From an uncultured Tateyamaria sp. (GTDB lineage Bacteria > Pseudomonadota > Alphaproteobacteria > Rhodobacterales > Rhodobacteraceae), in assembly GCF_947488715.1 (NCBI RefSeq), contig NZ_CANLAG010000003.1, forward strand, positions 124,001 through 188,000: a stretch of 64,000 bases of DNA, written 5' to 3'. The number at the start of each line of letters is the position of its first letter. The first letter of the stretch is position 1. The notes beneath the pieces were generated by a model. It saw only the letters and a program-made list of their open reading frames with translations, searched no databases and was not told the DNA's origin. Of the stretch, positions 1 to 64,000 are shown piece by piece. A program made the position numbers and the translations under genes.

Positions 1-48
1 TCTCGGACCTTGTGCAATCCTTTCAGCAACTTTCAACGTTTCTGTCAT
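1..48 (-). CDS. Partial CDS, N-terminus of unknown protein
   Basis: The minus strand carries an ATG at 46-48 followed by 16 open codons (MTETLKVAERIAQGPR) that run off the window edge. A GGAGA Shine-Dalgarno-like sequence lies about 8 bases upstream of the ATG. It is the next gene downstream of the GbsR-type regulator, only 24 bases away, so the two probably share a transcript. Too little is visible to name a family. Confidence 0.55.
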   Translation of the reverse strand, partial: MTETLKVAERIAQGPR

Positions 49-72
49 CAGAGAAATCTCCATCCAAATTTT

Positions 73-609
73 TTAGTCGGGCGACTTGGCCTTGGGCAAG
101 AACCGCGCAATGCGCGCACCCATCTTGACCAATGCCAACTGTACGGACCGGGGCAGGCGGTTCACCTCTGCGTACCAGTCGTCGAACATCTGCATCGTTT
201 CCAACGTGTCGGCGATGCGCGCCTTGACAGCGGTGGGCGTGGCGTCGGCCTCGGCCTCCTGCCGCACCTTCTGCAAGGCTTTCAGAGTGGGGGCATATTC
301 GCGCGCCCGGCGGCTTTCCACGACGGTATGCACCAGGTCGAACATGTCGCGGATCGAATGAAAATGGTCCCGACGATCCCCCAATTTGCGCGAGCTGTGG
401 ACCAAGCCAAGGCTTTGCAACTCTTTCAGGCCGGTCGATACGTTGGACCGGGCAAGGTTCAGCAACTCACAGATATCATCCGCACTCAGCGGGTCCGGCG
501 AAATGTGCAACAGCGCGTGAATCTGCGCCACCGACCGATTGGTCCCCCATTTTTGGCCCATCTCCCCCCAGTGGAGGATAAAGTCTTGCATGGCGGGGGT
601 CAGGTGCAT
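73..609 (-). CDS. GbsR/MarR-family transcriptional regulator
   Basis: A 178-residue protein with a winged-helix DNA-binding region around residues 15-90, including the segment LSADDICELLNLARSNVSTG typical of GbsR-type MarR proteins, followed by a helical dimerisation tail. Family members are local repressors. The gene is followed at 24 bases by another gene reading the same way, which may be its target. Its upstream region holds a perfect TTTCTGT/ACAGAAA inverted repeat only 21 bases from the start codon, consistent with autoregulation (inference). The ligand cannot be read from the sequence. Confidence 0.85.
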   Translation of the reverse strand: MHLTPAMQDFILHWGEMGQKWGTNRSVAQIHALLHISPDPLSADDICELLNLARSNVSTGLKELQSLGLVHSSRKLGDRRDHFHSIRDMFDLVHTVVESRRAREYAPTLKALQKVRQEAEADATPTAVKARIADTLETMQMFDDWYAEVNRLPRSVQLALVKMGARIARFLPKAKSPD

Positions 610-629
610 CTTTTCGACTCAGGCTGAAT

Positions 630-647
630 TTTCTGTTGTGACAGAAA
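630..647. promoter_or_regulatory. Palindromic operator candidate upstream of GbsR-type gene
   Basis: TTTCTGT at 630-636, a four-base spacer and ACAGAAA at 641-647 form a perfect 7+7 inverted repeat. It lies 21 bases upstream of the regulator's ATG, where a repressor would block transcription. A weaker relative (TTTCT, eight bases, AGAAA at 39-56) overlaps the start codon of the next gene. Binding by the regulator is an inference. Confidence 0.45.
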
Positions 648-692
648 TATCAGACATGAATGTAGAGTCAACGCAATTCGACCGCAGGTGCG

Positions 693-1679
693 TCACGGCA
701 GCGCGTTCAGGATAATACGCACGGTACTGGCGTGCACGTCGGCGCGGTCAATGCCGGGGAGGTCTGTAAAAATGTCGATCTGTTGTGCCAGATTTGCGTC
801 TGCGGGTAGTCCAAGGAACGTATAGTGGCCCACACCCGGACCCATATCATGGTGCACAAACGCTCGGTTATACGATGCCAGCCAGTCTGCGCCGTGTTCT
901 GTTGGCGCCTCGGCATCAAGTTGCGCAGTGATCAGATGGACCGGGGTGGCGATGTCACGCAAAGATGTCTCGGAAAACGCACGCACAGGGGGTGGGGGCG
1001 CAATTGCGATCACACAATCTACACGCGGATCGGTATAGTCCGCTTCCTGCCGGTCCCAGGACGCGCGGAACACGGCACTGTTTGCCATAAGATCTGGCAG
1101 GGACTGCATCACATCCGGGCATTCGCGCGGCCCTTCCAGGTGGGTCCCGTTTTCGGCGTGCCATGCCTCAAACCTTTGCCACGCCGTTCTGGCCCCGACC
1201 AACGCAAGCGCTGTGTAAGCCCCAAGCGAGAACCCGATCACAGTGACGGCCGCCGTATCCAGACGGTTCGCAAACGGGCCATGGTGCGCAAGTTCAGACA
1301 AAAGCGCACTCATATCAGCGGCGCGGTCCCACCAGCACAGGAACCCCTCCGGGCGGACATCGACGCCCGAATTGCCATGATGATTGGCACCAATCACCAC
1401 ATACCCTTCCGCAGCCAGCGCGCAACCGATCCAGCCCAGGCTTTCTGCTGACCCGCCCGTCCCATGCGACAACAAAACAACGGGCAGACGGTCCGATCCG
1501 ACCACGGTCGCATCCTGCACCACGTCGCCGGGATCAAAGAACGTTTTGGTTGGCGCTGCGCCTGAGGTGTCAGTGCAGGGATACCAGGCACTCCACGCCA
1601 GCGGGCGCGGCCCCGTGCCGTCCCAGTTCCGTTGCGCGTGGTCCAGTGCCACACCCGTCCGATACCCGCAAAACGCCAT
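693..1679 (-). CDS. Alpha/beta hydrolase, PAF-acetylhydrolase/dienelactone-hydrolase type
   Basis: A 328-residue predicted serine hydrolase. An oxyanion-hole HGTGG motif near residue 75 is followed by the nucleophile elbow GFSLG (GxSxG) around residue 145. The late GVGHYTF segment holds a candidate catalytic histidine. The ATG at 1679 is chosen over one seven codons upstream because a GGAGG ribosome-binding site sits seven bases before it. The N-terminus (MAFCGYRTGV) has no signal peptide. The substrate is unknown; an ester or lipid hydrolase is most likely. Confidence 0.8.
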   Translation of the reverse strand: MAFCGYRTGVALDHAQRNWDGTGPRPLAWSAWYPCTDTSGAAPTKTFFDPGDVVQDATVVGSDRLPVVLLSHGTGGSAESLGWIGCALAAEGYVVIGANHHGNSGVDVRPEGFLCWWDRAADMSALLSELAHHGPFANRLDTAAVTVIGFSLGAYTALALVGARTAWQRFEAWHAENGTHLEGPRECPDVMQSLPDLMANSAVFRASWDRQEADYTDPRVDCVIAIAPPPPVRAFSETSLRDIATPVHLITAQLDAEAPTEHGADWLASYNRAFVHHDMGPGVGHYTFLGLPADANLAQQIDIFTDLPGIDRADVHASTVRIILNALP

Positions 1680-1742
1680 GACCTGTCCTCCTTCCGCCAA
1701 AGGAGGTCGAAATATTTGAACAAATTCAACAGGTTTCTGTAG

Positions 1743-2363
1743 CTACACCACGCGTGCCGTCAGAATGCGCAACGCAGCGGCCCCAAAGAACAGCGCAAAG
1801 GCCGCCTCGAACAGCCGCTTGGCGCGGGTATAGGCGCGCATCATCGGAGCAGACGAAAAGATGAACGCATAACCGTGAAAAACGATGAAACTCTGCGCGC
1901 CCACGGACAGGATAACGACCAACAGCGCAGTGACCGGCGTGTCCGGCGGCACACCCACCGAATAGAGCGCGCCAAAGAACAGCACCGCCTTTGGGTTCGT
2001 CAGGTGCAGGCCCAACCCTTTGGCATAGTGACCCCGCATCGACCGAGGACTGACCGGTGGCACCTTGAGCGCGGCGCCCAGCCATGCGGCGCGCGCCGAT
2101 TTGAGGGCCAACCAGCCCAGATAGGCGGCCCCGGCATAGCGCACGATTTCAAACAGCCACGCATTGGCCAACATGATTGCCCCCAGCCCAAAGGCTGCCG
2201 AGACGGACCATACGAACGACCCAGTGGTCACACCGGACGCAACGGCAAGGCCCGCGCGACGGCCCGATGCCATCGACGTGCCTGCAATGGTCAATGTCGC
2301 AGGGCCGGGGCTGCCACCAGCCAGCAAGGCGGCAAGCAGAATGAGAGGCAGATTGATATCCAT
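1743..2363 (-). CDS. LysE/RhtB family amino-acid exporter
   Basis: A 206-residue inner-membrane protein with about six hydrophobic segments. It carries the LysE family N-terminal signature GGSPGPATLTI and the later NPKAVLFF motif. Family members export amino acids or homoserine lactone-like compounds. The start MDINLPLIL is preferred over an ATG eight codons upstream because it gives the usual family N-terminus. It lies 13 bases downstream of the small gene at 2377-2631 and may be the last gene of the pyrB-plsY transcript. Confidence 0.88.
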   Translation of the reverse strand: MDINLPLILLAALLAGGSPGPATLTIAGTSMASGRRAGLAVASGVTTGSFVWSVSAAFGLGAIMLANAWLFEIVRYAGAAYLGWLALKSARAAWLGAALKVPPVSPRSMRGHYAKGLGLHLTNPKAVLFFGALYSVGVPPDTPVTALLVVILSVGAQSFIVFHGYAFIFSSAPMMRAYTRAKRLFEAAFALFFGAAALRILTARVV

Positions 2364-2376
2364 GATGCACAACACC

Positions 2377-2631
2377 CTAGGGTGCAACGACCAGCACGTC
2401 TACAAAGGCGCGCACCTTGGCTTCGGGCATCTCACACGGCTTGACCACGCTGCCGCGCGCCAGATCATACCAGTTGAGGCTGATGTAGTCTGTGCCGCCC
2501 AATTCCTCGGCGACAAGTTTCACGGATTTGCCGTTGGAAAAGCTGGATTTGGTCACCACGTACCGCCGCCCGTGTACGAGGCCGGTGAACGTGCCCTCCG
2601 GCAGCGCCGCCAATTGTGTGGCAAAGCTCAC
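2377..2631 (-). CDS. Small conserved-looking protein coupled to plsY
   Basis: An 84-residue protein. I place the start at a GTG that overlaps the plsY stop (GTGA), which gives a compact protein beginning (V)SFATQLAALPEGTFTG. The open frame extends upstream inside plsY, but an earlier start would give a poor, Arg/His/Gln-rich N-terminus. There is no signal peptide or membrane segment and the fold is unknown. The four-base overlap implies translational coupling to plsY. I do not recognise the family. Confidence 0.65.
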   Translation of the reverse strand: MSFATQLAALPEGTFTGLVHGRRYVVTKSSFSNGKSVKLVAEELGGTDYISLNWYDLARGSVVKPCEMPEAKVRAFVDVLVVAP

Positions 2632-3242
2632 CCGGATTTCTGACCAATCTTGGGTTCGGTGCCTGCGCGGATGCGGCTGATGTTGGCCCTGTGCCGCCAA
2701 AAGATCAGCAGCGTCAGGATCACACCCAGAAACAGTGCGTCAGGCTTGCCCAGAAACATCATGAAAAAGGTCGACGCCGCGGCAGCGACCAATGCCCCCA
2801 TGGATGAAATCCGGCTGATCCCGGCTCCGACCAGCCACGCGATACACGCAGCGATGCCTACCGGCCAATGCAAGGCCAGCAACAGGCCAAGGAATGTCGC
2901 CACACCCTTGCCCCCGCGAAACCCAAGCCAAACGGGATAGCAATGCCCCAACATCGCGGCCAGACCAGCCAGTTGTGCCGCATCCTCCGCCCCCGTCAGC
3001 GCCCGCGCCAACAGCAGCGCCGCCGCACCCTTGCCCGCATCCAGCAGCAGCGTCAGCGCCGCCGCCGTCTTGTTGCCGGTTCGCAGCACGTTGGTGGCGC
3101 CGATATTGCCCGACCCGATGTCGCGCAGATTGCCCAGGTTCATCACCCGCGCCAAAACCATTCCAAACGGGATAGACCCAAGGACGTAACCAATCACCGC
3201 CCACAGGGCGAGAGTTGCAAAGGTGCTTTCGATGATGGGCAT
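2628..3242 (-). CDS. plsY: Glycerol-3-phosphate acyltransferase PlsY
   Basis: A 204-residue multi-pass membrane enzyme that acylates glycerol-3-phosphate with acyl-phosphate in the first step of phospholipid synthesis. The three family motifs are visible: SIPFG near residue 23, the glycine-rich GSGNIGATNVLRT, and GFRGGKGVAT. Its ATG directly abuts the pyrC stop and its stop overlaps the next gene by four bases, so it sits inside the pyrimidine operon. The partner PlsX is not in this window. Confidence 0.95.
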   Translation of the reverse strand: MPIIESTFATLALWAVIGYVLGSIPFGMVLARVMNLGNLRDIGSGNIGATNVLRTGNKTAAALTLLLDAGKGAAALLLARALTGAEDAAQLAGLAAMLGHCYPVWLGFRGGKGVATFLGLLLALHWPVGIAACIAWLVGAGISRISSMGALVAAAASTFFMMFLGKPDALFLGVILTLLIFWRHRANISRIRAGTEPKIGQKSG

Positions 3243-4526
3243 TTAGGATCTTTGATAAACGGAATGGCCAGCGACAAATGTTTGCAGGACCTTACCTTGC
3301 ATCCGTGCGCCGTCAAAGGGGGTGTTGCGCGATTTCGACTGCAACGTCGCGCGGTCCATCACAAAGGGCGCGTGCGGGTCAAACACCACCAGATCCGCAG
3401 GTGCACCCACAGCCAGCCGCCCGCTGTCCAGACCCAACCGCTTGGCCGGGTTCAGCGACATCGCGCGCCACAGCGTTGGAAGGTCGATCTGATCCGCATG
3501 AAACAGGCGCATCGCGGCGGGCAACAGAGTTTCCAAAGCGACCGCCCCGGACGCTGCGGCCTCAAAGGGCAGGCGTTTGCTCTCTTCGTCCTGCGGGGTG
3601 TGCATGGAACTGATCACGTCGATCAGGCCCGATTGCACCGCCTCGGCCATGGCCAGCCGGTCCTCCTCGTCGCGCAACGGCGGCTTGATCTTGAAGAACG
3701 TACGATAGTCGGCCACGTCCAGCGCGTTCAGTGTCAAATGGTGGATCGACGTGCCAGCGGTGATGTCGAACCCATTGGCCTTGGCCCGTTCCAACGGGGG
3801 CAGGGCGCGCGCGGCGGTGATCTGGTCGGCGTGGTATCGCGCGCCCGTCATCTCGATCATCGCGATGTCACGGTCAAGGCCCATCCGCTCCGCCATCGGT
3901 GACACAGCAGGCAGGCCGCGGAGCGAGGCAAACTTGCCCGACGTTGCCGCAGCTCCGGCACTCAAGCCCGGATCCTGCGGGTGGCCCAACACCAGCGCGC
4001 CCAGACTGCGCGCATAGCTGAGTGCCCGGCCAAAGACCTTGTGATCTGTCACCACATTGTCGCAATCGGTGAACGCGACTGCACCCGCATCCAGCAGGAA
4101 CCCGATCTCGGTCATTTCGCGCCCCAACCGCCCCTTGGTCAGCGCAGCTATGGGCAAGACGTTGACCGGTGCGGCCTCGCGGGCGCGGCGGATCACAAAC
4201 TCCAATGTTTCCGGGTTGTCGATGGCCGGATCGGTGTCAGGGCGCGTGACCATGGTGGTGACCCCACCCGCTGCCGCAGCCAGCCCGGCAGAGCCAAAGC
4301 TCTCCTTGTGCCGCTCACCGGGCTCGCAGACCTTGACGCCAATGTCGATGATGCCGGGGGCCAGATGCTTGCGGTTGCAATCCACCGTCTCGCGCGCTTC
4401 AGGCAGGTCGCTGCCGTCCGTGATGATACCGCTGATCCGACCATCCGAGACGGCGACAGCGCCGGTTGTGACTGTGCCTGCTTCAGGGTCGACCAGCTTG
4501 GCATTTTTGAACAATATGTCAGTCAT
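3243..4526 (-). CDS. pyrC: Dihydroorotase (PyrC, class I type)
   Basis: A 427-residue amidohydrolase that cyclises carbamoyl aspartate to dihydroorotate in de novo pyrimidine synthesis. The N-terminal KLVDPEAGTV beta-sandwich and the LAPGIIDIGVKVCEPGERHK segment are diagnostic. In the latter, the usual metal-binding HxH of active dihydroorotases appears as D-I-G-V-K, so the two histidines are absent. The ATG at 4526 overlaps the upstream stop (ATGA) and gives the usual MTDILFKNAKL start. With pyrB in the same operon, this may be the pseudo-DHOase-like member that supports PyrB, with a second PyrC elsewhere (inference). Confidence 0.88.
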   Translation of the reverse strand: MTDILFKNAKLVDPEAGTVTTGAVAVSDGRISGIITDGSDLPEARETVDCNRKHLAPGIIDIGVKVCEPGERHKESFGSAGLAAAAGGVTTMVTRPDTDPAIDNPETLEFVIRRAREAAPVNVLPIAALTKGRLGREMTEIGFLLDAGAVAFTDCDNVVTDHKVFGRALSYARSLGALVLGHPQDPGLSAGAAATSGKFASLRGLPAVSPMAERMGLDRDIAMIEMTGARYHADQITAARALPPLERAKANGFDITAGTSIHHLTLNALDVADYRTFFKIKPPLRDEEDRLAMAEAVQSGLIDVISSMHTPQDEESKRLPFEAAASGAVALETLLPAAMRLFHADQIDLPTLWRAMSLNPAKRLGLDSGRLAVGAPADLVVFDPHAPFVMDRATLQSKSRNTPFDGARMQGKVLQTFVAGHSVYQRS

Positions 4527-5065
4527 CCGGCGATCCATATAAAGAGCCATGTGAATAGGGCGAGCCCAATCAAGACAATCATCGCGATCCGGCCCGACAT
4601 GGCCGCATCCGAGGGGTGCTTTTTCACGGTTTCAGGTGGGGCAGAGTAGGGTTTGGCCGCCTCCGACGTGATTGTTTCGGTGGCCTGCCAATTTGTGCCG
4701 GGTGTGCCATAGGCGCCGATCAATGTCAGCGCAGGCGCAGGGGCCAAGGTTGTGGCCGCGCCGCTGAAAGCGCGGGAATAGACGATCATCACCCAGCCGC
4801 CCAACTTGTCCAGCTTGATCCGGTCCGGGGCCAATTCCGCGTCAGGCACCGCATGACCGTCAGCCAGATAACCGGCCAGCCCAACCCCGTCGAGGTCGGA
4901 CAGTGCAAAGACTTCGATATGGTCGGCGTCCACCGGCACGCCCAGCATCTCGACCAGTTGTGCCGCGTCATCTTTGAGCGCGCGTGCGGCGTCGTCGGAC
5001 ATGGACAGCGAAAAGACACGGATGGCGCCGTGTTCATGGGCGGGTATGTCGATCTTTGGGGTCAT
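4523..5065 (-). CDS. Unknown protein with C-terminal membrane anchor
   Basis: A 180-residue protein with a soluble N-terminal domain (about residues 1-150, starting [20 protein letters not shown]) and one hydrophobic segment at the extreme C-terminus (IAMIVLIGLALFTWLFIWIAG region, split by small residues). It looks tail-anchored, with the bulk on the cytoplasmic side. It overlaps the PH-like gene upstream and pyrC downstream by ATGA junctions, so it is made together with pyrimidine enzymes. No function is recognised. Confidence 0.8.
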   Translation of the reverse strand: MTPKIDIPAHEHGAIRVFSLSMSDDAARALKDDAAQLVEMLGVPVDADHIEVFALSDLDGVGLAGYLADGHAVPDAELAPDRIKLDKLGGWVMIVYSRAFSGAATTLAPAPALTLIGAYGTPGTNWQATETITSEAAKPYSAPPETVKKHPSDAAMSGRIAMIVLIGLALFTWLFIWIAG

Positions 5066-5535
5066 TGCGCCCCCTCGGGCAGTGCGCGGACCCGTGCATC
5101 CAGAATACGCGTGCGCAGCGCCGCAGGCTTTGGCGGGATCGGTATGGTTGTTGCCGTTCCGCTGTTGAATCGGATCACCAGCGACCACCACGGCCAACGG
5201 TTGATGCGTCGAATGTCTGTCAGCGCCAGTCGCGACGGTAAGTCGTCGCCCGGCACGATGTGAATGGCCCGGTCTGTCAGGTGCCAGTCCGTGCGTCGGT
5301 TCTGCCCCCAGATGTCCAGTTCTCCGAACACCCACATGTAAAACAGGCCCACGATCACCGCCCCCGGCAGTGCCAACAGCGTTGTTTGCAGGCTCTGACC
5401 AAGGCTGGCGGCCTGGCCAATCACAACCCAGACCGAAACGATTACACCCGCCCGCACGAGAAACGATCGGGCAGAGATCTTCCACGACACCAGCAATGTC
5501 TCGCCGGGCATCAGATCGGCCTCGACAGGCGTCAT
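5062..5535 (-). CDS. PH-domain-like (bPH/DUF304 type) membrane protein
   Basis: A 157-residue protein with two hydrophobic segments (about 28-48 and 54-72) followed by a beta-rich region containing [20 protein letters not shown] and [15 protein letters not shown], the pattern of bacterial PH-like domains. Such proteins are membrane associated and their roles are mostly unknown. Both ends overlap neighbours by four bases (pyrB upstream, the 180-residue protein downstream), so it belongs firmly to the pyrimidine operon. The family assignment is from pattern only. Confidence 0.72.
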
Positions 5536-6476
5536 GCCGCACCCCGCAAGGCGCGTTGGTTGCGTGCCAGCAGGTCCATGGCGGCCATGCGCACGGCGAC
5601 CCCCATTTCAACCTGATCCTGAATAACGCTGCGATTGATGTCGTCCGCCAGCGTGCCGTCGATCTCGACCCCGCGGTTCATGGGGCCGGGGTGCATCACG
5701 ATGGCGTCGGGCTTGGCATGGGCCAGTTTATCGGCATCCAGGCCGTAGCGGTGATAGTATTCGCGTTCCGAGGGGATAAAACCGCCGTCCATCCGTTCGC
5801 GTTGCAGACGCAGCATCATCACGACGTCCACGTCCTGAAGGCCTTGGGCCATGTCGTCATAAACCTCGCAGCCGAACTCTGCGATACCCGAAGGCATCAG
5901 CGTTGGTGGGCCAATCAGGCGGATGCGGTTCTCCATCTTGCCGAGCAGGATGATGTTGGACCGGGCAACGCGGCTGTGTGCGATGTCGCCGCAAATGGCG
6001 ATGTTCAAGCGGTGCAGACGCCCCTTGGCCCGCCGGATGGTCAGCGCATCGAGCAGGGCCTGCGTCGGGTGCTCATGGCGCCCGTCGCCCGCGTTCAGCA
6101 CGGCACAGTTCACCTTCTGCGCCAAAAGGTCGACCGCGCCGGAATGTGGATGCCGCACCACCAGCAGGTCGGGGTGCATCGCGTTCAGTGTCATGGCGGT
6201 GTCGATCAGGGTCTCGCCCTTCGAGATGGACGAGGCCTGCATCGCCATGTTCATCACATCCGCACCCAACCGTTTGCCCGCCAACTCGAAACTGGCCTGT
6301 GTGCGGGTGGAGTTTTCGAAGAACATGTTGATTTGGGTCAGACCGGCGAGCGCATCGCCGTGTTTTACGTCAGCCCGGTTAAGCGTCACGTAATCCTCGG
6401 CCAGATCGAGCAGGGTCACGATTTCCTCGGCGCGCAGATGTTCGATGCCCAGAAGGTGTCGGTGGGTAAAGGTCAT
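5532..6476 (-). CDS. pyrB: Aspartate carbamoyltransferase catalytic chain
   Basis: A 314-residue cytoplasmic enzyme that joins carbamoyl phosphate and aspartate, the committed step of pyrimidine synthesis. The carbamoyl-phosphate motif [13 protein letters not shown], the [11 protein letters not shown] stretch and the aspartate-binding HPGPMNRG motif are all present. It is the first gene of the minus-strand operon running through pyrC and plsY. There is no pyrI, as expected for a class that uses catalytic chains with (pseudo)dihydroorotase. Confidence 0.97.
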
Positions 6477-6502
6477 GGCAGTCCCTTGGCGTGGCCTGCG
6501 CG

Positions 6503-6532
6503 GTTATAGGCGCGGGCATGTGGTGGCGGCAA
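6503..6532 (-). promoter_or_regulatory. Candidate promoter of the pyrB operon
   Basis: On the minus strand TTGCCG (6532-6527) is followed after 18 bases by TATAAC (6508-6503), which is 26 bases upstream of the pyrB ATG. The match to the housekeeping -35/-10 pattern is good but is read by eye. Confidence 0.4.
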
Positions 6533-6606
6533 GCGGTTGGATTTGCATATTTGAGGAACAATGAATGGGCATTCCGGTTCCCCGCTGCCCAGCGTAGGAT
6601 CACACC

Positions 6607-7380
6607 ATGGAATCGGCAGAGTATCATAGCACCCTCGCGGCGCTAGCCTGGCAGATTGAGCTGGGCGCAGACGAGTGTATCGCGGACACGCCCGTGGATC
6701 GCTATGCCGTGCCCGCCGCTGTTGCGAAACCTGTGGCACCTGACAGTCCGGGCAAGGCGGCCGTTGCGCCGATGCCTGTACAGGACCGCTTTGACCCGGT
6801 TGCCGTTGCCCAAGAGGCCGCAGATGCGGCGCAAACTCTCGATGAGTTGCGCACGGCGCTCGGGGCGTTTCAGCATTGTGAGCTCAAGCGTGGGGCGCGC
6901 AATCTGGTCTTTTCCGATGGTGTGGCAGGTGCGCGCGTGATGATTGTCGGAGAAGCGCCGGGGCGCGATGAGGACATGCAGGGCAAACCGTTTGTCGGGC
7001 GGGCCGGGCAGCTATTGGACAAGATGCTCGCCGCCATCGGCCTGTCGCGCGGCGAAAACGTGTATATCACCAACGTGTTGCCATGGCGCCCGCCACAGAA
7101 CCGCGACCCCAAGCCCGAAGAGATCGCGATGATGCAGCCGTTTCTGAACCGGCACATCGCGTTGGCGGCACCGGATGTGTTGATGGTCATGGGCAACCAT
7201 TCATGCCAAGCCCTTCTGGGCAAGCGCGGCATCACACGCCTGCGCGGTGACTGGACGCAGGCGCAGGGCCGACAGGCGCTGCCGATGTTCCACCCGGCCT
7301 ATTTGCTGCGCAATCCGGCCGCCAAACGCGAGGCCTGGGCCGACTTGCTGAGCCTGCAGGCGCGGTTGCGCGATGGTTGA
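6607..7380 (+). CDS. Uracil-DNA glycosylase family 4-like
   Basis: A 257-residue base-excision repair enzyme of the UDG superfamily. Motif I GEAPGRDEDMQGKPFVG begins at residue 115 and motif II FHPAYLLR is near the C-terminus. Family 4 enzymes normally hold a 4Fe-4S cluster with four cysteines; here only C24, C91 and C200 exist, so the cluster is probably absent. A low-complexity stretch of about 60 residues precedes the catalytic domain. It heads a plus-strand operon with a LysE exporter (8-base overlap) and moaB. Confidence 0.88.
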   Translation: MESAEYHSTLAALAWQIELGADECIADTPVDRYAVPAAVAKPVAPDSPGKAAVAPMPVQDRFDPVAVAQEAADAAQTLDELRTALGAFQHCELKRGARNLVFSDGVAGARVMIVGEAPGRDEDMQGKPFVGRAGQLLDKMLAAIGLSRGENVYITNVLPWRPPQNRDPKPEEIAMMQPFLNRHIALAAPDVLMVMGNHSCQALLGKRGITRLRGDWTQAQGRQALPMFHPAYLLRNPAAKREAWADLLSLQARLRDG

Positions 7381-7981
7381 TCCCGTGATGCTGCTGGCCT
7401 TTGTGCCTGCCGGTCTGGCGCTGAACCTGACGCCGGGTGCGGATATGGCGTTCTGTCTTGGGCAAGGGTTGCGCTCGGGACCGCGTGCGGCCATCGCCGC
7501 CAGCGGGGGTATCGCGCTGGGGGCTTTTGTGCATACGCTCTTGGCGGGGCTGGGCCTTGGTGCACTGGTGGCCACGGTGCCGCTGGCGTTCGAGGTCATC
7601 CGCTGGGTTGGTGTTGCCTACCTGGTGTGGCTGGCCGTCCAGACCCTGCGCCACCGTGCTGTGACCGATGCGCCCCCTGTCAGTGCGGCGTGGGCCTTTC
7701 GCACTGGCCTGTTTGTAAACCTCACCAATCCCAAGGTGATCCTGTTCGTGCTGGCCTTTGTCCCGCAATTTGTTGTGCCGCAGGCGGGGTCCGTTCTGGG
7801 CCAGTTCCTGATCTTTGGTGCGATGCTCAGCCTCGGCGGGTTCGTCATCAACGGTCTTGTTGGCGTGTTCGCCAGCGGTCTGGGTCAGCGGCTGGCTCGT
7901 GGCAGCCGTGTGCTGGACTGGATCACCGCCACCGTTTTCGTGGGCCTCGCCGCCCGCCTCGCCATATTGGAGCGCGCATGA
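7373..7981 (+). CDS. LysE family translocator
   Basis: A 202-residue membrane exporter with the family N-terminus LNLTPGADMAFCLGQGL, the NLTNPKVILF motif in the middle and about six hydrophobic segments. Its start overlaps the glycosylase gene by eight bases and its end overlaps moaB by four, so all three are co-translated. The substrate (amino acid or derivative) cannot be deduced. It is only distantly similar to the LysE protein at 1743-2363. Confidence 0.88.
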   Translation: MVDPVMLLAFVPAGLALNLTPGADMAFCLGQGLRSGPRAAIAASGGIALGAFVHTLLAGLGLGALVATVPLAFEVIRWVGVAYLVWLAVQTLRHRAVTDAPPVSAAWAFRTGLFVNLTNPKVILFVLAFVPQFVVPQAGSVLGQFLIFGAMLSLGGFVINGLVGVFASGLGQRLARGSRVLDWITATVFVGLAARLAILERA

Positions 7982-8520
7982 GCCGCATCGACGACAGCCT
8001 AGATTTCATCCCTGTCCGCATTGCCGTCCTGACCGTCAGCGACAGCCGTGATCTGTCGCAGGACCGATCCGGCGACGTGCTGGTGGACCGCCTGACCAAG
8101 GACGGTCATGTGTTGGCGGATCGCAAGATCCTGCCGGATGAACGGGACCAGATCGCGGATCAGTTGCGCACGTGGTGCAATGACCCGCAGATTGACGTCG
8201 TGCTGTCCACCGGGGGTACCGGGCTGACCGGGCGCGATATTACAGTTGAGGCGCACCGCGATGTCTATGAAAAAGAGATCGACGCCTTTGGCACCGTGTT
8301 CACCATCGTGTCCATGCAAAAGATCGGCACCAGCGCTGTGCAAAGCCGCGCAACAGGTGGCGTCTGCAACGGCACTTACCTCTTTGCCCTGCCGGGCAGT
8401 CCGGGCGCATGCAAGGATGCGTGGGACGAAATTCTGGGGCGGCAACTCGATTTTCGGCACCGGCCCTGTAATTTTGTCGAAATTTTACCCCGTCTTGACG
8501 AACATCAGCGACGGAAATAG
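7978..8520 (+). CDS. moaB: Molybdenum cofactor biosynthesis protein MoaB/MogA-type
   Basis: A 180-residue cytoplasmic protein of the MoaB/Mog family, which adenylylates or otherwise activates molybdopterin before metal insertion. The fold motifs IAVLTVSDSRD, VLSTGGTGLTGRD and LPGSPGACKDAW are clear. The ATG overlaps the LysE stop (ATGA). The main molybdenum-cofactor operon of this window (fdhD-mobA-mobB-moeA) is 13 kb away. Confidence 0.93.
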   Translation: MSRIDDSLDFIPVRIAVLTVSDSRDLSQDRSGDVLVDRLTKDGHVLADRKILPDERDQIADQLRTWCNDPQIDVVLSTGGTGLTGRDITVEAHRDVYEKEIDAFGTVFTIVSMQKIGTSAVQSRATGGVCNGTYLFALPGSPGACKDAWDEILGRQLDFRHRPCNFVEILPRLDEHQRRK

Positions 8521-8614
8521 CGCGCAGGCACGTAACAGCTTTGTTGCTTGGTATTTTCTGCGACGGTTCTACCTTGTAACGTGCAACATGGCCTGCGGGT
8601 AAAGGCGTGAAAAG

Positions 8615-10075
8615 ATGCGATTTCTGAGGCAAAGCCTGATCGGACTTGTGCTGGCGGCGCTGTCGCTGGGCCTGCTGGCCTATGCGGGGCAGCTGGTTGG
8701 CACAGCGGTGCAGGATCGTCTGGCCCGCGAAAGCAAGGCACCGCCCGCGCGCGAGCGTGTGTTTGCCGTGGGTGTTGTGCGGGCCGAACCGGGGACCGAA
8801 ACGCCGGTTCTCGAGGCCTTTGGCGAGGTCGAGAGCCGCAGGCGTCTCGAATTGCGTGCGGCTGTGTCGGGACGGATTGTTGAGCTTGCTCCGGGGTTTG
8901 AGGATGGCGGTGCCGTCACGACGGGTCAGGTGCTGGTGCGCATTGATCCTGCGGATGCACAGGCGGCATTTGACCGCGCCGGTGCTGATCTGCGCGATGC
9001 AGAGGCAGAGGTACGCGATGCCGAACGCGCGCTTGAATTGGCCCGTGACGAGGAAACCGCCGCGCAGGATCAAGCCGATTTGCAGCAACGCGCCTATGCG
9101 CGCCAGGTGGATCTGGCGGAAAGAGGCGTCGGGACCGCCGCAGCAGTAGAAAGCGCGGAACTGGCCGCGTCGTCTGCGCGTCAATCCGTGCTGTCGCGCC
9201 GCCAGGCCGTCACGGCTGCCGAGGCCCGCATTGACCAGTCCATCACCCGTCTGGCCCGTGCCCGCATCGCGCTGGGCGAGGCGCAGCGCGCGCTTGATGA
9301 CACCACTTTGACGGCACCGTTTGACGGCACGCTCAGCGAAACCGAAGTGGTCGCAGGCCGCCTTGCCTCTGCCAATGAAAAGCTGGCTGTGCTGATCGAC
9401 CCCACGGCGCTTGAGGTCGCGTTTCGTGTGTCCACGGCGCAATACGCGCGGCTGCTGGATGCGGATGGCGCTTTGCTGCCCGCGCCGGTGACCGCGACGC
9501 TGGATGTTGCGGGTGTCGACCTGAATGCCACGGGCACAATCAGCCGCGCCAGCGCAGGTGCTGCTGATATGCAAACGGGGCGGCTTGTCTTTGCCCGGCT
9601 GGACACGTCACGCGGGTTCATTCCCGGTGACTTTGTAACTGTAACTGTGCAGGAGCCGCCGCTCGACAACGTTGTCCGGCTGCCAGCATCGGCCATCGAC
9701 GCCAATGACACTGTGTTGGTGTTGGGACCCGAGAGCAGGCTGGAGTCGGTTCAGGTACAATTGCTGCGTCGGCAGGGTGACGACATTCTGGTCCGCAGCC
9801 CGGACATCATCGGTCGGGACGTGGTCGAGGCACGCTCGCCACTGCTTGGCGCGGGCATTTCCGTGCGCGCCCTGCGTCCGGCCGAGGCAAACGCCGTGCC
9901 GACCGAACCCGAAATGCTCGAACTGTCCGCAGAGCGGCGCGCCCGCCTCGTCGCCTTTGTCGAGGGGAACCAGCGTATGCCCGCTGAGGCCAAGGCCCGC
10001 GTGTTGTCGCGCCTGAGCGAGGCGCGCGTGCCCGCCCAGATGGTCGCCCGCATCGAAAGCCGTATGGGAGGATAG
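8615..10075 (+). CDS. RND efflux periplasmic adaptor (MFP family)
   Basis: A 486-residue membrane-fusion protein. An uncleaved or cleaved N-terminal hydrophobic segment (about residues 6-28) is followed by a biotinyl-lipoyl-like half (RRLELRAAVSGRIVELAPG), a long alpha-hairpin rich in Ala/Arg/Glu (about 120-215), the second lipoyl half (TLTAPFDGTLSETEV) and beta-barrel domains. About 55 charged helical residues at the C-terminus go beyond the usual family end. It lies three bases upstream of the RND pump and forms the inner-membrane/periplasmic part of the exporter with it; no TolC-like gene is adjacent. Confidence 0.92.
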   Translation: MRFLRQSLIGLVLAALSLGLLAYAGQLVGTAVQDRLARESKAPPARERVFAVGVVRAEPGTETPVLEAFGEVESRRRLELRAAVSGRIVELAPGFEDGGAVTTGQVLVRIDPADAQAAFDRAGADLRDAEAEVRDAERALELARDEETAAQDQADLQQRAYARQVDLAERGVGTAAAVESAELAASSARQSVLSRRQAVTAAEARIDQSITRLARARIALGEAQRALDDTTLTAPFDGTLSETEVVAGRLASANEKLAVLIDPTALEVAFRVSTAQYARLLDADGALLPAPVTATLDVAGVDLNATGTISRASAGAADMQTGRLVFARLDTSRGFIPGDFVTVTVQEPPLDNVVRLPASAIDANDTVLVLGPESRLESVQVQLLRRQGDDILVRSPDIIGRDVVEARSPLLGAGISVRALRPAEANAVPTEPEMLELSAERRARLVAFVEGNQRMPAEAKARVLSRLSEARVPAQMVARIESRMGG

Positions 10076-10078
10076 GGC

Positions 10079-13000
10079 ATGGCGCGCGGTATCCCCAAAG
10101 CCGCTGGCGGCATCCTCAGCTACTTTGTGCGGCACCGCACGGTTGCGAACCTACTGCTGCTGGTCATGCTGGTTGCGGGCGCTGTGGCGATTCCCAACAT
10201 GCGCGCGCAGTTCTTTCCGGATGTCATCGTCGACAATGTCTCTGTGACAATCCGCTGGGACGGGGCCGGGGCCGAAGACGTTGATGCGGCCATCATTCAG
10301 GTGCTGGAACCCAGCCTTCTGGTGGTCGAAGGCGTGGCATCATCGTCCGCCAACGCCCGCGAGGGCACTGGCACGATCACGCTCGACTTTGAACCGGGGT
10401 GGGACATGGGGCGGGCTGCGGACGACGTGCAAACTGCCGTGGATTCCGTGACCACCCTGCCTGACGATGCGGATGCACCCACCGTGCGGCGGGGCGCGTG
10501 GCGCGACCGGGTCACGGACGTGGTCATCACCGGCCCTGTCGATCCCGAGCAACTTGGTCTCTTTGCCGACGAACTGGTGGTGCGCCTCTTTGCCCAAGGG
10601 GTGACGCGAACAACCATTCGCGGTGTCGCAGCCCCCCAAACACTGGTCGAAGTCCCCTCGCTCAACCTGATCGCACACGAAGTCACGATGGCCGAAATCG
10701 CCGCCGCCATTGCCGCCGAAGTCGACACGGACCCGGCAGGCGACGTGACCGGCGCAAATGCGCGCGTGCGCACGGGTACCCAGAAACGCACACCGGACGA
10801 GATCGGCGGCATTGTCCTGCGCTCCAACCCCGACGGATCCAAACTGCGCATCCGCGATGTCGCCACCATCGACCGGCTTGGGTCCAACCGCGACCGCAGC
10901 TATTTTGTCGGCGCGGACCCCGCTGTGTCGATCCGCGTGGACCGGTCCAACCGGGGCGACGCCATCGCCGTTCAGGCCCAGGTCGAAGAGGTCGCCGCAG
11001 CCCTCAAATCCACCTTGCCACCCGCCGTCACGGTCGAACTGATCCGCACACGGGCCGAGGCGATCTCGGGCCGGCTCGACATCCTGGTCGACAACGCCCG
11101 CGTGGGCTTGGGACTGGTTGTGGCGCTCCTGTTCCTGTTTCTCAACTGGCGCACGGCGTTCTGGGTGGCCGCAGGCATCCCCGTGGCGCTGATGGCCGCG
11201 ATTGCGCTGATGTATATTGGCGGCCTCACGATCAACATGATCTCGCTCTTTGGTCTGATCATCACGCTGGGGATTGTAGTGGATGATGCCATCGTGGTGG
11301 GCGAACATGCGGACCACCGCTACCGCGCCTATGGTGAACCGCCTCTTGTGGCGGCTGAAAATGCTGCGCGGCGCATGGCGATGCCGGTCTTTGCCGCGAC
11401 ACTGACAACCGTGATCGCCTTTTTCGGACTGGTCGCTGTCGGTGGGCGTTTCGGAGACCTGATTGCCGACATTCCCTTCACCGTGATTGTGGTGCTGGTG
11501 GCGTCGCTGGTCGAATGTTTCCTGATCCTGCCACACCATATGGGCCACGCGCTCAGCGCCTCCGACGGGCGCCGCTTCAGCCGCATCAAACTCGCCATCG
11601 CATTGGGCAGCCTCGCCGCATTGTCCGCCGTGGCCACCGGCGCGGCCAGCTTTGTGATCTGGCCTGACACATTGACCGACTGGCGCGCTGCGGCACCCTA
11701 TTTGGCCACAGGCCCCATTGCGCTCGCGGCCCTGTTCCTCGTGGTGCCGCGCCCGCGCAAGGTCCGCTGGATCGCGACGATGGGGACGTTGGGCCTCGAC
11801 ACGGCCTCGCTGATCGTGAACGGCGCGTTTGAATGGATGCGCGAGCGGTTGTTCCGCCCCTTCATGGCCGGTGTGATTGCCGCGCGCTATGCTGTGTTGG
11901 CCGGTGTTTGCGTGGTGCTGGCGGGGCAGGCCGCGCTGTTCATCACCGGCGATGTGCAATGGCGGTTCTTCAACGCGCCTGAACGTGGGTCAGTCACCGG
12001 CAACTTTGCCATGGTCGAAGGGGCCACGCGCGCCGACACCCTTGCCATGATGCGCGAGATGCAGCGCGCCACCGAGGCGCTGGGTCAGGAATACGAGGCC
12101 GAACACGGGCGCAACCCCATCGCTTATGTGATTGCCGAAATCGGTGGTAATGCCGGACGCGGCCTCGCCGGGACGGCCAGCAAGGACAACGACCTGCTGG
12201 GTGGCATCTCGATCGAGCTGATCGACGCCGACTTGCGCCCCTATTCGTCCTTTGCCTTTGTGGCGGCCTTGCAAGACGCGGTTGTGCATCATCCCCTCGC
12301 CGAAACAGTCAGCTTTCGTGGCTGGCGGTCGGGGCCGGGCGGTGATGCGCTGGATGTCGAGTTCTTTGGCAATGACACCGACACGCTCAAAGCCGCGTCC
12401 GAAGACCTCAAACGCGCCCTTCTGCAATACCCCGAAGTGAGCGCGGTCGAGGACAATCTGGCCTACGACAAGGAAGAGTTGATCCTCGACCTGACACCGC
12501 AAGGGCAGGCGCTTGGCTTTACCATCGACACATTGGGCCGGGCGTTGCGCGACCGTTTGAACGGGATCGAGGCGGCGACCTATCCCGATGGCCCCCGCAG
12601 CGCCGAAATCCGCGTGGAACTGCCCGATGGTGAACTGACGGCTGACTTTCTGGACCGAACCCAGATGCGCACACCTGACGGGACATATGTGCCGCTGGCC
12701 GACATTGTCAGTGTCGAACGCCGCACCGGCTTTTCCACTGTGCGCCGCGAAAACGGGGTACGGCTGATTTCCGTGACCGGCGACATCTCCGAAGACGACC
12801 CGGCCCGCGCGACCGAGATCAACGATGCCCTGGCCGAAGACATCCTGCCCACCATCGCCGCCGAACGGCAGGTCGAGTTTCGGCAGGCGGGCCTGAGCGA
12901 ACAGGAAAACGACTTTCTCAACGATGCGCTGACCGGGCTGATCCTGTGTCTGGCGGGGATTTACCTGGTGCTGTCGTGGGTGTTCTCCAGTTGGACGCGG

Positions 13001-13699
13001 CCCATGGTGGTGATGGCGATCATTCCGTTCGGGTTGGTCGGCACGATCTATGGTCACAACGTATGGGACGTGCCGCTGAGCATGTTCACGGTGGTGGGCC
13101 TGTTGGGCATGACCGGGATCATCATCAACGATTCCATCGTGCTGGTCACGACGATCGACGATTACGCCAAGGACCGTGGACTGTTCCCCTCCATCATCGA
13201 CGGCGCGTCGGACCGGTTGCGCCCGGTCATCCTCACCACGTTGACGACGGTGCTGGGCATGGCGCCACTGCTCTATGAGACGTCACAGCAGGCCCAGTTC
13301 CTCAAACCCACGATCATCACGTTGGTCTACGGTCTGGGCTTTGGCATGGTGCTGGTGCTGCTTGTGGTGCCGGCACTGGTCGCCGTGCAGCACGACATCG
13401 GGCGTCAGATCCGCGCGATGCGGCGCGGGCTGACTGCGCCTGCGCCCCCGGTGCGTTGGGGCTTTGTCGGGCTGTGGGCCATCGTGTTGGGCTGGTTCGC
13501 GGCAACGCTGGGCCACGTGATCTGGCGCGGCGTTCTGCTGCCCGAGATCGCGCAGGCCGTGCCTCAGGTGGCAGGCATGTCGCCAATGATGGCCGCGCTG
13601 GCGCTGTTTTCGGCAGGTGTCATGGCGCTGGCCTTTGCCGCCTACGTGCTTGCCGCGCTGGTGTTCCAGATCATGCGGTGGCGGCGGGCAACAGCCTAG
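10079..13699 (+). CDS. RND efflux pump inner-membrane permease (AcrB/AcrD/AcrF family)
   Basis: A 1206-residue proton-driven exporter. The first membrane segment near residue 25, a large periplasmic loop, and the TM4 proton-relay motif GIVVDDAIVVGEH are present, as is the second-half equivalent GIIINDSIVLVTTIDDYA. Typical members have about 1020-1050 residues. The extra length comes from a hydrophobic insert around residues 500-600 between TM6 and TM7 and from a C-terminal extension after TM12 with two or three more hydrophobic segments. The substrate is unknown. The stop overlaps the convergent gene by four bases. Confidence 0.93.
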   Translation: MARGIPKAAGGILSYFVRHRTVANLLLLVMLVAGAVAIPNMRAQFFPDVIVDNVSVTIRWDGAGAEDVDAAIIQVLEPSLLVVEGVASSSANAREGTGTITLDFEPGWDMGRAADDVQTAVDSVTTLPDDADAPTVRRGAWRDRVTDVVITGPVDPEQLGLFADELVVRLFAQGVTRTTIRGVAAPQTLVEVPSLNLIAHEVTMAEIAAAIAAEVDTDPAGDVTGANARVRTGTQKRTPDEIGGIVLRSNPDGSKLRIRDVATIDRLGSNRDRSYFVGADPAVSIRVDRSNRGDAIAVQAQVEEVAAALKSTLPPAVTVELIRTRAEAISGRLDILVDNARVGLGLVVALLFLFLNWRTAFWVAAGIPVALMAAIALMYIGGLTINMISLFGLIITLGIVVDDAIVVGEHADHRYRAYGEPPLVAAENAARRMAMPVFAATLTTVIAFFGLVAVGGRFGDLIADIPFTVIVVLVASLVECFLILPHHMGHALSASDGRRFSRIKLAIALGSLAALSAVATGAASFVIWPDTLTDWRAAAPYLATGPIALAALFLVVPRPRKVRWIATMGTLGLDTASLIVNGAFEWMRERLFRPFMAGVIAARYAVLAGVCVVLAGQAALFITGDVQWRFFNAPERGSVTGNFAMVEGATRADTLAMMREMQRATEALGQEYEAEHGRNPIAYVIAEIGGNAGRGLAGTASKDNDLLGGISIELIDADLRPYSSFAFVAALQDAVVHHPLAETVSFRGWRSGPGGDALDVEFFGNDTDTLKAASEDLKRALLQYPEVSAVEDNLAYDKEELILDLTPQGQALGFTIDTLGRALRDRLNGIEAATYPDGPRSAEIRVELPDGELTADFLDRTQMRTPDGTYVPLADIVSVERRTGFSTVRRENGVRLISVTGDISEDDPARATEINDALAEDILPTIAAERQVEFRQAGLSEQENDFLNDALTGLILCLAGIYLVLSWVFSSWTRPMVVMAIIPFGLVGTIYGHNVWDVPLSMFTVVGLLGMTGIIINDSIVLVTTIDDYAKDRGLFPSIIDGASDRLRPVILTTLTTVLGMAPLLYETSQQAQFLKPTIITLVYGLGFGMVLVLLVVPALVAVQHDIGRQIRAMRRGLTAPAPPVRWGFVGLWAIVLGWFAATLGHVIWRGVLLPEIAQAVPQVAGMSPMMAALALFSAGVMALAFAAYVLAALVFQIMRWRRATA

Positions 13700-14508
13700 C
13701 TGCCCGTGCAGCCTTTGATGTCCACGGCGTAGTGGCCACCCAAAATGGTGATCCGCACATTCGACCGGTCCACGCCAAAGGCACCGCCCTTTTGATGCAC
13801 CATCTCGCTCACGGCAGTGACCGTGCCGCCGCGGCGGGTGGTCTTGGCCTCGCTGACCCAGACGCCGGGAACACCGGGTTCGATCACGGCAACCTCGCGC
13901 CCACCTGTGTCGGGCAAGGTGACGCGCGCCTCGATCTGCATGCCGCGATCCGTTGGGCGCAACGTACAGGTGGCTGCACTGACACCTGCCTCGCTTGCCG
14001 AATAGGGAACGTCCGCCAAGGCCGCGACAATGGCCGGTGTCGGGCTGGCATCCGGCGCGTCAAGGAGTGTGTCGAACTCAATCTGATGCGGCAGACAAAC
14101 CTCGGCACAGACCCCAAGCGACATCGTGCTGCGCAGGCGCACGGGCTTGCCCGCACGCGCAGGCGTCACATAAACCGGGATCACCACCTGACCGGTGTAG
14201 CCGATCGACCGCAGCCCGTATTCCACATAGACATTCGGCGTCGGCCAGGTGACGGACACATCCCGCAAATTGCGCGCGCGGCCCCAGTCGAAATGAGGTG
14301 GAATGCCCGCATCACCGGGTGCCCGCCAATAGGTCTTCCACCCCGGTGCCAGCGTCAGGCGCAGGGCGGCAACACGTCGCCCATCGGGCAAGTCCCAACC
14401 TTGCAGGACCTCGGCCTGAACAACATCGTCAAACCCCGATTGGGCATGGGCGGATGCCGCAGCGGCACAGATTGCACCGGCGGCCAGAATGGAAAAGCGC
14501 ACTGTCAT
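13696..14508 (-). CDS. Periplasmic DsbD/ScsB alpha-domain-like protein
   Basis: A 270-residue exported protein with a clear signal peptide (cleavage near AHAQ, residue 22). The first half is a DsbD-alpha/ScsB-type immunoglobulin-like domain with [13 protein letters not shown] and a redox-type pair in VCAEVCLP (C134 and C138). In DsbD this domain passes electrons from a membrane partner to periplasmic thiol proteins; here the membrane and thioredoxin domains are missing from the same gene, so it must work with another reductase or act alone. It is convergent with the RND pump. Confidence 0.82.
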
Positions 14509-14663
14509 GCCCCCTAGATGCCGCGCGCCGCGATAAATTCCAAGTCACGATCCGGTGCGCGACCCCCTGCCTGTGGTGCCGACAGGCCTTGTCCCGCTGC
14601 GGCCCGCGCGGCATGCTGGCACCGACACCACACGATGCGACCCCACCCAAAACAGGACCGCAC

Positions 14664-15236
14664 ATGCCCGAACCCCTCACGCTTGACCTCACAGGCGCAC
14701 TCTTGGTGGCGATGCCGGGCATGGGGGATCCGCGTTTTGACCGCTCGGTCGTGTTTCTGTGCGCGCATTCCGCCGAAGGGGCGATGGGCCTGATCGTCAA
14801 CAAACCCGCCGAAGACATGGCGATGGGCGAACTCTATGACCAACTCGACATTACCGCTGCACGGGCCCGCCGCCTGATGCCTGTGCATTTTGGCGGCCCG
14901 GTCGAAACCGCGCGCGGCTTTGTGCTGCACAGCACCGACTACCAATCCCGCCTGAAAACGCTGGATGTCTGCGACGGGTTCGGGATGACCGCCACCCTCG
15001 ACGTGCTCGAAGACCTCGCCGCAGGCGACGGACCTGACCGCGCTCTGGTCATGCTCGGCTATGCCGGGTGGGGGCCAGGCCAGCTCGAGGCCGAGATTGC
15101 GCGCAACGGCTGGTTGACGGTGGATGCCGATCCGGGCCTCGTGTTTGGCACTGTCGATGGGGACAAATGGATGTCAGCCGTCAAGTCGCTTGGTATCGAC
15201 CCGCTGGGCCTGTCGGGGGCCGCAGGCCGCGCCTGA
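14664..15236 (+). CDS. yqgE: YqgE/AlgH family protein
   Basis: A 190-residue cytoplasmic protein of the UPF0301 (YqgE/AlgH) family. The signatures [19 protein letters not shown] near the N-terminus, GLIVNKP, HFGGPVE and [11 protein letters not shown] are all present. The ATG at 14664 gives the usual N-terminus [11 protein letters not shown]; the frame is open upstream without support. The family function is unsettled. It is divergent from the DsbD-like gene, with 155 bases between. Confidence 0.93.
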
Positions 15237-15241
15237 TCCAC

Positions 15242-16177
15242 TCAATCGCGCGGGGCCGCCGCACGGCGCAGCCGGTCATTGATGGCGCGCCCCAGCCCAA
15301 TCTCGGGCACCGGGGCGACGGCAATCGGGCGTCCAGATGCGTCCAACCGGTGCAGATGGTCAAACAAATGCGCCGCCGCCTCAACCAGATCACCGGAAAT
15401 GGACAGGTTCAGGTCGGACTGCATCGGGCCAAACCCCAACAACTGCTCCCCCGGATGCGCATGGTTGGCATTCAAACGCAGCGCCGCACGCGGGGCGTAA
15501 TGCGATACCAGCTGTCCGGGCGCCGTGATCCCGCCTTTGGCCGTGGCCAGCGGACCTGCAACCGCTTCGATCTCTTCGACCGCCAGACCACCGGGACGCA
15601 ACAACGCCAGCGGCGCGCCACCCACAATGGTCGATTCGAGGCCCACCGGGCAGGGGCCGCCATCCAGAACCGCCGCAATACGGCCATCCAGCCCCGCCAT
15701 GACATGATCGGCTGTGGTTGGGCTGATCCGCCCCGACGGATTGGCGGAGGGTGCCGCAATCGGGCCGCCAAACTGCTGCAACAGGGCGCGCGCGATGGGT
15801 TGTGCTGGAACCCGCAACGCCACCGTGTCCAGACCCGCCGTCACCAGTGACGACAGGCCGTGCGCGTCGCCTAATGGCACCACCAGCGTCAGAGGGCCGG
15901 GCCAGAATGCCTGCGCCAAGGCCAGCATGGCCGCATCGAAACGGCCATAGCGTTGCGCCGTCTCCAGATCCGGAACATGCACAATCAGGGGGTTAAAGCT
16001 GGGCCGCCCCTTGGCGGCATAGATGCCCGCAACGGCCGTGCCATCCCGCGCGTCTCCGCCCAGACCATAGACCGTCTCGGTCGGGAACGCGACCAACGCC
16101 CCCTCTTTCAGCAACGTGGCCGCGCGATCCAATCCATCTGCGTCGGGGGCAAGCCTGTGCGTCGTGAATTGCACCAT
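15242..16177 (-). CDS. sua5: L-threonylcarbamoyladenylate synthase, Sua5 type
   Basis: A 311-residue enzyme that makes threonylcarbamoyl-AMP for the t6A37 modification of tRNAs. A YrdC domain fills residues 10-200 (PTETVYGLGGDA and KGRPSFNPLIVHV motifs), followed by a Sua5 C-terminal domain joined by a GQLVSHYAPRA linker. The ATG at 16177 is preferred over an in-frame ATG 21 codons upstream because a GAGAGAGGA ribosome-binding site precedes it and it gives a family-length N-terminus. Confidence 0.93.
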   Translation of the reverse strand: MVQFTTHRLAPDADGLDRAATLLKEGALVAFPTETVYGLGGDARDGTAVAGIYAAKGRPSFNPLIVHVPDLETAQRYGRFDAAMLALAQAFWPGPLTLVVPLGDAHGLSSLVTAGLDTVALRVPAQPIARALLQQFGGPIAAPSANPSGRISPTTADHVMAGLDGRIAAVLDGGPCPVGLESTIVGGAPLALLRPGGLAVEEIEAVAGPLATAKGGITAPGQLVSHYAPRAALRLNANHAHPGEQLLGFGPMQSDLNLSISGDLVEAAAHLFDHLHRLDASGRPIAVAPVPEIGLGRAINDRLRRAAAPRD

Positions 16178-16310
16178 TGTTCCTCTCTCCCCACCCCGTG
16201 ACGCCGCGTTCACGTTGCGATACGCTCCGCGCAAACGCATTTATGATTTCAAAGACGCCCATTTACGCGCAGCCCTCGCGCTTGCCAAGATATCTTCCGG
16301 AGCCTGCCTC

Positions 16311-18020
16311 ATGCCTTATCGCGCCCCCGTCGACGACTATACCTTTCTGTTCGATCACGTGGTCGGCCTGGGACAAGTGGTCAAAACGGACCGCTTTTCC
16401 GAGGCGACCAGCGACGTAACCGCCGCCATCCTGACCGAAGCGGGCAAATTGAGCGAGGACATCATGGCCCCGCTGCAACGCCCCGGCGATCTGCACCCCG
16501 CGCGGCTCGAAAACGGCGTGGTGCGCACGTCGCCCGGCTATGCCGATGGATACAAGGCCATCGCCGAAGGTGGTTGGGTCGGCATCGCGGCGGACCCCGA
16601 ATATGGCGGCATGGGCCTGCCCATGACAGTGACCACAGCGGTGAACGAGATGATGTCGGCGGCCTGCCTGTCGCTGCAGCTGGCCCCGCTGATGAGCCAG
16701 GGCCAGATCGAGGCGCTGGAACACCACGCCTCCGACGCGATCAAGGAATTGTACCTGCCCCGGCTTATTTCCGGTGAATGGACCGGCACGATGAACCTGA
16801 CCGAACCGCAGGCCGGATCGGACGTGGGCGCGCTGACGTCCAAGGCCGAAGACAACGGCGACGGCACGTTCAGCGTGACGGGCCAAAAGATCTATATTTC
16901 CTGGGGCGACAACGACTTTACCGACAATGTCTGCCACCTGGTGCTGGCCCGTCTGCCGGGCGCGCCTGCAGGAACCAAGGGCATTTCCCTGTTCCTCGTG
17001 CCGCGCAACCTGCCGGACGAGAACGGCAATGCTGGCGTGGCCAACAGCCTCAAGGTGGTCAGCCTCGAACACAAGATGGGCCTGCACGGCTCGCCCACCT
17101 GCGTGATGCAATACGACGGTGCAACCGGTTGGCTGGTTGGTCCCGAAGGGGGCGGCATGGCGGCCATGTTCACTATGATGAACAACGCCCGTCTGGGTGT
17201 GGGCGGACAGGGTGTAGGTGCCGCCGAAGGGGCCTACCAACACGCGCTGGCCTATGCGCTGGAACGCAAACAGGGCAAGACCAAGGGCGAGACAGGCACC
17301 ATCATCGACCACGCTGATGTGCGCCGGATGCTGATGGGGATGAAGGCGGATGTGTTCGCCGCCCGCGCCATCGCGCTGTCCTGTGCCGTGGCCATCGACA
17401 TGACCACCGCCACCGGTGATGCCGAATGGAAAGCACGCGCCGCCTTTCTGACGCCCATCGCCAAGGCCTTTGGCACCGAGGTCGGCATGGACGTCGCCCA
17501 TCAGGGCGTGCAGATCCACGGCGGCATGGGCTTTGTCGAGGAAACGGGTGCGGCGCAATACAGCCGCGATGTCCGCGTCACCGCGATCTACGAAGGCACC
17601 AACGGCATTCAGGCCATGGACCTTGTGGCACGCAAGATGATGGACGGCGGCGAGGCGGCAAACCGTCTGCTGGACGAAATCGAAGAGCACGCCGAAGCTG
17701 CCAAAGAGCAATTCCCCGACCTGGCGGATGCGGTCTGGCAGGCGTCGGAATCGCTGCGCGAAGCGACCGACTGGTTGAACGGGCAGGGCGATCTGCAGGA
17801 CCGTTTTGCTGGGGCCGTGCCGTACCTCAAGGCCTTTGCCCGCGTGCTGGGCGGCCATGTCCACCTCAAGGCGGCGGTGGCCGATGCGGGTGGCGCGCGC
17901 GAGAAACTGGCGCGCTTTTATATCCAGCGGTTGTTGCCGGAGCATGTGGGGCTTTTGGCCCATGCACAGGCGGGTGCCGGTGATCTCTATGCGTTGTCCG
18001 TCGACGAATTGGCGGCCTGA
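16311..18020 (+). CDS. Acyl-CoA dehydrogenase (long form, DmdC/FadE-like)
   Basis: A 569-residue FAD enzyme that introduces a 2,3 double bond in an acyl-CoA. The ACAD signatures AGSDVGALTSKAE, ISWGDNDFTDN and VQIHGGMGFVEETGAAQYSR are present, with a catalytic-base candidate Glu in IYEGTNGIQAMD. Length and the C-terminal extension match the class that includes 3-methylmercaptopropionyl-CoA dehydrogenase (DmdC) of DMSP breakdown as well as fatty-acid enzymes; the sequence does not decide the substrate. The ATG giving MPYRAPVDDYTFLFDH is used; earlier in-frame codons lie in the divergent promoter. Confidence 0.92.
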   Translation: MPYRAPVDDYTFLFDHVVGLGQVVKTDRFSEATSDVTAAILTEAGKLSEDIMAPLQRPGDLHPARLENGVVRTSPGYADGYKAIAEGGWVGIAADPEYGGMGLPMTVTTAVNEMMSAACLSLQLAPLMSQGQIEALEHHASDAIKELYLPRLISGEWTGTMNLTEPQAGSDVGALTSKAEDNGDGTFSVTGQKIYISWGDNDFTDNVCHLVLARLPGAPAGTKGISLFLVPRNLPDENGNAGVANSLKVVSLEHKMGLHGSPTCVMQYDGATGWLVGPEGGGMAAMFTMMNNARLGVGGQGVGAAEGAYQHALAYALERKQGKTKGETGTIIDHADVRRMLMGMKADVFAARAIALSCAVAIDMTTATGDAEWKARAAFLTPIAKAFGTEVGMDVAHQGVQIHGGMGFVEETGAAQYSRDVRVTAIYEGTNGIQAMDLVARKMMDGGEAANRLLDEIEEHAEAAKEQFPDLADAVWQASESLREATDWLNGQGDLQDRFAGAVPYLKAFARVLGGHVHLKAAVADAGGAREKLARFYIQRLLPEHVGLLAHAQAGAGDLYALSVDELAA

Positions 18021-18023
18021 GGC

Positions 18024-19070
18024 GTGGCCGACGGCGCGCCTGCGGGGCTGAGATATCCGTGGGCCGATGCGCCCGAACACGGGAGCGCCACAGAGGTGGC
18101 ACCCGGCGTGCTCTGGTGCCGCCTGCCGCTGCCGATGAAACTGGACCACGTCAACGTCTATGCGCTGGATGACGGCGACAGCTGGACGGTGATCGACACC
18201 GGCTTTGCCTCGAACAAGACGCGTGGCATCTGGCAGGCGCTGATGGATGGCCCGTTGGGGGGTAAGCCCATCGCGCGCGTGATCGTCACCCACCACCACC
18301 CCGACCATGTGGGGCTGGCCGGGTGGCTGCAACGCGACTTTGGTGCCGAACTGATCACAACGCGGACGGCATGGCTCTTTGCGCGGATGCTGACGCTGGA
18401 CGTACAGGACCGGCCCGTGGCCGAAACGCTGCAATTTTACCGCCGCGCAGGCATGGACCCGGCCATTCTGGACCAACGCGCCAACGAACGCCCCTTCAAC
18501 TTCGGGGACATCGTGGCGCCCATGCCGCTGGGCTACACCCGCATCAAACAGGGCGACACGATTCGCATGGGCGGGCGGGCGTGGGACATCCACATCGGCA
18601 ACGGCCACGCGCCGGAACACGCGACCTTCTGGAGCCGCGATGACAATCTGGTGATCTCGGGCGATCAAATCCTGCCCTCGATCAGCCCGAACACTGGCGT
18701 CTACGCCACCGAACCCATGGCCGATCCGATTGGCGATTGGCTCGAGGCCTGCGAACGTCTGGCCCCGCTGGCGCACGACGATCACCTTGTTCTGGGCGGC
18801 CACAAGCTGCCGTTCACCGGCCTGCCCACGCGGATGCGGCAGCTGATCGACAATCACCACGGCGCACTTGCGCGGCTGATCGACTATATCGACACGCCGA
18901 AATCGGCGGCCCAATGCTTTGTTCCGCTGTTCAAGCGCAAGATCGGCGAAGGCGAATATGGCCTGGCCCTGGTTGAAGCCATCGCGCATCTGTCGCACCT
19001 TTACCAAGAGGGGCGCGCCAGTCGGACCAAACGGGACGACGGCGCGTGGGTGTACCAGCGCAAGGACTGA
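18024..19070 (+). CDS. MBL-fold metallo-hydrolase
   Basis: A 348-residue metallo-beta-lactamase-fold hydrolase with the two-metal motif THHHPDHVGLAG around residue 92, further ligands in GHAPEH and GDQILP, and a C-terminal helical region. It begins with a GTG three bases after the acyl-CoA dehydrogenase stop, so it is co-translated with it and probably acts in the same acyl-CoA pathway, perhaps as a thioesterase-like enzyme (inference). The gene after it, DUF6173, is three bases downstream. Confidence 0.9.
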   Translation: MADGAPAGLRYPWADAPEHGSATEVAPGVLWCRLPLPMKLDHVNVYALDDGDSWTVIDTGFASNKTRGIWQALMDGPLGGKPIARVIVTHHHPDHVGLAGWLQRDFGAELITTRTAWLFARMLTLDVQDRPVAETLQFYRRAGMDPAILDQRANERPFNFGDIVAPMPLGYTRIKQGDTIRMGGRAWDIHIGNGHAPEHATFWSRDDNLVISGDQILPSISPNTGVYATEPMADPIGDWLEACERLAPLAHDDHLVLGGHKLPFTGLPTRMRQLIDNHHGALARLIDYIDTPKSAAQCFVPLFKRKIGEGEYGLALVEAIAHLSHLYQEGRASRTKRDDGAWVYQRKD

Positions 19071-19073
19071 ACC

Positions 19074-19538
19074 ATGAGTGACGAAATCAAGACAACCGCC
19101 GAAGCCGCCGAGGCCGAAGCCATCCCCCGCCGTCACGAGGTCCACGCCGACCCCAACGCCCGCAACGCCGCCGACCAACCCGTGCCAAAGGGCGTGCAGA
19201 AAACGCCTGCAGCCAAGAAAAGTCCGGCGCAATGGGCCTATGAGCGGATCATCATGTATCTCAAGAATTTCGAGGAAAGCCTCGACAATGAACATGAGGC
19301 GGCGATGGGCTTTGCCGGGGGCGAGGTCGGCGTGATGCGCATCGAGGGCATGGGCTATTTCGATCCGGACATCATCACGTTCTACGGTAGCGACCCGACC
19401 GGGTCCAAAACCCAGCTTGTGCAACATGTCAGCCAGTTGAACGTGATGCTACGGGCCTTGCCCAAATCGGTGGAACAGGCCGAGCCGAACCGCATCGGTT
19501 TCCGGCTGGCCCAGGACCTCGAAGACGGCAGCGCCTGA
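19074..19538 (+). CDS. DUF6173-type protein
   Basis: A 154-residue protein. The first 60 residues are charged and disordered (KTTAEAAEAEAIPRRHEVHA). The conserved part begins with SPAQWAYERIIMYLKNFEES and continues through GEVGVMRIEGMGYFDPDII and a C-terminal VQHVSQLNVMLRALP segment, which I recall as DUF6173. It is the third gene of the acyl-CoA dehydrogenase operon. Its function is unknown. Confidence 0.72.
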   Translation: MSDEIKTTAEAAEAEAIPRRHEVHADPNARNAADQPVPKGVQKTPAAKKSPAQWAYERIIMYLKNFEESLDNEHEAAMGFAGGEVGVMRIEGMGYFDPDIITFYGSDPTGSKTQLVQHVSQLNVMLRALPKSVEQAEPNRIGFRLAQDLEDGSA

Positions 19539-19637
19539 CGGGCGCATATCGCAACCCGGCCCGCGCGCCAAAGACGCAGTGACAGGCTGCGCCAGATGCG
19601 CTAAAGCCCGGCCAAGCCAACAGAGAAGGAAGCGGAC

Positions 19638-19772
19638 ATGTCGGACCACAAACACGGCGAGATGGACACAAAGACCCACGAAAAGACCTTTGACGCGTTC
19701 ATGCAGTGGACGACATGGTCGGTGGTCGCGATTCTGGTGCTGATCGTCGGCATGGCAATCTTTATCAGCTGA
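19638..19772 (+). CDS. aa3-type cytochrome c oxidase subunit IV (small subunit)
   Basis: A 44-residue single-pass membrane protein. The charged N-terminal half (SDHKHGEMDTKTHEKTFDAF) and one hydrophobic helix ending MAIFIS match the bacterial aa3 oxidase subunit IV found in Rhodobacter and Paracoccus. A GAAGGAAG ribosome-binding site precedes the ATG. It is too short for many gene finders. The other oxidase subunits are not in this window, as is usual for this orphan subunit. Confidence 0.87.
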   Translation: MSDHKHGEMDTKTHEKTFDAFMQWTTWSVVAILVLIVGMAIFIS

Positions 19773-19806
19773 TCCCAGCCTGACCTGCGAGCGTGGTGGA
19801 GTGCGG

Positions 19807-20415
19807 ATGATGCGTGTTTTTGCGGTTTTGGCTGTGGTTCTGGCCCTTGGTGCCTGTGCCGAAGCCCCTGCAATCCCCTATGCGTCGGATGACCGCGTGG
19901 CCGCATCGGCCTACCGCGCGCCGGGGCCTAACACGATGACGTTGATGACCATGGTCAGCAACCGAAACGGCAAGGGCGCGCATTCGGCCCTGATGATCAA
20001 CGGCGCGCAACGGGTGATCTTTGACCCGGCAGGGTCGTTCGTGAACGAACGTGTGCCCGAGCAGGAAGACGTGCTGTATGGCGTGACGCCTGCCGTGCTC
20101 AAGGGCTACAAGAGCGCGCATGCGCGCAGCACGTTTCACGTCGTCTCTCAGACCGTGGAACTGACCCCCGAACAGGCGGCGGTTGCCTTGCAGTTGGTGC
20201 AGACAAACGGGGCCGTGCCGCGCGCCTTTTGCACCAATGCCACCACCTCGCTGATGCAGCAGATCCCCGGATTCGAGAGCATCGACGTGACGTTCTTTCC
20301 CACCAACCTGATGGAGCAGATGGCCGCCTATCCCGGTGTGGTGGAAGAGAAGTATTTTGAAGACGATGATGGCACAATCGTGGACGGTGTCGCCGGTATC
20401 GTGATCCCGGATTGA
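19807..20415 (+). CDS. Predicted lipoprotein of unknown function
   Basis: A 202-residue protein with a lipoprotein signal peptide (hydrophobic 4-14, lipobox LGAC with Cys17). The mature part contains KGAHSALMINGAQRVIFDPA and a later DVLYGVTPAVLKGYKSAH, which suggest a globular envelope domain. Two ATGs in tandem (19807 and 19810) follow a GGAG element, and either may be used. It is convergent with azlD. Confidence 0.8.
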   Translation: MMRVFAVLAVVLALGACAEAPAIPYASDDRVAASAYRAPGPNTMTLMTMVSNRNGKGAHSALMINGAQRVIFDPAGSFVNERVPEQEDVLYGVTPAVLKGYKSAHARSTFHVVSQTVELTPEQAAVALQLVQTNGAVPRAFCTNATTSLMQQIPGFESIDVTFFPTNLMEQMAAYPGVVEEKYFEDDDGTIVDGVAGIVIPD

Positions 20416-20431
20416 CGCTGTGCGGACGCTG

Positions 20432-20448
20432 TTTGCCCTTTGGGCAAA
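20432..20448. terminator. Weak hairpin between convergent genes
   Basis: TTTGCCC (20432-20438), a three-base loop and GGGCAAA (20442-20448) form a 7-bp hairpin in the 54-base gap between the lipoprotein gene and azlD, which converge here. There is no long T run, so termination in either direction is only a suggestion. Confidence 0.35.
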
Positions 20449-20469
20449 GACGCCCCGCCCACCGTCCCG

Positions 20470-20793
20470 TCAGCCCAGACCATAGACCAGTGCAAAGAGG
20501 GTGATCGCGCCTGCGCCGATGGCGGCAAAGACGTTTCTGGTCCAGATGCCCACGGCCAGTGTGATAATGGCAGCGGCGATTCGTGTCGGCTCCGTCTGTC
20601 CGTCTTCGCCGGAAAAGACCACCAGTGGTGCCACCAGCGCGGGCAGGATCGCAACAGCCGTGTAGCGCAGGTGGCGCAGCAGCCAGTCGGGCAGGGGACG
20701 GTCACCGACAAAGCCTAGGAAGGTGAAGCGCAGCAGGAAACTGCCTGCGCCGAGGCCGAAGATGACGAGCCACAGTGTGTCTTTGTCGATCAT
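20470..20793 (-). CDS. azlD: Branched-chain amino acid exporter small subunit AzlD
   Basis: A 107-residue membrane protein with four hydrophobic segments and the AzlD-type motifs LRFTFLGFVGDRPLPDWLLR and RYTAVAILPALVAP. It overlaps azlC upstream by four bases (ATGA). AzlC and AzlD together form the BrnFE-like exporter of branched-chain amino acids and methionine. Confidence 0.93.
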   Translation of the reverse strand: MIDKDTLWLVIFGLGAGSFLLRFTFLGFVGDRPLPDWLLRHLRYTAVAILPALVAPLVVFSGEDGQTEPTRIAAAIITLAVGIWTRNVFAAIGAGAITLFALVYGLG

Positions 20794-21500
20794 GGCGCGC
20801 GCCCCTTGAGCCACAGTTCGGCCTGTGCGCCCGCCATCATCCCAAGTGCGCCAGCCACGATCAGGCCAAGCGAATAGGGGATGCTTGCCGCCAGGAGGCT
20901 GACCACCACCGCCACACCTGCAGCGATCAGGTGCGGCAGCGTGCGCATCATCGGGGCCACCATCGACAGGAAAGCAATGGGCAGGGCAAAGTCCAACGGG
21001 ATGCCCGGTGGCAGCGACGTGCCAAGGGCGGCGCCGGCATAGCTGCATGCAAACCACACGATCATCACCAGCGTACAGGTGCCAAAGAAGTAGGCCATGC
21101 GTTGCGGCACCGTCATCTCTGGCACAGCGTCGAACTTGGCATGGCTGAGCGCATAGCTCTGATCGACCAGCAGGTAGGCCGCAAAGATCCGTTGCCACAG
21201 CGGGGCTGTGCCCAGAAACGGCGTCAAGGCCGCGGAATACATCGCCACCCGCAGGTTCACCGCCAATGCCGAAATCAACACGATCACAGTGGGCGCTTCG
21301 TCCTGCATCAGTTGCAGCGCGGTGAATTGCGCCGCCCCCGCGATCACCACGATCGAAAAGCTCATGACCTCGAACACGTTCAACCCGGCCTCTGTGGCCA
21401 GCACGCCGAACAGCATCGCAAAGGGTCCGGCCACCACGACAAAGGGCGCTCCGTCGCGAACGCCGGCCCAAAAGGCGGATTTGGTGGTGGTGGTGGACAT
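20790..21500 (-). CDS. azlC: Branched-chain amino acid exporter large subunit AzlC
   Basis: A 236-residue multi-pass membrane protein. The AzlC core segments are present: VVAGPFAMLFGVLATEAG, VIAGAAQFTALQLM and VNLRVAMYSAALTPFLG. It forms a two-gene operon with azlD and is divergent from fdhD with 50 bases between start codons. Confidence 0.94.
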   Translation of the reverse strand: MSTTTTKSAFWAGVRDGAPFVVVAGPFAMLFGVLATEAGLNVFEVMSFSIVVIAGAAQFTALQLMQDEAPTVIVLISALAVNLRVAMYSAALTPFLGTAPLWQRIFAAYLLVDQSYALSHAKFDAVPEMTVPQRMAYFFGTCTLVMIVWFACSYAGAALGTSLPPGIPLDFALPIAFLSMVAPMMRTLPHLIAAGVAVVVSLLAASIPYSLGLIVAGALGMMAGAQAELWLKGRAP

Positions 21501-21550
21501 GCACGCGCCTTAGATTGAATGGCACCACACGTAACCATCACACATCGGGG

Positions 21551-22441
21551 ATGCAATTGGCTCAAGACACTGATTTGGACGGTTACCTGATCGCCCCCGA
21601 TCCCGCGGCCACACGGCTGACGCGGCCTGTGCAGGGCCACGACCAGACCGGCGCGCCCGTGGACCTGTCCGTGGTCGAGGAACGGCCCCTCACCATCTTT
21701 CTCAACGCGCAGGAAATCGTCACCGCAATGACCATCGGCGACTACCCCGACTACCTCGCACTTGGGTTTCTGCGCAATCAGGGCATGTTGACCGCCGACG
21801 ATGAGATCACGGGCGTCGACTATGACGAAGAACTGGACACCATTGTCGTGCGCACGGCCCGCACCACCAATCACGAAGACAAGCTGAAGAAAAAGACGCG
21901 CACCAGCGGTTGCGCCGTCGGCACCGTGTTCGGTGACATGATGGAAGGGCTGGACGATGTGCGCCTGCCGCCCACCCCGGTGCGGACCTCATGGCTTTAT
22001 GCGCTGGCGGCCCGGATCAACCGCACGCCGTCGCTCTACCTGCAGGCGGGGGCCATCCACGGCACGGTCCTGTGCCAGGGCGATCAGCCGCTGGTCTATA
22101 TGGAGGACGTGGGCCGTCACAACGCGGTGGACAAGATCGCGGGCTGGATGATGGCCAATGACGTAACCGCGGATGACAAGATCCTCTACACCACGGGGCG
22201 ACTGACCTCTGAAATGGTGATCAAGACGGCGATGATGGGCATCCCTGTGCTTGCCTCCCGCTCGGGCTTTACCGCCTGGGGGGTCGAGATTGCACAACAG
22301 GTGGGTCTGACGCTGATCGGGCGGATGCGCGGCCAGCGTTTCGTTTGCCTCAGCGGTGAAACCCGCCTGATCCGTGACATCGACCCATCAACCGTCCCGG
22401 ACGAGGGCCGCAAGAGCGGGCGCAAAGGGGCGCGCACATGA
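21551..22441 (+). CDS. fdhD: Formate dehydrogenase accessory sulfurtransferase FdhD
   Basis: A 296-residue cytoplasmic protein that passes sulfur from a cysteine desulfurase to the bis-MGD cofactor of formate dehydrogenase. The hallmark segment TSGCAVGT holds Cys121, but the second Cys of the usual CxxC loop is missing. EERPLTIFLN and the late DVGRHNAVDK motif are also typical. The ATG at 21551 is used; the frame is open upstream only through a TTG. It is first in the fdhD-mobA-mobB-moeA operon, with an ATGA overlap to mobA. Confidence 0.94.
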   Translation: MQLAQDTDLDGYLIAPDPAATRLTRPVQGHDQTGAPVDLSVVEERPLTIFLNAQEIVTAMTIGDYPDYLALGFLRNQGMLTADDEITGVDYDEELDTIVVRTARTTNHEDKLKKKTRTSGCAVGTVFGDMMEGLDDVRLPPTPVRTSWLYALAARINRTPSLYLQAGAIHGTVLCQGDQPLVYMEDVGRHNAVDKIAGWMMANDVTADDKILYTTGRLTSEMVIKTAMMGIPVLASRSGFTAWGVEIAQQVGLTLIGRMRGQRFVCLSGETRLIRDIDPSTVPDEGRKSGRKGART

Positions 22442-23040
22442 TCCCGCCCGTCGGCATCATCCTCGCCGGAGGGCAGGCAACCCGCATGGGCGGCGGTGAC
22501 AAGGGGCTGCGCACGCTGGGCGGGCAAACCCTGATGGATCATGTGATGGACCGGCTGTCGCCACAGGTGTCGGACATGGCGCTCAATGCCAATGGCGACC
22601 CGACCCGCCTGCGCCACCTGAACCTGCCGGTGATTGCCGACAGCGTATCGGGCTTTGCGGGTCCGCTGGCAGGTGTGCTGGCGGGGCTCGACTGGGCCGC
22701 TGAACAGGGGGCGGACACCATCGTGACGGTCGCCGCTGACACGCCGTTCTTTCCCTGCGACCTCGTTCCGCGCCTGCAGTTGGCAACCGAGGGGATGACA
22801 CACCCGCTTGCGCTGGCCGCTACACCCGATCCGAAACGCGGCATGGCCCGGCACCCGACCTTCGGCCTCTGGCCCGTGGCGCTGCGTGATGACCTGCGCG
22901 CGGCACTGGACCAGGGCGTACGCAAAGTTGTCCAATGGACTGACACGCACGGCGCCCGCACCGCGTCCTTTCCGGACGAGGCCGCATTCTTCAACATCAA
23001 CACACCCGACGACCTGACCCGCGCCGAGGCAATGCTATGA
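22438..23040 (+). CDS. mobA: Molybdenum cofactor guanylyltransferase MobA
   Basis: A 200-residue enzyme that attaches GMP to Mo-molybdopterin. The nucleotide-binding N-terminus IILAGGQATRMGGGDKGL and the metal-binding region VAADTPFFPCDL are clear. It overlaps fdhD and mobB by four bases on each side, which places guanylyl transfer directly between FdhD and MobB in synthesis order. Confidence 0.95.
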   Translation: MIPPVGIILAGGQATRMGGGDKGLRTLGGQTLMDHVMDRLSPQVSDMALNANGDPTRLRHLNLPVIADSVSGFAGPLAGVLAGLDWAAEQGADTIVTVAADTPFFPCDLVPRLQLATEGMTHPLALAATPDPKRGMARHPTFGLWPVALRDDLRAALDQGVRKVVQWTDTHGARTASFPDEAAFFNINTPDDLTRAEAML

Positions 23041-23528
23041 ACATCTACGGCGTCGTCGGTTGGAAAAACGCAGGCAAAACCGGCCTGATGGAACGGCTCG
23101 TGACCGAGATCACCGGGCGCGGCCTGTCGGTGTCCACGGTCAAACACGCGCACCACACCTTCGATGTGGACCATCCGGGCAAGGACAGCCACCGCCACCG
23201 CGTTGCGGGCGCCACCGAAGTGTTGCTGGCCTCGCGCAACCGCTTTGCTCTGATGCACGAGCTGCGCGATGCCCCTGAACCGACGCTGACCGACCTGTTG
23301 ACGAAACTCTCGCCCGTCGATCTGGTCCTGATCGAAGGGTACAAACGTGACACCCACCCCAAGATTGAGGCCCACCGCGCCGCCACCGGCAATCCGCTGA
23401 TCGCGCCGGATGATCCCACCATTCAGGCCGTGGCCAGTGACACCCCCCTGTCGCTCGACCGGCCCGTGTTCGACCTGAACGACACGCGCTCCATTGCCGA
23501 TTTCATCCTGCACCAGGTGGGGCTGTGA
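23037..23528 (+). CDS. mobB: Molybdopterin-guanine dinucleotide biosynthesis protein MobB
   Basis: A 163-residue GTP-binding adaptor with the P-loop GWKNAGKTGLMERL near the N-terminus, a KHAHHTFDVDHPGKDS switch-like region and LVLIEGYKRD in the second half. It assists MobA in cofactor nucleotide attachment. It overlaps mobA by four bases, and its stop lies inside the junction with the moeA fusion gene. Confidence 0.94.
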   Translation: MNIYGVVGWKNAGKTGLMERLVTEITGRGLSVSTVKHAHHTFDVDHPGKDSHRHRVAGATEVLLASRNRFALMHELRDAPEPTLTDLLTKLSPVDLVLIEGYKRDTHPKIEAHRAATGNPLIAPDDPTIQAVASDTPLSLDRPVFDLNDTRSIADFILHQVGL

Positions 23529-23530
23529 TC

Positions 23531-25648
23531 ATGGCCGAACCAATGCCGGGATTTGACAAGGTCATCATCGTCGACTGGTCCGCCTCAAAAACCCCGTCGC
23601 GGGTGACACCGTCGGCCGATGCCATCTGGATCGCCGTGGCCGAAAACGGCACCACAACCTGCACCTACCACCGCACCCGCGCCGATGCGGTCCAGACCCT
23701 GTGCCGACACTTCGACGCCGCACTTGATGCCGGTCAAAGGGTGCTGGCCGGGTTTGATTTTCCCTTTGGCTATCCCGCCGGATTTGGCCGGGTTGTCGCG
23801 GGGTCGGATGACCCGCTTGTCCTTTGGGAAACGCTCGCGGACCGGATTGAAGACGCGGACAACAACGCCAACAACCGCTTTGACGTGGCGCGCATGTTCA
23901 ACCGTCAGTTTCCCGGCGTTGGCCCGTTCTGGGGCTGTCCCGAAGGTCTGGCAGACGACGACCTGCCAACCAAAGGTACTGCGCGCCACGGTCACGGTCT
24001 GCCGGAACGGCGGCAGGTCGAGACGCGCATCGCCTCCGCTCAACCCTGTTGGAAACTCTTCACTACCGGGTCTGTCGGGTCGCAGGCGCTGTTGGGGATT
24101 GCGCGGTTGCAGGGGCTGCGCGCGCGATACGGCGCTACGCTGTCGGTCAGCCCGTTCGAGGTGCCGGACACGCCGATTGTCCTGGCCGAAATCTATCCCT
24201 CGATGCTGGCCCCGGATGTGGCCGCGCGGCAAGGCCCGGACGAGATCAAGGACCGCGCGCAAGTGCGCGTGTTGGCGGATGCTTTTGCTGGGGTGGCACC
24301 GGACGCGCTCGACGCGATGCTGCGCGAAGGTGACCGGACAGAGGGCTGGATCCTCGGGCTTGGTCACGAGGACGTCCTGAGGGCCGCTCTTGGCGATGCA
24401 CCGGTGCCGTTGCGCAATGACTGTTTTGCCTTGCCGCCGGGTGTGGATTGGACGCCTGTGGACACCGCGCTGGCCGATTTGCGCGCGCGTCTGGGCCCGG
24501 TTGTCGGGCAGGCAGACGTGGCTGTTGCGGATGCTCTGGGCCGCGTACTGGCGCGCGATGTGGTGGCCCGCCGCGCGCATCCACCCCTCGCAAACACGGC
24601 GGTGGATGGTTACGGATTTATGAACGGCAGGGGTCCGGGACCCCACCAGATATCGCTTGTGGCCGCAGATATGGCGGCAGGCGCGGTGCCGGACACCGCT
24701 GTCCCCGCGGGGACAGCCATCCGCATCCTGACTGGTGCGGCCCTGCCACCCGGCGTCGACACCGTGATCCTGCAAGAGGACGTGAGCGTCGCGGATGGCG
24801 CTATCCGCTTTGTCGGTCCCATCCGGCAGGGGGCCAACACCCGCAAGGCGGGCGAGGACGTTCAAGAGGGCGCTGTGGTGCTGTCTCGCGGGCGACGTTT
24901 GACCGCTGCCGACCTTGCACTGTTGTCGGCGGTGGGCGTGGCCGAGGTGGCGGTTCATGCGCAGTTGCGGGTGGGGGTTTTGTCCACCGGTGACGAACTG
25001 GTACCTGCGGGGGCTGTGGCGCGGCCCGGACAGATCCACGATGCAAATCGCCCGATGCTGATGGGGCTGATTGCCCAGATGGGGCATGTTCCCGTTGATC
25101 TGGGATGTGTGCCGGACGACCGCGCGGCTTTGCGTGCGCGGCTCGACGCGGCGGCGGGTGCGCAGGCGGATGTGATCCTGACCAGCGGTGGCGCATCGGC
25201 GGGGGATCATGACCACGTGTCGGCCCTGTTGACCGAAGCGGGCGCAATGGCGCTCTGGCGTATCGCGATCAAACCCGGTCGCCCCTTGGCTCTGGGGATG
25301 TGGCAGGGCGTTCCGGTCTTTGGCCTGCCGGGCAATCCTGTGGCGGCGATGGTGTGCACCCTGGTGTTTGCAGGCCCGGCGCTGGCGCAGATGGCAGGGG
25401 CCGCGTGGCGCGCACCGCAGGGCTTTGATGTCCCCGCGGGGTTCACCAAGTCCAAGAAGGCGGGGCGCCGCGAATACCTGCGCGCACGGATGCGCGACGG
25501 GCGTGCCGAGGTCTTTGCCTCCGAAGGGTCCGGGCGGATCAGTGGTCTCAGCTGGGCCGAGGGGCTGGTCGAATTGCCCGACGCCGCCGCAGAGATCGCG
25601 CCCGGCGATCCGGTGCGTTTCATCCCATGGGGCGGGTTCGGGATCTGA
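23531..25648 (+). CDS. moeA: MoeA molybdopterin molybdotransferase with long N-terminal domain
   Basis: A 705-residue protein, about 300 residues longer than ordinary MoeA (around 400). Residues 305-705 are a complete MoeA: PLANTAVDGYGF, STGDEL, TSGGASAGDHD and KPGRPLALG are present, so it should ligate molybdate to adenylylated molybdopterin. Residues 1-300 are a separate domain with VIIVDWSAS (Asp15), GFDFPFGYP (Asp76), EIYPSML (Glu220) and a DRAQVRVLAD segment (Asp241, Asp250), spaced like an RNase H-fold DUF429-type domain (inference). The ATG at 23531 has an AGGTGGGG element eight bases upstream; a GTG two codons earlier overlaps the mobB stop. Confidence 0.9.
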   Translation: MAEPMPGFDKVIIVDWSASKTPSRVTPSADAIWIAVAENGTTTCTYHRTRADAVQTLCRHFDAALDAGQRVLAGFDFPFGYPAGFGRVVAGSDDPLVLWETLADRIEDADNNANNRFDVARMFNRQFPGVGPFWGCPEGLADDDLPTKGTARHGHGLPERRQVETRIASAQPCWKLFTTGSVGSQALLGIARLQGLRARYGATLSVSPFEVPDTPIVLAEIYPSMLAPDVAARQGPDEIKDRAQVRVLADAFAGVAPDALDAMLREGDRTEGWILGLGHEDVLRAALGDAPVPLRNDCFALPPGVDWTPVDTALADLRARLGPVVGQADVAVADALGRVLARDVVARRAHPPLANTAVDGYGFMNGRGPGPHQISLVAADMAAGAVPDTAVPAGTAIRILTGAALPPGVDTVILQEDVSVADGAIRFVGPIRQGANTRKAGEDVQEGAVVLSRGRRLTAADLALLSAVGVAEVAVHAQLRVGVLSTGDELVPAGAVARPGQIHDANRPMLMGLIAQMGHVPVDLGCVPDDRAALRARLDAAAGAQADVILTSGGASAGDHDHVSALLTEAGAMALWRIAIKPGRPLALGMWQGVPVFGLPGNPVAAMVCTLVFAGPALAQMAGAAWRAPQGFDVPAGFTKSKKAGRREYLRARMRDGRAEVFASEGSGRISGLSWAEGLVELPDAAAEIAPGDPVRFIPWGGFGI

Positions 25649-25680
25649 TGTGACTTGGTGGTCTGGTGGGCGCGGTGGTT

Positions 25681-26700
25681 CTAGTCGAACGTGCCGGCCA
25701 CACGTCCCAGCAACATGAACGCCCGTGCGGTGCGTGTGTCGCTCAGCGCGGACACTTCGGCATCGGTTGCGGTTTGGGCAAAGGCTGAAATCGTCTTGTC
25801 AAAGCGGCGCAGGAAATGGTGCGCGGCATCGCGAAAGATCGGGTCCTGTTTCATCCGGCCCGCCGTCAAGGCCAGTGACGACCGGTCCCGCACGCCGCCA
25901 AGTGCTGCGACCGGACGCCCGCGCGCGCCTTCGGCGAACTGGCGCCAGATTTCGGGACGCGCCCGGTCGGGACGCAGGTCATCCATATAAATGCCGTCCT
26001 GGCTGAGCAGGGTCAGGATGTCTTGCGCGGCCTGGATCAGCTGCGCAGTCTCGCGGTCCCGCATGGCCTTGCGGAGGGCGGCAAAGCCTTCTTCGTCTTC
26101 GGCGGTCTCGGGAAAGTTCAGCGCGCGGATGAAATATTCCGTCTCAAGCGGCGGCGCGATCTCTTCGGCGGTGGTGCCGAGGGCGAGGGTCGGTTGATCA
26201 CCGGTTTCTTCGGCTGTGAGCGCAGCCGACGCACGGGCCGGAGCCGGGTCGTCGCGGCGGCTGGTCTGGAACGTGGCAAGTGCCGTTTCGGTGTTGCGTG
26301 TGGCGGCGGCGATTTCATCGAGCTTGCGCGCAACCGATGGTTCGTCCGAGATGTTGCGACCCTGGTTTTGCGCGATATAGGCCTGCCGGATGGCGTCAAT
26401 GGCGGCTTGGAGACGTTGGCTTTCTTCGCGCATGACGCGGGACGAGCGCGCGGCGGTCGCCGCCACCCAAATCATCGCCACAGGCATGAACACCGCCAGC
26501 ATCGTGATCAGAAAACGCAAGCCTTCGCCGGTGGTGGCCGTGTCCTCGCCCGACAGCATGAAGTAGGCGGCAGCGCCCACAAGCCAGATGGCCGACATCA
26601 CAAGCGCCGCCACCTCGATCCCGGTGACGCCGCCCTGTCTGGGCTTGTCATAGATCCCGAGCGGTGTCGGGCGTGACTGTGATGCGGATTTGTCGGCCAT
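25681..26700 (-). CDS. Unknown membrane protein, two N-terminal TM segments
   Basis: A 339-residue protein. Hydrophobic segments lie at about 24-49 and 58-84, preceded by a disordered start. The rest is cytoplasmic or periplasmic helical sequence with a probable coiled coil around 88-150 (SSRVMREESQRLQAAIDAIR) and a C-terminal helical domain. It lies four bases downstream of greA on the same strand and probably shares its transcript. I do not recognise the family. Confidence 0.78.
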   Translation of the reverse strand: MADKSASQSRPTPLGIYDKPRQGGVTGIEVAALVMSAIWLVGAAAYFMLSGEDTATTGEGLRFLITMLAVFMPVAMIWVAATAARSSRVMREESQRLQAAIDAIRQAYIAQNQGRNISDEPSVARKLDEIAAATRNTETALATFQTSRRDDPAPARASAALTAEETGDQPTLALGTTAEEIAPPLETEYFIRALNFPETAEDEEGFAALRKAMRDRETAQLIQAAQDILTLLSQDGIYMDDLRPDRARPEIWRQFAEGARGRPVAALGGVRDRSSLALTAGRMKQDPIFRDAAHHFLRRFDKTISAFAQTATDAEVSALSDTRTARAFMLLGRVAGTFD

Positions 26701-26704
26701 GGCC

Positions 26705-27175
26705 TCAGCTATAGACGATTTTCAGCACTTCATAGGACTTTTCACCGCCGGGTGTCCGCACCTCGACGCTGTCGCCCTCTTCTTTGCCGATCAACGCCCG
26801 TGCGATAGGCGATTTAATGTTCAGAAGTCCCTTTTCGATGTTGGCCTCGTATTCGCCAACGATCTGGTAGGTCTTTTCTTCGTCCGTGTCCTCGTCCACC
26901 AGCGTGACGGTTGCGCCGAATTTGATGGCGCCGGACATCTTGGAGGGATCGATCACGTCGGCCAGCGAAATCACGCCTTCGAGTTCCTTGATCCGGCCCT
27001 CGATGAAGGACTGTTTTTCCTTGGCCGAATGGTATTCGGCGTTTTCGGACAGGTCGCCATGTTCGCGTGCTTCGGCAATCGCCTTGATGATGGCGGGCCG
27101 TTCTTCGGTCTTGAGATGTTTCAATTCCGTTTCCAGTGCGGTCGCACCGGCGCGGGTCATTGGGATCTTTTCCAT
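26705..27175 (-). CDS. greA: Transcription elongation factor GreA
   Basis: A 156-residue factor that inserts into the RNA polymerase secondary channel and stimulates cleavage of backtracked transcripts. The N-terminal coiled coil ends in the acidic tip (ISLADVI region preceded by [12 protein letters not shown]), and the C-terminal FKBP-like domain has [20 protein letters not shown]. Length and motifs are those of the family. It starts the minus-strand pair with the unknown membrane protein. Confidence 0.96.
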
Positions 27176-27281
27176 CTGCGTCGTCCTAATTGCGAGCGGC
27201 GGCCCCGCAATGGGAGCCGCCGGTACATGCGATGGACGATACCTGACCCAATGGGGCGGGGGAATGCAAGTGGATTTGCAT

Positions 27282-27330
27282 GGGGGCGCTGCCCCCGGCC
27301 TGCGGCCTCCCCCGAGGTATTTGATGCGAA
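27282..27330. repeat. GC-rich double hairpin, dispersed-repeat-like
   Basis: Between the greA and VOC genes, GGGGGC-GCT-GCCCCC is followed at once by GGCC-TGC-GGCC and then by CCCCCGAGGTATTTGATGCG. Stacked hairpins ending in a TATTTG-containing tail resemble intergenic repeats common in Rhodobacterales genomes. Similar tails (ATATTTGAACAA near 1712, ATATTTGAGGAACAA near 6549) occur elsewhere in this window without the hairpins. It may also act as a terminator for the VOC gene. Confidence 0.45.
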
Positions 27331-27339
27331 AGGAAGGGG

Positions 27340-27723
27340 TCAGTCGTATTGCACCACTTCGTATTCGATGCCGTCATGGTCATGAAAGTAGAACCGTTGG
27401 CCGGGTTCGTAATCGTAGTGTTCGCCCGGTTCGAACCCTGTGGCGACAACCCGGTCGCGCATGGCGGCGATGTCGTCCACAACCACCGCGATGTGGTTGA
27501 GCCCGCCGGTGGTGGTGTAATTGTCCTCGCGCGCGGCGAGGCCACCGTCCTTGGGCACGTAAAGTGCAAGGTAGTGGGTGTCGGTGCCCACATGGACCGA
27601 GTAGCCCACATCGCGCGAGCCACCTGTCCAGCGGACATGCCAGCCAAAGAGGTCGCACATCCAGCGCGCGGTCGCATCAGGGTCGGTGACAGTGTAGTTG
27701 GTGTGTTCGAGGTGTGCGGTCAT
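27340..27723 (-). CDS. Glyoxalase/VOC-family protein
   Basis: A 127-residue single-module vicinal-oxygen-chelate protein. Candidate metal ligands are the N-terminal His in LEHTNYTV, the central [10 protein letters not shown] and the C-terminal DGIEYEVVQ. It is divergent from soxR across a SoxR-operator palindrome, so it is likely induced by redox-cycling compounds and may detoxify one (inference). The ATG at 27723 is chosen because it gives the family N-terminus [12 protein letters not shown]. Confidence 0.88.
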
Positions 27724-27760
27724 TGCGCTTTCCTTTTGCTGTGGTCTGGGGGTAGTGTCC

Positions 27761-27782
27761 GACCTCAAGTCAACTTGAGGTC
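27761..27782. promoter_or_regulatory. SoxR operator (soxbox) between VOC gene and soxR
   Basis: GACCTCAAGT at 27761-27770, a two-base centre CA and ACTTGAGGTC at 27773-27782 form a perfect 10+10 palindrome. It matches the known SoxR site CCTCAAGTTAACTTGAGG at all but one central base. For the VOC gene it lies between a minus-strand TTGACC and a weak -10-like GACACT about 19 bases away, the long spacing expected of MerR-family activated promoters. It ends 14 bases before the soxR ATG. Confidence 0.88.
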
Positions 27783-27796
27783 AAGGACTTTTTTGG

Positions 27797-28264
27797 ATGG
27801 GTGTTTCAGAAGGTTTGAGCATTGGCGATATTGCGGCGCGGACGGGCCTCGCGGTGTCTGCGATACGGTATTACGAAGACGAAGGTCTGGTGGCCCCGTG
27901 GCGTAATGCAGGCGGGCGTCGCCGGTTCCAGCGCGCGGACATCCGGCGATTGAGTTTCATCATGGTGGCGCAGCAGTTCGGTTTTACCCTGGCCCAGATC
28001 AGGGTCGAGTTGGACCGGTTGCCCCGGCACCGTGCGCCGACAAAGGCGGATTGGGCGCGCATCAGTGGGACGTTTCGGGATGGGTTGAACGACCGCATCG
28101 CGCGGTTGGAAAAGCTGCGCGATACGTTGGACGGCTGTATCGGCTGCGGGTGTCTGAGCCTTGAGGCATGTGCGCTGTATAACCCGGCGGATCAGGCCCA
28201 TGGATATGGCAAGGGGCCGCGTTATTTGCTGGGGGATGCGCCGGCGGGGCAGGAATCCGTATAA
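27797..28264 (+). CDS. soxR: Redox-sensitive MerR-family activator SoxR
   Basis: A 155-residue MerR-family protein. The helix-turn-helix covers residues 8-30 (SIGDIAARTGLAVSAIRYYE), followed by the dimerisation helix and the SoxR-specific 2Fe-2S motif C-x2-C-x-C-x5-C at Cys114, 117, 119 and 125. Oxidation of this cluster by redox-active compounds turns on the target promoter by DNA distortion. The only visible target is the divergent VOC gene; no soxS is expected in this lineage. Confidence 0.96.
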   Translation: MGVSEGLSIGDIAARTGLAVSAIRYYEDEGLVAPWRNAGGRRRFQRADIRRLSFIMVAQQFGFTLAQIRVELDRLPRHRAPTKADWARISGTFRDGLNDRIARLEKLRDTLDGCIGCGCLSLEACALYNPADQAHGYGKGPRYLLGDAPAGQESV

Positions 28265-28397
28265 CGTGTCGTCGTTTCGTGAATTTTTTCTGGATTTTTT
28301 CACGACAGCAAGGCACGAAGTTGCGCAACGGGCAGCTGTAAGCTAGCGACGGGAAAATTTGCGCGTGTGCGCAGGAGCGAAAAGGGAGCCGCCGGAT

Positions 28398-30047
28398 ATG
28401 GCAGAGATCGAACGCGAAGCGATGGAATATGATGTGGTGATTGTTGGTGCGGGGCCTGCGGGCCTGTCGGCAGCCATTCGCCTCAAGCAGTTGGATGCGG
28501 ATCTGAACGTGGTCGTTCTGGAAAAGGGGTCCGAGGTCGGCGCGCATATCCTGTCGGGGGCTGTTCTGGATCCGTCGGGGTTGGATGCGTTGATCCCGGA
28601 TTGGCAGGAAAAAGGCGCGCCGTTGAACGTGCCGGTCAAGGACGATAGCTTTTACATGCTGGGCGAGGCGGGTCAGATCCGTATTCCCAATTTCCCGATG
28701 CCGCCGCTGATGAACAACCACGGCAACTACATCGTGTCGATGGGCAATGTGTGCCGCTGGATGGCCGAGCAAGCCGAAGAGATGGGCGTCGAGATTTTCC
28801 CCGGCATGGCCTGTTCCGAGCTGGTCTACGGTGACAATGGCGAGGTGAAGGGCGTTGTGGCGGGGGTCTTTGGCCTTGAGGCGGACGGGTCCATTGGTGA
28901 GGGCACCGAGCCGGGCATGGAGTTGCACGGCAAGTACGTGTTCCTGTCCGAGGGTGTGCGTGGGTCGCTGTCGAAGGAAGTGATCGGCAAGTACAACCTG
29001 TCGGCGGGCAAGGAGCCGCAGAAATACGGCCTTGGCATGAAAGAGATCTGGGAGATCGACCCGGCCAAGCACCGCGAAGGGTCTGTCACGCACACGATGG
29101 GCTGGCCTCTGGGGTCCAATGCGGGCGGTGGGTCGTTCATCTATCACCTTGAGAACAATCAGGTTTACGTGGGCTTTGTTGTTCACCTGAACTACAAGAA
29201 CCCGCATCTGTTCCCCTACATGGAATTCCAGCGGTTCAAGCATCACCCGATGGTTGCGGACCTGCTCGAGGGCGGCAAGCGCGTGGCCTATGGCGCGCGT
29301 GCCATTTCCGAAGGCGGATACCAGTCGATGCCCAAGATGGTGGCACCGGGTGTGGCGCTCTTGGGTTGTTCGGTGGGTATGGTCAACGTGCCGCGGATCA
29401 AGGGCAACCACAACGCGATGCTGTCGGGCAAGGCCGCAGCCGAGGCCGCATTCGATGCGATCAAGGCGGAGCGGTCGGGTGACGAGCTGACGGCCTATGA
29501 GGCCGAGGTGCGCACGGGCGCGATTGGTGCAGACCTGAAAAAGGTGCGCAACGTCAAGCCGTTGTGGTCGAAATACGGTCTGGTTGCGTCGCTGGTTGGT
29601 GGCGGTCTGGACATGTGGACCAACACGATGGGCTTTTCACTGTTCGGCACGTTGGGGCATGGCAAGAACGATGCGGATGCCACCGATGCGGCCAGCAAGC
29701 ACACGGCGATCGATTATCCGAAGCCGGATGGCAAGCTGTCCTTTGATCGGCTGACCAACGTCGCCTTTAGCTTTACCAACCACGAAGAAAGCCAGCCTGC
29801 GCACCTACGTCTGACGGATGACACGGTGCCGGTGGGTGTGAACCTGGCCAAATACGCGGGCCCTTCGGCGCGGTATTGTCCAGCGGGCGTGTATGAGTTT
29901 GTCGAGGAAGAGGGCAAGGACACGCGCTTTGTCATCAACTTTCAGAACTGCGTGCACTGCAAGACCTGTGACATCAAGGATCCCAGCCAGAACATCACCT
30001 GGACCACGCCGCAGGGCGGGGATGGGCCGAATTATCCGAACATGTGA
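28398..30047 (+). CDS. Electron transfer flavoprotein-ubiquinone oxidoreductase
   Basis: A 549-residue membrane-associated flavoprotein that moves electrons from ETF, and so from acyl-CoA and dimethylglycine-type dehydrogenases, to ubiquinone. The FAD motif VVIVGAGPAGLSAAIRL is at the N-terminus, and a 4Fe-4S site near the C-terminus is formed by Cys in RYCPAGVYEF and NCVHCKTCDI. The ATG at 28398, after a GGGAG element, gives the normal length; upstream in-frame codons start only at TTG or GTG. It is followed by a strong terminator. Confidence 0.97.
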   Translation: MAEIEREAMEYDVVIVGAGPAGLSAAIRLKQLDADLNVVVLEKGSEVGAHILSGAVLDPSGLDALIPDWQEKGAPLNVPVKDDSFYMLGEAGQIRIPNFPMPPLMNNHGNYIVSMGNVCRWMAEQAEEMGVEIFPGMACSELVYGDNGEVKGVVAGVFGLEADGSIGEGTEPGMELHGKYVFLSEGVRGSLSKEVIGKYNLSAGKEPQKYGLGMKEIWEIDPAKHREGSVTHTMGWPLGSNAGGGSFIYHLENNQVYVGFVVHLNYKNPHLFPYMEFQRFKHHPMVADLLEGGKRVAYGARAISEGGYQSMPKMVAPGVALLGCSVGMVNVPRIKGNHNAMLSGKAAAEAAFDAIKAERSGDELTAYEAEVRTGAIGADLKKVRNVKPLWSKYGLVASLVGGGLDMWTNTMGFSLFGTLGHGKNDADATDAASKHTAIDYPKPDGKLSFDRLTNVAFSFTNHEESQPAHLRLTDDTVPVGVNLAKYAGPSARYCPAGVYEFVEEEGKDTRFVINFQNCVHCKTCDIKDPSQNITWTTPQGGDGPNYPNM

Positions 30048-30071
30048 CCCACGGGCACACTGCAACACGGA

Positions 30072-30098
30072 ACGCCGGGCCATCGTGCCCGGCGTTTT
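30072..30098 (+). terminator. Rho-independent terminator after ETF-QO
   Basis: ACGCCGGGC (30072-30080), a six-base loop and GCCCGGCGT (30087-30095) pair perfectly over nine bases and are followed by TTTTGTCGTTTT. It lies 25 bases after the ETF-QO stop. Confidence 0.8.
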
Positions 30099-30213
30099 GT
30101 CGTTTTGCGCGCCCGTTTGCAGATATGATGACCATTTCGCGAGGCCGCGTTGCACCCTGCGTCAGACGTGTTAGCGTGTGCGGGAAACCACAAATAAAGG
30201 CAGTGTTGTACCC

Positions 30214-31926
30214 GTGATCCGATCGCTTCTCAGCAGCGCCGCATTGGCGGCCCTTGTCACTCTGACCGCGCAGTCCGGTCTGGCGCAATCCATTGCGGGT
30301 CCCTACCTTGCCGGACGTCAGGCCGCGCGCAACAGCGACTTTGAGGCGGCGGCGCGGTATTACACGCAGGCCCTGGCACGCACCCCGGACAGTCCAGGTC
30401 TCATGGAGGCGTCCGTGACCTCGCATCTGGGGATGGGCCGCATTGACCGGGCAGTGCCGATTGCCAAACAGATCGAGACGCGCGGGTTGCGCAGCCAATC
30501 GGCGCATATGGCGGTGATTGCGGACCTGCTGGCGCGTGAGGATTATGACAGCTTTCTTGCGCGGGACGTGGAAACGCTGGGCATTGGGCCGTTGGTCGAT
30601 GGGCTCTTGGTGGCCTGGGCGCGGATCGGTGCCGGAGACGTTGATGGCGGTCTGGCCGGGTTTGACGAGATTGCAGGCGAACGCGGTGTGCGCGGTTTTG
30701 CCATGTATCACAAGGCGATGGCGCTGGCGGGTCTGGGCGATTTCGAGGCGGCGGAGGCGCTGTTTTCCGACGAGGCGGGGCCGTTGCAACAAACGCGTCG
30801 GGGTGCGATGGCGCGCGCCGAGGTGCTGTCGCAACTGGGCCGCAATGACGACGCCATCGCCTCGCTGCGCGCGGCCTTTGGCAACTCCACCGACCCGGAA
30901 CTGAGCGCGATGGTACTGGCGCTGGAGGCGGACGAACGCCTGACATTCACCCACATCACCTCGCCCCGCGATGGTGCGGCCGAGGTGTTCTATTCCCTCG
31001 CGGGCGCACTGCGTCAGGAGGCGGGGCCGGATTACACACTGATCTATGGCCGCGTGGCGCGCCATCTGCGGCCCGATCACGTGGACGCGCTGTTGCTCAA
31101 TGCCGACCTGCTCGAAGAGATGGAGCAGTTTGCCCTCGCCAACGCGGCCTACAAACAGGTGCCGGACGATCACCCGGCCTTTCACGCCGCTGAACTGGGG
31201 CGCGCCGCCGCCTTGCGCCAATCGGGCAAGCCTGATGCGGCGATCGAAGTGCTGGAGCAACTGGCCAAGCGGTTCGGCGATCTGCCGATTGTGCATTCCA
31301 CCCTTGGTGACGTTCTGCGCCAGCAAGACCGTTTCGAAGAAGCGGTCGCTGCCTATGACATCGCCATCGACCTGACCGAAGAAGGCGAGCGCGGTGCGTG
31401 GTTCCTGCATTATGCGCGCGCGATCTCGCTGGAGCGGAGCAAGGACTGGACCCGTGCGGAGGCTGATTTCCGCCGTGCACTGGAGTTGAACCCCGGCCAG
31501 CCGCAGGTGCTGAATTACCTTGGTTACTCGCTGGTGGAAAAGCAGATCAAGCTGGACGAGGCGTTGGGCATGATCGAAGAGGCCGTCGCGGCCAGCCCCG
31601 AGTCGGGCTATATCGTCGACAGTCTGGGCTGGGTTCTTTACCGGTTGGGCCGCTACGAAGAAGCGGTGGGCCACATGGAGCGGGCGGTGGAACTGATGCC
31701 GGTGGATCCTGTGGTGAACGACCATTTGGGCGATGTGTATTGGGCCGTGGGACGCGTGCGCGAGGCACAGTTCCAGTGGATGCGCGCGCTGTCCTTTGTC
31801 GATCCCGAAGACGCGGATGCAGAGGCCGATCCCGACCGGATGCGCCACAAGCTCGAGGTGGGTTTGGACAAGGTGCTGGAAGAAGAAGGCGCGGCACCGT
31901 TGCAGGTGGTAAATGACGACGGTTGA
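30214..31926 (+). CDS. Exported tetratricopeptide-repeat protein
   Basis: A 570-residue protein with a signal peptide (hydrophobic LLSSAALAALVTLTAQSG, cleavage after a likely GLAQ) and TPR repeats over most of its length. The clearest unit is FRRALELNPGQPQVLNYLGY near residue 440, and further TPR units follow to the C-terminus. The start is uncertain: a GTG at 30214 gives the natural signal peptide. It probably organises a periplasmic or envelope protein complex. It overlaps ispE by 14 bases. Confidence 0.85.
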   Translation: MIRSLLSSAALAALVTLTAQSGLAQSIAGPYLAGRQAARNSDFEAAARYYTQALARTPDSPGLMEASVTSHLGMGRIDRAVPIAKQIETRGLRSQSAHMAVIADLLAREDYDSFLARDVETLGIGPLVDGLLVAWARIGAGDVDGGLAGFDEIAGERGVRGFAMYHKAMALAGLGDFEAAEALFSDEAGPLQQTRRGAMARAEVLSQLGRNDDAIASLRAAFGNSTDPELSAMVLALEADERLTFTHITSPRDGAAEVFYSLAGALRQEAGPDYTLIYGRVARHLRPDHVDALLLNADLLEEMEQFALANAAYKQVPDDHPAFHAAELGRAAALRQSGKPDAAIEVLEQLAKRFGDLPIVHSTLGDVLRQQDRFEEAVAAYDIAIDLTEEGERGAWFLHYARAISLERSKDWTRAEADFRRALELNPGQPQVLNYLGYSLVEKQIKLDEALGMIEEAVAASPESGYIVDSLGWVLYRLGRYEEAVGHMERAVELMPVDPVVNDHLGDVYWAVGRVREAQFQWMRALSFVDPEDADAEADPDRMRHKLEVGLDKVLEEEGAAPLQVVNDDG

Positions 31927-32830
31927 GGTCTTTGCCCCGGCCAAGATCAATCTGACATTGCATGTGACCGGGCAACGGGCGGATGGCTATCACCTGCTCG
32001 ACAGTCTGGTGGCCTTTGCGGATATCGGGGACCGTGTGACCCTGCATGCGGACTGGCGCGACAAGGCCTTTGAGGTCACCGGGCCGGAGGCTGCGCCGGA
32101 GCTGGAAAGCGACAGCAACATCATGTGGCATGCGGCCACGAAGTTCTGGACGCCAGACAGGCCGCTCTCGATGCAGTTGGAGAAACACCTGCCGATGGCG
32201 TCGGGCATCGGCGGTGGGTCGGCGGACGCGGCGGCGACCTATCGCGGCTTGCTGAGGCTGCGTGCGGCGGTTGAGGGGCGGGATGTGCCACGTGATCCGA
32301 CCCCGCAGGATGCGCAGGATCTGCTGGAGATCGGGGCCGATGTGCCGATGTGTGTGCTCAGCGACCCGGCCCGTGTGCAGGGCATCGGGGAACAGATCAC
32401 GCCCGTGCCGGACCTGCATGCCTATCCGGTTGTGCTGGTCAATCCGCGCGTACAGGTGTCCACGCCCGCCGTGTTTAAACGGTTGGAGGCAAAAGATAAT
32501 CCGGCGCTGGAGCCATGGCCCGCACCCTTTGATGACCGGGATGCGGCGCTGGCATGGATGCGGACGCAGCGCAACGATTTGCAGGCCGCGGCCATTCAGG
32601 ACTGCCCGCAGATTGGTGATGTTTTGGCGGCGCTGGAACACAGCGGGCCGTGCCAACTGGCCCGGATGTCAGGGTCGGGGGCAACGTGCTTTGGCCTGTT
32701 TGACCGGATGCACATGGCCACGGATGCCGCAGAGGCGATCCGCGCGGCGCACCCCGGTTGGTGGGTGCAGGCAGGGCGTTTGAACGGTGGCAGGCGCGCT
32801 GTGCCTCAGTTGATCCGTTCAACAACGTAG
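31913..32830 (+). CDS. ispE: 4-diphosphocytidyl-2-C-methyl-D-erythritol kinase IspE
   Basis: A 305-residue GHMP-family kinase of the MEP isoprenoid pathway. The N-terminal FAPAKINLTLHV, the ATP-binding PMASGIGGGSADAAAT loop and the C-terminal MSGSGATCFGLF motif are present. It overlaps the TPR gene at its start and the convergent ispB-type gene by 25 bases at its end. Together with the polyprenyl synthase it places two isoprenoid genes side by side. Confidence 0.96.
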   Translation: MTTVEVFAPAKINLTLHVTGQRADGYHLLDSLVAFADIGDRVTLHADWRDKAFEVTGPEAAPELESDSNIMWHAATKFWTPDRPLSMQLEKHLPMASGIGGGSADAAATYRGLLRLRAAVEGRDVPRDPTPQDAQDLLEIGADVPMCVLSDPARVQGIGEQITPVPDLHAYPVVLVNPRVQVSTPAVFKRLEAKDNPALEPWPAPFDDRDAALAWMRTQRNDLQAAAIQDCPQIGDVLAALEHSGPCQLARMSGSGATCFGLFDRMHMATDAAEAIRAAHPGWWVQAGRLNGGRRAVPQLIRSTT

Positions 32831-33804
32831 TCGGCCAGATCCACGAGCATCGTCTTCAGGTCGTGATCGGGCAGGGTGGTCAGCGCCTGTTTGGCTTTGC
32901 TGGCCCAGGCGATTGCGTCATCCTTGGTCGCATCAAGCGCGCCGTGTCTGTGCAAAAGCGCCAGCGCGTGATCGAGGTCGCCGTCGTCCTGTTTGCCCTT
33001 TTCGATGGTGCGTGACCAGAACGCGCGTTCCTCGGCATCGGCCTGTGCCACCGCCTTGATCACCGGCAGGGTCAGTTTGCGTTCGCGGAAATCGTCGCCC
33101 ACGTTCTTGCCTGTGGCCGCGGACATGCCTTGGTAGTCCAAGAGGTCATCGACGATCTGGAACGACACGCCAAGCGCGTCGCCATAATCAAAAAGCGCCT
33201 GCACTGTTGCATCATCCGCGCCCGCGATCACGCCACCAACCTCGGTGGCGGCGGAAAACAGGGCGGCGGTCTTACCGCGCACCACTTGCAGATAGACCGC
33301 CTCGTCGGTGGCCAGATCCTGAGCGGCGGTCATTTGCAGCACTTCGCCCTCTGCAATGGTGGCGGAGGCATCGGACAGGATGCGCAGGACGCGCATGTTG
33401 TCTGTCTCTGTCATCAGCTGGAAACTGCGGGAAAATAGATAGTCCCCCACCAGCACCGATGATTTGTTGTCCCACAAGAGGTTCGCCGTGGGGCGACCCC
33501 GGCGCTGGGCGCTTTCGTCCACCACGTCGTCATGCAGCAGGGTGGCGGTATGAATGAACTCGACCGTCGCGGCGAGATGCACGTGATAGGGGCTGGTGTT
33601 GCCGCACATGTGCGCCGTTGCGAGCGTCAGCATGGGGCGCAAACGCTTGCCGCCCGCCTCGACCAGATGGCGCGTGACCTCGGGGATGCGGGGCGCGTGT
33701 TTGGACGCCATACGGTCCTGAATCAGCTGATTTACAGCCTCCAGATCATCCGCCAGCCATGCCGCCAGACGGTCATGCGGTTTTGCGATGTCAGATGCGT
33801 CCAT
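32806..33804 (-). CDS. ispB: Long-chain polyprenyl diphosphate synthase
   Basis: A 332-residue trans-prenyltransferase that builds the quinone side chain. The first aspartate-rich motif appears as LLHDDVVDES and the second as FQIVDDLLDY; the GGKRLRPML basic region precedes the first. Small residues before the first DD motif suggest a long product such as C50, though chain length is not decidable by eye. The ATG at 33804 gives the family N-terminus; an upstream in-frame start adds 18 unlikely residues. Confidence 0.94.
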   Translation of the reverse strand: MDASDIAKPHDRLAAWLADDLEAVNQLIQDRMASKHAPRIPEVTRHLVEAGGKRLRPMLTLATAHMCGNTSPYHVHLAATVEFIHTATLLHDDVVDESAQRRGRPTANLLWDNKSSVLVGDYLFSRSFQLMTETDNMRVLRILSDASATIAEGEVLQMTAAQDLATDEAVYLQVVRGKTAALFSAATEVGGVIAGADDATVQALFDYGDALGVSFQIVDDLLDYQGMSAATGKNVGDDFRERKLTLPVIKAVAQADAEERAFWSRTIEKGKQDDGDLDHALALLHRHGALDATKDDAIAWASKAKQALTTLPDHDLKTMLVDLADYVVERIN

Positions 33805-33861
33805 ACCTTGCCCCAATGCACCCCCTCGACATTTGCGACGGGATGCCCCTACATCCATGAT

Positions 33862-34077
33862 ATGAAGGAACTTTTGCGCAGCACCGACCCGACGATCATC
33901 GCCTTTGCCACGGCCCTTCTCGAGGGCGAGGATATAGCCTGCTTTCAGATGGACGTAAATATGAGCATCCTCGAAGGTGGCATCGGAATTTTCCCCCGGC
34001 GGCTGATGGTGCGGGCCGACGAATATGACGCAGCTCTGCGGGTGATGCAGGACAATGAGATCGACCTCGGACAGTGA
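33862..34077 (+). CDS. DUF2007-type small protein
   Basis: A 71-residue protein with MKELLRSTDPTIIAFATALL and a later RRLMVRADEYDAAL segment, the ferredoxin-like DUF2007 pattern (a signal-transducing PII-like fold in family models). It is divergent from the polyprenyl synthase (57 bases) and overlaps the methyltransferase by 23 bases, so the two are co-expressed. The role is unknown. Confidence 0.82.
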   Translation: MKELLRSTDPTIIAFATALLEGEDIACFQMDVNMSILEGGIGIFPRRLMVRADEYDAALRVMQDNEIDLGQ

Positions 34078-34798
34078 TCTGACCCACGACGCCTTTCTGG
34101 GCGGACGGCTGCATCTGTGGCAGCCGCGCGCGGGCTATCGCGCGGGCGTCGATCCGGTGTTGCTGGCGGCGAGTATTCCGGCCAAGGCGGGGCAGTCGGT
34201 TCTGGATCTGGGGTGTGGTGTTGGCGCGATTGCGCTGTGTCTGGGCGAGCGGGTGCCTGGGCTGGCGTTGATGGGGGTGGAGCGCCAGAGCGATTACGCG
34301 GCGCTGGCCGCGCGCAATGGCTTGCCCACGCAAACGGCGGACATCACCGCCCTGCCTGCAGACCTGCGGGCGCGCAGTTTTGATCATGTGGTTGCCAACC
34401 CGCCCTATTTTGACCGTACGGCGGGACACAGCGCCACCGATCAGGGCCGCGAGGGCGGACGGGGCCACGACACACCGCTGGCACAGTGGATTGATGTCGC
34501 CGCGCGGCGGTTGCGTCACAAGGGTTTCCTGCACATGATCCACCGGGCCGAGCGGGTGCCGGACATGCTGATCGGGGCGCAGGGTCGCCTTGGATCGCCG
34601 GAAATCTGGCCGATTTCCCCACGGGTCGGAAAACCGGCAGAGCTGGTGATTTTTCGGGCGCGCAAGGATGGGCGGGCGGAATTTCGCCTCCATTCTCCGA
34701 TCATTTTACACGAAGGGGCGCAGCATGAACGGGATGGCGACAGCTATACCCCTGAAATTCAAGCAGTTTTGCGCGACGGTGCTGCTCTGGCGCTTTAA
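34055..34798 (+). CDS. TrmN6-like SAM-dependent methyltransferase
   Basis: A 247-residue class I methyltransferase. The SAM motif VLDLGCGVGAIALCLGERV is followed by the target-amine motif NPPYF, which marks N6-adenine or related methylases and fits the tRNA1(Val) A37 N6-methyltransferase (TrmN6/YfiC) group. Start MRSTSDSDLTHDAFLGGRL overlaps DUF2007. The stop codon contributes to a TTAA-N7-TTAA element. Confidence 0.9.
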   Translation: MRSTSDSDLTHDAFLGGRLHLWQPRAGYRAGVDPVLLAASIPAKAGQSVLDLGCGVGAIALCLGERVPGLALMGVERQSDYAALAARNGLPTQTADITALPADLRARSFDHVVANPPYFDRTAGHSATDQGREGGRGHDTPLAQWIDVAARRLRHKGFLHMIHRAERVPDMLIGAQGRLGSPEIWPISPRVGKPAELVIFRARKDGRAEFRLHSPIILHEGAQHERDGDSYTPEIQAVLRDGAALAL

Positions 34799-34809
34799 TC
34801 TTTCGTTAA
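34795..34809 (+). promoter_or_regulatory. TTAA-N7-TTAA motif (CtrA-type candidate)
   Basis: TTAA at 34795-34798, seven bases, TTAA at 34806-34809. This is the pattern bound by the alphaproteobacterial response regulator CtrA. It lies about 100 bases upstream of the DUF465 gene in a 111-base intergenic gap. Such a short motif can occur by chance. Confidence 0.3.
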
Positions 34810-34909
34810 GGTTGCACTGATTGAGTTGTCCACATGCTGCGCGTGCGGCGTGACTTGGCGCATATCTTGTGCTTGGCTGGACGTGCACTTTGTCAGCAAG
34901 GAGGACTAC

Positions 34910-35074
34910 ATGAGCATCACAGCCCATCTCGAAGAGTTGAAAAAGAAGCACCAGAGCCTGAGCGATCAGGTTGACTTGGCCCAGCGATCCCCCGGCACGG
35001 ATCACGTCGAAGTTGCCGCGATGAAAAAGCAAAAGCTGAAACTGAAAGAAGAGATCACGCGCCTGTCCGGCTGA
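34910..35074 (+). CDS. YdcH-type DUF465 small protein
   Basis: A 54-residue, highly charged helical protein (LEELKKKHQSLSDQVDLAQR, then AAMKKQKLKLKEEI) matching the DUF465/YdcH family. A strong AAGGAGG site precedes the ATG. Its end is four bases from the convergent EamA gene. Function unknown. Confidence 0.88.
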   Translation: MSITAHLEELKKKHQSLSDQVDLAQRSPGTDHVEVAAMKKQKLKLKEEITRLSG

Positions 35075-35078
35075 TGGA

Positions 35079-35948
35079 CTAACCCCGTGACCTAAAGCTC
35101 GCACGTGCGGCCAGAAGCGCACCGGCTGTAATCAGGATTGCGGCCCCGGCCAGCGATACGCTGGGCGCCGCAACGCCAGCCACCACCAGGACCACAGTCG
35201 ACAGCAACGGCGCCGCATAGGATGCGGTGCCGAGAATCTGGATATCGCCGCGTTTGACCCCGATGTCCCACACATAAAACGCAAGGCCCACCGGCCCGAG
35301 GCCCAGGGCAACCGCGCTGGCCCAGCCCAACAGGCCCTGGGGCCAAACCGTTTGCTCGGTCATCAGGTGAAGCGGCACGGACAAAGCCGCGCTGGCGAGG
35401 CAAAACACCGCCACTGACGCCGTCGGCACCGTGCCGAACCGGCGCGATACAACCGAATAGCTCGACCATGTCAGCGCACAGGCCAGCGCTAATGCGTAAC
35501 CAGGCAGGGCGTCTGCCTCGAACCCATTCGCGCCGCCTGTGACGATCAGGGCGGCACCCGCAAACCCGACCACCGCGCCGACCACATGGCCCGCGCGCAG
35601 TTTTTCCCCCGGCAACAGCCCGGACAACAGAACAATCAACAGGGGCCAGAGATAGGCGATCAGGCTGGCCTCGGCGGCGGGGGCGAGGCGCAGCGCGGAA
35701 AAGTAGAGCGCGTGATAGCCAAAAAGCCCAAGCGTCCCAAAGGCATAGACGCGCAACGGCACCGCGCGCAGTTGCGACAGCCCACCGGTGGCGGCGGTCC
35801 AGATCATGCCCAATGTGCCGCCGATCAAAAAGCAAATAGCGTTCAACAGGAACGGGGGCGTGGGCGCGGAACCGACCGTAAACAGGGCCAACGTGCCCCA
35901 GAGGACAACCGCGCCAAATCCGATCCAGGTGGCTGTGCCGCGTGTCAT
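35079..35948 (-). CDS. EamA/DMT-family exporter, aromatic amino acid type
   Basis: A 289-residue inner-membrane transporter with ten hydrophobic segments arranged as two EamA repeats, starting TATWIGFGAVVLWGTLALF. That N-terminus and overall layout resemble the YddG aromatic amino acid exporter. It overlaps the GcvA-like regulator upstream by four bases, and the regulator may control it (inference). Confidence 0.88.
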   Translation of the reverse strand: MTRGTATWIGFGAVVLWGTLALFTVGSAPTPPFLLNAICFLIGGTLGMIWTAATGGLSQLRAVPLRVYAFGTLGLFGYHALYFSALRLAPAAEASLIAYLWPLLIVLLSGLLPGEKLRAGHVVGAVVGFAGAALIVTGGANGFEADALPGYALALACALTWSSYSVVSRRFGTVPTASVAVFCLASAALSVPLHLMTEQTVWPQGLLGWASAVALGLGPVGLAFYVWDIGVKRGDIQILGTASYAAPLLSTVVLVVAGVAAPSVSLAGAAILITAGALLAARASFRSRG

Positions 35949-36892
35949 GGGCGTTGATAATCCGAGGCAGGTACGCGTGTCATCGCGTTGGTTATATGCG
36001 CGTTCTTTTCTATTTCGGAAATAATCCAGTCCCGAAACGCGGCGATATGGGGCCGTGTTTCGGCCCCGCTTGCACAGAGGAACCGGAAACGCGCGCCGGT
36101 GTCGAGCGCGACCGGAAAGGGGGCCACAAGTCGCCCGTCATTCAGATCCTTGACCACAAGCGCGCGCCGTCCCAGCACAACGCCCACCCCGGCCAGAGCG
36201 GCGTCAACGGCGTGATCCGCCTGGCTGAACCGCGGCCCGTGGGTAGGGGCGTGTTCGATCCCCATCGCCCGGAACCAGGTTTCCCAGTCGCTGCGCGGGT
36301 TGAGGTAATTTATGCTGTCGTCAAAGATCAGCGGCGCAGTTGTCAGGCTTTGGGGGGTCGGAAACCGTTCGGCCATGGCGGGGGTCATCACGGGGCAGAC
36401 CCATTCCTGGGCCAGAGGCACGGAATAGAGCCCCTCGTCCGTGGTACGCCCAAAGCGGATGGCCACGTCGATGGCGTCACGACCAAAGTCCATGAGCTTG
36501 AGCGAGGCGGAGAACCGCAATTCAATCTCCGGGTGCCTGTGCGCAAATTCGTAGAGGAGCGGGGCCAGCCATTTTGAGGTAAACGCCGGGCCTGCTGTCA
36601 CTGTAAGGGTATGATTGTCTTGCGTTCTTTCAGCGGATCGCCAAGCGGCGGCGAGCGTTTGAAATCCGTCTTGAACACCGGGCGCGAGGGCCTTGCCCGC
36701 GTCGGTCAATTCAACCGCTCGGTTCAAACGTCGAAACACAGGGGCGCCCAAATGCTGTTCCAGCGATTTGATCTGGAAGCTGAGGGCGGCGGGGGTGACG
36801 TGCAATTCCTCGGCGGCCTTGGCAAAGGACATGTGGCGCGCGGCGGCGTCGAAGGCACGCAGGGCGGTGAGAGGGGGCAGGCGATCCGACAT
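35945..36892 (-). CDS. GcvA-type LysR-family transcriptional regulator
   Basis: A 315-residue LysR protein. The winged helix-turn-helix lies at residues 5-65 (LTALRAFDAAARHMSFAKAA, then LHVTPAALSFQIKSLE), and the effector domain follows. The N-terminal pattern is that of the GcvA subgroup. It is first in an operon with the EamA exporter and is divergent from a small gene at 37012. Confidence 0.93.
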   Translation of the reverse strand: MSDRLPPLTALRAFDAAARHMSFAKAAEELHVTPAALSFQIKSLEQHLGAPVFRRLNRAVELTDAGKALAPGVQDGFQTLAAAWRSAERTQDNHTLTVTAGPAFTSKWLAPLLYEFAHRHPEIELRFSASLKLMDFGRDAIDVAIRFGRTTDEGLYSVPLAQEWVCPVMTPAMAERFPTPQSLTTAPLIFDDSINYLNPRSDWETWFRAMGIEHAPTHGPRFSQADHAVDAALAGVGVVLGRRALVVKDLNDGRLVAPFPVALDTGARFRFLCASGAETRPHIAAFRDWIISEIEKNAHITNAMTRVPASDYQRP

Positions 36893-37011
36893 GGTCAGTT
36901 AAGTACAGCTTGTGTGACGTGATGAAAAGTCTCGTTTGTCGTGGGGCGGTTCAGCGCGCATATTCATTTCAATTCAAGTCACATCGTTCAGCGCCCTAAG
37001 GGAGAGACACC

Positions 37012-37131
37012 ATGTTCGAGACATCTGCAAACGCCACCGTTCGTCAAGCCATGCAACAAGCCCACACAGACCGCGGTGCGGTTCTGGCTGGCGCCTGGAG
37101 CTGGTTGTTCGGAGCCAAGACTTCCCGCTGA
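37012..37131 (+). CDS. 39-residue small protein
   Basis: An AAGGGAGA ribosome-binding site precedes an ATG and 39 codons: MFETSANATVRQAMQQAHTD, then a hydrophobic tryptophan-rich tail AGAWSWLFG ending in basic residues. A near-perfect terminator follows 29 bases after the stop, so site, frame and terminator together support a real small gene. It is divergent from the GcvA-like regulator. Family not named; an amphipathic membrane peptide is possible. Confidence 0.6.
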   Translation: MFETSANATVRQAMQQAHTDRGAVLAGAWSWLFGAKTSR

Positions 37132-37160
37132 TGCGCGCGCGCCATCTTACGGGATTAGGA

Positions 37161-37193
37161 AAGGGCCGGTGCAGTGTTGCACCGGCCCTTTTT
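37161..37193 (+). terminator. Strong rho-independent terminator, bidirectional
   Basis: AAGGGCCGGTGCA (37161-37173), a four-base loop and TGCACCGGCCCTT (37178-37190) form a perfect 13-bp stem followed by TTT. It serves the small gene on the plus strand and lies 26 bases past the phaB stop on the minus strand. Confidence 0.88.
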
Positions 37194-37218
37194 CATGTTT
37201 GTCATGTCTATGCGCGGA

Positions 37219-37941
37219 TCAGACGAAGAATTGCGCGCCGTTGGCCGAGATGGTCGAGCCGTTGATAAAGCCCGAATCGTCGGAGGCGAGGAACACGACG
37301 CAGCGCGCGATTTCCTCTGGTTCGCCCAGACGGCCAGCGGGGATCTGCGCGATGATGGATTCGCGGACCTTTTCCGGGACGGCCATGACCATGTCGGTGC
37401 CGATGTAGCCGGGGCAGATTGCGTTGGCGGTGATGCCTGCGCGCGCGCCTTCCTGCGCCAGCGATTTGACGATGCCCAGATCGCCTGCCTTGGTCGCGGC
37501 ATAGTTCACCTGGGCGAACTGGCCTTTTTGACCGTTGATCGAAGAGATGACGATGACGCGGCCGAATTTACGCTCGCGCATGCCGGGCCAGATCGGGTGA
37601 ACGGTGTTGAACACGCCGGTCAAGTTGGTGTCGACGACTTCGTGCCACTGCTCGGGTGTCATGCGGTGGAACGGCGCGTCACGGGTGATACCGGCGTTGG
37701 CGACGACCACGTCGATAGGGCCCAGGTCCGATTCGACCTGTTCAAGGCCAGCCTTGGAGCTGTCGTAGTCGGCCACGTTCCACTTGTAGGTCTTGATGCC
37801 GGTTTCGCTGGTAAAGGCGGCGGCGGCTTCGTCGTTGCCGGCATAGGTTGCGGCGACGCTGTAACCTGCGTCCTTGAGGGCGGTTGAGATGGCCGCGCCG
37901 ATACCGCGCGATCCGCCGGTGACAAGTGCTACACGGGACAT
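37219..37941 (-). CDS. phaB: Acetoacetyl-CoA reductase PhaB
   Basis: A 240-residue short-chain dehydrogenase that reduces acetoacetyl-CoA to (R)-3-hydroxybutyryl-CoA for polyhydroxybutyrate. The cofactor motif TGGSRGIGAA, the catalytic Ser-Tyr-Lys set in VISSINGQKG and NYAATKAG, and the PhaB-like segment NAGITRDAPFHRM are present. An AAGGAG site precedes the ATG. It lies downstream of phaA on the same strand with 141 bases between. Confidence 0.96.
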   Translation of the reverse strand: MSRVALVTGGSRGIGAAISTALKDAGYSVAATYAGNDEAAAAFTSETGIKTYKWNVADYDSSKAGLEQVESDLGPIDVVVANAGITRDAPFHRMTPEQWHEVVDTNLTGVFNTVHPIWPGMRERKFGRVIVISSINGQKGQFAQVNYAATKAGDLGIVKSLAQEGARAGITANAICPGYIGTDMVMAVPEKVRESIIAQIPAGRLGEPEEIARCVVFLASDDSGFINGSTISANGAQFFV

Positions 37942-38050
37942 GAGGAGAACTCCTTTTGAGTGAATTTCATTTTATTTCGCTCAATTGCCGGATGAGCGCA
38001 ACATTATTACGTTCGCGAATGGCAATTTTGGCAAAAGTTTTGGGAGGGGT

Positions 38051-38072
38051 GGCGGTGCCCGGTGGCACCGCC
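38051..38072 (-). terminator. Hairpin after phaA
   Basis: On the minus strand GGCGGTGCC, a four-base loop and GGCACCGCC form a 9-bp stem starting 11 bases after the phaA stop. The downstream bases are not T-rich, so it may only pause or protect the transcript end. Confidence 0.4.
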
Positions 38073-38082
38073 GGAACGCAGA

Positions 38083-39258
38083 TCAGGGGCGTTCGAGGCA
38101 CATGGCAACGCCCATGCCGCCGCCGATGCAGAGAGTGGCGAGACCTTTTTTGGCGCCGCGACGCTGCATTTCAAAGAGCAGTGTGTTGAGGACGCGCGCG
38201 CCGGATGCACCGATAGGGTGCCCAATTGCGATGGCGCCGCCGTTCACGTTCACGATGGACGGATCCCAGCCCATGTCCTTGTTCACGGCGCAGGCCTGTG
38301 CGGCGAATGCTTCGTTTGCTTCGACGAGGTCGAGGTCATCGACGCTCCAGCCCGCTTTTTCCAATGCCTTGCGGCTGGCATAGATCGGACCCACGCCCAT
38401 GATGGACGGGTCGAGGCCAGCAGTTGCGTAGGATGCGATGCGGGCGAGTGGCTCGATGCCGCGCTTTTCCGCGTTGTCGGCACTCATCACCAATGCACCG
38501 GCGGCACCATCGTTCAGGCCCGACGCGTTTGCCGCGGTGACGGATCCCTCTTTGGTGAAGGCGGGGCGCATTTTGGCCATGGCTTCGAGGTTGGCGCCGT
38601 GGCGGATGTATTCGTCAGCATCGACGACGATGTCGCCCTTGCGGGTTTTGACGGTGAAGGGTGTGATCTCGTCCACAAACTTGCCGGCCTTTTGGGCGGC
38701 TTCAGCCTTGTTTTGGCTGGCGACGGCGAATTCGTCCTGTGCGTCACGGGTGATCTGCCATTGGTCGGCGACGTTTTCGGCCGTCTGACCCATGTGATAG
38801 CCGTTGAAGGCGTCCCACAAACCGTCACGGATCATCGTGTCGATGTATTTCAGGTCGCCCATCTTGTGACCGGCGCGCAGGGCTGCGGCGTGGGGGGAGA
38901 GCGTCATGTTTTCCTGACCACCCGCGGCGACGATGTCGGCGTCACCCAGTTGAACGTGTTGTGCGGCCAATGCCACGGCGCGCAGGCCGGAGCCGCAAAC
39001 CTGGTTGATGCCCCATGCGGCGCTTTCTTTGGGCAGGCCTGCGTTGATGTGTGCCTGACGTGCAGGGTTTTGGCCCTGTGCGGCTGTCAAAACCTGACCC
39101 AGAATGGTTTCGGACACTTCGGATTTGTCGATGCCTGCGCGTTCGACGATGGCCTCAAGCATTGTTGTGCCAAGGTCGTGGGCGGGCGTGTTGGCAAATG
39201 AACCACCAAAACTGCCAACGGCAGTTCGGGCAGCAGATGCAATGACGATGTTTGTCAT
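38083..39258 (-). CDS. phaA: Acetyl-CoA acetyltransferase (beta-ketothiolase) PhaA
   Basis: A 391-residue thiolase that condenses two acetyl-CoA. The acyl-accepting Cys88 lies in [11 protein letters not shown], and the C-terminal catalytic residues are His347 (GHPIGASG) and Cys377 (LCIGGGMG). With phaB it makes the polyhydroxybutyrate monomer; phaC is not in this window. The gene order phaA-phaB is usual in this group. Confidence 0.96.
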
Positions 39259-39396
39259 GGGGGAAAATCCTCTGTCAGTTAAACGAGGAAATCCGAGACA
39301 TGCACGTCCGTCTGCACGTTGTGCGGGCCCCAGATTGCCCCGCGATTGACCGTGCGATACCGGATTCGCGCCGTAGTCGCAAACGGACAGGGTGTC

Positions 39397-40236
39397 TCAG
39401 GCGCGCATACCCGCCTTGCGCCGTTCACTGGCCAGCCAGCCGGGCCGGACCTGCGGGGCCTGGAAATAGTAGCCTTGCAAGCAGTCGACACCCAATTGCA
39501 TCAGCATCTCGACGTCTTCGGCGCGTTCCACACCCTCACCGACCACCAGCATGTCAAAGTGATGCCCGATCTGGATCATCGCACGTGTCAGAACCTGGGT
39601 GTCGGGATCGTCGGCAATGCCCGCGCAAAACTGCATGTCGATCTTGAGCACGTCAAAGAAGAATTCCTTGAAATACCGCAACGCGGTGTAGCCCGCGCCA
39701 AAGTCATCCAGCGCAAAACAGATGCCACGCGCGCTCAACCGGTCCATGAAGTCGACAACCAGTTCAGGCTGGTCCATGGCCGACCCCTCGGTGATTTCGA
39801 GGATCAGGCGTTCGCCGACGGTCGCGTCTTTTTTCAGCCAGCGGTTCAGCGTCTGCATCCAGCGCTGGTATCCGATGGACCGCGCCGACATATTGATCGA
39901 AATCCGCACCGACGGGTTTTCGTGCAACGTGCGCAGGCCCATGTTCAGCGCGACAACGTCTATTTCGCGGCCCAGTTCCGCCCGTTCGACGACGGGCATG
40001 AAATCCTTGGCCGGAATGATGCGACCGGTATCGTCCATGACGCGGATCAGGCCCTCATAGAACCCGACGCGGCCCGAATCCTGGGCAATCACCACAGGTT
40101 GGAACGCCAGCAAGGTCTGTTGATGTTTGACCGCCTGTGTCACCATTTCCAGTGTGTCACGGTCCCGGTTCATCACCGCCGCATTGAGCGGGTTGTCGGC
40201 GCCAGACGGCAGATCAATTGGTTTGAATTTGGCCAT
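39397..40236 (-). CDS. EAL-domain cyclic-di-GMP phosphodiesterase
   Basis: A 279-residue cytoplasmic protein that is almost only an EAL domain. The name-giving motif reads EGL (Glu61), and the other catalytic set appears intact: INMSARS (Asn), ILEITEGS (Glu), LDDFGAGYTAL (Asp-Asp), DVLKID (Lys), VVGEGVE (Glu) and LQGYYF (Gln). It should therefore hydrolyse c-di-GMP. No sensor or membrane domain is attached. It is divergent from rpsD across 440 bases. Confidence 0.9.
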   Translation of the reverse strand: MAKFKPIDLPSGADNPLNAAVMNRDRDTLEMVTQAVKHQQTLLAFQPVVIAQDSGRVGFYEGLIRVMDDTGRIIPAKDFMPVVERAELGREIDVVALNMGLRTLHENPSVRISINMSARSIGYQRWMQTLNRWLKKDATVGERLILEITEGSAMDQPELVVDFMDRLSARGICFALDDFGAGYTALRYFKEFFFDVLKIDMQFCAGIADDPDTQVLTRAMIQIGHHFDMLVVGEGVERAEDVEMLMQLGVDCLQGYYFQAPQVRPGWLASERRKAGMRA

Positions 40237-40542
40237 GGGCAGCAGCCATCCCCTTGTCTCAAAGTTATGTGATCATTGGCGTGAGGTCGTAAAATTGGTC
40301 TTAATGTTTGCATTTTGTTCCAATTTTAGTTGTTAACCAAAGTGAAGGGTTCATCGGGCCAATAGCTTTGAAAAATTGATCATTAGGGACGTGCTGCGGC
40401 GATGGTCCGGCAGTGTTCTGGCACGGCGCGGTTAATGTTGCCGTGATGTTCGGTCGATTTTTATAGAAAGATGCGCTGGTTTTTCTGTGGCTCCGTTTCA
40501 ATTGCTTTGGATTCGGTGCGCGATGCGTCGGGGAATAGGTCG

Positions 40543-40570
40543 TTGACTCTGGTTTGGCGCTGCGTATAAG
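40543..40570 (+). promoter_or_regulatory. Candidate promoter of rpsD
   Basis: TTGACT at 40543-40548, a 16-base spacer and TATAAG at 40565-40570. A transcript would start around 40577 and carry a leader of about 100 bases. Confidence 0.6.
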
Positions 40571-40594
40571 CGCGGCTTCATTGGTGTTGGTGGC

Positions 40595-40667
40595 CCCCGC
40601 AAGGGGTTTCCTGTCGGTCCGGCAAAATCCGGTCAGAGGACAACGCCCTTCGAAACCTGAACGAAGG
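40595..40667 (+). promoter_or_regulatory. Structured rpsD leader with sequestered ribosome-binding site
   Basis: CCCC-GCAA-GGGG (40595-40606) is a stable tetraloop hairpin. CCTTCG (40647-40652) can pair with CGAAGG (40662-40667), which contains the start of the AAGGAG ribosome-binding site ten bases before the GTG. S4 represses its own operon in other bacteria by binding such leaders, so this may be an autoregulatory site (inference). Confidence 0.4.
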
Positions 40668-40676
40668 AGATCAGCC

Positions 40677-41297
40677 GTGACAAAACGCACAGCTGCCAAG
40701 TACAAGATTGATCGCCGCATGGGCGAAAACATTTGGGGTCGCCCCAAATCCCCCGTCAACCGTCGTGAATATGGCCCCGGCCAGCACGGTCAGCGCCGCA
40801 AAGGCAAGCTGTCGGATTTCGGTATCCAGCTGCGCGCCAAGCAGAAGCTCAAGGGCTACTACGGCGACCTGACCGAAAAGCAGTTCCGCCGCATCTATGC
40901 CGAAGCCGAGCGTGTCAAAGGCGACACCGGTGAAAACTTGATCGGCCTGCTGGAGCGCCGCCTGGACGCGGTTGTGTACCGTGCCAAGTTCGTGGCCACA
41001 GTGTTTGCCGCGCGTCAGTTCGTGAACCACGGTCACGTCCGTGTAAACGGCCGCAAGGTCAACATCCCCTCCTACCGCGTGAAGGAAGGCGACGTGATCG
41101 AAGTGCGTGACCGTTCCAAGCAACTGGCGGTTCTGATCGAGGCAACACAACTGCCCGAGCGTGACGTGCCGGACTATATCGACGCGGATCACTCCAAGAT
41201 GACGGCGACATTCGTGCGCACCCCTGCGCTGGGCGATGTGCCGTATCCGGTGATGATGGAACCGAACCTCGTGGTCGAATTCTACGCCAAGAACTAA
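40677..41297 (+). CDS. rpsD: 30S ribosomal protein S4
   Basis: A 206-residue protein that nucleates 16S rRNA 5'-domain assembly. The N-terminal [19 protein letters not shown] and the S4 RNA-binding domain ([14 protein letters not shown] and [18 protein letters not shown]) are clear. The start is GTG at 40677 after an AAGGAG site; the in-frame extension upstream is leader RNA. It forms a single-gene unit ended by a strong terminator. Confidence 0.98.
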
Positions 41298-41328
41298 GCG
41301 CGCAGGACTACCTGTTTCGCGAGATTTC

Positions 41329-41358
41329 AAGGGCTGCCCGGATCGGGCGGCCCTTTTT
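41329..41358 (+). terminator. Rho-independent terminator after rpsD
   Basis: AGGGCTGCCCG (41330-41340), loop GAT, CGGGCGGCCCT (41344-41354) with one G-U pair, then TTTT. It lies 32 bases after the rpsD stop. Confidence 0.88.
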
Positions 41359-41462
41359 GCTGTGCGACGGGACGTTTTGCCGCTGTGAGGATGCGCACGT
41401 GTCGCAGGGGCGGACGCCAAAGTCGCGCATAGGGTGACAGGGCATTGTCCAAGGAGAGCCCC

Positions 41463-41948
41463 ATGTTCACTGGCCCCCGCGTTTCTGCCTGTAACTTGTC
41501 CCCGAAGAGTGCGCTGCAAACGCGTGTTGTGCGCGGCGACTTTCTGGATTGTTATTGCGTGTCCAGCACCGCCTCACCCCGCACTGCCGCCGAGATCATC
41601 ACGGCCTTTCCCGGTTGGGCGCAAGCGCTGGTACGGTTGCGGGCGCTTGTGACGGCGCCGTTTGGACTGTCTCAGGATGGCCCAAATGCTGCGGACAAGC
41701 TGGGCCCGTTTCCGGTCGAGAGTGAAACCGGGACCGAGTTGATCGCGGGGTTCAACGACAAACATCTCGATTTTCGGGTGTCGGTGCGGTCCGAGGACGG
41801 AGTTGTGTCGCTGGCCACCTGGGTGCATCCGCACAACGTGGGCGGGCGGATTTACCTCGCGGCCATCATGCCGTTTCACATCCTGATTGCCCGCGACGCG
41901 CTTGCGCGGGTGGCGCGTGCGCCGGTGTCGCCGCCGCACGCAGCCTGA
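41463..41948 (+). CDS. DUF2867-type protein
   Basis: A 161-residue soluble protein. It carries features I associate with DUF2867: an early DFLDCYCV, a central ALVRLRALVTAPFGL, and a C-terminal YLAAIMPFHILIARDAL. An AAGGAGAG site lies just before the ATG. It is convergent with ridA, with four bases between stops. Function unknown. Confidence 0.78.
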   Translation: MFTGPRVSACNLSPKSALQTRVVRGDFLDCYCVSSTASPRTAAEIITAFPGWAQALVRLRALVTAPFGLSQDGPNAADKLGPFPVESETGTELIAGFNDKHLDFRVSVRSEDGVVSLATWVHPHNVGGRIYLAAIMPFHILIARDALARVARAPVSPPHAA

Positions 41949-41952
41949 CGCA

Positions 41953-42297
41953 TCACAGGTCGTAAACAGCGTCCACGATGAACTCGACCTTGAGCTCTGG
42001 ACGCGCCAGTTTGGCCTCACCGCAGGCGCGGGCGGGCGCGTGACCGGCGGGCACCCACGCATTCCAGACTTCGTTCATTCCGGCGAAATCCTGCATGTCT
42101 GCCAGCCAGATGGTGACGCGCAGCATATGTTCCTTGGATGAACCGGCACGGTCGAGCAGCGTTTCGATATTGGCCAGGCACGTGCGGACCTGATCCTGGA
42201 TCGTGTCGCCTTCGGCCACCTGACCGGTCAGATAGGCGATGCCGTTGTGTTTCACGATCTTGGAAGAGCGTGCGCCAGTGTCGATGCGTTCAGTCAT
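41953..42297 (-). CDS. ridA: RidA/YjgF-family protein
   Basis: A 114-residue trimeric enamine/imine deaminase-type protein. The conserved C-terminal ARACGEAKLARPELKVEF contains the Arg that binds the substrate carboxylate in RidA enzymes. The ATG at 42297 gives the family N-terminus; another in-frame ATG lies nine codons upstream. It is divergent from the LysR regulator of the next cluster by about 100 bases and may belong to its regulon (inference). Confidence 0.9.
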   Translation of the reverse strand: MTERIDTGARSSKIVKHNGIAYLTGQVAEGDTIQDQVRTCLANIETLLDRAGSSKEHMLRVTIWLADMQDFAGMNEVWNAWVPAGHAPARACGEAKLARPELKVEFIVDAVYDL

Positions 42298-42400
42298 AGG
42301 GGGATGCCTTGTGTCAGTTGCCATTGCGCGCCCCTCATGGACTTGGAAGGCGGGTTAAGGCAAACAGAAACAAGTTGAATTGACTTCAGGGGTGCTGAAT

Positions 42401-43303
42401 TTGGCGATCAAGCTGGAGATGCTGCGGTGTTTCACCGCTGTCGCGCAGCGCGGCAGCCTTGCGGACGCTGCCGAGGCGCTTGGGCGCACGCCGTCGGCTG
42501 TTTCCATGATGCTCAAGCAGTTCGAAGAACACGTGGGCGCACCCCTGTTCGAGACTGCGCGCAAGTCGCGGCTGACCCCGTTGGGGCGGTTGATCTATGA
42601 CGAGGCACGCCGTGAGGTCAGCCATTTTGCCAAAACCGTGTCGGTCATTGAAGGCATGGCGCGGTCCGAGTTCGGCTATCTGCGGTTGGCGGTCACGCCC
42701 TCCGTGGCCAGTGTTGTTCTACCGCCGGTCGTCCAGGCCTTTGTTGCCGCGCACCCACAAATCCAGATCGACATTCGCGACATGGATTCCGGTGCCATAG
42801 CGGACGAGTTGTCCCGCGACCGCGCAGATGTTGGCATTGGGTCACTGCCCGAGATCGACGGCATGACGCGCCGCGCCCTGTTCAGCGATGCGTTTGGTGT
42901 TGTGTGCCGTGCCGATGCCCCGCTGGCGCGCGATTGGGACAGCCTGACCTGGAGCGACATGGCGGATCACCGGCTGATTTCCAACGGCATGTGCGAAATG
43001 ATCACCGACCCGGATTTCCAGCCTATCCTTGCCGAGTCGCGGATGCGGGTGCCAAATCTGACGTCGCTGTTGAGCCTTGTGCGCGAAGGGGTCGGGATCA
43101 CCGTCCTGCCCCGAATGGCGCTGTCACAGGCACAGTCGGATCTGGTGTTCCTGCCGTTGACGGATGTTACTGCGCGCCGGACGGTCCACATGGTCACCGC
43201 GCGCCCCGCACATCTGGCCCCTGCGGTGCAGGCCTTTACCGCGCTGGTCGCGCAGATGCAGGGGGCGGCGCAGTTGGCGGTCGAGCCGGTTCAGGATCGC
43301 TGA
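42401..43303 (+). CDS. LysR-family transcriptional regulator
   Basis: A 300-residue LysR protein. The DNA-binding helix-turn-helix is in LRCFTAVAQRGSLADAAEAL, and the effector-binding domain runs from about residue 90. The start is uncertain: TTG at 42401 has an AGGGGTG element upstream and gives MAIKLEMLRCF; GTG at 42392 or ATG at 42419 are alternatives. It precedes the aldehyde dehydrogenase cluster and is the likely local regulator. Confidence 0.9.
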   Translation: MAIKLEMLRCFTAVAQRGSLADAAEALGRTPSAVSMMLKQFEEHVGAPLFETARKSRLTPLGRLIYDEARREVSHFAKTVSVIEGMARSEFGYLRLAVTPSVASVVLPPVVQAFVAAHPQIQIDIRDMDSGAIADELSRDRADVGIGSLPEIDGMTRRALFSDAFGVVCRADAPLARDWDSLTWSDMADHRLISNGMCEMITDPDFQPILAESRMRVPNLTSLLSLVREGVGITVLPRMALSQAQSDLVFLPLTDVTARRTVHMVTARPAHLAPAVQAFTALVAQMQGAAQLAVEPVQDR

Positions 43304-43387
43304 AGCCTGGTTCAGAAAATTTCGAGTGCCTGAATCGCCGGATGCACGTAACTCTGAGGTCGCAAGACCAACGGGCAGGGGACCGGC

Positions 43388-44839
43388 ATGCAAGACCATG
43401 GACAGAACTACATCGCCGGAGAGTGGGTTGATGGCACTTCGCAAATCGAAAACCACAACCCGTCGGATCTGAGCGACCTAGTGGGCGTCTTTGCCCAAGC
43501 GAGCGCGGATCAATTGGATGACACGCTTGATCAGGCGCAGCGCGCACAGGCGGAATGGGCGGCATATGGGCTGGAGCGCAAGCAGGCGGTGCTGTCGGCC
43601 ATCGGCACCGAGATGATGGCGCGCGCCGAAGAGCTTGGCACCCTTCTGAGCCGGGAAGAGGGCAAGCCGCTGGCCGAAGGCAAGGGCGAGGTTTACCGGG
43701 CCGGTCAGTTCTTTACCTACTATGCGGCGGAGTGCCTGCGCCAGCTGGGTGAAAACGCGGATTCGGTGCGCGATGGTGTCGAGATTGACGTGCGGCGCGA
43801 ACCCGTGGGCGTCGTGGCGATCATCTCGCCCTGGAATTTCCCGACTGCCACCGCATCATGGAAGATCGCGCCGGCCCTTTGCTACGGCAATGCGGTTGTG
43901 TGGAAACCGGCGAACATCACGCCGGCCTCTGCCGTGGCACTGACAGAAATCATATCACGTCAGGATATACCCAAGGGGCTGTTCAGCCTGGTGATGGGGT
44001 CCGGGCGCGACATCGGGCAACGACTGGTCGAAAGTCCGAAGGTCAACGCGATTTCGTTCACCGGCTCGGTGCCGGTGGGCAAGGGGATCGCGGCGGCGGC
44101 CATTCAGAACCTGACGCGCGTGCAGATGGAAATGGGGTCGAAAAACGCGCTGGCGGTCATGGACGATGCCGACTTGGATCTGGCTGTGTCACTGGCGCTG
44201 GGCGGGGCCTTTGGCGGGACGGGTCAGAAATGCACCGCGTCGTCGCGACTGGTTGTGCATGCGGCGGTTCACGACGCCTTTGTCGACAAACTGGTGGCAG
44301 GGGCGCAGGCGATGACCGTGGGGCATGCGTTGCAGGACGGCACGCAGATCGGTCCGGTGGTCAGCGCCCAGCAGTTGGCGGAAAACCTGGCCTATGTCGA
44401 TCTGGGCCGTTCCGAGGGGGCCGAGCTGGCCTGTGGTGGTGTCCGCCTGCAGATGCCGCATGACGGTTATTACATGTCGCCGGGTGTCTTTCTGAACACG
44501 ACAAATGACATGCGCATCAACCGCGAAGAAATGTTTGCGCCGCTCACCTCCGTGATCAAAGTGGACAGCTATGAGGCCGCCCTGGCCACGGTGAACGACA
44601 CGACATTTGGTCTGACATCTGGTATCGTGACGCAGAACCTGGCGCGTGCCACACATTTCCGCCGCAATGCCCGGACCGGAGTTGTCACGGTGAACCTGCC
44701 CACTGCGGGGACCGACTATCACGTGCCCTTTGGCGGGCGCGGCGACAGTTCGTATGGGCCGCGCGAGCAGGGCAAGGCGGCGGCGGAGTTTTATACAACG
44801 GTCAAGACGGCCTACATCAGTGCAGGAACGCCAATGTGA
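43388..44839 (+). CDS. NAD(P)-dependent aldehyde dehydrogenase
   Basis: A 483-residue ALDH. The catalytic Cys lies in GGTGQKCTASSR, and the general-base Glu in QMEMGSKNALAV; the N-terminal YIAGEWVDG is typical. The pattern resembles alpha-ketoglutaric semialdehyde dehydrogenases, but that substrate is not proven. The stop TGA overlaps the next ATG (TGATG), coupling it to the M19-type gene. Confidence 0.93.
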   Translation: MQDHGQNYIAGEWVDGTSQIENHNPSDLSDLVGVFAQASADQLDDTLDQAQRAQAEWAAYGLERKQAVLSAIGTEMMARAEELGTLLSREEGKPLAEGKGEVYRAGQFFTYYAAECLRQLGENADSVRDGVEIDVRREPVGVVAIISPWNFPTATASWKIAPALCYGNAVVWKPANITPASAVALTEIISRQDIPKGLFSLVMGSGRDIGQRLVESPKVNAISFTGSVPVGKGIAAAAIQNLTRVQMEMGSKNALAVMDDADLDLAVSLALGGAFGGTGQKCTASSRLVVHAAVHDAFVDKLVAGAQAMTVGHALQDGTQIGPVVSAQQLAENLAYVDLGRSEGAELACGGVRLQMPHDGYYMSPGVFLNTTNDMRINREEMFAPLTSVIKVDSYEAALATVNDTTFGLTSGIVTQNLARATHFRRNARTGVVTVNLPTAGTDYHVPFGGRGDSSYGPREQGKAAAEFYTTVKTAYISAGTPM

Positions 44840-45834
44840 TGACAGCGCCCCGGATCGACAACCTGCAATATGCCAACTGGTCGCCCAAGATCTTTCGCCA
44901 GATGCGCGAAGGTGGGGTGGATGCGGTGCACGTGACCATCGCCTATCACGAGAATTTCCGTGAGACTGTGCTGAACTTTGAGCAGTGGAACCGGTGGTTT
45001 GAGGCCCATCCGGACCTGATCACCAAGGGGGTGTGGGCCGGTGACATCGACCGCGCCCGTGCCGCTGGTCAGACGGCGGTGTTTTTCGGGTTTCAGAACC
45101 CCAGCCCAATCGAGGACGACATTGGTCTGGTCGAAATCGTGCACAGTCTGGGCGCGCGGTTCATGCAGTTGACCTATAACAACCAGTCGTTGCTGGCGAC
45201 GGGCTGTTACGAGGCGCACGACACGGGCATCACGCGCATGGGGCGGCAGGTCATCAAGGAAATGAATCGCGTGGGCCTTGTGATCGACATGAGCCATTCG
45301 GCGGACCGGTCGACCATCGAGGCGGCAGAGCTGTCCGAGCGTCCAATTGCCATCACCCATGCCAACCCGCACGACTGGCACCCGGCTTTGCGCAACAAAC
45401 GTGATGCAGTGATCGAGGCGGTGACGTCGCACGGGGGGATGCTGGGCTTTTCGCTTTATCCGCACCACCTCAAGGACGGGTCGGACTGCACCTTGCAGTC
45501 GTTTTGCGATGCCATGGCGCGCGCGGCGGACCGTTATGGCATGGACCGGATCGGGATCGGCTCCGATCTCTGTCAGGATCAACCCGACAGCGTGGTCGAA
45601 TGGATGCGCGTAGGGCGCTGGAGCAAAGAGATCGACTATGGCGAGGGATCGGCGGCTGCGCCGGGGTTCCCCCCGATGCCCGCGTGGTTTCGCGACAACC
45701 GGGATTTCGGCAATATCGAGGACGGTCTGCGCGCCACGGGCATGAGCGCGGAGGATGTCGCTGGGATCATGGGCGGGAACTGGTACCGCTTTTATGCTGA
45801 CAACTTCACCCCGCAGGGCGCAGGCTCGGCATAG
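44839..45834 (+). CDS. Variant membrane-dipeptidase-family (M19) amidohydrolase
   Basis: A 331-residue TIM-barrel protein of the renal dipeptidase family. The later metal histidines are kept (MSHSADRS, His153; AITHANP, His174). The N-terminal HxD pair is absent (IDNLQYANWS) and the bridging Glu is replaced by Gln86 in GFQNPSPIEDD. It therefore probably binds one metal at most and may not be a dipeptidase. ATG at 44839 overlaps the aldehyde dehydrogenase stop by one base. Confidence 0.88.
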   Translation: MTAPRIDNLQYANWSPKIFRQMREGGVDAVHVTIAYHENFRETVLNFEQWNRWFEAHPDLITKGVWAGDIDRARAAGQTAVFFGFQNPSPIEDDIGLVEIVHSLGARFMQLTYNNQSLLATGCYEAHDTGITRMGRQVIKEMNRVGLVIDMSHSADRSTIEAAELSERPIAITHANPHDWHPALRNKRDAVIEAVTSHGGMLGFSLYPHHLKDGSDCTLQSFCDAMARAADRYGMDRIGIGSDLCQDQPDSVVEWMRVGRWSKEIDYGEGSAAAPGFPPMPAWFRDNRDFGNIEDGLRATGMSAEDVAGIMGGNWYRFYADNFTPQGAGSA

Positions 45835-45852
45835 GGCAAGGAGGCTGAGGAC

Positions 45853-47535
45853 ATGGCATCACCACTGGCACATCCCCCGCAGACTGCGCTGCGCAGTCCC
45901 GATCTGGTCATGCGTCTGGCGCGCATGGGGTCCTTTCATCAGTGTCGGCTGTCTTTCATGCGCACGTTGCTGCGCAAACTCAGCCGCGAGGCGTGGACGT
46001 TCGAGCGGCCCGTGTTCGACCTGGATGTCCGTGGTGTTGGCACTGCTGTCTACACGGCCAAAGGGCCTGATGGTCCACTGAGCCTCGTCTGTTTTGGCCA
46101 TGATCTGCCCGATGATCAACGTTCGGACCGGGTGATTGCGCATGCCTGGGATGCGACCTTTGCCCTGTTCGACGGTGTGCCGACACAGGACGATATCGTT
46201 CGGCTGACGGGCAATGTTCCCAAGCAAGAGGCGGGCCGTGTGTCCACGTCCGAGCTGTCGTTGAGTCGCGCAAACCGGTCCGTGCGGTTGTTTGAGCACG
46301 TGTTGACGCGGCTTGCGGCGGGGCAACAGCCGGATGCAGAGCAGATTACGCAAGTCGGCTATCTGATGCGCACCACGGCGGTCTATGGCGCGGGCAAGTT
46401 CGGTGCCGCAGACCTGACACCCGGCACGCAGCCTTTCCAGACAGAGATGTTGACGGTGTTCCTGATCCGCGCCTTTACGCTCGATCTGGTGGAACACATG
46501 GCGCGGTTGCGCGCGCCTGACACCGCGGTGACCATCGCGCCGGACCTGCGGCGCCGGTTTGGTGTTGGCAATTCAACCGGGCTGGGTATGGCGCCGTTTA
46601 TCGTCAATCATCCTGTGCTGCTGAACAACTGGATTGCGGCCCGCGAGACGGCACTGGCGCGCGTGCGTGCGGTTCCAGTTGCCACAGAGGCCGCGCAAAG
46701 GACGTTTGCGGACGTGTTGCAGCGGGCGGTCGAAAACACAGCCATCTGGACATCACAGCACCCGTTGCAGGTCGAAAAGATCGCTGCGCTTGCCGCTGAT
46801 CTGGGCGCTGTGCAGAACCATGTGGCCGGGGGTGCGTTGGTCGGGGAAAGACCGTGGGATCGGCTGTGTGACTGGTCGCAGACGCATCTGAGCCTCGAAG
46901 GGCAGGAACAGCTCGTGTCGCTGGTTCTGGAACCCTACGGCGCGCTTGTTGATGACCTGACCATGGGCATGGGCGCGGACGAAGACGCCGAATTTGCCAT
47001 CGACGGGCAAATGCGCATCGGCGACCTGCGCGTGGGCCTTGATACTGTGTTTGACTGGGCACTGGAACAGGACTGGGATGCACCCGCACAGGTCGCGCGG
47101 GTCTGGTACACCTCTGAGGAAAAGCTGGAACCGCGGCTGGGTGAACGGTTTGACGAACCCATCGAGCCTTATGAGCAACCGTTGTCACCTGCACGGGATG
47201 CGGCGGCGCTTGCGCAGGATTTGCAGCAATGGTCGTCGACAGAGCCGGTGGCCGCGTTTTTGCTGCGCCACCCGGAACATCGCCACATGGTGCGGCGGGT
47301 CCAAATCGCGATGCGCCATCCCTATGCCGAGATCCGCGACAACACGATTGCGGCGGACATGCTGCCGATTGACTTGCTGCGCTGCAAACTGTCGTTCTTT
47401 GGCGCCACCCATTTCGACCCGCGATCCGACCGTTGGGTGCGGATCACGATGTTCCAGAACGCGCCGTTTCCGCACGAATTGAGCCATGTGCAGGAGGATG
47501 ACTGGGCCTATCCCGCGCAGGCGGCGGGCGGGTGA
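45853..47535 (+). CDS. 560-residue unknown protein of the ALDH/DUF3726 cluster
   Basis: A soluble-looking protein with no signal peptide or membrane segment. Conserved-looking parts are LMRTTAVYGAGKFGAADL near residue 175, RRRFGVGNSTGLGMAPFI near 235 and a C-terminal CKLSFFGATHFDPRSDRW. An AAGGAGG site lies nine bases before the ATG, and the gene follows the M19-type gene by 18 bases. Its stop overlaps the DUF3726 start (TGATG). I recognise no catalytic signature; its neighbours suggest an enzyme or assembly factor in the same pathway. Confidence 0.82.
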   Translation: MASPLAHPPQTALRSPDLVMRLARMGSFHQCRLSFMRTLLRKLSREAWTFERPVFDLDVRGVGTAVYTAKGPDGPLSLVCFGHDLPDDQRSDRVIAHAWDATFALFDGVPTQDDIVRLTGNVPKQEAGRVSTSELSLSRANRSVRLFEHVLTRLAAGQQPDAEQITQVGYLMRTTAVYGAGKFGAADLTPGTQPFQTEMLTVFLIRAFTLDLVEHMARLRAPDTAVTIAPDLRRRFGVGNSTGLGMAPFIVNHPVLLNNWIAARETALARVRAVPVATEAAQRTFADVLQRAVENTAIWTSQHPLQVEKIAALAADLGAVQNHVAGGALVGERPWDRLCDWSQTHLSLEGQEQLVSLVLEPYGALVDDLTMGMGADEDAEFAIDGQMRIGDLRVGLDTVFDWALEQDWDAPAQVARVWYTSEEKLEPRLGERFDEPIEPYEQPLSPARDAAALAQDLQQWSSTEPVAAFLLRHPEHRHMVRRVQIAMRHPYAEIRDNTIAADMLPIDLLRCKLSFFGATHFDPRSDRWVRITMFQNAPFPHELSHVQEDDWAYPAQAAGG

Positions 47536-48167
47536 TGTATTCGCTGAACGAGATTGAGGCCCTGTCCAAACGGGCAGCACGTGGGGCGGGCTTGCCCTGG
47601 GGCTTGGCCGAAGAGGCGGGCAAAGCCACGCGGTGCTTGTCCGCCTGGGGCAAGCGCGGGCCTGAATTGCTGGCGGCGCTGTTGGCTCAGATCGACACGG
47701 TGCGCTATGCCGACGCCTTGCCGCTCTCGGATGAGGGGCCGTGGCGTGGCGCTTGCGGTTGGGTGTGTCCCATTGCGGCGGGGGCCGCGGTGTCGGATCG
47801 GGCAGCGGTTCTTGCGGCCGGGGGCGATGTGACGCTCGGGCGCACGGCGTGTCCCGATGTATTGGTGCCATTTGTGTCGATGGCGGCGGTGCAAGCTGGT
47901 GTGGTTTTGCGGGTAAAATGGGCGCGTTCTTGGTGCGACGTGTATCCAGATGGCACCGCTGTTTGGGGCGGTGACGGGGATGAACGCATGGCGTGGGCGG
48001 ATCAGGTGACTGTTGTGCCTCCGCCAGAGGCGGCGCGGGCTGCACAGGATGCGCCCGCACGGTGCCCGACGGACCTCGAAGCGTGGCAGGCGTTGATCGA
48101 CTTTGGCCACCGCACGCTTGCCCCAAACACCGAAGCGTCGCGTGCAGCGGGCGCCGGGCCTGCCTGA
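47535..48167 (+). CDS. DUF3726-type protein
   Basis: A 210-residue protein whose N-terminus MYSLNEIEALSKRAARGAG and following LAEEAGKATRCLSAWGKRG match the family I know as DUF3726. It contains several Cys (CGWVCP, SWCDVYPDG) that could bind a metal or cofactor. It is coupled to the 560-residue protein by a one-base overlap and ends where the convergent XRE gene ends. Function unknown. Confidence 0.8.
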   Translation: MYSLNEIEALSKRAARGAGLPWGLAEEAGKATRCLSAWGKRGPELLAALLAQIDTVRYADALPLSDEGPWRGACGWVCPIAAGAAVSDRAAVLAAGGDVTLGRTACPDVLVPFVSMAAVQAGVVLRVKWARSWCDVYPDGTAVWGGDGDERMAWADQVTVVPPPEAARAAQDAPARCPTDLEAWQALIDFGHRTLAPNTEASRAAGAGPA

Positions 48168-48923
48168 CTAGGCCACGCCCGCCAGAGTGCGCAGCACCGC
48201 CGCGCTGGCGGCATCCGTGGGAAAGTACAGTTCGACCCGCAGATCATCCAACAGAACATCGTCGGGCGTGCCAAGCTGGGCAATCGTGGCGAAAACCGAC
48301 AGACGAAACGCGCCGGTGTTGAGGATGGTCGGGATCACAGGCCCGATGGGCGTGCGTTGGCGGCGCGGAACTGTGGCAAGGTGGTCGGCAACGTGGTCCA
48401 GTGCTGCTATGCCACCCTGTGCCGCGCTTTCTGTGCGCAAACGCTGGCAGGTGTGATGCGCCACGTCGGCCCAGTTCTCAATCACCTCGGGCAAACTGGC
48501 GGACATCATCAGGTCTAGCAGGCTGTCGCCGGGCCCGACCCCCAGACCGCCAAAAAGTGCAGCGGCCGGCCCGTTCATGTCCACAACCGTCCACAGCTTG
48601 TCGATGGCAAGTGCGGGGAAGGGGGCGTGCGCCTTGAGCATGTGATCCACGGCGGCACGGATCGGGGCCATGTCCGCCGCATCCCAGGCCCGCGCCGGGT
48701 AGCGTGCGGCAAATCCGGCATGGGTCAGCATCTGATTGCGCGCATCCAGCGGTAGGGTCAGCGCATCGCACAGCCGCCCGATCATGTCGCGGCTGGGATG
48801 CGCGCGCCCGCTTTCCAGAAAAGAGATGTGGCGCGCGGACACGTCCGCTTCGCCCGCGAGATCAAGTTGGCTAAAGCGTCTTGCCTTGCGCCAGGTGCGC
48901 AATGTGCCTGGGAAATCCGTCAT
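48168..48923 (-). CDS. XRE-family regulator with MmyB-like ligand domain
   Basis: A 251-residue protein. The helix-turn-helix is at residues 8-62 (RFSQLDLAGEADVSARHISF), followed by an MmyB-type ligand-binding domain (ALAIDKLWTVVDMNGPAAALF). Relatives bind fatty acids or other small ligands. It is divergent from the small membrane protein at 49031, a possible target, and its stop abuts the DUF3726 stop. Confidence 0.88.
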   Translation of the reverse strand: MTDFPGTLRTWRKARRFSQLDLAGEADVSARHISFLESGRAHPSRDMIGRLCDALTLPLDARNQMLTHAGFAARYPARAWDAADMAPIRAAVDHMLKAHAPFPALAIDKLWTVVDMNGPAAALFGGLGVGPGDSLLDLMMSASLPEVIENWADVAHHTCQRLRTESAAQGGIAALDHVADHLATVPRRQRTPIGPVIPTILNTGAFRLSVFATIAQLGTPDDVLLDDLRVELYFPTDAASAAVLRTLAGVA

Positions 48924-49030
48924 GCGCGCAGCTTAGCGGGTCGTGTGCCCTCAAACCATTACCTGCGAGGTAATTGATCGCTGTCCTGCACCTGACCTAG
49001 GCCACGTATCGCAACACATGGAGACAGCGC

Positions 49031-49450
49031 ATGACCCAAGACTTCCACAAATTCTGGCTCAAGATCACTGCCGTGGTGATCGGCTCTTTTGGGCCGGTGT
49101 TCTTTTTCGGGACGATGGCCGCAACATCAGAGCCTGCGCGGTGGACGCTTGACCTGATCAGCTGGCCGTTGAACGGCCTGCCGACATATGACGCCTACGG
49201 GACGCGGTTTCTGTCGGCGCTGGCGGGTGGTTTCCTGCTTGGGTGGGGTGTCACGATCTGGTGTTTGCAGGCGTGGGTTTACGACGCGGCACCCGAAGGC
49301 GTGCGGCGGACCGTGTTGACGGGTCTGCTGGCGTGGTACGTTCTGGACAGTGCGGGGTCGATTGCATCCGGTACGGCGTCCAACGCGCTGTTCAACCTGT
49401 TGGTTCTTGGGGCGGCTGTTGGGCCGTTGTGGCGGCCAGCACGCGCCTGA
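49031..49450 (+). CDS. Small membrane protein of unknown function
   Basis: A 139-residue protein with about four hydrophobic segments (IGSFGPVFFFGTM, ALAGGFLLGWGVTIWC, TGLLAWYVLDSAG and ALFNLLVLGAAVG). It is divergent from the XRE regulator with 107 bases between, so the regulator may control it. Family not recognised. Confidence 0.75.
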   Translation: MTQDFHKFWLKITAVVIGSFGPVFFFGTMAATSEPARWTLDLISWPLNGLPTYDAYGTRFLSALAGGFLLGWGVTIWCLQAWVYDAAPEGVRRTVLTGLLAWYVLDSAGSIASGTASNALFNLLVLGAAVGPLWRPARA

Positions 49451-49794
49451 TTTCTCGTAGGCAACGAATCGACTAGGCAAAAATGCAACCTGTGGTAGGT
49501 TGACGTATTGGTTAAGTGATTTGGAGTCATCATCCTACCCCTCTGTGCACCCGACCGGCTGCACATGCCCTGCGCCAACTGCATCTGTGACGTATCGCCT
49601 ATTTCGGCGGCCCTTGCAGCAGTTCGCCGACCCCGATCACCGCACGATCAATTCACAAGCTTCCACTCACGCGGAACCGGGGGCCGATTTTTCGGCCCCC
49701 GCACGCGCGACCCGACGGGGCCGCGGGCGCTTTTGTCACTGGTCACCACCGGGTCTGGCCCCTAAAACAGGCCCGACACGGGAAGGAGAGCCCA
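49451..49794. other. 344-base gene-free region upstream of hisC
   Basis: No convincing coding sequence. It contains a perfect 10-bp GC-rich hairpin at 49678-49701 with a T-rich loop but no T tail, and it ends in an AAGGAGAG site before hisC. It may hold the hisC promoter and a leader structure. Confidence 0.5.
49678..49701. other. Perfect GC-rich hairpin in the hisC leader region
   Basis: CGGGGGCCGA (49678-49687), loop TTTT, TCGGCCCCCG (49692-49701). A 10-bp perfect stem 94 bases before hisC. It could stabilise or pause the leader transcript or end a transcript from 49031. Confidence 0.45.
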
Positions 49795-50883
49795 ATGACC
49801 AGCATAACGCCACAGCCCGGCATCATGGACATCGCCCTTTATCAGGGGGGTGCGTCGCATCTGGCTGGCGTTGAACATGTGCTCAAGCTGAGTTCGAACG
49901 AAAACCCGGCTGGCCCCGTCCCGAGCGCGATACGCGCGCTGTCCGAGGCGGCCGCAGGTATGCATCTTTACCCCTCGACCGATCACGCGTCCCTGCGCGG
50001 GGCCATTGCCCAGACCTGGGGTGTGGCACCGGAGCGCGTGATTTGCGGTGTGGGATCGGACGAAGTGCTGCAATTTGTGACACAGGCGTTTTCCGGTCCC
50101 GGAGACGAGATCATACACACGGAACACGGATTTTCGATGTACCCCATTCTGGCAAAGATGGCGGGGGCAACCCCCGTGTGCGTGCCGGAAAATGAACGGG
50201 TTGTGGATGTGAATGCGATATTGGGTGCGGTCACTGACCGGACCCGTATTGTGTTGCTGACCAACCCCGGCAATCCAACTGGCACACGCCTGCCTGATGC
50301 CGAATTGATGCGGCTGGCCGATGACTTGCCCGCCCATGTGATCCTCGTGATCGACGCGGCCTATGCCGAATATGCAGACGGGTATAATGGTGGACTTTCT
50401 CTGGCTGAAATACGTTCCAACGTGTTGATGACACGCACGTTTTCCAAGATTTACGGTCTGGGCGGTTTGCGCGTGGGTTGGGGTTACGGTCCACAAGAGT
50501 TGATCGACGTGATGAACCGTATTCGCCAGCCCTTTAACCTGTCGACCGTCGCGCTTGCGGCTTCGAAAGCGGCGGTTCTGGATACCGATTGGGTCGCGGA
50601 ATGTGCGGCCCGCAACGCGGAACAACGTGCGCGCCTGACCGGTGCGTTGCGGCAATTGGGTCTGGCCTGTGATGACAGCGAGACAAACTTTGTACTGGCC
50701 CGCGCAGGGTCGGTGGCAGAGGCGGACGCCGCCGAGGCCGCGCTGAACGCGGATGGTATCCTGGTGCGGCGGGTTGCCGGTTATGGGTTCCCCGAAGGCT
50801 TGCGGATCACGGTTGGGGACGCGGACCAAACGGGCCGCGTGATTGCCGCGCTGACACGCTGGCGCGAAGAGGCGGCGGCATGA
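49795..50883 (+). CDS. hisC: Histidinol-phosphate aminotransferase
   Basis: A 362-residue PLP-dependent class II aminotransferase. The SSNENPAGPVPSA N-terminus, the LTNPGNPTGT motif and the PLP lysine in RTFSKIYGLGGLRVGWGYG are clear. It is followed by tyrA with an ATGA overlap; in such pairs the enzyme may also act on imidazole acetol phosphate and on aromatic keto acids (prephenate or phenylpyruvate), so its role may cover tyrosine and phenylalanine synthesis. Confidence 0.93.
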   Translation: MTSITPQPGIMDIALYQGGASHLAGVEHVLKLSSNENPAGPVPSAIRALSEAAAGMHLYPSTDHASLRGAIAQTWGVAPERVICGVGSDEVLQFVTQAFSGPGDEIIHTEHGFSMYPILAKMAGATPVCVPENERVVDVNAILGAVTDRTRIVLLTNPGNPTGTRLPDAELMRLADDLPAHVILVIDAAYAEYADGYNGGLSLAEIRSNVLMTRTFSKIYGLGGLRVGWGYGPQELIDVMNRIRQPFNLSTVALAASKAAVLDTDWVAECAARNAEQRARLTGALRQLGLACDDSETNFVLARAGSVAEADAAEAALNADGILVRRVAGYGFPEGLRITVGDADQTGRVIAALTRWREEAAA

Positions 50884-51791
50884 TGTACAACCGTGTGGCC
50901 CTGATCGGGCTTGGGCTGATTGCCTCGTCCATGTTTTGGGCGATGAAACGTGGGCAGATTGCGGGTGAAGTCACGGGCTATGCCCGCACCGCAGACACGC
51001 GGGACACGGCGCGCCGCATTGGCCTGTGTGACCGCGTTTGCGACAGCGTGGCCGAAGCCGTCGAAGGCGCGGACCTGATCGTTTTGTGTGTGCCGGTTGG
51101 GGTCATGGGCGCGGTCGCGGCAGAGATGGCGCCGCATCTGGCCCCCGGCGCCACAGTCACCGATGTCGGGTCGGTCAAACGCGCCGTGATTGACGCCGTG
51201 GGTCCGCATTTGCCCGAAGGTGTGCATTTCGTGCCGGGTCACCCCATGGCCGGTACAGAACACTCAGGGCCAGAGTCGGGTTTCGCCGAACTCTTCGACA
51301 ATCGTTGGTGCCTCTTGGTTCCTGCCGAGGGCAGTGATCCGTCCGCAGTTGCGAAACTGCGCGCCTTTTGGGAGGCGCTGGGGTCGAATGTCGAGCAGAT
51401 GGAACCGGATCACCACGATCTTGTCTGCGCGGTGACCAGCCATGCGCCGCACCTTATCGCCTACACGATGGTTGGCGTGGCCGATGACCTGCGACGCGTG
51501 ACCGACAGTGAGGTGATCAAGTTCTCGGCCGCCGGGTTTCGGGACTTTACCCGCATTGCCGCGTCGGATCCGACCATGTGGCGAGACGTGTTTTTGACAA
51601 ACAAGGACGCGACGCTGGAAATTCTGGGCCGTTTCACCGAAGAGCTGTTTGCCCTGCAACGGGCCATCCGCACCGGCGACGGGGACCACCTGCACGACTA
51701 TTTCACCCGCACGCGCGCCATTCGTCGTGGGATCATTGAGGCGGGACAGGACACCGATGCGCCCGACTTTGGCCGTGGGAGCAAGCGGTGA
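50880..51791 (+). CDS. tyrA: Prephenate/arogenate dehydrogenase
   Basis: A 303-residue NAD(P)-dependent dehydrogenase of tyrosine synthesis. The Rossmann motif VALIGLGLIASSMFWAMKRG is at the N-terminus, and GHPMAGTEHSGPESGF and the SHAPHLIAYTMV helix mark the substrate site. It overlaps hisC and the extensin-like gene by four bases. No ACT regulatory domain is present. Confidence 0.94.
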   Translation: MMYNRVALIGLGLIASSMFWAMKRGQIAGEVTGYARTADTRDTARRIGLCDRVCDSVAEAVEGADLIVLCVPVGVMGAVAAEMAPHLAPGATVTDVGSVKRAVIDAVGPHLPEGVHFVPGHPMAGTEHSGPESGFAELFDNRWCLLVPAEGSDPSAVAKLRAFWEALGSNVEQMEPDHHDLVCAVTSHAPHLIAYTMVGVADDLRRVTDSEVIKFSAAGFRDFTRIAASDPTMWRDVFLTNKDATLEILGRFTEELFALQRAIRTGDGDHLHDYFTRTRAIRRGIIEAGQDTDAPDFGRGSKR

Positions 51792-52549
51792 GAGCCCTTG
51801 CGCTGATATGCGTGGTTCTGGCGGGCGCTGTTGCGGCTGGGCCGGACATCTCAAAGCGGCCAGTGGCGCGGGCGGGAACAGATGCGCGCAACACGAGCGT
51901 ACCGGTGCCCAATCTGGAACAAGTTGTTGTCGCGGCAGCTCTGCCTGTGCCTCAGAGCACGTTGCGCCCCAATTTACGTCCCGGTGCCATTGTGCAGCGC
52001 GCTATGGGGCGTCGCGCCGAACGGCGCAAGGGGCAGGTGTGTGGCGATCCCGAGCTCCAAGGCGACGTCGTTGGGGCCGTTCCGGGGCGCATCGCGGGCT
52101 GCGGCATTGCCGAAGCGGTGCGGCTGAAATCAGTGGCAGGTGTCACGCTGAGCCAACCCGCGCTGATGGATTGCAACACGGCCAAAGCATTGAAGCAATG
52201 GACAGAAAACGGGGCCAAGCCCGCGCTGCGCCGTGTCGGTGGTGGGCTGTCGGAATACCGCGTTGCTGCGCACTACGCCTGCCGGACGCGCAACAACCAA
52301 CCCGGCGCGCGCATCTCGGAACATGGCAAGGGGCGCGCCATCGACATCTCTGCCTTTACCATGCGTGACGGCACCCGCCTGACGGTTCTCAATGATTGGA
52401 ATTCGCGGCATGGGCGGGCACTGAAATCCATGCACCGGGCGGCGTGCGGTCCCTTCGGCACTGTGCTTGGCCCCAATGCGGACCGGTTTCACCGTGACCA
52501 CTTCCACTTTGACACGGCGCGGTATCGCAGCGGGTCTTACTGCCGGTAA
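51788..52549 (+). CDS. Extensin-like C-domain protein (peptidase M15-like fold)
   Basis: A 253-residue exported protein. A short signal peptide (RALALICVVLAGAVAA) is followed by a variable stretch and the extensin-like C domain (about residues 110-253), which has the M15-type metal motifs SEHGKGRAIDIS and DHFHFD. Family members are likely cell-wall or peptidoglycan enzymes. The GTG start overlaps the tyrA stop (GTGA). Confidence 0.86.
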   Translation: MRALALICVVLAGAVAAGPDISKRPVARAGTDARNTSVPVPNLEQVVVAAALPVPQSTLRPNLRPGAIVQRAMGRRAERRKGQVCGDPELQGDVVGAVPGRIAGCGIAEAVRLKSVAGVTLSQPALMDCNTAKALKQWTENGAKPALRRVGGGLSEYRVAAHYACRTRNNQPGARISEHGKGRAIDISAFTMRDGTRLTVLNDWNSRHGRALKSMHRAACGPFGTVLGPNADRFHRDHFHFDTARYRSGSYCR

Positions 52550-52562
52550 CGCCTGCGCTGTG

Positions 52563-53561
52563 TCAGCGGATGATCAACCGTGGCGCCGGGGCGATGGGAA
52601 TAAAGCCGAGCCGTACCGCACCACCGTCGAGTGTCAGTTCCACATCCAGCGTTTCCGCATTGCCTGACGCACCGGCAAGGGCGTTCAGGATGCCCTCGGC
52701 CTGCCCACGCAGTTGCGGCGGCAGAATGCCTGCGGTTTGCGCCACGTCCAGCATGGCACGCCAGTTCTCGGCCTGAATGGCGACGGTGCCTGTTGGCACA
52801 CCCGTCTGATCAACGTCCAACGCCGCCGACAGGTTCAGCCGCAAGTCGCCCCAGCGCGCCTCTGCCAAATGCAGGTCGATGCGGCGCGGTTGAGGGCGGG
52901 CCTGATCAAGGGCGCGGCGGTCCCATGCGGTATCAAACGTCACGGTCGCCTGCATTTGCAAGCTGTCAAAAGCGGCCGGAATGCTGTCGGGCAGGCGCAG
53001 TGCCGCGCGCGTTGCATCGCCGGGCGCAAAGGTGTCGGCCCGCGCAACAAGGTCGTAAGTTGCCCCCTCTGTCTGGGTCATGGTGAGCGTCAGCGCATCC
53101 GCAGACATTTGCACACCCGATGCGTCACTCACTTGCCAAGCGCCAGCGGTCCAACCCAGTGCCTCCAGTTCGAGGGCCGTGCCGGGATGGAGCTGCAGCG
53201 CCATCGTTCCGCCCTGCATGGTCAGTGTCGAACGGCCCAGGGGGGAGGCGAGCAGGATAGGCCCGTCATCCAGTTGGACGGTTACGTCGCCGGGCCACCA
53301 CGCGGGTGCGCTGATGTCCAAAGCGGCGGTCTCAACCGCAAGGCCAGCGTCAGGATCGGCCACGGCGATGTCGCGCAAACCCGCACGCAGGGTCAACGGG
53401 AAACCGCCGCCCTCGACGGTGCCCAGATCGGCTTGCCAGCCTTCGGCGGCACGGTCGTCGAACCAGGCCTCGACGCCGCCACGCAAACCAGCCGAGGCCA
53501 GCCACCACCAACCGCACCACGCCAGCAGTGCCAGCATCACAACCCAAAGGATTTTGCGCAT
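52563..53561 (-). CDS. DUF2125-type exported protein
   Basis: A 332-residue protein with an N-terminal hydrophobic anchor (ILWVVMLALLAWCGWWWL) and a long beta-rich body typical of DUF2125 proteins, related to AsmA-like envelope families. ATG at 53561 is chosen because it starts the hydrophobic segment; the frame is open upstream only by chance. It is convergent with the extensin-like gene. Confidence 0.85.
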   Translation of the reverse strand: MRKILWVVMLALLAWCGWWWLASAGLRGGVEAWFDDRAAEGWQADLGTVEGGGFPLTLRAGLRDIAVADPDAGLAVETAALDISAPAWWPGDVTVQLDDGPILLASPLGRSTLTMQGGTMALQLHPGTALELEALGWTAGAWQVSDASGVQMSADALTLTMTQTEGATYDLVARADTFAPGDATRAALRLPDSIPAAFDSLQMQATVTFDTAWDRRALDQARPQPRRIDLHLAEARWGDLRLNLSAALDVDQTGVPTGTVAIQAENWRAMLDVAQTAGILPPQLRGQAEGILNALAGASGNAETLDVELTLDGGAVRLGFIPIAPAPRLIIR

Positions 53562-53626
53562 TGGCCCTCTTTCCCTCTGATCCGAAATCGGGTCTACCCC
53601 ACCCGGTGCAAAGAGGACCAGAGAGA

Positions 53627-54157
53627 ATGAGCATGTGGGTATTTGGCTATGGCAGCCTGTTGTGGAACCCTGGCTTTGACGTGGCCGAAGAGGTGATGGC
53701 GACATTGCCCGGCTGGGCGCGGTCGTTCTGCATGCGGTCGATCCACCACCGGGGTTCCGAGGCGGAGCCGGGGTTGGTCCTGGCCCTTGATGCCGTGCCG
53801 GAGGCACAGTGCGCAGGTGTGGCCCTGCGCGTGGCCCCCGGAACCGAAGATGCCACGCTGGAATATCTGCGCGCACGCGAATTGATCTCGTCAGCCTACC
53901 TTGAACGCGACCTGGAGTTGACGCTGGCCGACGGTCGTATCGTCACGGCTGTCACCTATGTCATCGACCCGGACCACGCGCAGTATTGCGGCGGCCTACC
54001 GCTCGAAGAGCAGGCGCAGATCATCGCGCATGCGGTCGGCGGGCGGGGGCCAAACCGTGATTATCTCTACAACACGGCGCAGCATCTGGCGGACATGGGC
54101 GTGGCGGACCCCGACCTTGATTGGCTGTCACGCCGCGTCGCAGCGATTTCGGCATAA
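53627..54157 (+). CDS. ChaC-like gamma-glutamylcyclotransferase
   Basis: A 176-residue protein with the substrate-loop motif FGYGSLLWNPGF at the N-terminus and the catalytic-region Glu in YLRARELISSAYLER. ChaC enzymes cleave glutathione to 5-oxoproline and Cys-Gly. It is divergent from the DUF2125 gene with 65 bases between and lies upstream of the MotA-like gene. Confidence 0.9.
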   Translation: MSMWVFGYGSLLWNPGFDVAEEVMATLPGWARSFCMRSIHHRGSEAEPGLVLALDAVPEAQCAGVALRVAPGTEDATLEYLRARELISSAYLERDLELTLADGRIVTAVTYVIDPDHAQYCGGLPLEEQAQIIAHAVGGRGPNRDYLYNTAQHLADMGVADPDLDWLSRRVAAISA

Positions 54158-54231
54158 ATGCTTGGCGCTTTTGCCTAAAACCCGATAGATTACCGCGAAA
54201 CCAGAGCAGAATAGGGGTCAGGAGCCAGCCC

Positions 54232-55449
54232 ATGGCGCAGACCACACCCGAGGCACAGCCGTATTTCTCACACCCGGTGCGGCAGATTATTTTGATGCTA
54301 AGCGTCCTGATCCTGTTTGGGGGCGGGGCCGTTTTCGCATTGCCCAGCGTTTTGCCGGTGTTTCAGGCCAACCTGTATTTGAACGGGTTCATCGCCTTTG
54401 TGTTCCTGATCGGCGTCGCGTCATGTTTCTGGATGGTGTACCAACTGTTCACCTCTGTGCGCTGGATCGAAGGGTTTGCGGCCGACGGCCCGACCGCCAG
54501 CGGCAAGGCCCCGCAATTGCTGGCGTCTTTGGCGTCGCTGCTGCGGTCCCGCGGGGCGCGCATGCAGCTTTCGGCCTCGTCCACGCGATCCATCCTCGAC
54601 TCGGTCGCGACACGGATCGACGAGGTGCGGGAAATCACGCGCTACATCGTCAGTATGCTGATTTTCCTCGGTCTTTTGGGCACCTTCTACGGGCTGGCCA
54701 CAACCGTCCCCGCGCTGGTCGACACCATCCGCAGCCTCGCCCCGCAAGAGGGTGAAGCAGGCGTTGAGGTGTTTGGCCGTCTGATGACCGGCCTTGAATC
54801 GCAGCTGGATGGCATGGGCGTTGCCTTTGCATCGTCGCTGTTGGGGCTTGCGGGATCGCTTGTTGTGGGTCTGCTGGAACTGTTTGCAGGTCACGGCCAA
54901 AACCGGTTCTACCGCGAGCTTGAGGAATGGCTCAGCTCCATCACCCGTGTGGGTCTCAGTGCCGAAGGCGAAAGCGGCGGTGACCAGAGTGCGATGGCGG
55001 GCGTGATCGACCATCTGGCCGAGCAGATGGAAAGCCTGCAAACCATGTTCACACAGTCGGACATCAGCAGATCCATGGTGGACGACAAGCTGGGCAAACT
55101 GGCCGATGCGGTGGACCGTATGACCACGCAAATGCAGGCGCGCGATGCGGGCGGCGATGCACTGACCCGCGTGGCCGAAGGGCAGGAACGCCTGATCGAA
55201 GTGATTGAACGTCAGGGCACAGGCGACGGTATCGACGCCGAAAGCCGGATGCGTCTGCGGTCGATCGACGTCCAGATGCTGCGTATCCTCGAAGAGATCA
55301 GCGCAGGCCGCCAAGAGACCATGGCCGAGTTGCGCACCGACATTTCGGCGCTGGCAACCGCACTCAGCCAACCGCGCGGCCAAAACCGCAAGCAGGGCAA
55401 CAATGGCGGGCGCGGCCCGCGCAATAATCCAGTGCAAGGGGACGGCTGA
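54232..55449 (+). CDS. MotA/TolQ/ExbB-like proton-channel protein
   Basis: A 405-residue membrane protein with four hydrophobic segments at about 18-40, 49-72, 138-160 and 196-219. The third contains GLLGTFYGLATTV and the fourth GVAFASSLLGLAGSLVVG, the core pattern of the MotA/TolQ/ExbB family. After residue 220 a cytoplasmic helical tail of about 180 residues extends to the end (EQMESLQTMFTQSDISRSM), longer than usual. It lies two bases upstream of the OmpA-domain gene; together they look like an ion-driven stator. Confidence 0.88.
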   Translation: MAQTTPEAQPYFSHPVRQIILMLSVLILFGGGAVFALPSVLPVFQANLYLNGFIAFVFLIGVASCFWMVYQLFTSVRWIEGFAADGPTASGKAPQLLASLASLLRSRGARMQLSASSTRSILDSVATRIDEVREITRYIVSMLIFLGLLGTFYGLATTVPALVDTIRSLAPQEGEAGVEVFGRLMTGLESQLDGMGVAFASSLLGLAGSLVVGLLELFAGHGQNRFYRELEEWLSSITRVGLSAEGESGGDQSAMAGVIDHLAEQMESLQTMFTQSDISRSMVDDKLGKLADAVDRMTTQMQARDAGGDALTRVAEGQERLIEVIERQGTGDGIDAESRMRLRSIDVQMLRILEEISAGRQETMAELRTDISALATALSQPRGQNRKQGNNGGRGPRNNPVQGDG

Positions 55450-55451
55450 CC

Positions 55452-58019
55452 ATGGCCCTGTCGCGGCGCACAGGGGCTCGGTTCCAGGCATCGATCTGGC
55501 CCGGTTTCGTGGATGCGATGACCGGGCTGTTGTTGGTCCTGATGTTTGTCCTCACCATTTTCATGGTGGTGCAATTTGTGCTGCGCGAAACGATCACGGG
55601 TCAGGAAACGGAACTGGATCAACTGGCGACTGAGGTTGCTGCGTTGGCTCAGGCTTTGGGGTTAGAGGAACGGCGGTCCAGTCAGTTGGATGCGCGGCTG
55701 TCATCGCTGAACGCGACTCTGAACGATGCCCAGGCCCAGGTCGCAGCACAGGCCGCGCAAATTGCGGCGCTGACAGGCGAACGGGATGCGGCGTCTGCCG
55801 CACTTGAGACCGCCCGCACCCGTATCACCGGGTTTGAGGCGCAGGTGGCGGCCCTCATTTCCGAACGCGATGGCGCTTTGGCCAATGTGGCGGGTTTGGA
55901 AACCGAACAGGCGCGTTTGCTGTCCGAACAAGAGGCGCTCAACCTCGCGTTGGCCCAAGCGCGCACAGAGGTTGATGCCCAATCCGAGGCCGCGCGTCTT
56001 GCCGCTGCGCGCACCGAGGCGTTGCAGGCCCTGATTGCCGATTTGCGCAGTCGGAACGCGGCCAGCGCAGATCAGGCGGCTGGATTGCAGGCCGATTTGG
56101 ACGCTGCACAAGCGGCGCTGAGCGCAGAAGAAGCCGCGCGTTTGGCTGATATCGCCGCCGCCGAGGCGTTGCGGGCGCGGCTGGAAACAGCGGATGCCGA
56201 GTTGACCGCGATGACCCTCGCGTTGGAGGCCCAACGCAAAGAGGCCGAGGACACTCTGACCCTGCTGGCGGCGGCACGTGCCGCCGAAAAGGATGTGAAC
56301 GCAGAACTGGCGACGGTTATGGCGGCACTTGCCTTGGCACGGGAACAGAATGAGACGCTGGGCGATGACCAACGCGGGCTTGAAGCCCAGCTTGCCGCGG
56401 CGCTGGTCCGGTTGGAAAACGCGCAAGGCAGCACGGCATCCGCAGAGGCGCGGATCGAGAGCTTGCAGGGCGAACTGGCGTCCGCACTGGCCGCATTGGA
56501 CGGTGCCAAGGCGGAAAATACGGCCCTTGCCGGTGAACGATCCAGCCTCGAGGCCCAATTGGCAGCCGCGTTGCTGAATGCCGAAGGTGGGGCAGCTGCG
56601 GCTGCGGATCTTGAGGCGCAACTGGCGCGGGCATTGGGGCAACTGGACGAACGGGCGGCGGCCGTATCGACGCTGGAGGCACGGTTGAACGCGGCCGAGG
56701 CGGCTCTGGATGGTGGTACGGCGACGACTGCGGCATTGCAGACGCAATTGGGTGATGCGCAGGCGGCGCTGGCGGCCCGCGACGCCGAATTGGCGGAACT
56801 GCAAGCCCAGCTTGGTGAAGCCGAAGGCGCGCGCGCGGCGTCCGCCCAAGAGGTTGCCCGCCTCGAAGCCCGCCTGACCACGCTTGAGGCGCGTATCGCT
56901 GCGTCCAATCTGGAAATGGAGGATGCGCGGGACCGCTTGGCGGCTGCGGTTGCTGCGAAACTGGCAGCCGAGGGGCAATTGGCGGCGCAATCGGGCGACA
57001 TCGACGATCTTCAGGTGCAATTGGCGCGCGCCATCGCTGCGCGGGATGCAGCACTGGCCGATGCAGAGGCCGCAGGCAGCAGCAACCAGGAGGTGCGTGA
57101 CCAGTTGGCGGCGGCCTTGTCAGCACGTCTCGCAGCCGAGGCCGAGTTGCAAAACCTTGGAACAGACACCGCTGAAGTGCGGGCCGCGCTTGCCGCTGCA
57201 TTGGCGGACAAGTCTGCGGCAGAAGCGGCGCTGGCCAACCAAACATCCGAGGCGGACCGCCGGGCGGTTCTGTTGGCTGCGGCACGCGACGCGTTGAGCG
57301 CCGAAGAGGCCGCGACGCTTGAGGCACAGCGGCAGACCGAATTGTTGAACCAGCAGGTCGCAGCCCTGCGGTCGCAGTTGGGGCAGTTGCAGGCCCTGCT
57401 GGATGACGCCGTGGCCCGAGACGCAGCGCGCGACGTGCAACTGCAATCGCTGGGATCAGAACTGAACACCGCTCTGGCCCGTGTGGCCGCCGAAGAGCGC
57501 CGCCGCCGCGAGTTGGAAGAGGCCGAGCGCAAGCGGCTTGAGGCCGAAGCGCAGGACTTGGAACGCTACCGTTCGGAATTCTTTGGCCGGTTGCGCGACG
57601 TGTTGGGCACGCAAGAAGGTGTGCGCATCGTCGGCGACCGCTTTGTGTTCTCATCAGAGGTGTTGTTCCCGCCCGGTGGCGCGGAATTGTCGACTGCGGG
57701 TGAAGGCGAAATCGCCAAGATCGCGGGCATTTTGCGCAACATCGCGGGCGACATCCCGGCAGAGATCGACTGGGTCATTCGGGTCGATGGCCATACCGAC
57801 AACGTGCCGTTGTCTGGCACGGGCGAGTTTGCCGACAACTGGGAACTGAGCCAGGCGCGCGCCCTGTCGGTGGTCAAATATATGGTCAACTTTTTGGGCA
57901 TCCCGCCCAACCGTTTGTCGGCCAACGGGTTTGGGCAATACCAGCCCCTCAACCCCGAAGACTCGGCCAGCGCACGCGCGCAGAACCGGCGCATCGAGTT
58001 GAAATTCACTGAGAAATAG
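55452..58019 (+). CDS. MotB-like OmpA-domain protein with ~650-residue coiled coil
   Basis: An 855-residue protein in three parts. Residues 16-44 are one membrane helix with FVDAMTGLLLVLMF; Asp21 sits where MotB has its proton-carrying Asp. Residues about 50-715 are a very long Ala/Leu/Glu/Arg coiled coil with near repeats such as LEAQLAAAL. Residues 724-855 are an OmpA-type peptidoglycan-binding domain (RVDGHTDNVPLSG with Asp779, SQARALSV with Arg803). The coil could span far into the periplasm. The partner is the MotA-like gene two bases upstream. Confidence 0.9.
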   Translation: MALSRRTGARFQASIWPGFVDAMTGLLLVLMFVLTIFMVVQFVLRETITGQETELDQLATEVAALAQALGLEERRSSQLDARLSSLNATLNDAQAQVAAQAAQIAALTGERDAASAALETARTRITGFEAQVAALISERDGALANVAGLETEQARLLSEQEALNLALAQARTEVDAQSEAARLAAARTEALQALIADLRSRNAASADQAAGLQADLDAAQAALSAEEAARLADIAAAEALRARLETADAELTAMTLALEAQRKEAEDTLTLLAAARAAEKDVNAELATVMAALALAREQNETLGDDQRGLEAQLAAALVRLENAQGSTASAEARIESLQGELASALAALDGAKAENTALAGERSSLEAQLAAALLNAEGGAAAAADLEAQLARALGQLDERAAAVSTLEARLNAAEAALDGGTATTAALQTQLGDAQAALAARDAELAELQAQLGEAEGARAASAQEVARLEARLTTLEARIAASNLEMEDARDRLAAAVAAKLAAEGQLAAQSGDIDDLQVQLARAIAARDAALADAEAAGSSNQEVRDQLAAALSARLAAEAELQNLGTDTAEVRAALAAALADKSAAEAALANQTSEADRRAVLLAAARDALSAEEAATLEAQRQTELLNQQVAALRSQLGQLQALLDDAVARDAARDVQLQSLGSELNTALARVAAEERRRRELEEAERKRLEAEAQDLERYRSEFFGRLRDVLGTQEGVRIVGDRFVFSSEVLFPPGGAELSTAGEGEIAKIAGILRNIAGDIPAEIDWVIRVDGHTDNVPLSGTGEFADNWELSQARALSVVKYMVNFLGIPPNRLSANGFGQYQPLNPEDSASARAQNRRIELKFTEK

Positions 58020-58025
58020 CGGGTT

Positions 58026-58997
58026 CTACTGGACCGTGACTGTCGCGGTTTCGGTGTTGATCACACGGTTGCCCCGCAACAGGCTGACCGTGCCCAGATA
58101 GGTGCCCGACTGCCAAGCTGATGTGGTCCGTTTTTTCCCCACTGCACGAAAAAACTGCGCCTGATTTTTGTCCAATGTGACGGTTTCATCCATCATCTGT
58201 CCGCCCGGCGCGTCGATCACCAGCCGTACTTTGTCACCCGCCCGGCCGCCAAAGGCATAGCCAAACACGACGATGGCCGGGGCAGAGGGTTTCAGGGAAT
58301 CGGCTCCTGCCGTGCCTTGCTTGATCCGGTCGAACTTTGGCACCGCATCGGCAAACCCCACGGTTAGAATTCCGCCCGGTCGATAGGGGAGGGGATTTTG
58401 CCAGAGGGTCTCGGTGCTGGGTGCGCCGCATGTGACCTGATTGTCGGGGTCAAAGGGATCAACAACTTTGCCGTCCTTGCGCACGGTCAGATGGACATGC
58501 GGAAACTGTGTGCGCCCTGACAATCCAACTTGGCCCAGAACGGTCGACTTGCGTACGCGGTCGCCCTTTTTGACGGCGAGAGATCCGCGTTTCATGTGGC
58601 AATACTGGGTTGTCCAACCGCCGCCATGGTCGACGACAATGCCGTTGCCGCATTCGCGACCACTGATCCGCGCCGCCGACTGGCGTGTGAACAATTCGTC
58701 TTTCATGCCATCGCGGGTCGCACGCACGGTGCCGGGGGCTGCGGCGATCACATTCACACCGCGCCGCATCTGTTCCAACGATTGCAGGGCAAAGTCCGTA
58801 CCCTGATGTGTGTCATAGCTGAGGTTCGAACACCGAAAATCCATCGACTGGTTGGATGGGTCGTGGTCGACATATTGCTGCACGAAACAGGCGCTGCCCA
58901 GATCGCAGTCAATCGGTGGGTTCAAAATGATGTCCCTCGCCGCCAGAGAACCGGCGGCGAGGGGAAACAACAGGGCGGCAAGCGCAGCCGCGCGCAT
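58026..58997 (-). CDS. M23-family metallo-endopeptidase
   Basis: A 323-residue exported LytM-type protein. A signal peptide ([20 protein letters not shown]) is followed by the zinc ligands HQGTDF (His and Asp) and PHVHL (His-x-His), so the enzyme should cleave peptide bridges in peptidoglycan. Its ATG overlaps the clpA stop by one base (TGATG). It is convergent with the MotB-like gene and may work on the wall site where that complex binds (inference). Confidence 0.92.
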   Translation of the reverse strand: MRAAALAALLFPLAAGSLAARDIILNPPIDCDLGSACFVQQYVDHDPSNQSMDFRCSNLSYDTHQGTDFALQSLEQMRRGVNVIAAAPGTVRATRDGMKDELFTRQSAARISGRECGNGIVVDHGGGWTTQYCHMKRGSLAVKKGDRVRKSTVLGQVGLSGRTQFPHVHLTVRKDGKVVDPFDPDNQVTCGAPSTETLWQNPLPYRPGGILTVGFADAVPKFDRIKQGTAGADSLKPSAPAIVVFGYAFGGRAGDKVRLVIDAPGGQMMDETVTLDKNQAQFFRAVGKKRTTSAWQSGTYLGTVSLLRGNRVINTETATVTVQ

Positions 58998-61318
58998 CAG
59001 TCCGCCGTCAAAAGCGGTGGTTTGTCGCCGGACAGGCGCGGTTTGTCCGGGCCTTCCAGTTTGAGGTCTAGTTCGCCGTTTTTCACGCCGACCTTGACCA
59101 CGCCACCCTTCATCAACTTGCCAAAGAGCAGTTCCTCGGCGAGCGGTTTCTTGATGTATTCCTGGATCACACGGCCCAGCGGGCGCGCACCCATCTTGTC
59201 GTCGTAGCCCTTGTCGGCCAGCCATTCGGCGGCCGGGCGCGTCAGTTCGATGGTCACGTTGCGGTCCATCAGTTGCGCTTCGAGTTGCAGCACGAACTTT
59301 TCAACAACAGACAGGATGGTGTCCTTGCCCAATGGCGCAAAGCTGATCACGGCATCCAGACGGTTGCGGAACTCGGGCGTGAACGTGCGTTCGATCGCGG
59401 CAGTATCCTCGCCCTCGCGCCGGTCACGGCCAAAACCGATGGCGGCCTTGGCCATATCTGATGCGCCGGCATTCGACGTCATGATCAGGATCACGTTGCG
59501 GAAATCGACTGTCCGGCCGTTGTGGTCGGTCAGCTTGCCGTGGTCCATCACCTGCAACAGGATATTGTAGACGTCCGGGTGCGCCTTTTCCATCTCATCG
59601 AGCAGGAGCACACAGTGCGGATGCTGGTCGACACCGTCGGTGAGCATGCCGCCCTGGTCAAAGCCGACGTATCCCGGAGGTGCACCGATCAAACGGCTGA
59701 CCGCGTGTTTCTCCATGTACTCGGACATGTCAAAGCGCAGCATTTCCACACCCAGCGTATCCGCCAACTGCTTGGCAACTTCGGTCTTGCCGACACCCGT
59801 TGGCCCGGCGAACAGATAGTTGCCGATGGGTTTTTCAGGTTCGCGCAGACCCGCGCGGGCCAGCTTGATCGCCGAAGACAGGGCGACAATGGCATCGTCC
59901 TGACCAAAGACCACGCGCTTCAGGGACGCTTCGAGATCCTTCAGGGTCTCCGCATCGTCCTTGGACACGTTTTTCGGTGGAATGCGGGCAATCTTGGCCA
60001 CGACATTCTCGATCTCCTTGGTGCCGATGGTCTTGCGGCGCTTGGCGGCGGCGACCAGATGCTGGGCGGCACCTGCCTCGTCGATCACGTCGATGGCGCT
60101 GTCAGGGAGCTTGCGGTCGTTAATGTACCGGCTGGCCAGCTCGACAGAGGTTTTGATCGCGTCCGAGGTGTATTTTACGCCGTGGTGATCTTCGAAATAG
60201 GGCTTGAGGCCCTTGAGGATCTTGGTGGCGTCTTCCACCGACGGCTCGTTCACGTCGATTTTCTGGAAACGACGCGACAGCGCGCGGTCCTTCTCGAAAT
60301 GCTGACGGAACTCTTTGTATGTGGTCGAGCCCATGGTGCGCAGCTTGCCGCCCTGCAGGGCAGGTTTCAGCAGGTTGGACGCGTCCATAGCACCACCGGA
60401 CGTGGCACCGGCACCGATGACGGTGTGGATTTCGTCAATGAACAGGACGGCGTCCTTGTGCTCTTCCAACTCAGTGACCACAGCCTTCAGACGTTCCTCG
60501 AAATCACCGCGATAGCGCGTTCCGGCCAGCAATGCGCCCATGTCGAGCGAATAGATGGTTGTGCCGGACAGCACCTCGGGCGTTTCGCCTGCGACGATCT
60601 TGCGCGCGAGACCTTCGGCAATCGCCGTTTTGCCCACGCCGGGATCGCCAACCAAAAGAGGGTTGTTCTTGCGACGGCGGCACAGCACCTGAATGCAGCG
60701 CTCCACCTCGTCCGAGCGTCCGATCAGCGGGTCGATATCGCCCTCGCGGGATTTTTCGTTGAGGTCCACGCAGTACTTGGCCAGCGCGCTCTCTTTCTTT
60801 TCGCCTTCGGTGACGCCTTGGGCCTCTTCCTCGGCTTCGGGGGCACCGGATACGGGCCGCGCCTCGCCAAAAGCAGGGTCTTTGGCCACGCCGTGCGCAA
60901 TGAAGTTCACGGCGTCATAGCGGGTCATATCCTGCTCTTGCAGGAAATATGCGGCATTGGATTCGCGTTCGGCAAAGATCGCGACCAGGACGTTGGCGCC
61001 AGTCACCTCCGTGCGGCCCGAAGACTGCACGTGAATGGCGGCGCGCTGGATCACGCGCTGGAACGCAGCGGTTGGGACCGCCTCGGAGCCGTCGATGTCG
61101 GTCACCAGGTTTGACAGGTCGTCGTCCACGAACTCCTCAAGCGTGCCGCGCAGCTCGTCAATGTCGACCGAACAGGCCTGCATGACGCGACGGGCGTCGG
61201 GTTCATCCACCAGGGCCAGCAACAGATGTTCCAGCGTTGCAAATTCGTGCCGGCGTTCATTGGCCAGCGCAAGAGCCTGATGAATGGCTTTTTCCAGTGT
61301 CGTCGAGAATGAAGGCAC
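58997..61318 (-). CDS. clpA: ATP-dependent Clp protease ATP-binding subunit ClpA
   Basis: A 773-residue AAA+ unfoldase. The N-terminal double-Clp repeat is followed by two ATPase modules ([13 protein letters not shown] and [12 protein letters not shown]). The ClpP-docking loop reads IGFG within [11 protein letters not shown] charged linker of about 30 residues separates the N-domain from the first module. No clpS gene is next to it in this window. It feeds a downstream M23 gene by a one-base overlap. Confidence 0.96.
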
Positions 61319-61524
61319 GGGCAGTGCTCCTTATCGCTCGGGGTCGGGTGGGGCATCAAGGAATGTCGAGGCCCCGTACCAACCATGGCCTCATGTGTTT
61401 AAGTTTGGTTGAACAACGCGCAGCTTCAAGGCTTTTCTTTGCACTCAGGCTCACAAACTGACGAGCAGCGCGTATTTTGTTGGCGATTTGGGCGTGACCG
61501 GGCTGCCCCGTCTCAATAGTCGCC

Positions 61525-62292
61525 TCAGAAGTTGTCCTTGCGCGTGCGAATTTCGGTGAACACGTCGGTGGCGTTGGCACCAGTCATGCCCAAATGGGCC
61601 TGGATGGAGGGATCGTGGGCGCGCAAAAACGGGTTGGTCGCCAATTCTTCGGACAAAAGCGACGGGACGGTTGGCAGGCCCGATGCGCGTTTTTCGGTCA
61701 CCTGCTGGACACGCGATATAAGTGCGGGATTGTCCGGATCAATGGTCAACGCGAATTTCGCATTGGCCGCGGTGTACTCGTGCCCGGAATAGACAACGGT
61801 GTCGCCGGGCAGGGCGGCCAGTTTTTGCAGGCTGTCGTGCATCTGGGGCTTGGTGCCCTCGAACACGCGGCCGCATCCCAGCGCCATCAGGCTGTCGGCG
61901 GTGAACACGGCGTTTGACGCGGGAAAGTGGAAAGCGACATGGCCGAGTGTGTGCCCAGACACGTCCAGGACCGTGCAGGTTTCGGACCCGATGGTGATGG
62001 TGTCGCCCTCGGCCACTTTGAGGTCCAGCGCGGGCAGCCGGTGCGTGTCCGCAGCCGCACCCACCACGCGGGCGGGGTACTGCGCCAGAATGTCAGCCAG
62101 CCCGTCAATGTGGTCGTCATGGTGGTGCGTGATCAGAACATCCGTCAACGTCCACCCCAATTCTTCGAGCGCGGCAAGGATTGGCGCGGCTTCGGGGATG
62201 TCGATCAGCGCGGTTGCCCCAGTGGCCGCATCATGGGCGAGATAGGCGTAGTTATCGGCCAGACAGGGGATCGTGCGGATGTCGAGGGGCAT
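61525..62292 (-). CDS. gloB: Hydroxyacylglutathione hydrolase (glyoxalase II)
   Basis: A 255-residue two-zinc MBL enzyme that hydrolyses S-lactoylglutathione. The metal motif THHHDDHIDG, the later SGHTLGHVAFH and the C-terminal domain with GHEYTAANAKFAL are typical of glyoxalase II. The ATG at 62292 gives MPLDIRTIPCLADNYAYL, the usual start; upstream in-frame codons are unsupported. It is divergent from the methyltransferase. Confidence 0.95.
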   Translation of the reverse strand: MPLDIRTIPCLADNYAYLAHDAATGATALIDIPEAAPILAALEELGWTLTDVLITHHHDDHIDGLADILAQYPARVVGAAADTHRLPALDLKVAEGDTITIGSETCTVLDVSGHTLGHVAFHFPASNAVFTADSLMALGCGRVFEGTKPQMHDSLQKLAALPGDTVVYSGHEYTAANAKFALTIDPDNPALISRVQQVTEKRASGLPTVPSLLSEELATNPFLRAHDPSIQAHLGMTGANATDVFTEIRTRKDNF

Positions 62293-62373
62293 GGCATTTG
62301 CGCTTTCTTCAGGTAGGGTCTGAACCAAAGGTGGCGCGCGGGCGCGGTCAGGACAAGGGTGATAGGGCAGGCA

Positions 62374-63117
62374 ATGCATCTCGACGTGCAGGATTTGCGC
62401 AATTTCTACTATCGCAGCGCCCTTGGGCGTGCGGCGCAGGCCTCTTTGCGCCGCCGCATGATCGAAATCTGGCCCGAAGCCAAAGGTCAAACCGTGGCCG
62501 GGTTCGGCTTTGCCGTGCCGTTGTTGCGCCCCTATCTGGCCGATGCGCGGCGTGTGATCGCCCTGATGCCCGGACCGCAAGGGGTCATGCCGTGGCCTGC
62601 GGACAAGGCCAACGTCTCGGTCCTGACCGAGGAGACGCTATGGCCCATCGAAACCGGGCATGTGGACAAGCTGATTGTGCTGCACGGGCTCGAAACATCC
62701 GAACGGGCCTATGATCTTTTGGAAGAGGCGTGGCGGGTGCTGGGGCCGGGCGGCAAGGCGCTGTTCATCGTGCCGAACCGCGCCGGGATATGGAGCCGCC
62801 GTGACAGAACGCCCTTTGGTTTCGGGCGGCCCTATTCGGCGGGCCAGCTCGAGACACAATTGCGCAAACACCAGTTCCTGCCGGAACGGCATCTGGGCGC
62901 GCTATACCAGTTCCCATCCGCCAAACGTGTGTGGATGAAATCGGCCAAAATGTTCGAAAGGGTCGGGCGCACCATGCCGGGCATGGTGGCGGGTGGCGCG
63001 TTCATGGTCGAGGCGTCCAAGCTGGTCTATCCACCCAAGGGCAAGGTCAGCCGCGTCAAAGCACGCCGCCAGACGGTGCCACAGGGCGTCACAGCGCCCA
63101 TTGCTGGCCGTCTCTAG
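62374..63117 (+). CDS. Class I SAM-dependent methyltransferase-like protein
   Basis: A 247-residue protein of the class I methyltransferase type. The SAM loop is atypical ([17 protein letters not shown]), but [20 protein letters not shown] is a clear family motif. The ATG at 62374 gives [13 protein letters not shown]. In many alphaproteobacteria it neighbours gloB as here. The substrate is unknown. Confidence 0.85.
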
Positions 63118-63656
63118 GACCCCGGCACCGCATCCGGAAAACAGCGGCCCATCACTTCGGGCGCATCGTCCGGCGGCACGAGGGTGAAAACGGAGCGCAT
63201 CACCGCCGCACCCTCCAGTTGCAGGGTAAAGACCCACGGGCCGGTGACCTCCTCGAACGTGTCCTCAAGAAGGTAGCCCATGGCCTTCTGGTCCCCGCCC
63301 TTGATGTCGATCTGCCACGTCTGGTGCGTCGTGTTCTGCGCGCCCATGGGCGGATGGGTCACTGTGGCTGTCAGCACGCCGGGCGGGGTGTCCGGGTGCA
63401 CGCCAAAGGCGGTCATCATCGAGATCCCGACCTTGGCCGGAACACGGGTGGTCTGGATCAGGATCGGCAACCCTTCGGATTCGTATCGTATGATCTCGCC
63501 GTCCACCGTGTCCTGCCCGGTGACGACCTTGCCTGCCTTCGGCACGCAATTGATCCCATGCGTCAGGTAAAAAAGCGGCGCCGCGATATCCGGTGCAGAC
63601 TGCGCCTGCGCCGCTGATCCGCACAGGACAAGCGCCATCGCCGCCCGGAGCCCCAC
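63114..63656 (-). CDS. Exported protein, DUF3859-like
   Basis: A 180-residue protein with a signal peptide ([16 protein letters not shown]) and a beta-rich body containing [20 protein letters not shown] and [13 protein letters not shown], a pattern I associate with DUF3859. I use the GTG at 63656 that overlaps the upstream stop (TAGTG), because it gives a full-length signal peptide; the later ATG leaves it too short. It is convergent with the methyltransferase by four bases. Confidence 0.72.
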
Positions 63657-64000
63657 TATGCCAGCACCACCACCTGATCGGCAGTCATCCCGGTGGTGCC
63701 CGACAGGCGGATGACGGCAATGCCGGGATCCTGACCCGCACGCGCGGTATAGGTCACCGTCACCTCGGAAAAGCTGCCATCGGCGGCTTCGCTCACCGCG
63801 ACCGTGTCGACCTCGACCCCGGTTGTCTGGAAGACACCCACCGCCAGAACGTCCTCTGCGGGATCGAAATCGGTCACTTCCATATAGATGTCGTCCGCCG
63901 TGCCGTTCACGGCATTCCACACGCGGGCATCAAATGTGTCCGCCCCGTCGCCACCAGTGACAGTGGCCGGGCCGTCTTCGTCGCGGAACTGGTTCCAGAC
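63656..64000 (-). CDS. Partial RTX-type calcium-binding protein, C-terminal end
   Basis: About 114 codons of a gene that enters from beyond the window. VTGGDGADTFDARVW is a calcium-binding nonapeptide-repeat type unit (GGxGxDxF), followed by a beta-rich end (TDFDPAEDVLAVGVFQTTG). Such proteins are usually secreted or surface bound by type I export. Only the end is visible; the next gene is coupled through TAGTG. Confidence 0.75.
   Translation of the reverse strand, partial: VWNQFRDEDGPATVTGGDGADTFDARVWNAVNGTADDIYMEVTDFDPAEDVLAVGVFQTTGVEVDTVAVSEAADGSFSEVTVTYTARAGQDPGIAVIRLSGTTGMTADQVVVLA

Follow-up and report, generated by a model that had tools for sequence, protein, structure and literature searches.

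Adjacent genes for MotA and MotB proteins have been described in the flagellum-less alphaproteobacterium Komagataeibacter hansenii, where, according to the available parts of two reports (PMC6570709, PMC6315621), the products comprise 348 and 321 amino acids, their GFP fusions are polar, and motA+/motB+ overexpression leads to longer cells and chains. These parts also report increased colony spreading, the lack of a phenotype of the genes in E. coli, and the authors' view that this MotA resembles flagellar MotA more closely than it does ExbB/TolQ; a coiled coil is not mentioned in them. Moreover, the annotation of Sinorhizobium meliloti CP090106 places a member of NCBIfam PRK09039 and a 'MotA/TolQ/ExbB proton channel family protein' in the same gene order as at the locus described here, with a B subunit of 342 amino acids by its coordinates versus 855 here. 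B subunits of the generic type lack an extended linker and an OmpA-like domain in the available part of PMC12505986, and TolA domain II, a long periplasmic element whose driving motor comes from the same superfamily and which is in this respect comparable to the B subunit described here, measures 110 to 335 residues in the sample of the part available of PMC12204202. ExbB- or MotA-type proteins beyond Tol find no mention in the accessible parts of PMC9275681, PMC10470753, PMC7327166, and PMC10470522, and searches of the open-access literature, judged by titles and the first lines of abstracts, brought up nothing on a giant coil or a quantised coil length.

The gene pair analysed here lies in the window, i.e., the whole stretch of 64,000 nucleotides that was analysed, together with the following features:

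53528 to 54157, plus strand: ChaC-like gamma-glutamylcyclotransferase neighbour (Pfam; found 5' of the pair in 74 of 75 Rhodobacterales loci)
54232 to 55449, plus strand: A subunit gene, 405 amino acids, TolQ/ExbB/ZorA/MotA fold with C-terminal cytoplasmic helical tail (ORF, structure model)
54658 to 54705, plus strand: TM3 core LIFLGLLGTFYGLATT of the A subunit, residues 143-158 (alignment A1)
54682 to 54684, plus strand: A subunit Thr151, predicted ion-path residue (121 of 121 sequences)
54835 to 54837, plus strand: A subunit Ser202 in TM4 (121 of 121 sequences)
54979 to 55446, plus strand: C-terminal cytoplasmic helical tail of the A subunit, residues 250-405 (alignment A1, class profile matches, low-confidence model)
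55452 to 58019, plus strand: B subunit gene, 855 amino acids, NCBIfam NF006542 'peptidoglycan -binding protein' (ORF, profile match)
55497 to 55514, plus strand: B subunit motif WPGFVD with Asp21, the predicted proton carrier (in the neighbouring ORF at all 80 closest named and all 40 class loci)
55506 to 55592, plus strand: single transmembrane helix of the B subunit, residues 19-47 (structure model)
55599 to 57605, plus strand: coiled coil of the B subunit, 669 residues (50-718), proline-free, in one heptad phase (periodicity, model)
57663 to 57989, plus strand: OmpA peptidoglycan-binding domain of the B subunit, residues 738-846 (Pfam, PDB comparison, conservation)
58026 to 59225, minus strand: convergent M23 peptidase neighbour (ORF; Pfam on 58026-58979)

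Both ORFs start with ATG, the first with AGGAG 7 bases 5' of its start and the second after a gap of 2 bases. The first-pass annotation had read them as a stator-like pair, and its structural elements were all recovered: the ORFs themselves (54232-55449 and 55452-58019), four membrane helices and the core GLLGTFYGLATTV (residues 147-159) in the MotA-like A subunit, and, in the B subunit, the Asp at the MotB position (FVDAMTGLLL, Asp21), a supposed 650 or so residues of coiled coil that proved to be 669, heptad-periodic and proline-free, and a complete OmpA domain (PF00691 matched across all 98 positions, 64.4 bits), in the order FVD-type helix, coiled coil, OmpA domain. The estimate that the coil is ten times the plug and linker of MotB is fair, at 669 versus 52 residues by our own count on the reference sequence in the accessible part of PMC12505986. 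A partner gene is adjacent in all 80 of the closest named loci, nearly all from Rhodobacterales, and in all 40 loci of a class set chosen by the analyst, and it is recognisable in 17 of 29 further genomes, mostly small or weakly matching. The idea that the two genes might never be neighbours is mostly contradicted, by the 80 and the 40 loci, but 12 of the 29 further loci lack a recognisable neighbouring partner.

In the AlphaFold model of the A subunit (mean pLDDT 69), helices span residues 16-46, 48-85, 115-168, and 177-243, and its closest structures are TolQ/ExbB (Z 11.7-10.9), ZorA (10.5), and MotA (9.5). The first 26 PDB rows are all TolQ, ExbB, ZorA, or MotA complexes (Z 11.7-9.1) and the first unrelated row follows at Z 9.0, values to be read with the warning of the tool that a chance Z of 13-14 is possible for helical models; the lowest E value obtained by Foldseek was 0.012. 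As judged from this model, the fold is that of the MotA/TolQ/ExbB (5:2 motor) superfamily. At the sequence level, similarity to TolQ is marginal and none to the flagellar-type MotA of the host was detected, the Pfam PF01618 MotA_ExbB score remains under the curated cut-off (13.0 versus 22.9 bits), and a search of the own genome with PF01618 failed to pick up the A subunit gene. A PDB sequence search with alignment A1 returned coiled-coil noise only, which makes the absence of the family there uninformative. The residues G147, G150, T151, and G154 are kept in all 121 sequences (120 loci and the window). Thr151 aligns with the GLFGT threonine of TolQ from the same genome (hhalign E 0.009, with a probability of only 4.5%), and Ser202 matches the position of the TolQ TM4 threonine in a gapless alignment made by eye (DGMGVAFASSLLGL / PGIAEALLATGLGL). 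The cytoplasmic tail is conserved in alignment A1 up to approximately residue 375 and is shorter in many class members, in which profile matches stop near position 323 of 384.

The B subunit belongs to NCBIfam NF006542 (PRK09039; 852.6 bits, cut-off 388, best stretch residues 310-855), an already named family whose name gives no function. Its WPGFVD motif resembles by eye the TPFVDVM of TolR from the same genome. Asp21 is present in 120 of 120 adjacent partners; the search pattern itself includes VD, yet none of the 120 adjacent ORFs failed it. Judged from sequence, and with the TolQ/TolR equivalence partly established by eye, the acidic start of the B helix and the Thr/Ser in TM3 and TM4 of A are those of the superfamily. 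The OmpA domain is of the wall-binding type found in MotB: its nearest PDB entries are MotB/PomB (MotB 3khn, 9e-17), and the wall-binding residues Asp783 and Arg803 occur in 119 of 119 sequences.

The pair thereby resembles several systems in part. It shares with TolQR/ExbBD the best structural matches of the A subunit and, by eye, the FVD-type B helix of the host's own TolR, and differs from them by the OmpA domain and giant coil of B and the cytoplasmic tail of A. As in Zorya ZorAB, B carries an OmpA-type domain (PADLOC ZorB matches) and A a cytoplasmic tail, the C-terminal tail of ZorA being cytoplasmic as well; unlike in Zorya, the length resides in the periplasm instead of the tail and no defence genes were seen alongside. 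The OmpA domain is closest to that of flagellar MotB, whereas a flagellar link is lacking, the A model is nearer to TolQ/ExbB, and the linker far exceeds that of MotAB/PomAB. Finally, adjacent genes, an A subunit with four transmembrane segments, and an OmpA-type B subunit with one are shared with the short-form K. hansenii proteins as described in the available parts of PMC6570709 and PMC6315621, which are probable homologues on the basis of sizes, adjacency, and listed BLAST hits; one genome of the survey (G117) was rejected as a match to their sizes because its partner measures 902 amino acids.

Residues 50-715 of the B subunit are free of proline, and their hydrophobic periodicity has just one peak, at 3.5 residues. 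No more than 4% of shuffles attain the observed value in 14 of 15 sliding windows along the coil, versus 21% in the remaining one (residues 596-658). The peak recurs at 3.48-3.52 residues in 77 of 78 coils of a Rhodobacterales set and 38 of 40 of the class set, and these 118 coils hold a single proline, found in the class set. Coil length spans 143 to 970 residues among the homologues, exceeding 335 residues, the upper end of the TolA sample, in 75 of 78 Rhodobacterales and 8 of 40 class members. With a rise of 0.1485 nm per residue, a straight coil would measure approximately 99 nm in the window, 41-144 nm in the Rhodobacterales set, and 21-144 nm in all homologues. The periplasm is 20-30 nm deep. 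Most homologue coils could therefore not stand upright in it, and the coil must either lie along the wall or fold.

Coil length is also quantised. The 29 distinct lengths of the class set fall into the classes 0 to 6 modulo 7 with counts of 0, 1, 7, 1, 0, 18, and 2 (chi-square p 1.4e-11, assuming, as do all quantisation p values here, independent lengths), and 3.5 residues is the strongest length period among those from 2.3 to 14 in both this set (40) and the Rhodobacterales set (78 and the window), which do not overlap. The effect is less pronounced in the Rhodobacterales set (R 0.44), and the smallest thinned set does not reach significance (n=12, p 0.085). Among 60 pairs of nearest relatives with unequal coils, the length difference is a multiple of 7 residues in 24 (p 1e-6) and 1 modulo 7 in 14. 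Lengths were measured from an alignment-based anchor, leaving out one locus without that anchor (L178) as well as partners truncated at a contig or locus boundary, and the resulting set of 151 sequences contains six pairs that resemble one genome taken twice (100% A identity). The OmpA-like protein encoded upstream has a proline-rich linker, which served as a control and is unquantised (n=21, R 0.15, p 0.62; one negative distance reflects a bad anchor). Slippage on DNA tandem repeats was rejected as the origin of the quantisation, with no direct repeats of at least 40 bases in three coil genes; two weak short repeat arrays are present in the B subunit gene of the window. Ancient in-register duplication may be the source. 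Loss of the upstream OmpA-like gene was likewise discarded as a driver of coil expansion (median 253 residues in 27 class loci with the gene versus 242 in 13 without, p 0.87). Evolution appears to have left the length free and held the phase.

Taken together, we infer with a probability of roughly 0.6 that the pair forms an envelope motor of the 5:2 type, non-flagellar and powered by ions, whose long, continuous shaft or leash follows the wall; this inference extends to its ion flow, rotation, stoichiometry, dimerisation, wall binding, and function. Five A subunits would surround two B helices, protons would pass via B-Asp21 and A-Thr151/Ser202, and A would rotate relative to B. Because it is too long to stand upright, the coil would extend along the periplasm, forming a shaft or leash with torsional continuity that connects the motor to peptidoglycan at a distance of tens of nanometres, and torque would arise between this anchor in the wall and the tails of the A subunits in the cytoplasm. 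A bolder and doubtful version envisages a rotary ion motor whose torsionally rigid coiled-coil shaft, up to approximately 140 nm long, stretches along the periplasm in the manner of a flexible drive cable and performs mechanical work on peptidoglycan at a distance, at the poles or septum, its length being tuned freely and the helix phase at its far end being held. We are not aware of any motor that has a lateral shaft of this kind.

The coil might instead fold back on itself at hairpins (420-424 and 569-572), placing the anchor at an ordinary distance and reducing the length to filler or a compact bundle. AlphaFold models residues 50-718 as helical except for short breaks at exactly these two glycine-containing sites (mean pLDDT of the whole 66), and the range of 143 to 970 residues would be intolerable for a rod spanning the periplasm. 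However, the heptad phase is similar before and after each break, and hairpin loops should accommodate any length instead of preserving a net length quantised at 3.5 residues, which makes folding back an unlikely arrangement. Still less probable is a passive tether that has retained the stator architecture, lost ion conduction, and serves only to connect the inner membrane with the wall: the very long coil, the wall-binding domain, and the failure to find a motor output partner would suit it, but Asp21, Thr151, and Ser202, which do not vary across the 120 loci and the window, would be superfluous.

The motor reading is also consistent with the distribution of the pair and with the tolQRA-like and flagellar-type motA genes that the host has besides it. 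As the first-pass annotation had remarked, flagellar genes are absent nearby; the region from 50 to 62 kb holds ChaC, DUF2125, and M23 genes (Pfam) as well as HisC-, TyrA-, ClpA-, and glyoxalase-like ORFs (read from sequence), and TolA, TolB, or Pal are not among the neighbours read there. The M23 endopeptidase had been proposed as a functional neighbour, a suggestion weakened by its position within 400 bases in only 39 of 75 loci; it is probably outside the system, as is probably the ChaC-like gene. In 57 of 75 loci, a ClpA-like gene lies no more than 2.5 kb away. The host encodes tolQRA-like genes elsewhere on the same contig and a flagellar-type motA on another (both read from sequence).

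A Zorya-like defence system or envelope-damage sensor, with its output on the A tail, appears very improbable. The best PADLOC matches are ZorA1 for A (E 1.2e-12) and ZorB3 for B (E 1.5e-20), ZorA also appears in the structural comparison of A (Z 10.5), and a cytoplasmic A tail is common to both systems; on the other hand, no gene resembling ZorC, ZorD, or ZorE was seen among the neighbours by Pfam and sequence reading (the PADLOC scan covering the pair only), a housekeeping neighbourhood recurs around the pair in class loci, and matches were found in none of 50,697 phage records and in 5 of 72,556 plasmid records, all on replicons above 3.5 Mb. An auxiliary flagellar stator, to which the MotB/PomB-like OmpA domain and a FliG_C match in the host might point, is hardly credible given the separate flagellar-type MotA of the host, the lack of flagellar genes among the neighbours seen, and the distribution of A homologues: 250 of the 385 alphaproteobacterial genomes searched carry one, irrespective of FliG (A with FliG 153, A alone 97, FliG alone 75, neither 60; odds ratio 1.26, Fisher p 0.33), and 97 of the 250 lack a FliG_C match.

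Of the earlier interpretation, a stator-type pair that is independent of flagella and has kept its Asp, Thr, and Ser residues and wall-binding domain stands, whereas an anchor reaching far from the inner membrane does not stand as worded, a straight coil being several times longer than the periplasm is deep. For the envelope motor preferred here, the most likely task, by analogy, would be at poles and septa, where it may coordinate envelope growth or constriction in parallel to Tol-Pal, as suggested by the published overexpression of the probable short-coil homologues.

New in this work are the class-wide spread, the adjacency survey, the invariant residues, and a phase-constant coil with a length quantised at 3.5 residues, which provides a direct quantitative handle on the system. 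The pair crosses a division made in the available part of PMC12505986, in which generic motors lack an OmpA domain and an extended linker. It represents a presumptive energised motor in approximately two of every three alphaproteobacterial genomes sampled, small ones of about 0.9 and 1.4 Mb included, for which the literature covered holds no established function, and is apparently an overlooked motor of the cell envelope. Alphaproteobacteria mostly lack Lpp, according to the accessible part of PMC10470522. If the motor indeed acts on the wall, it would be a second envelope motor beside Tol-Pal.

The locus carries a gene for a MotA/TolQ/ExbB-type protein, hereafter the A subunit, followed by the gene of its partner, the B subunit:

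Window 54232-55449, + strand: A subunit, 405 aa; the B gene starts 2 bases further on.
Window 55452-58019, + strand: B subunit, 855 aa, directly downstream of A.

The partner lies directly downstream of A in all 80 closest named loci (gap -29 to 12 bases), which are the best 80 of 586 confirmed candidates and bear titles of nearly exclusively Rhodobacterales genera; the three exceptions, L083, L102, and L111, carry other or less specific titles. The same arrangement is found in 40/40 loci of the class (gap -4 to 74), hand-picked among the strongest matches listed on contigs with room, and representing 38 families by the tool's numbering. Among 29 further loci (L153-L181), drawn mostly from genomes that are small or match weakly, a partner was recognisable in 17 and none within 1.5 kb in 12, some of the latter being weak A matches. 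The pairing described in the first-pass annotation held throughout the two former sets and only in part in the last. A-like genes without a recognisable B beside them include L163, L165, L168, L169, L172, L173, L174, L177, and others, many of them in small genomes; an overlapping ORF at L180 may be a diverged partner, and the weak A-like stretches within ORFs of >800 aa at L175, L179, and L181 possibly represent other motor families.

At E 0.001, A homologues were detected in 250 of 385 sampled genomes of the class (the window's own counted), mostly with one match each, and at E 1e-15 the A profile matched 94 of 398 sampled genomes of the phylum, 87 within the class and 7 outside. Of the 385 class genomes, 228 have a FliG_C match. 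A and FliG occur together in 153 genomes, A without FliG in 97, FliG without A in 75, and 60 have neither (p 0.33), so the pair is independent of FliG and does not go with flagella. Matches were found in 5/72,556 plasmid records, every one a replicon of >3.5 Mb, and in 0 of 50,697 phage records. Pairs are also encoded in genomes of ~0.9 Mb (258/356 aa, the profile match continuing across two stops) and ~1.4 Mb (289/490 aa).

The A subunit scores 13.0 bits against Pfam MotA_ExbB (cut-off 22.9), and a search of its own genome with this profile returned only two other genes. We read one as TolQ, with TolR- and TolA-like ORFs behind it, and the other as a MotA of the flagellar type. Pfam-based surveys would therefore miss at least the A subunit of the window. 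On its AlphaFold model (pLDDT 69), A belongs to the MotA/TolQ/ExbB fold class, the top 26 rows of the structural comparison consisting only of TolQ, ExbB, ZorA, and MotA entry chains. The best Z values were 11.7, 11.5, 10.5, and 9.5, respectively, with the first unrelated row at 9.0, where rows within 1 count as tied and helical models can attain such values by chance. The candidate ion-path residues T151 and S202 are invariant in all 121 A sequences compared, the window's own and those of the 120 loci; the GLLGT motif holding T151 aligns marginally with GLFGT of the host TolQ (E 0.009, probability 4.5%), and by eye S202 corresponds to the TM4 threonine of that protein.

In the B subunit a single membrane helix beginning WPGFVD leads into a long stretch of helix (50-718), after which comes an OmpA domain whose nearest solved relatives are MotB and PomB. 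Its FVDAM resembles, by eye, TPFVDVM of the host TolR. Asp783 and Arg803 of the OmpA domain, invariant in 119 partners, occupy the positions that hold diaminopimelate in such domains. The protein belongs to NCBIfam PRK09039 (852.6 bits, cut-off 388), whose name, 'peptidoglycan -binding protein', carries no function. A 'peptidoglycan-binding domain-containing protein' of Rhodobacter sphaeroides, RSP_1880, which may or may not be related to this B family, is listed both near CenR sites and with the proteins recovered alongside DalA (PMC9275681, PMC10470522).

The coiled coil that had been proposed between membrane helix and OmpA domain was borne out. Residues 50-715 contain 0 prolines and 30% alanine, and the hydrophobic power spectrum over 666 residues has a single peak at 3.5 (9.5, with 3.45 and 3.55 <0.3), at a heptad phase of 112-174 degrees across 22 windows; in the stretch 596-658 the periodicity was no higher than shuffle. 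A peak at 3.48-3.52 recurs in 77/78 Rhodobacterales-set and 38/40 class-set coils, with summed prolines of 0 and 1, respectively. At a coil rise of 0.1485 nm per residue, the window coil would measure ~99 nm, and coils of 276-970 residues (Rhodobacterales set) and 143-731 residues (class set) correspond to 41-144 nm and 21-109 nm, compared with 110-335 residues for TolA domain II in the sample described in the available part of PMC12204202. The longest B subunits encountered are those of Mameliella sediminis (1157 aa, L065:11180-14653), Candidatus Rhodobacter lobularis (1145 aa, L099:11237-14674), and a Marinovum sp. MAG (1126 aa, L049:11246-14626). Long B subunits at L146:2139-4874 (911 aa) and L223:3922-6630 (902 aa) come from genomes sharing only the class with the window, and coil expansion therefore probably happened more than once.

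Coil length, measured as the W16-to-G728 distance in homologues having both ends, is quantised. Distinct lengths fall into classes 0-6 modulo 7 as 0,1,7,1,0,18,2 (class set, n=29) and 1,14,15,7,3,20,6 (Rhodobacterales set and window, n=66); among periods 5-13 only 7 was non-uniform (p 1.4e-11 and 2.4e-5, respectively, values that assume independent lengths in homologues that are related), and in a scan of 2.3-14 a period of 3.5 was strongest in both sets (R 0.79 and 0.44). The favoured classes 5, 2, and 1 are spaced by 3 or 4, shifts known in coiled coils as stutter and stammer. Because of the kinship among lengths, the sets were thinned and nearest relatives compared. One sequence per 60% A identity retained the signal (n=53, R 0.68, p 2e-11), which at 50% was not significant (n=12, p 0.085). 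Of 75 disjoint nearest-relative pairs, 60 were unequal in length, with differences modulo 7 (0-6) of 24,14,1,9,7,2,3, multiples of 7 being over-represented (24 vs 8.6 expected, p 1e-6) and class 1 next. Length changes readily: between two Roseovarius whose A subunits are 83% identical the difference is 133 residues, or 19 heptads. The proline-rich linker of an upstream gene, taken as control, lacked quantisation (p 0.62), and no DNA repeats explaining it were found in three coil genes checked. A set of hairpins would agree with two helix breaks in the B model, but constant heptad phase and quantised length speak against it, and the plain reading is one continuous structure with both ends kept in phase.

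In most of the class loci the pair is preceded by a further gene:

L118:2790-3953 (example from L113-L152), upstream of the pair: secreted OmpA-domain protein.

This protein, with a long proline/alanine-rich linker, was found in 27/40 class loci by single-linkage BLAST clusters and 21/40 by motif, with a C-terminal OmpA domain in 5/5 scanned, and is a candidate third component outside the window's family. Searches of five genomes of that family, the window's own included, gave weak OmpA-type matches only (<=38.5 bits, whereas two genomes possessing the gene scored 350 and 365 bits), so that by sequence it is probably missing there. Farther upstream lie clusters in 20, 18, and 8 loci whose exemplars we took for genes of the suhB, efp, and thiE types, and in S. 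meliloti thiamine phosphate synthase and inositol monophosphatase genes lie ahead of the pair. On the other side of the pair, the convergent M23 gene lies within 400 bases in 39/75 Rhodobacterales-set loci.

The available parts of PMC6570709 and PMC6315621 describe adjacent motA/motB genes (348/321 aa) in the flagellum-less Komagataeibacter hansenii. Overexpression gave longer cells in chains and wider-spreading colonies and left the shape of E. coli unaffected, GFP fusions were polar, and from topology the authors placed MotA closer to flagellar MotA than to ExbB/TolQ; the BLAST hits listed for MotB were Rhizobium, Rhodospirillum, and Magnetospirillum OmpA/MotB proteins (46-48% over 95-99%). 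Size, gene order, these hits, and the S. meliloti annotation make both proteins probable short-coil members. PMC12505986, as far as available, distinguishes flagellar from generic members of the superfamily, the generic B lacking an OmpA-like domain and extended linker; the A model is nearest the generic fold, yet its B has both.

Taken as a whole, we consider the pair a motor with a probability of roughly 60%: A and B would assemble 5:2, protons would flow through the complex, and the motor may rotate. The coil may lie along the wall as shaft or leash; the boldest form of the motor reading, a lateral drive shaft, is unlikely. The motor may act at poles and septa, and a role in division is held with less confidence than the motor itself.
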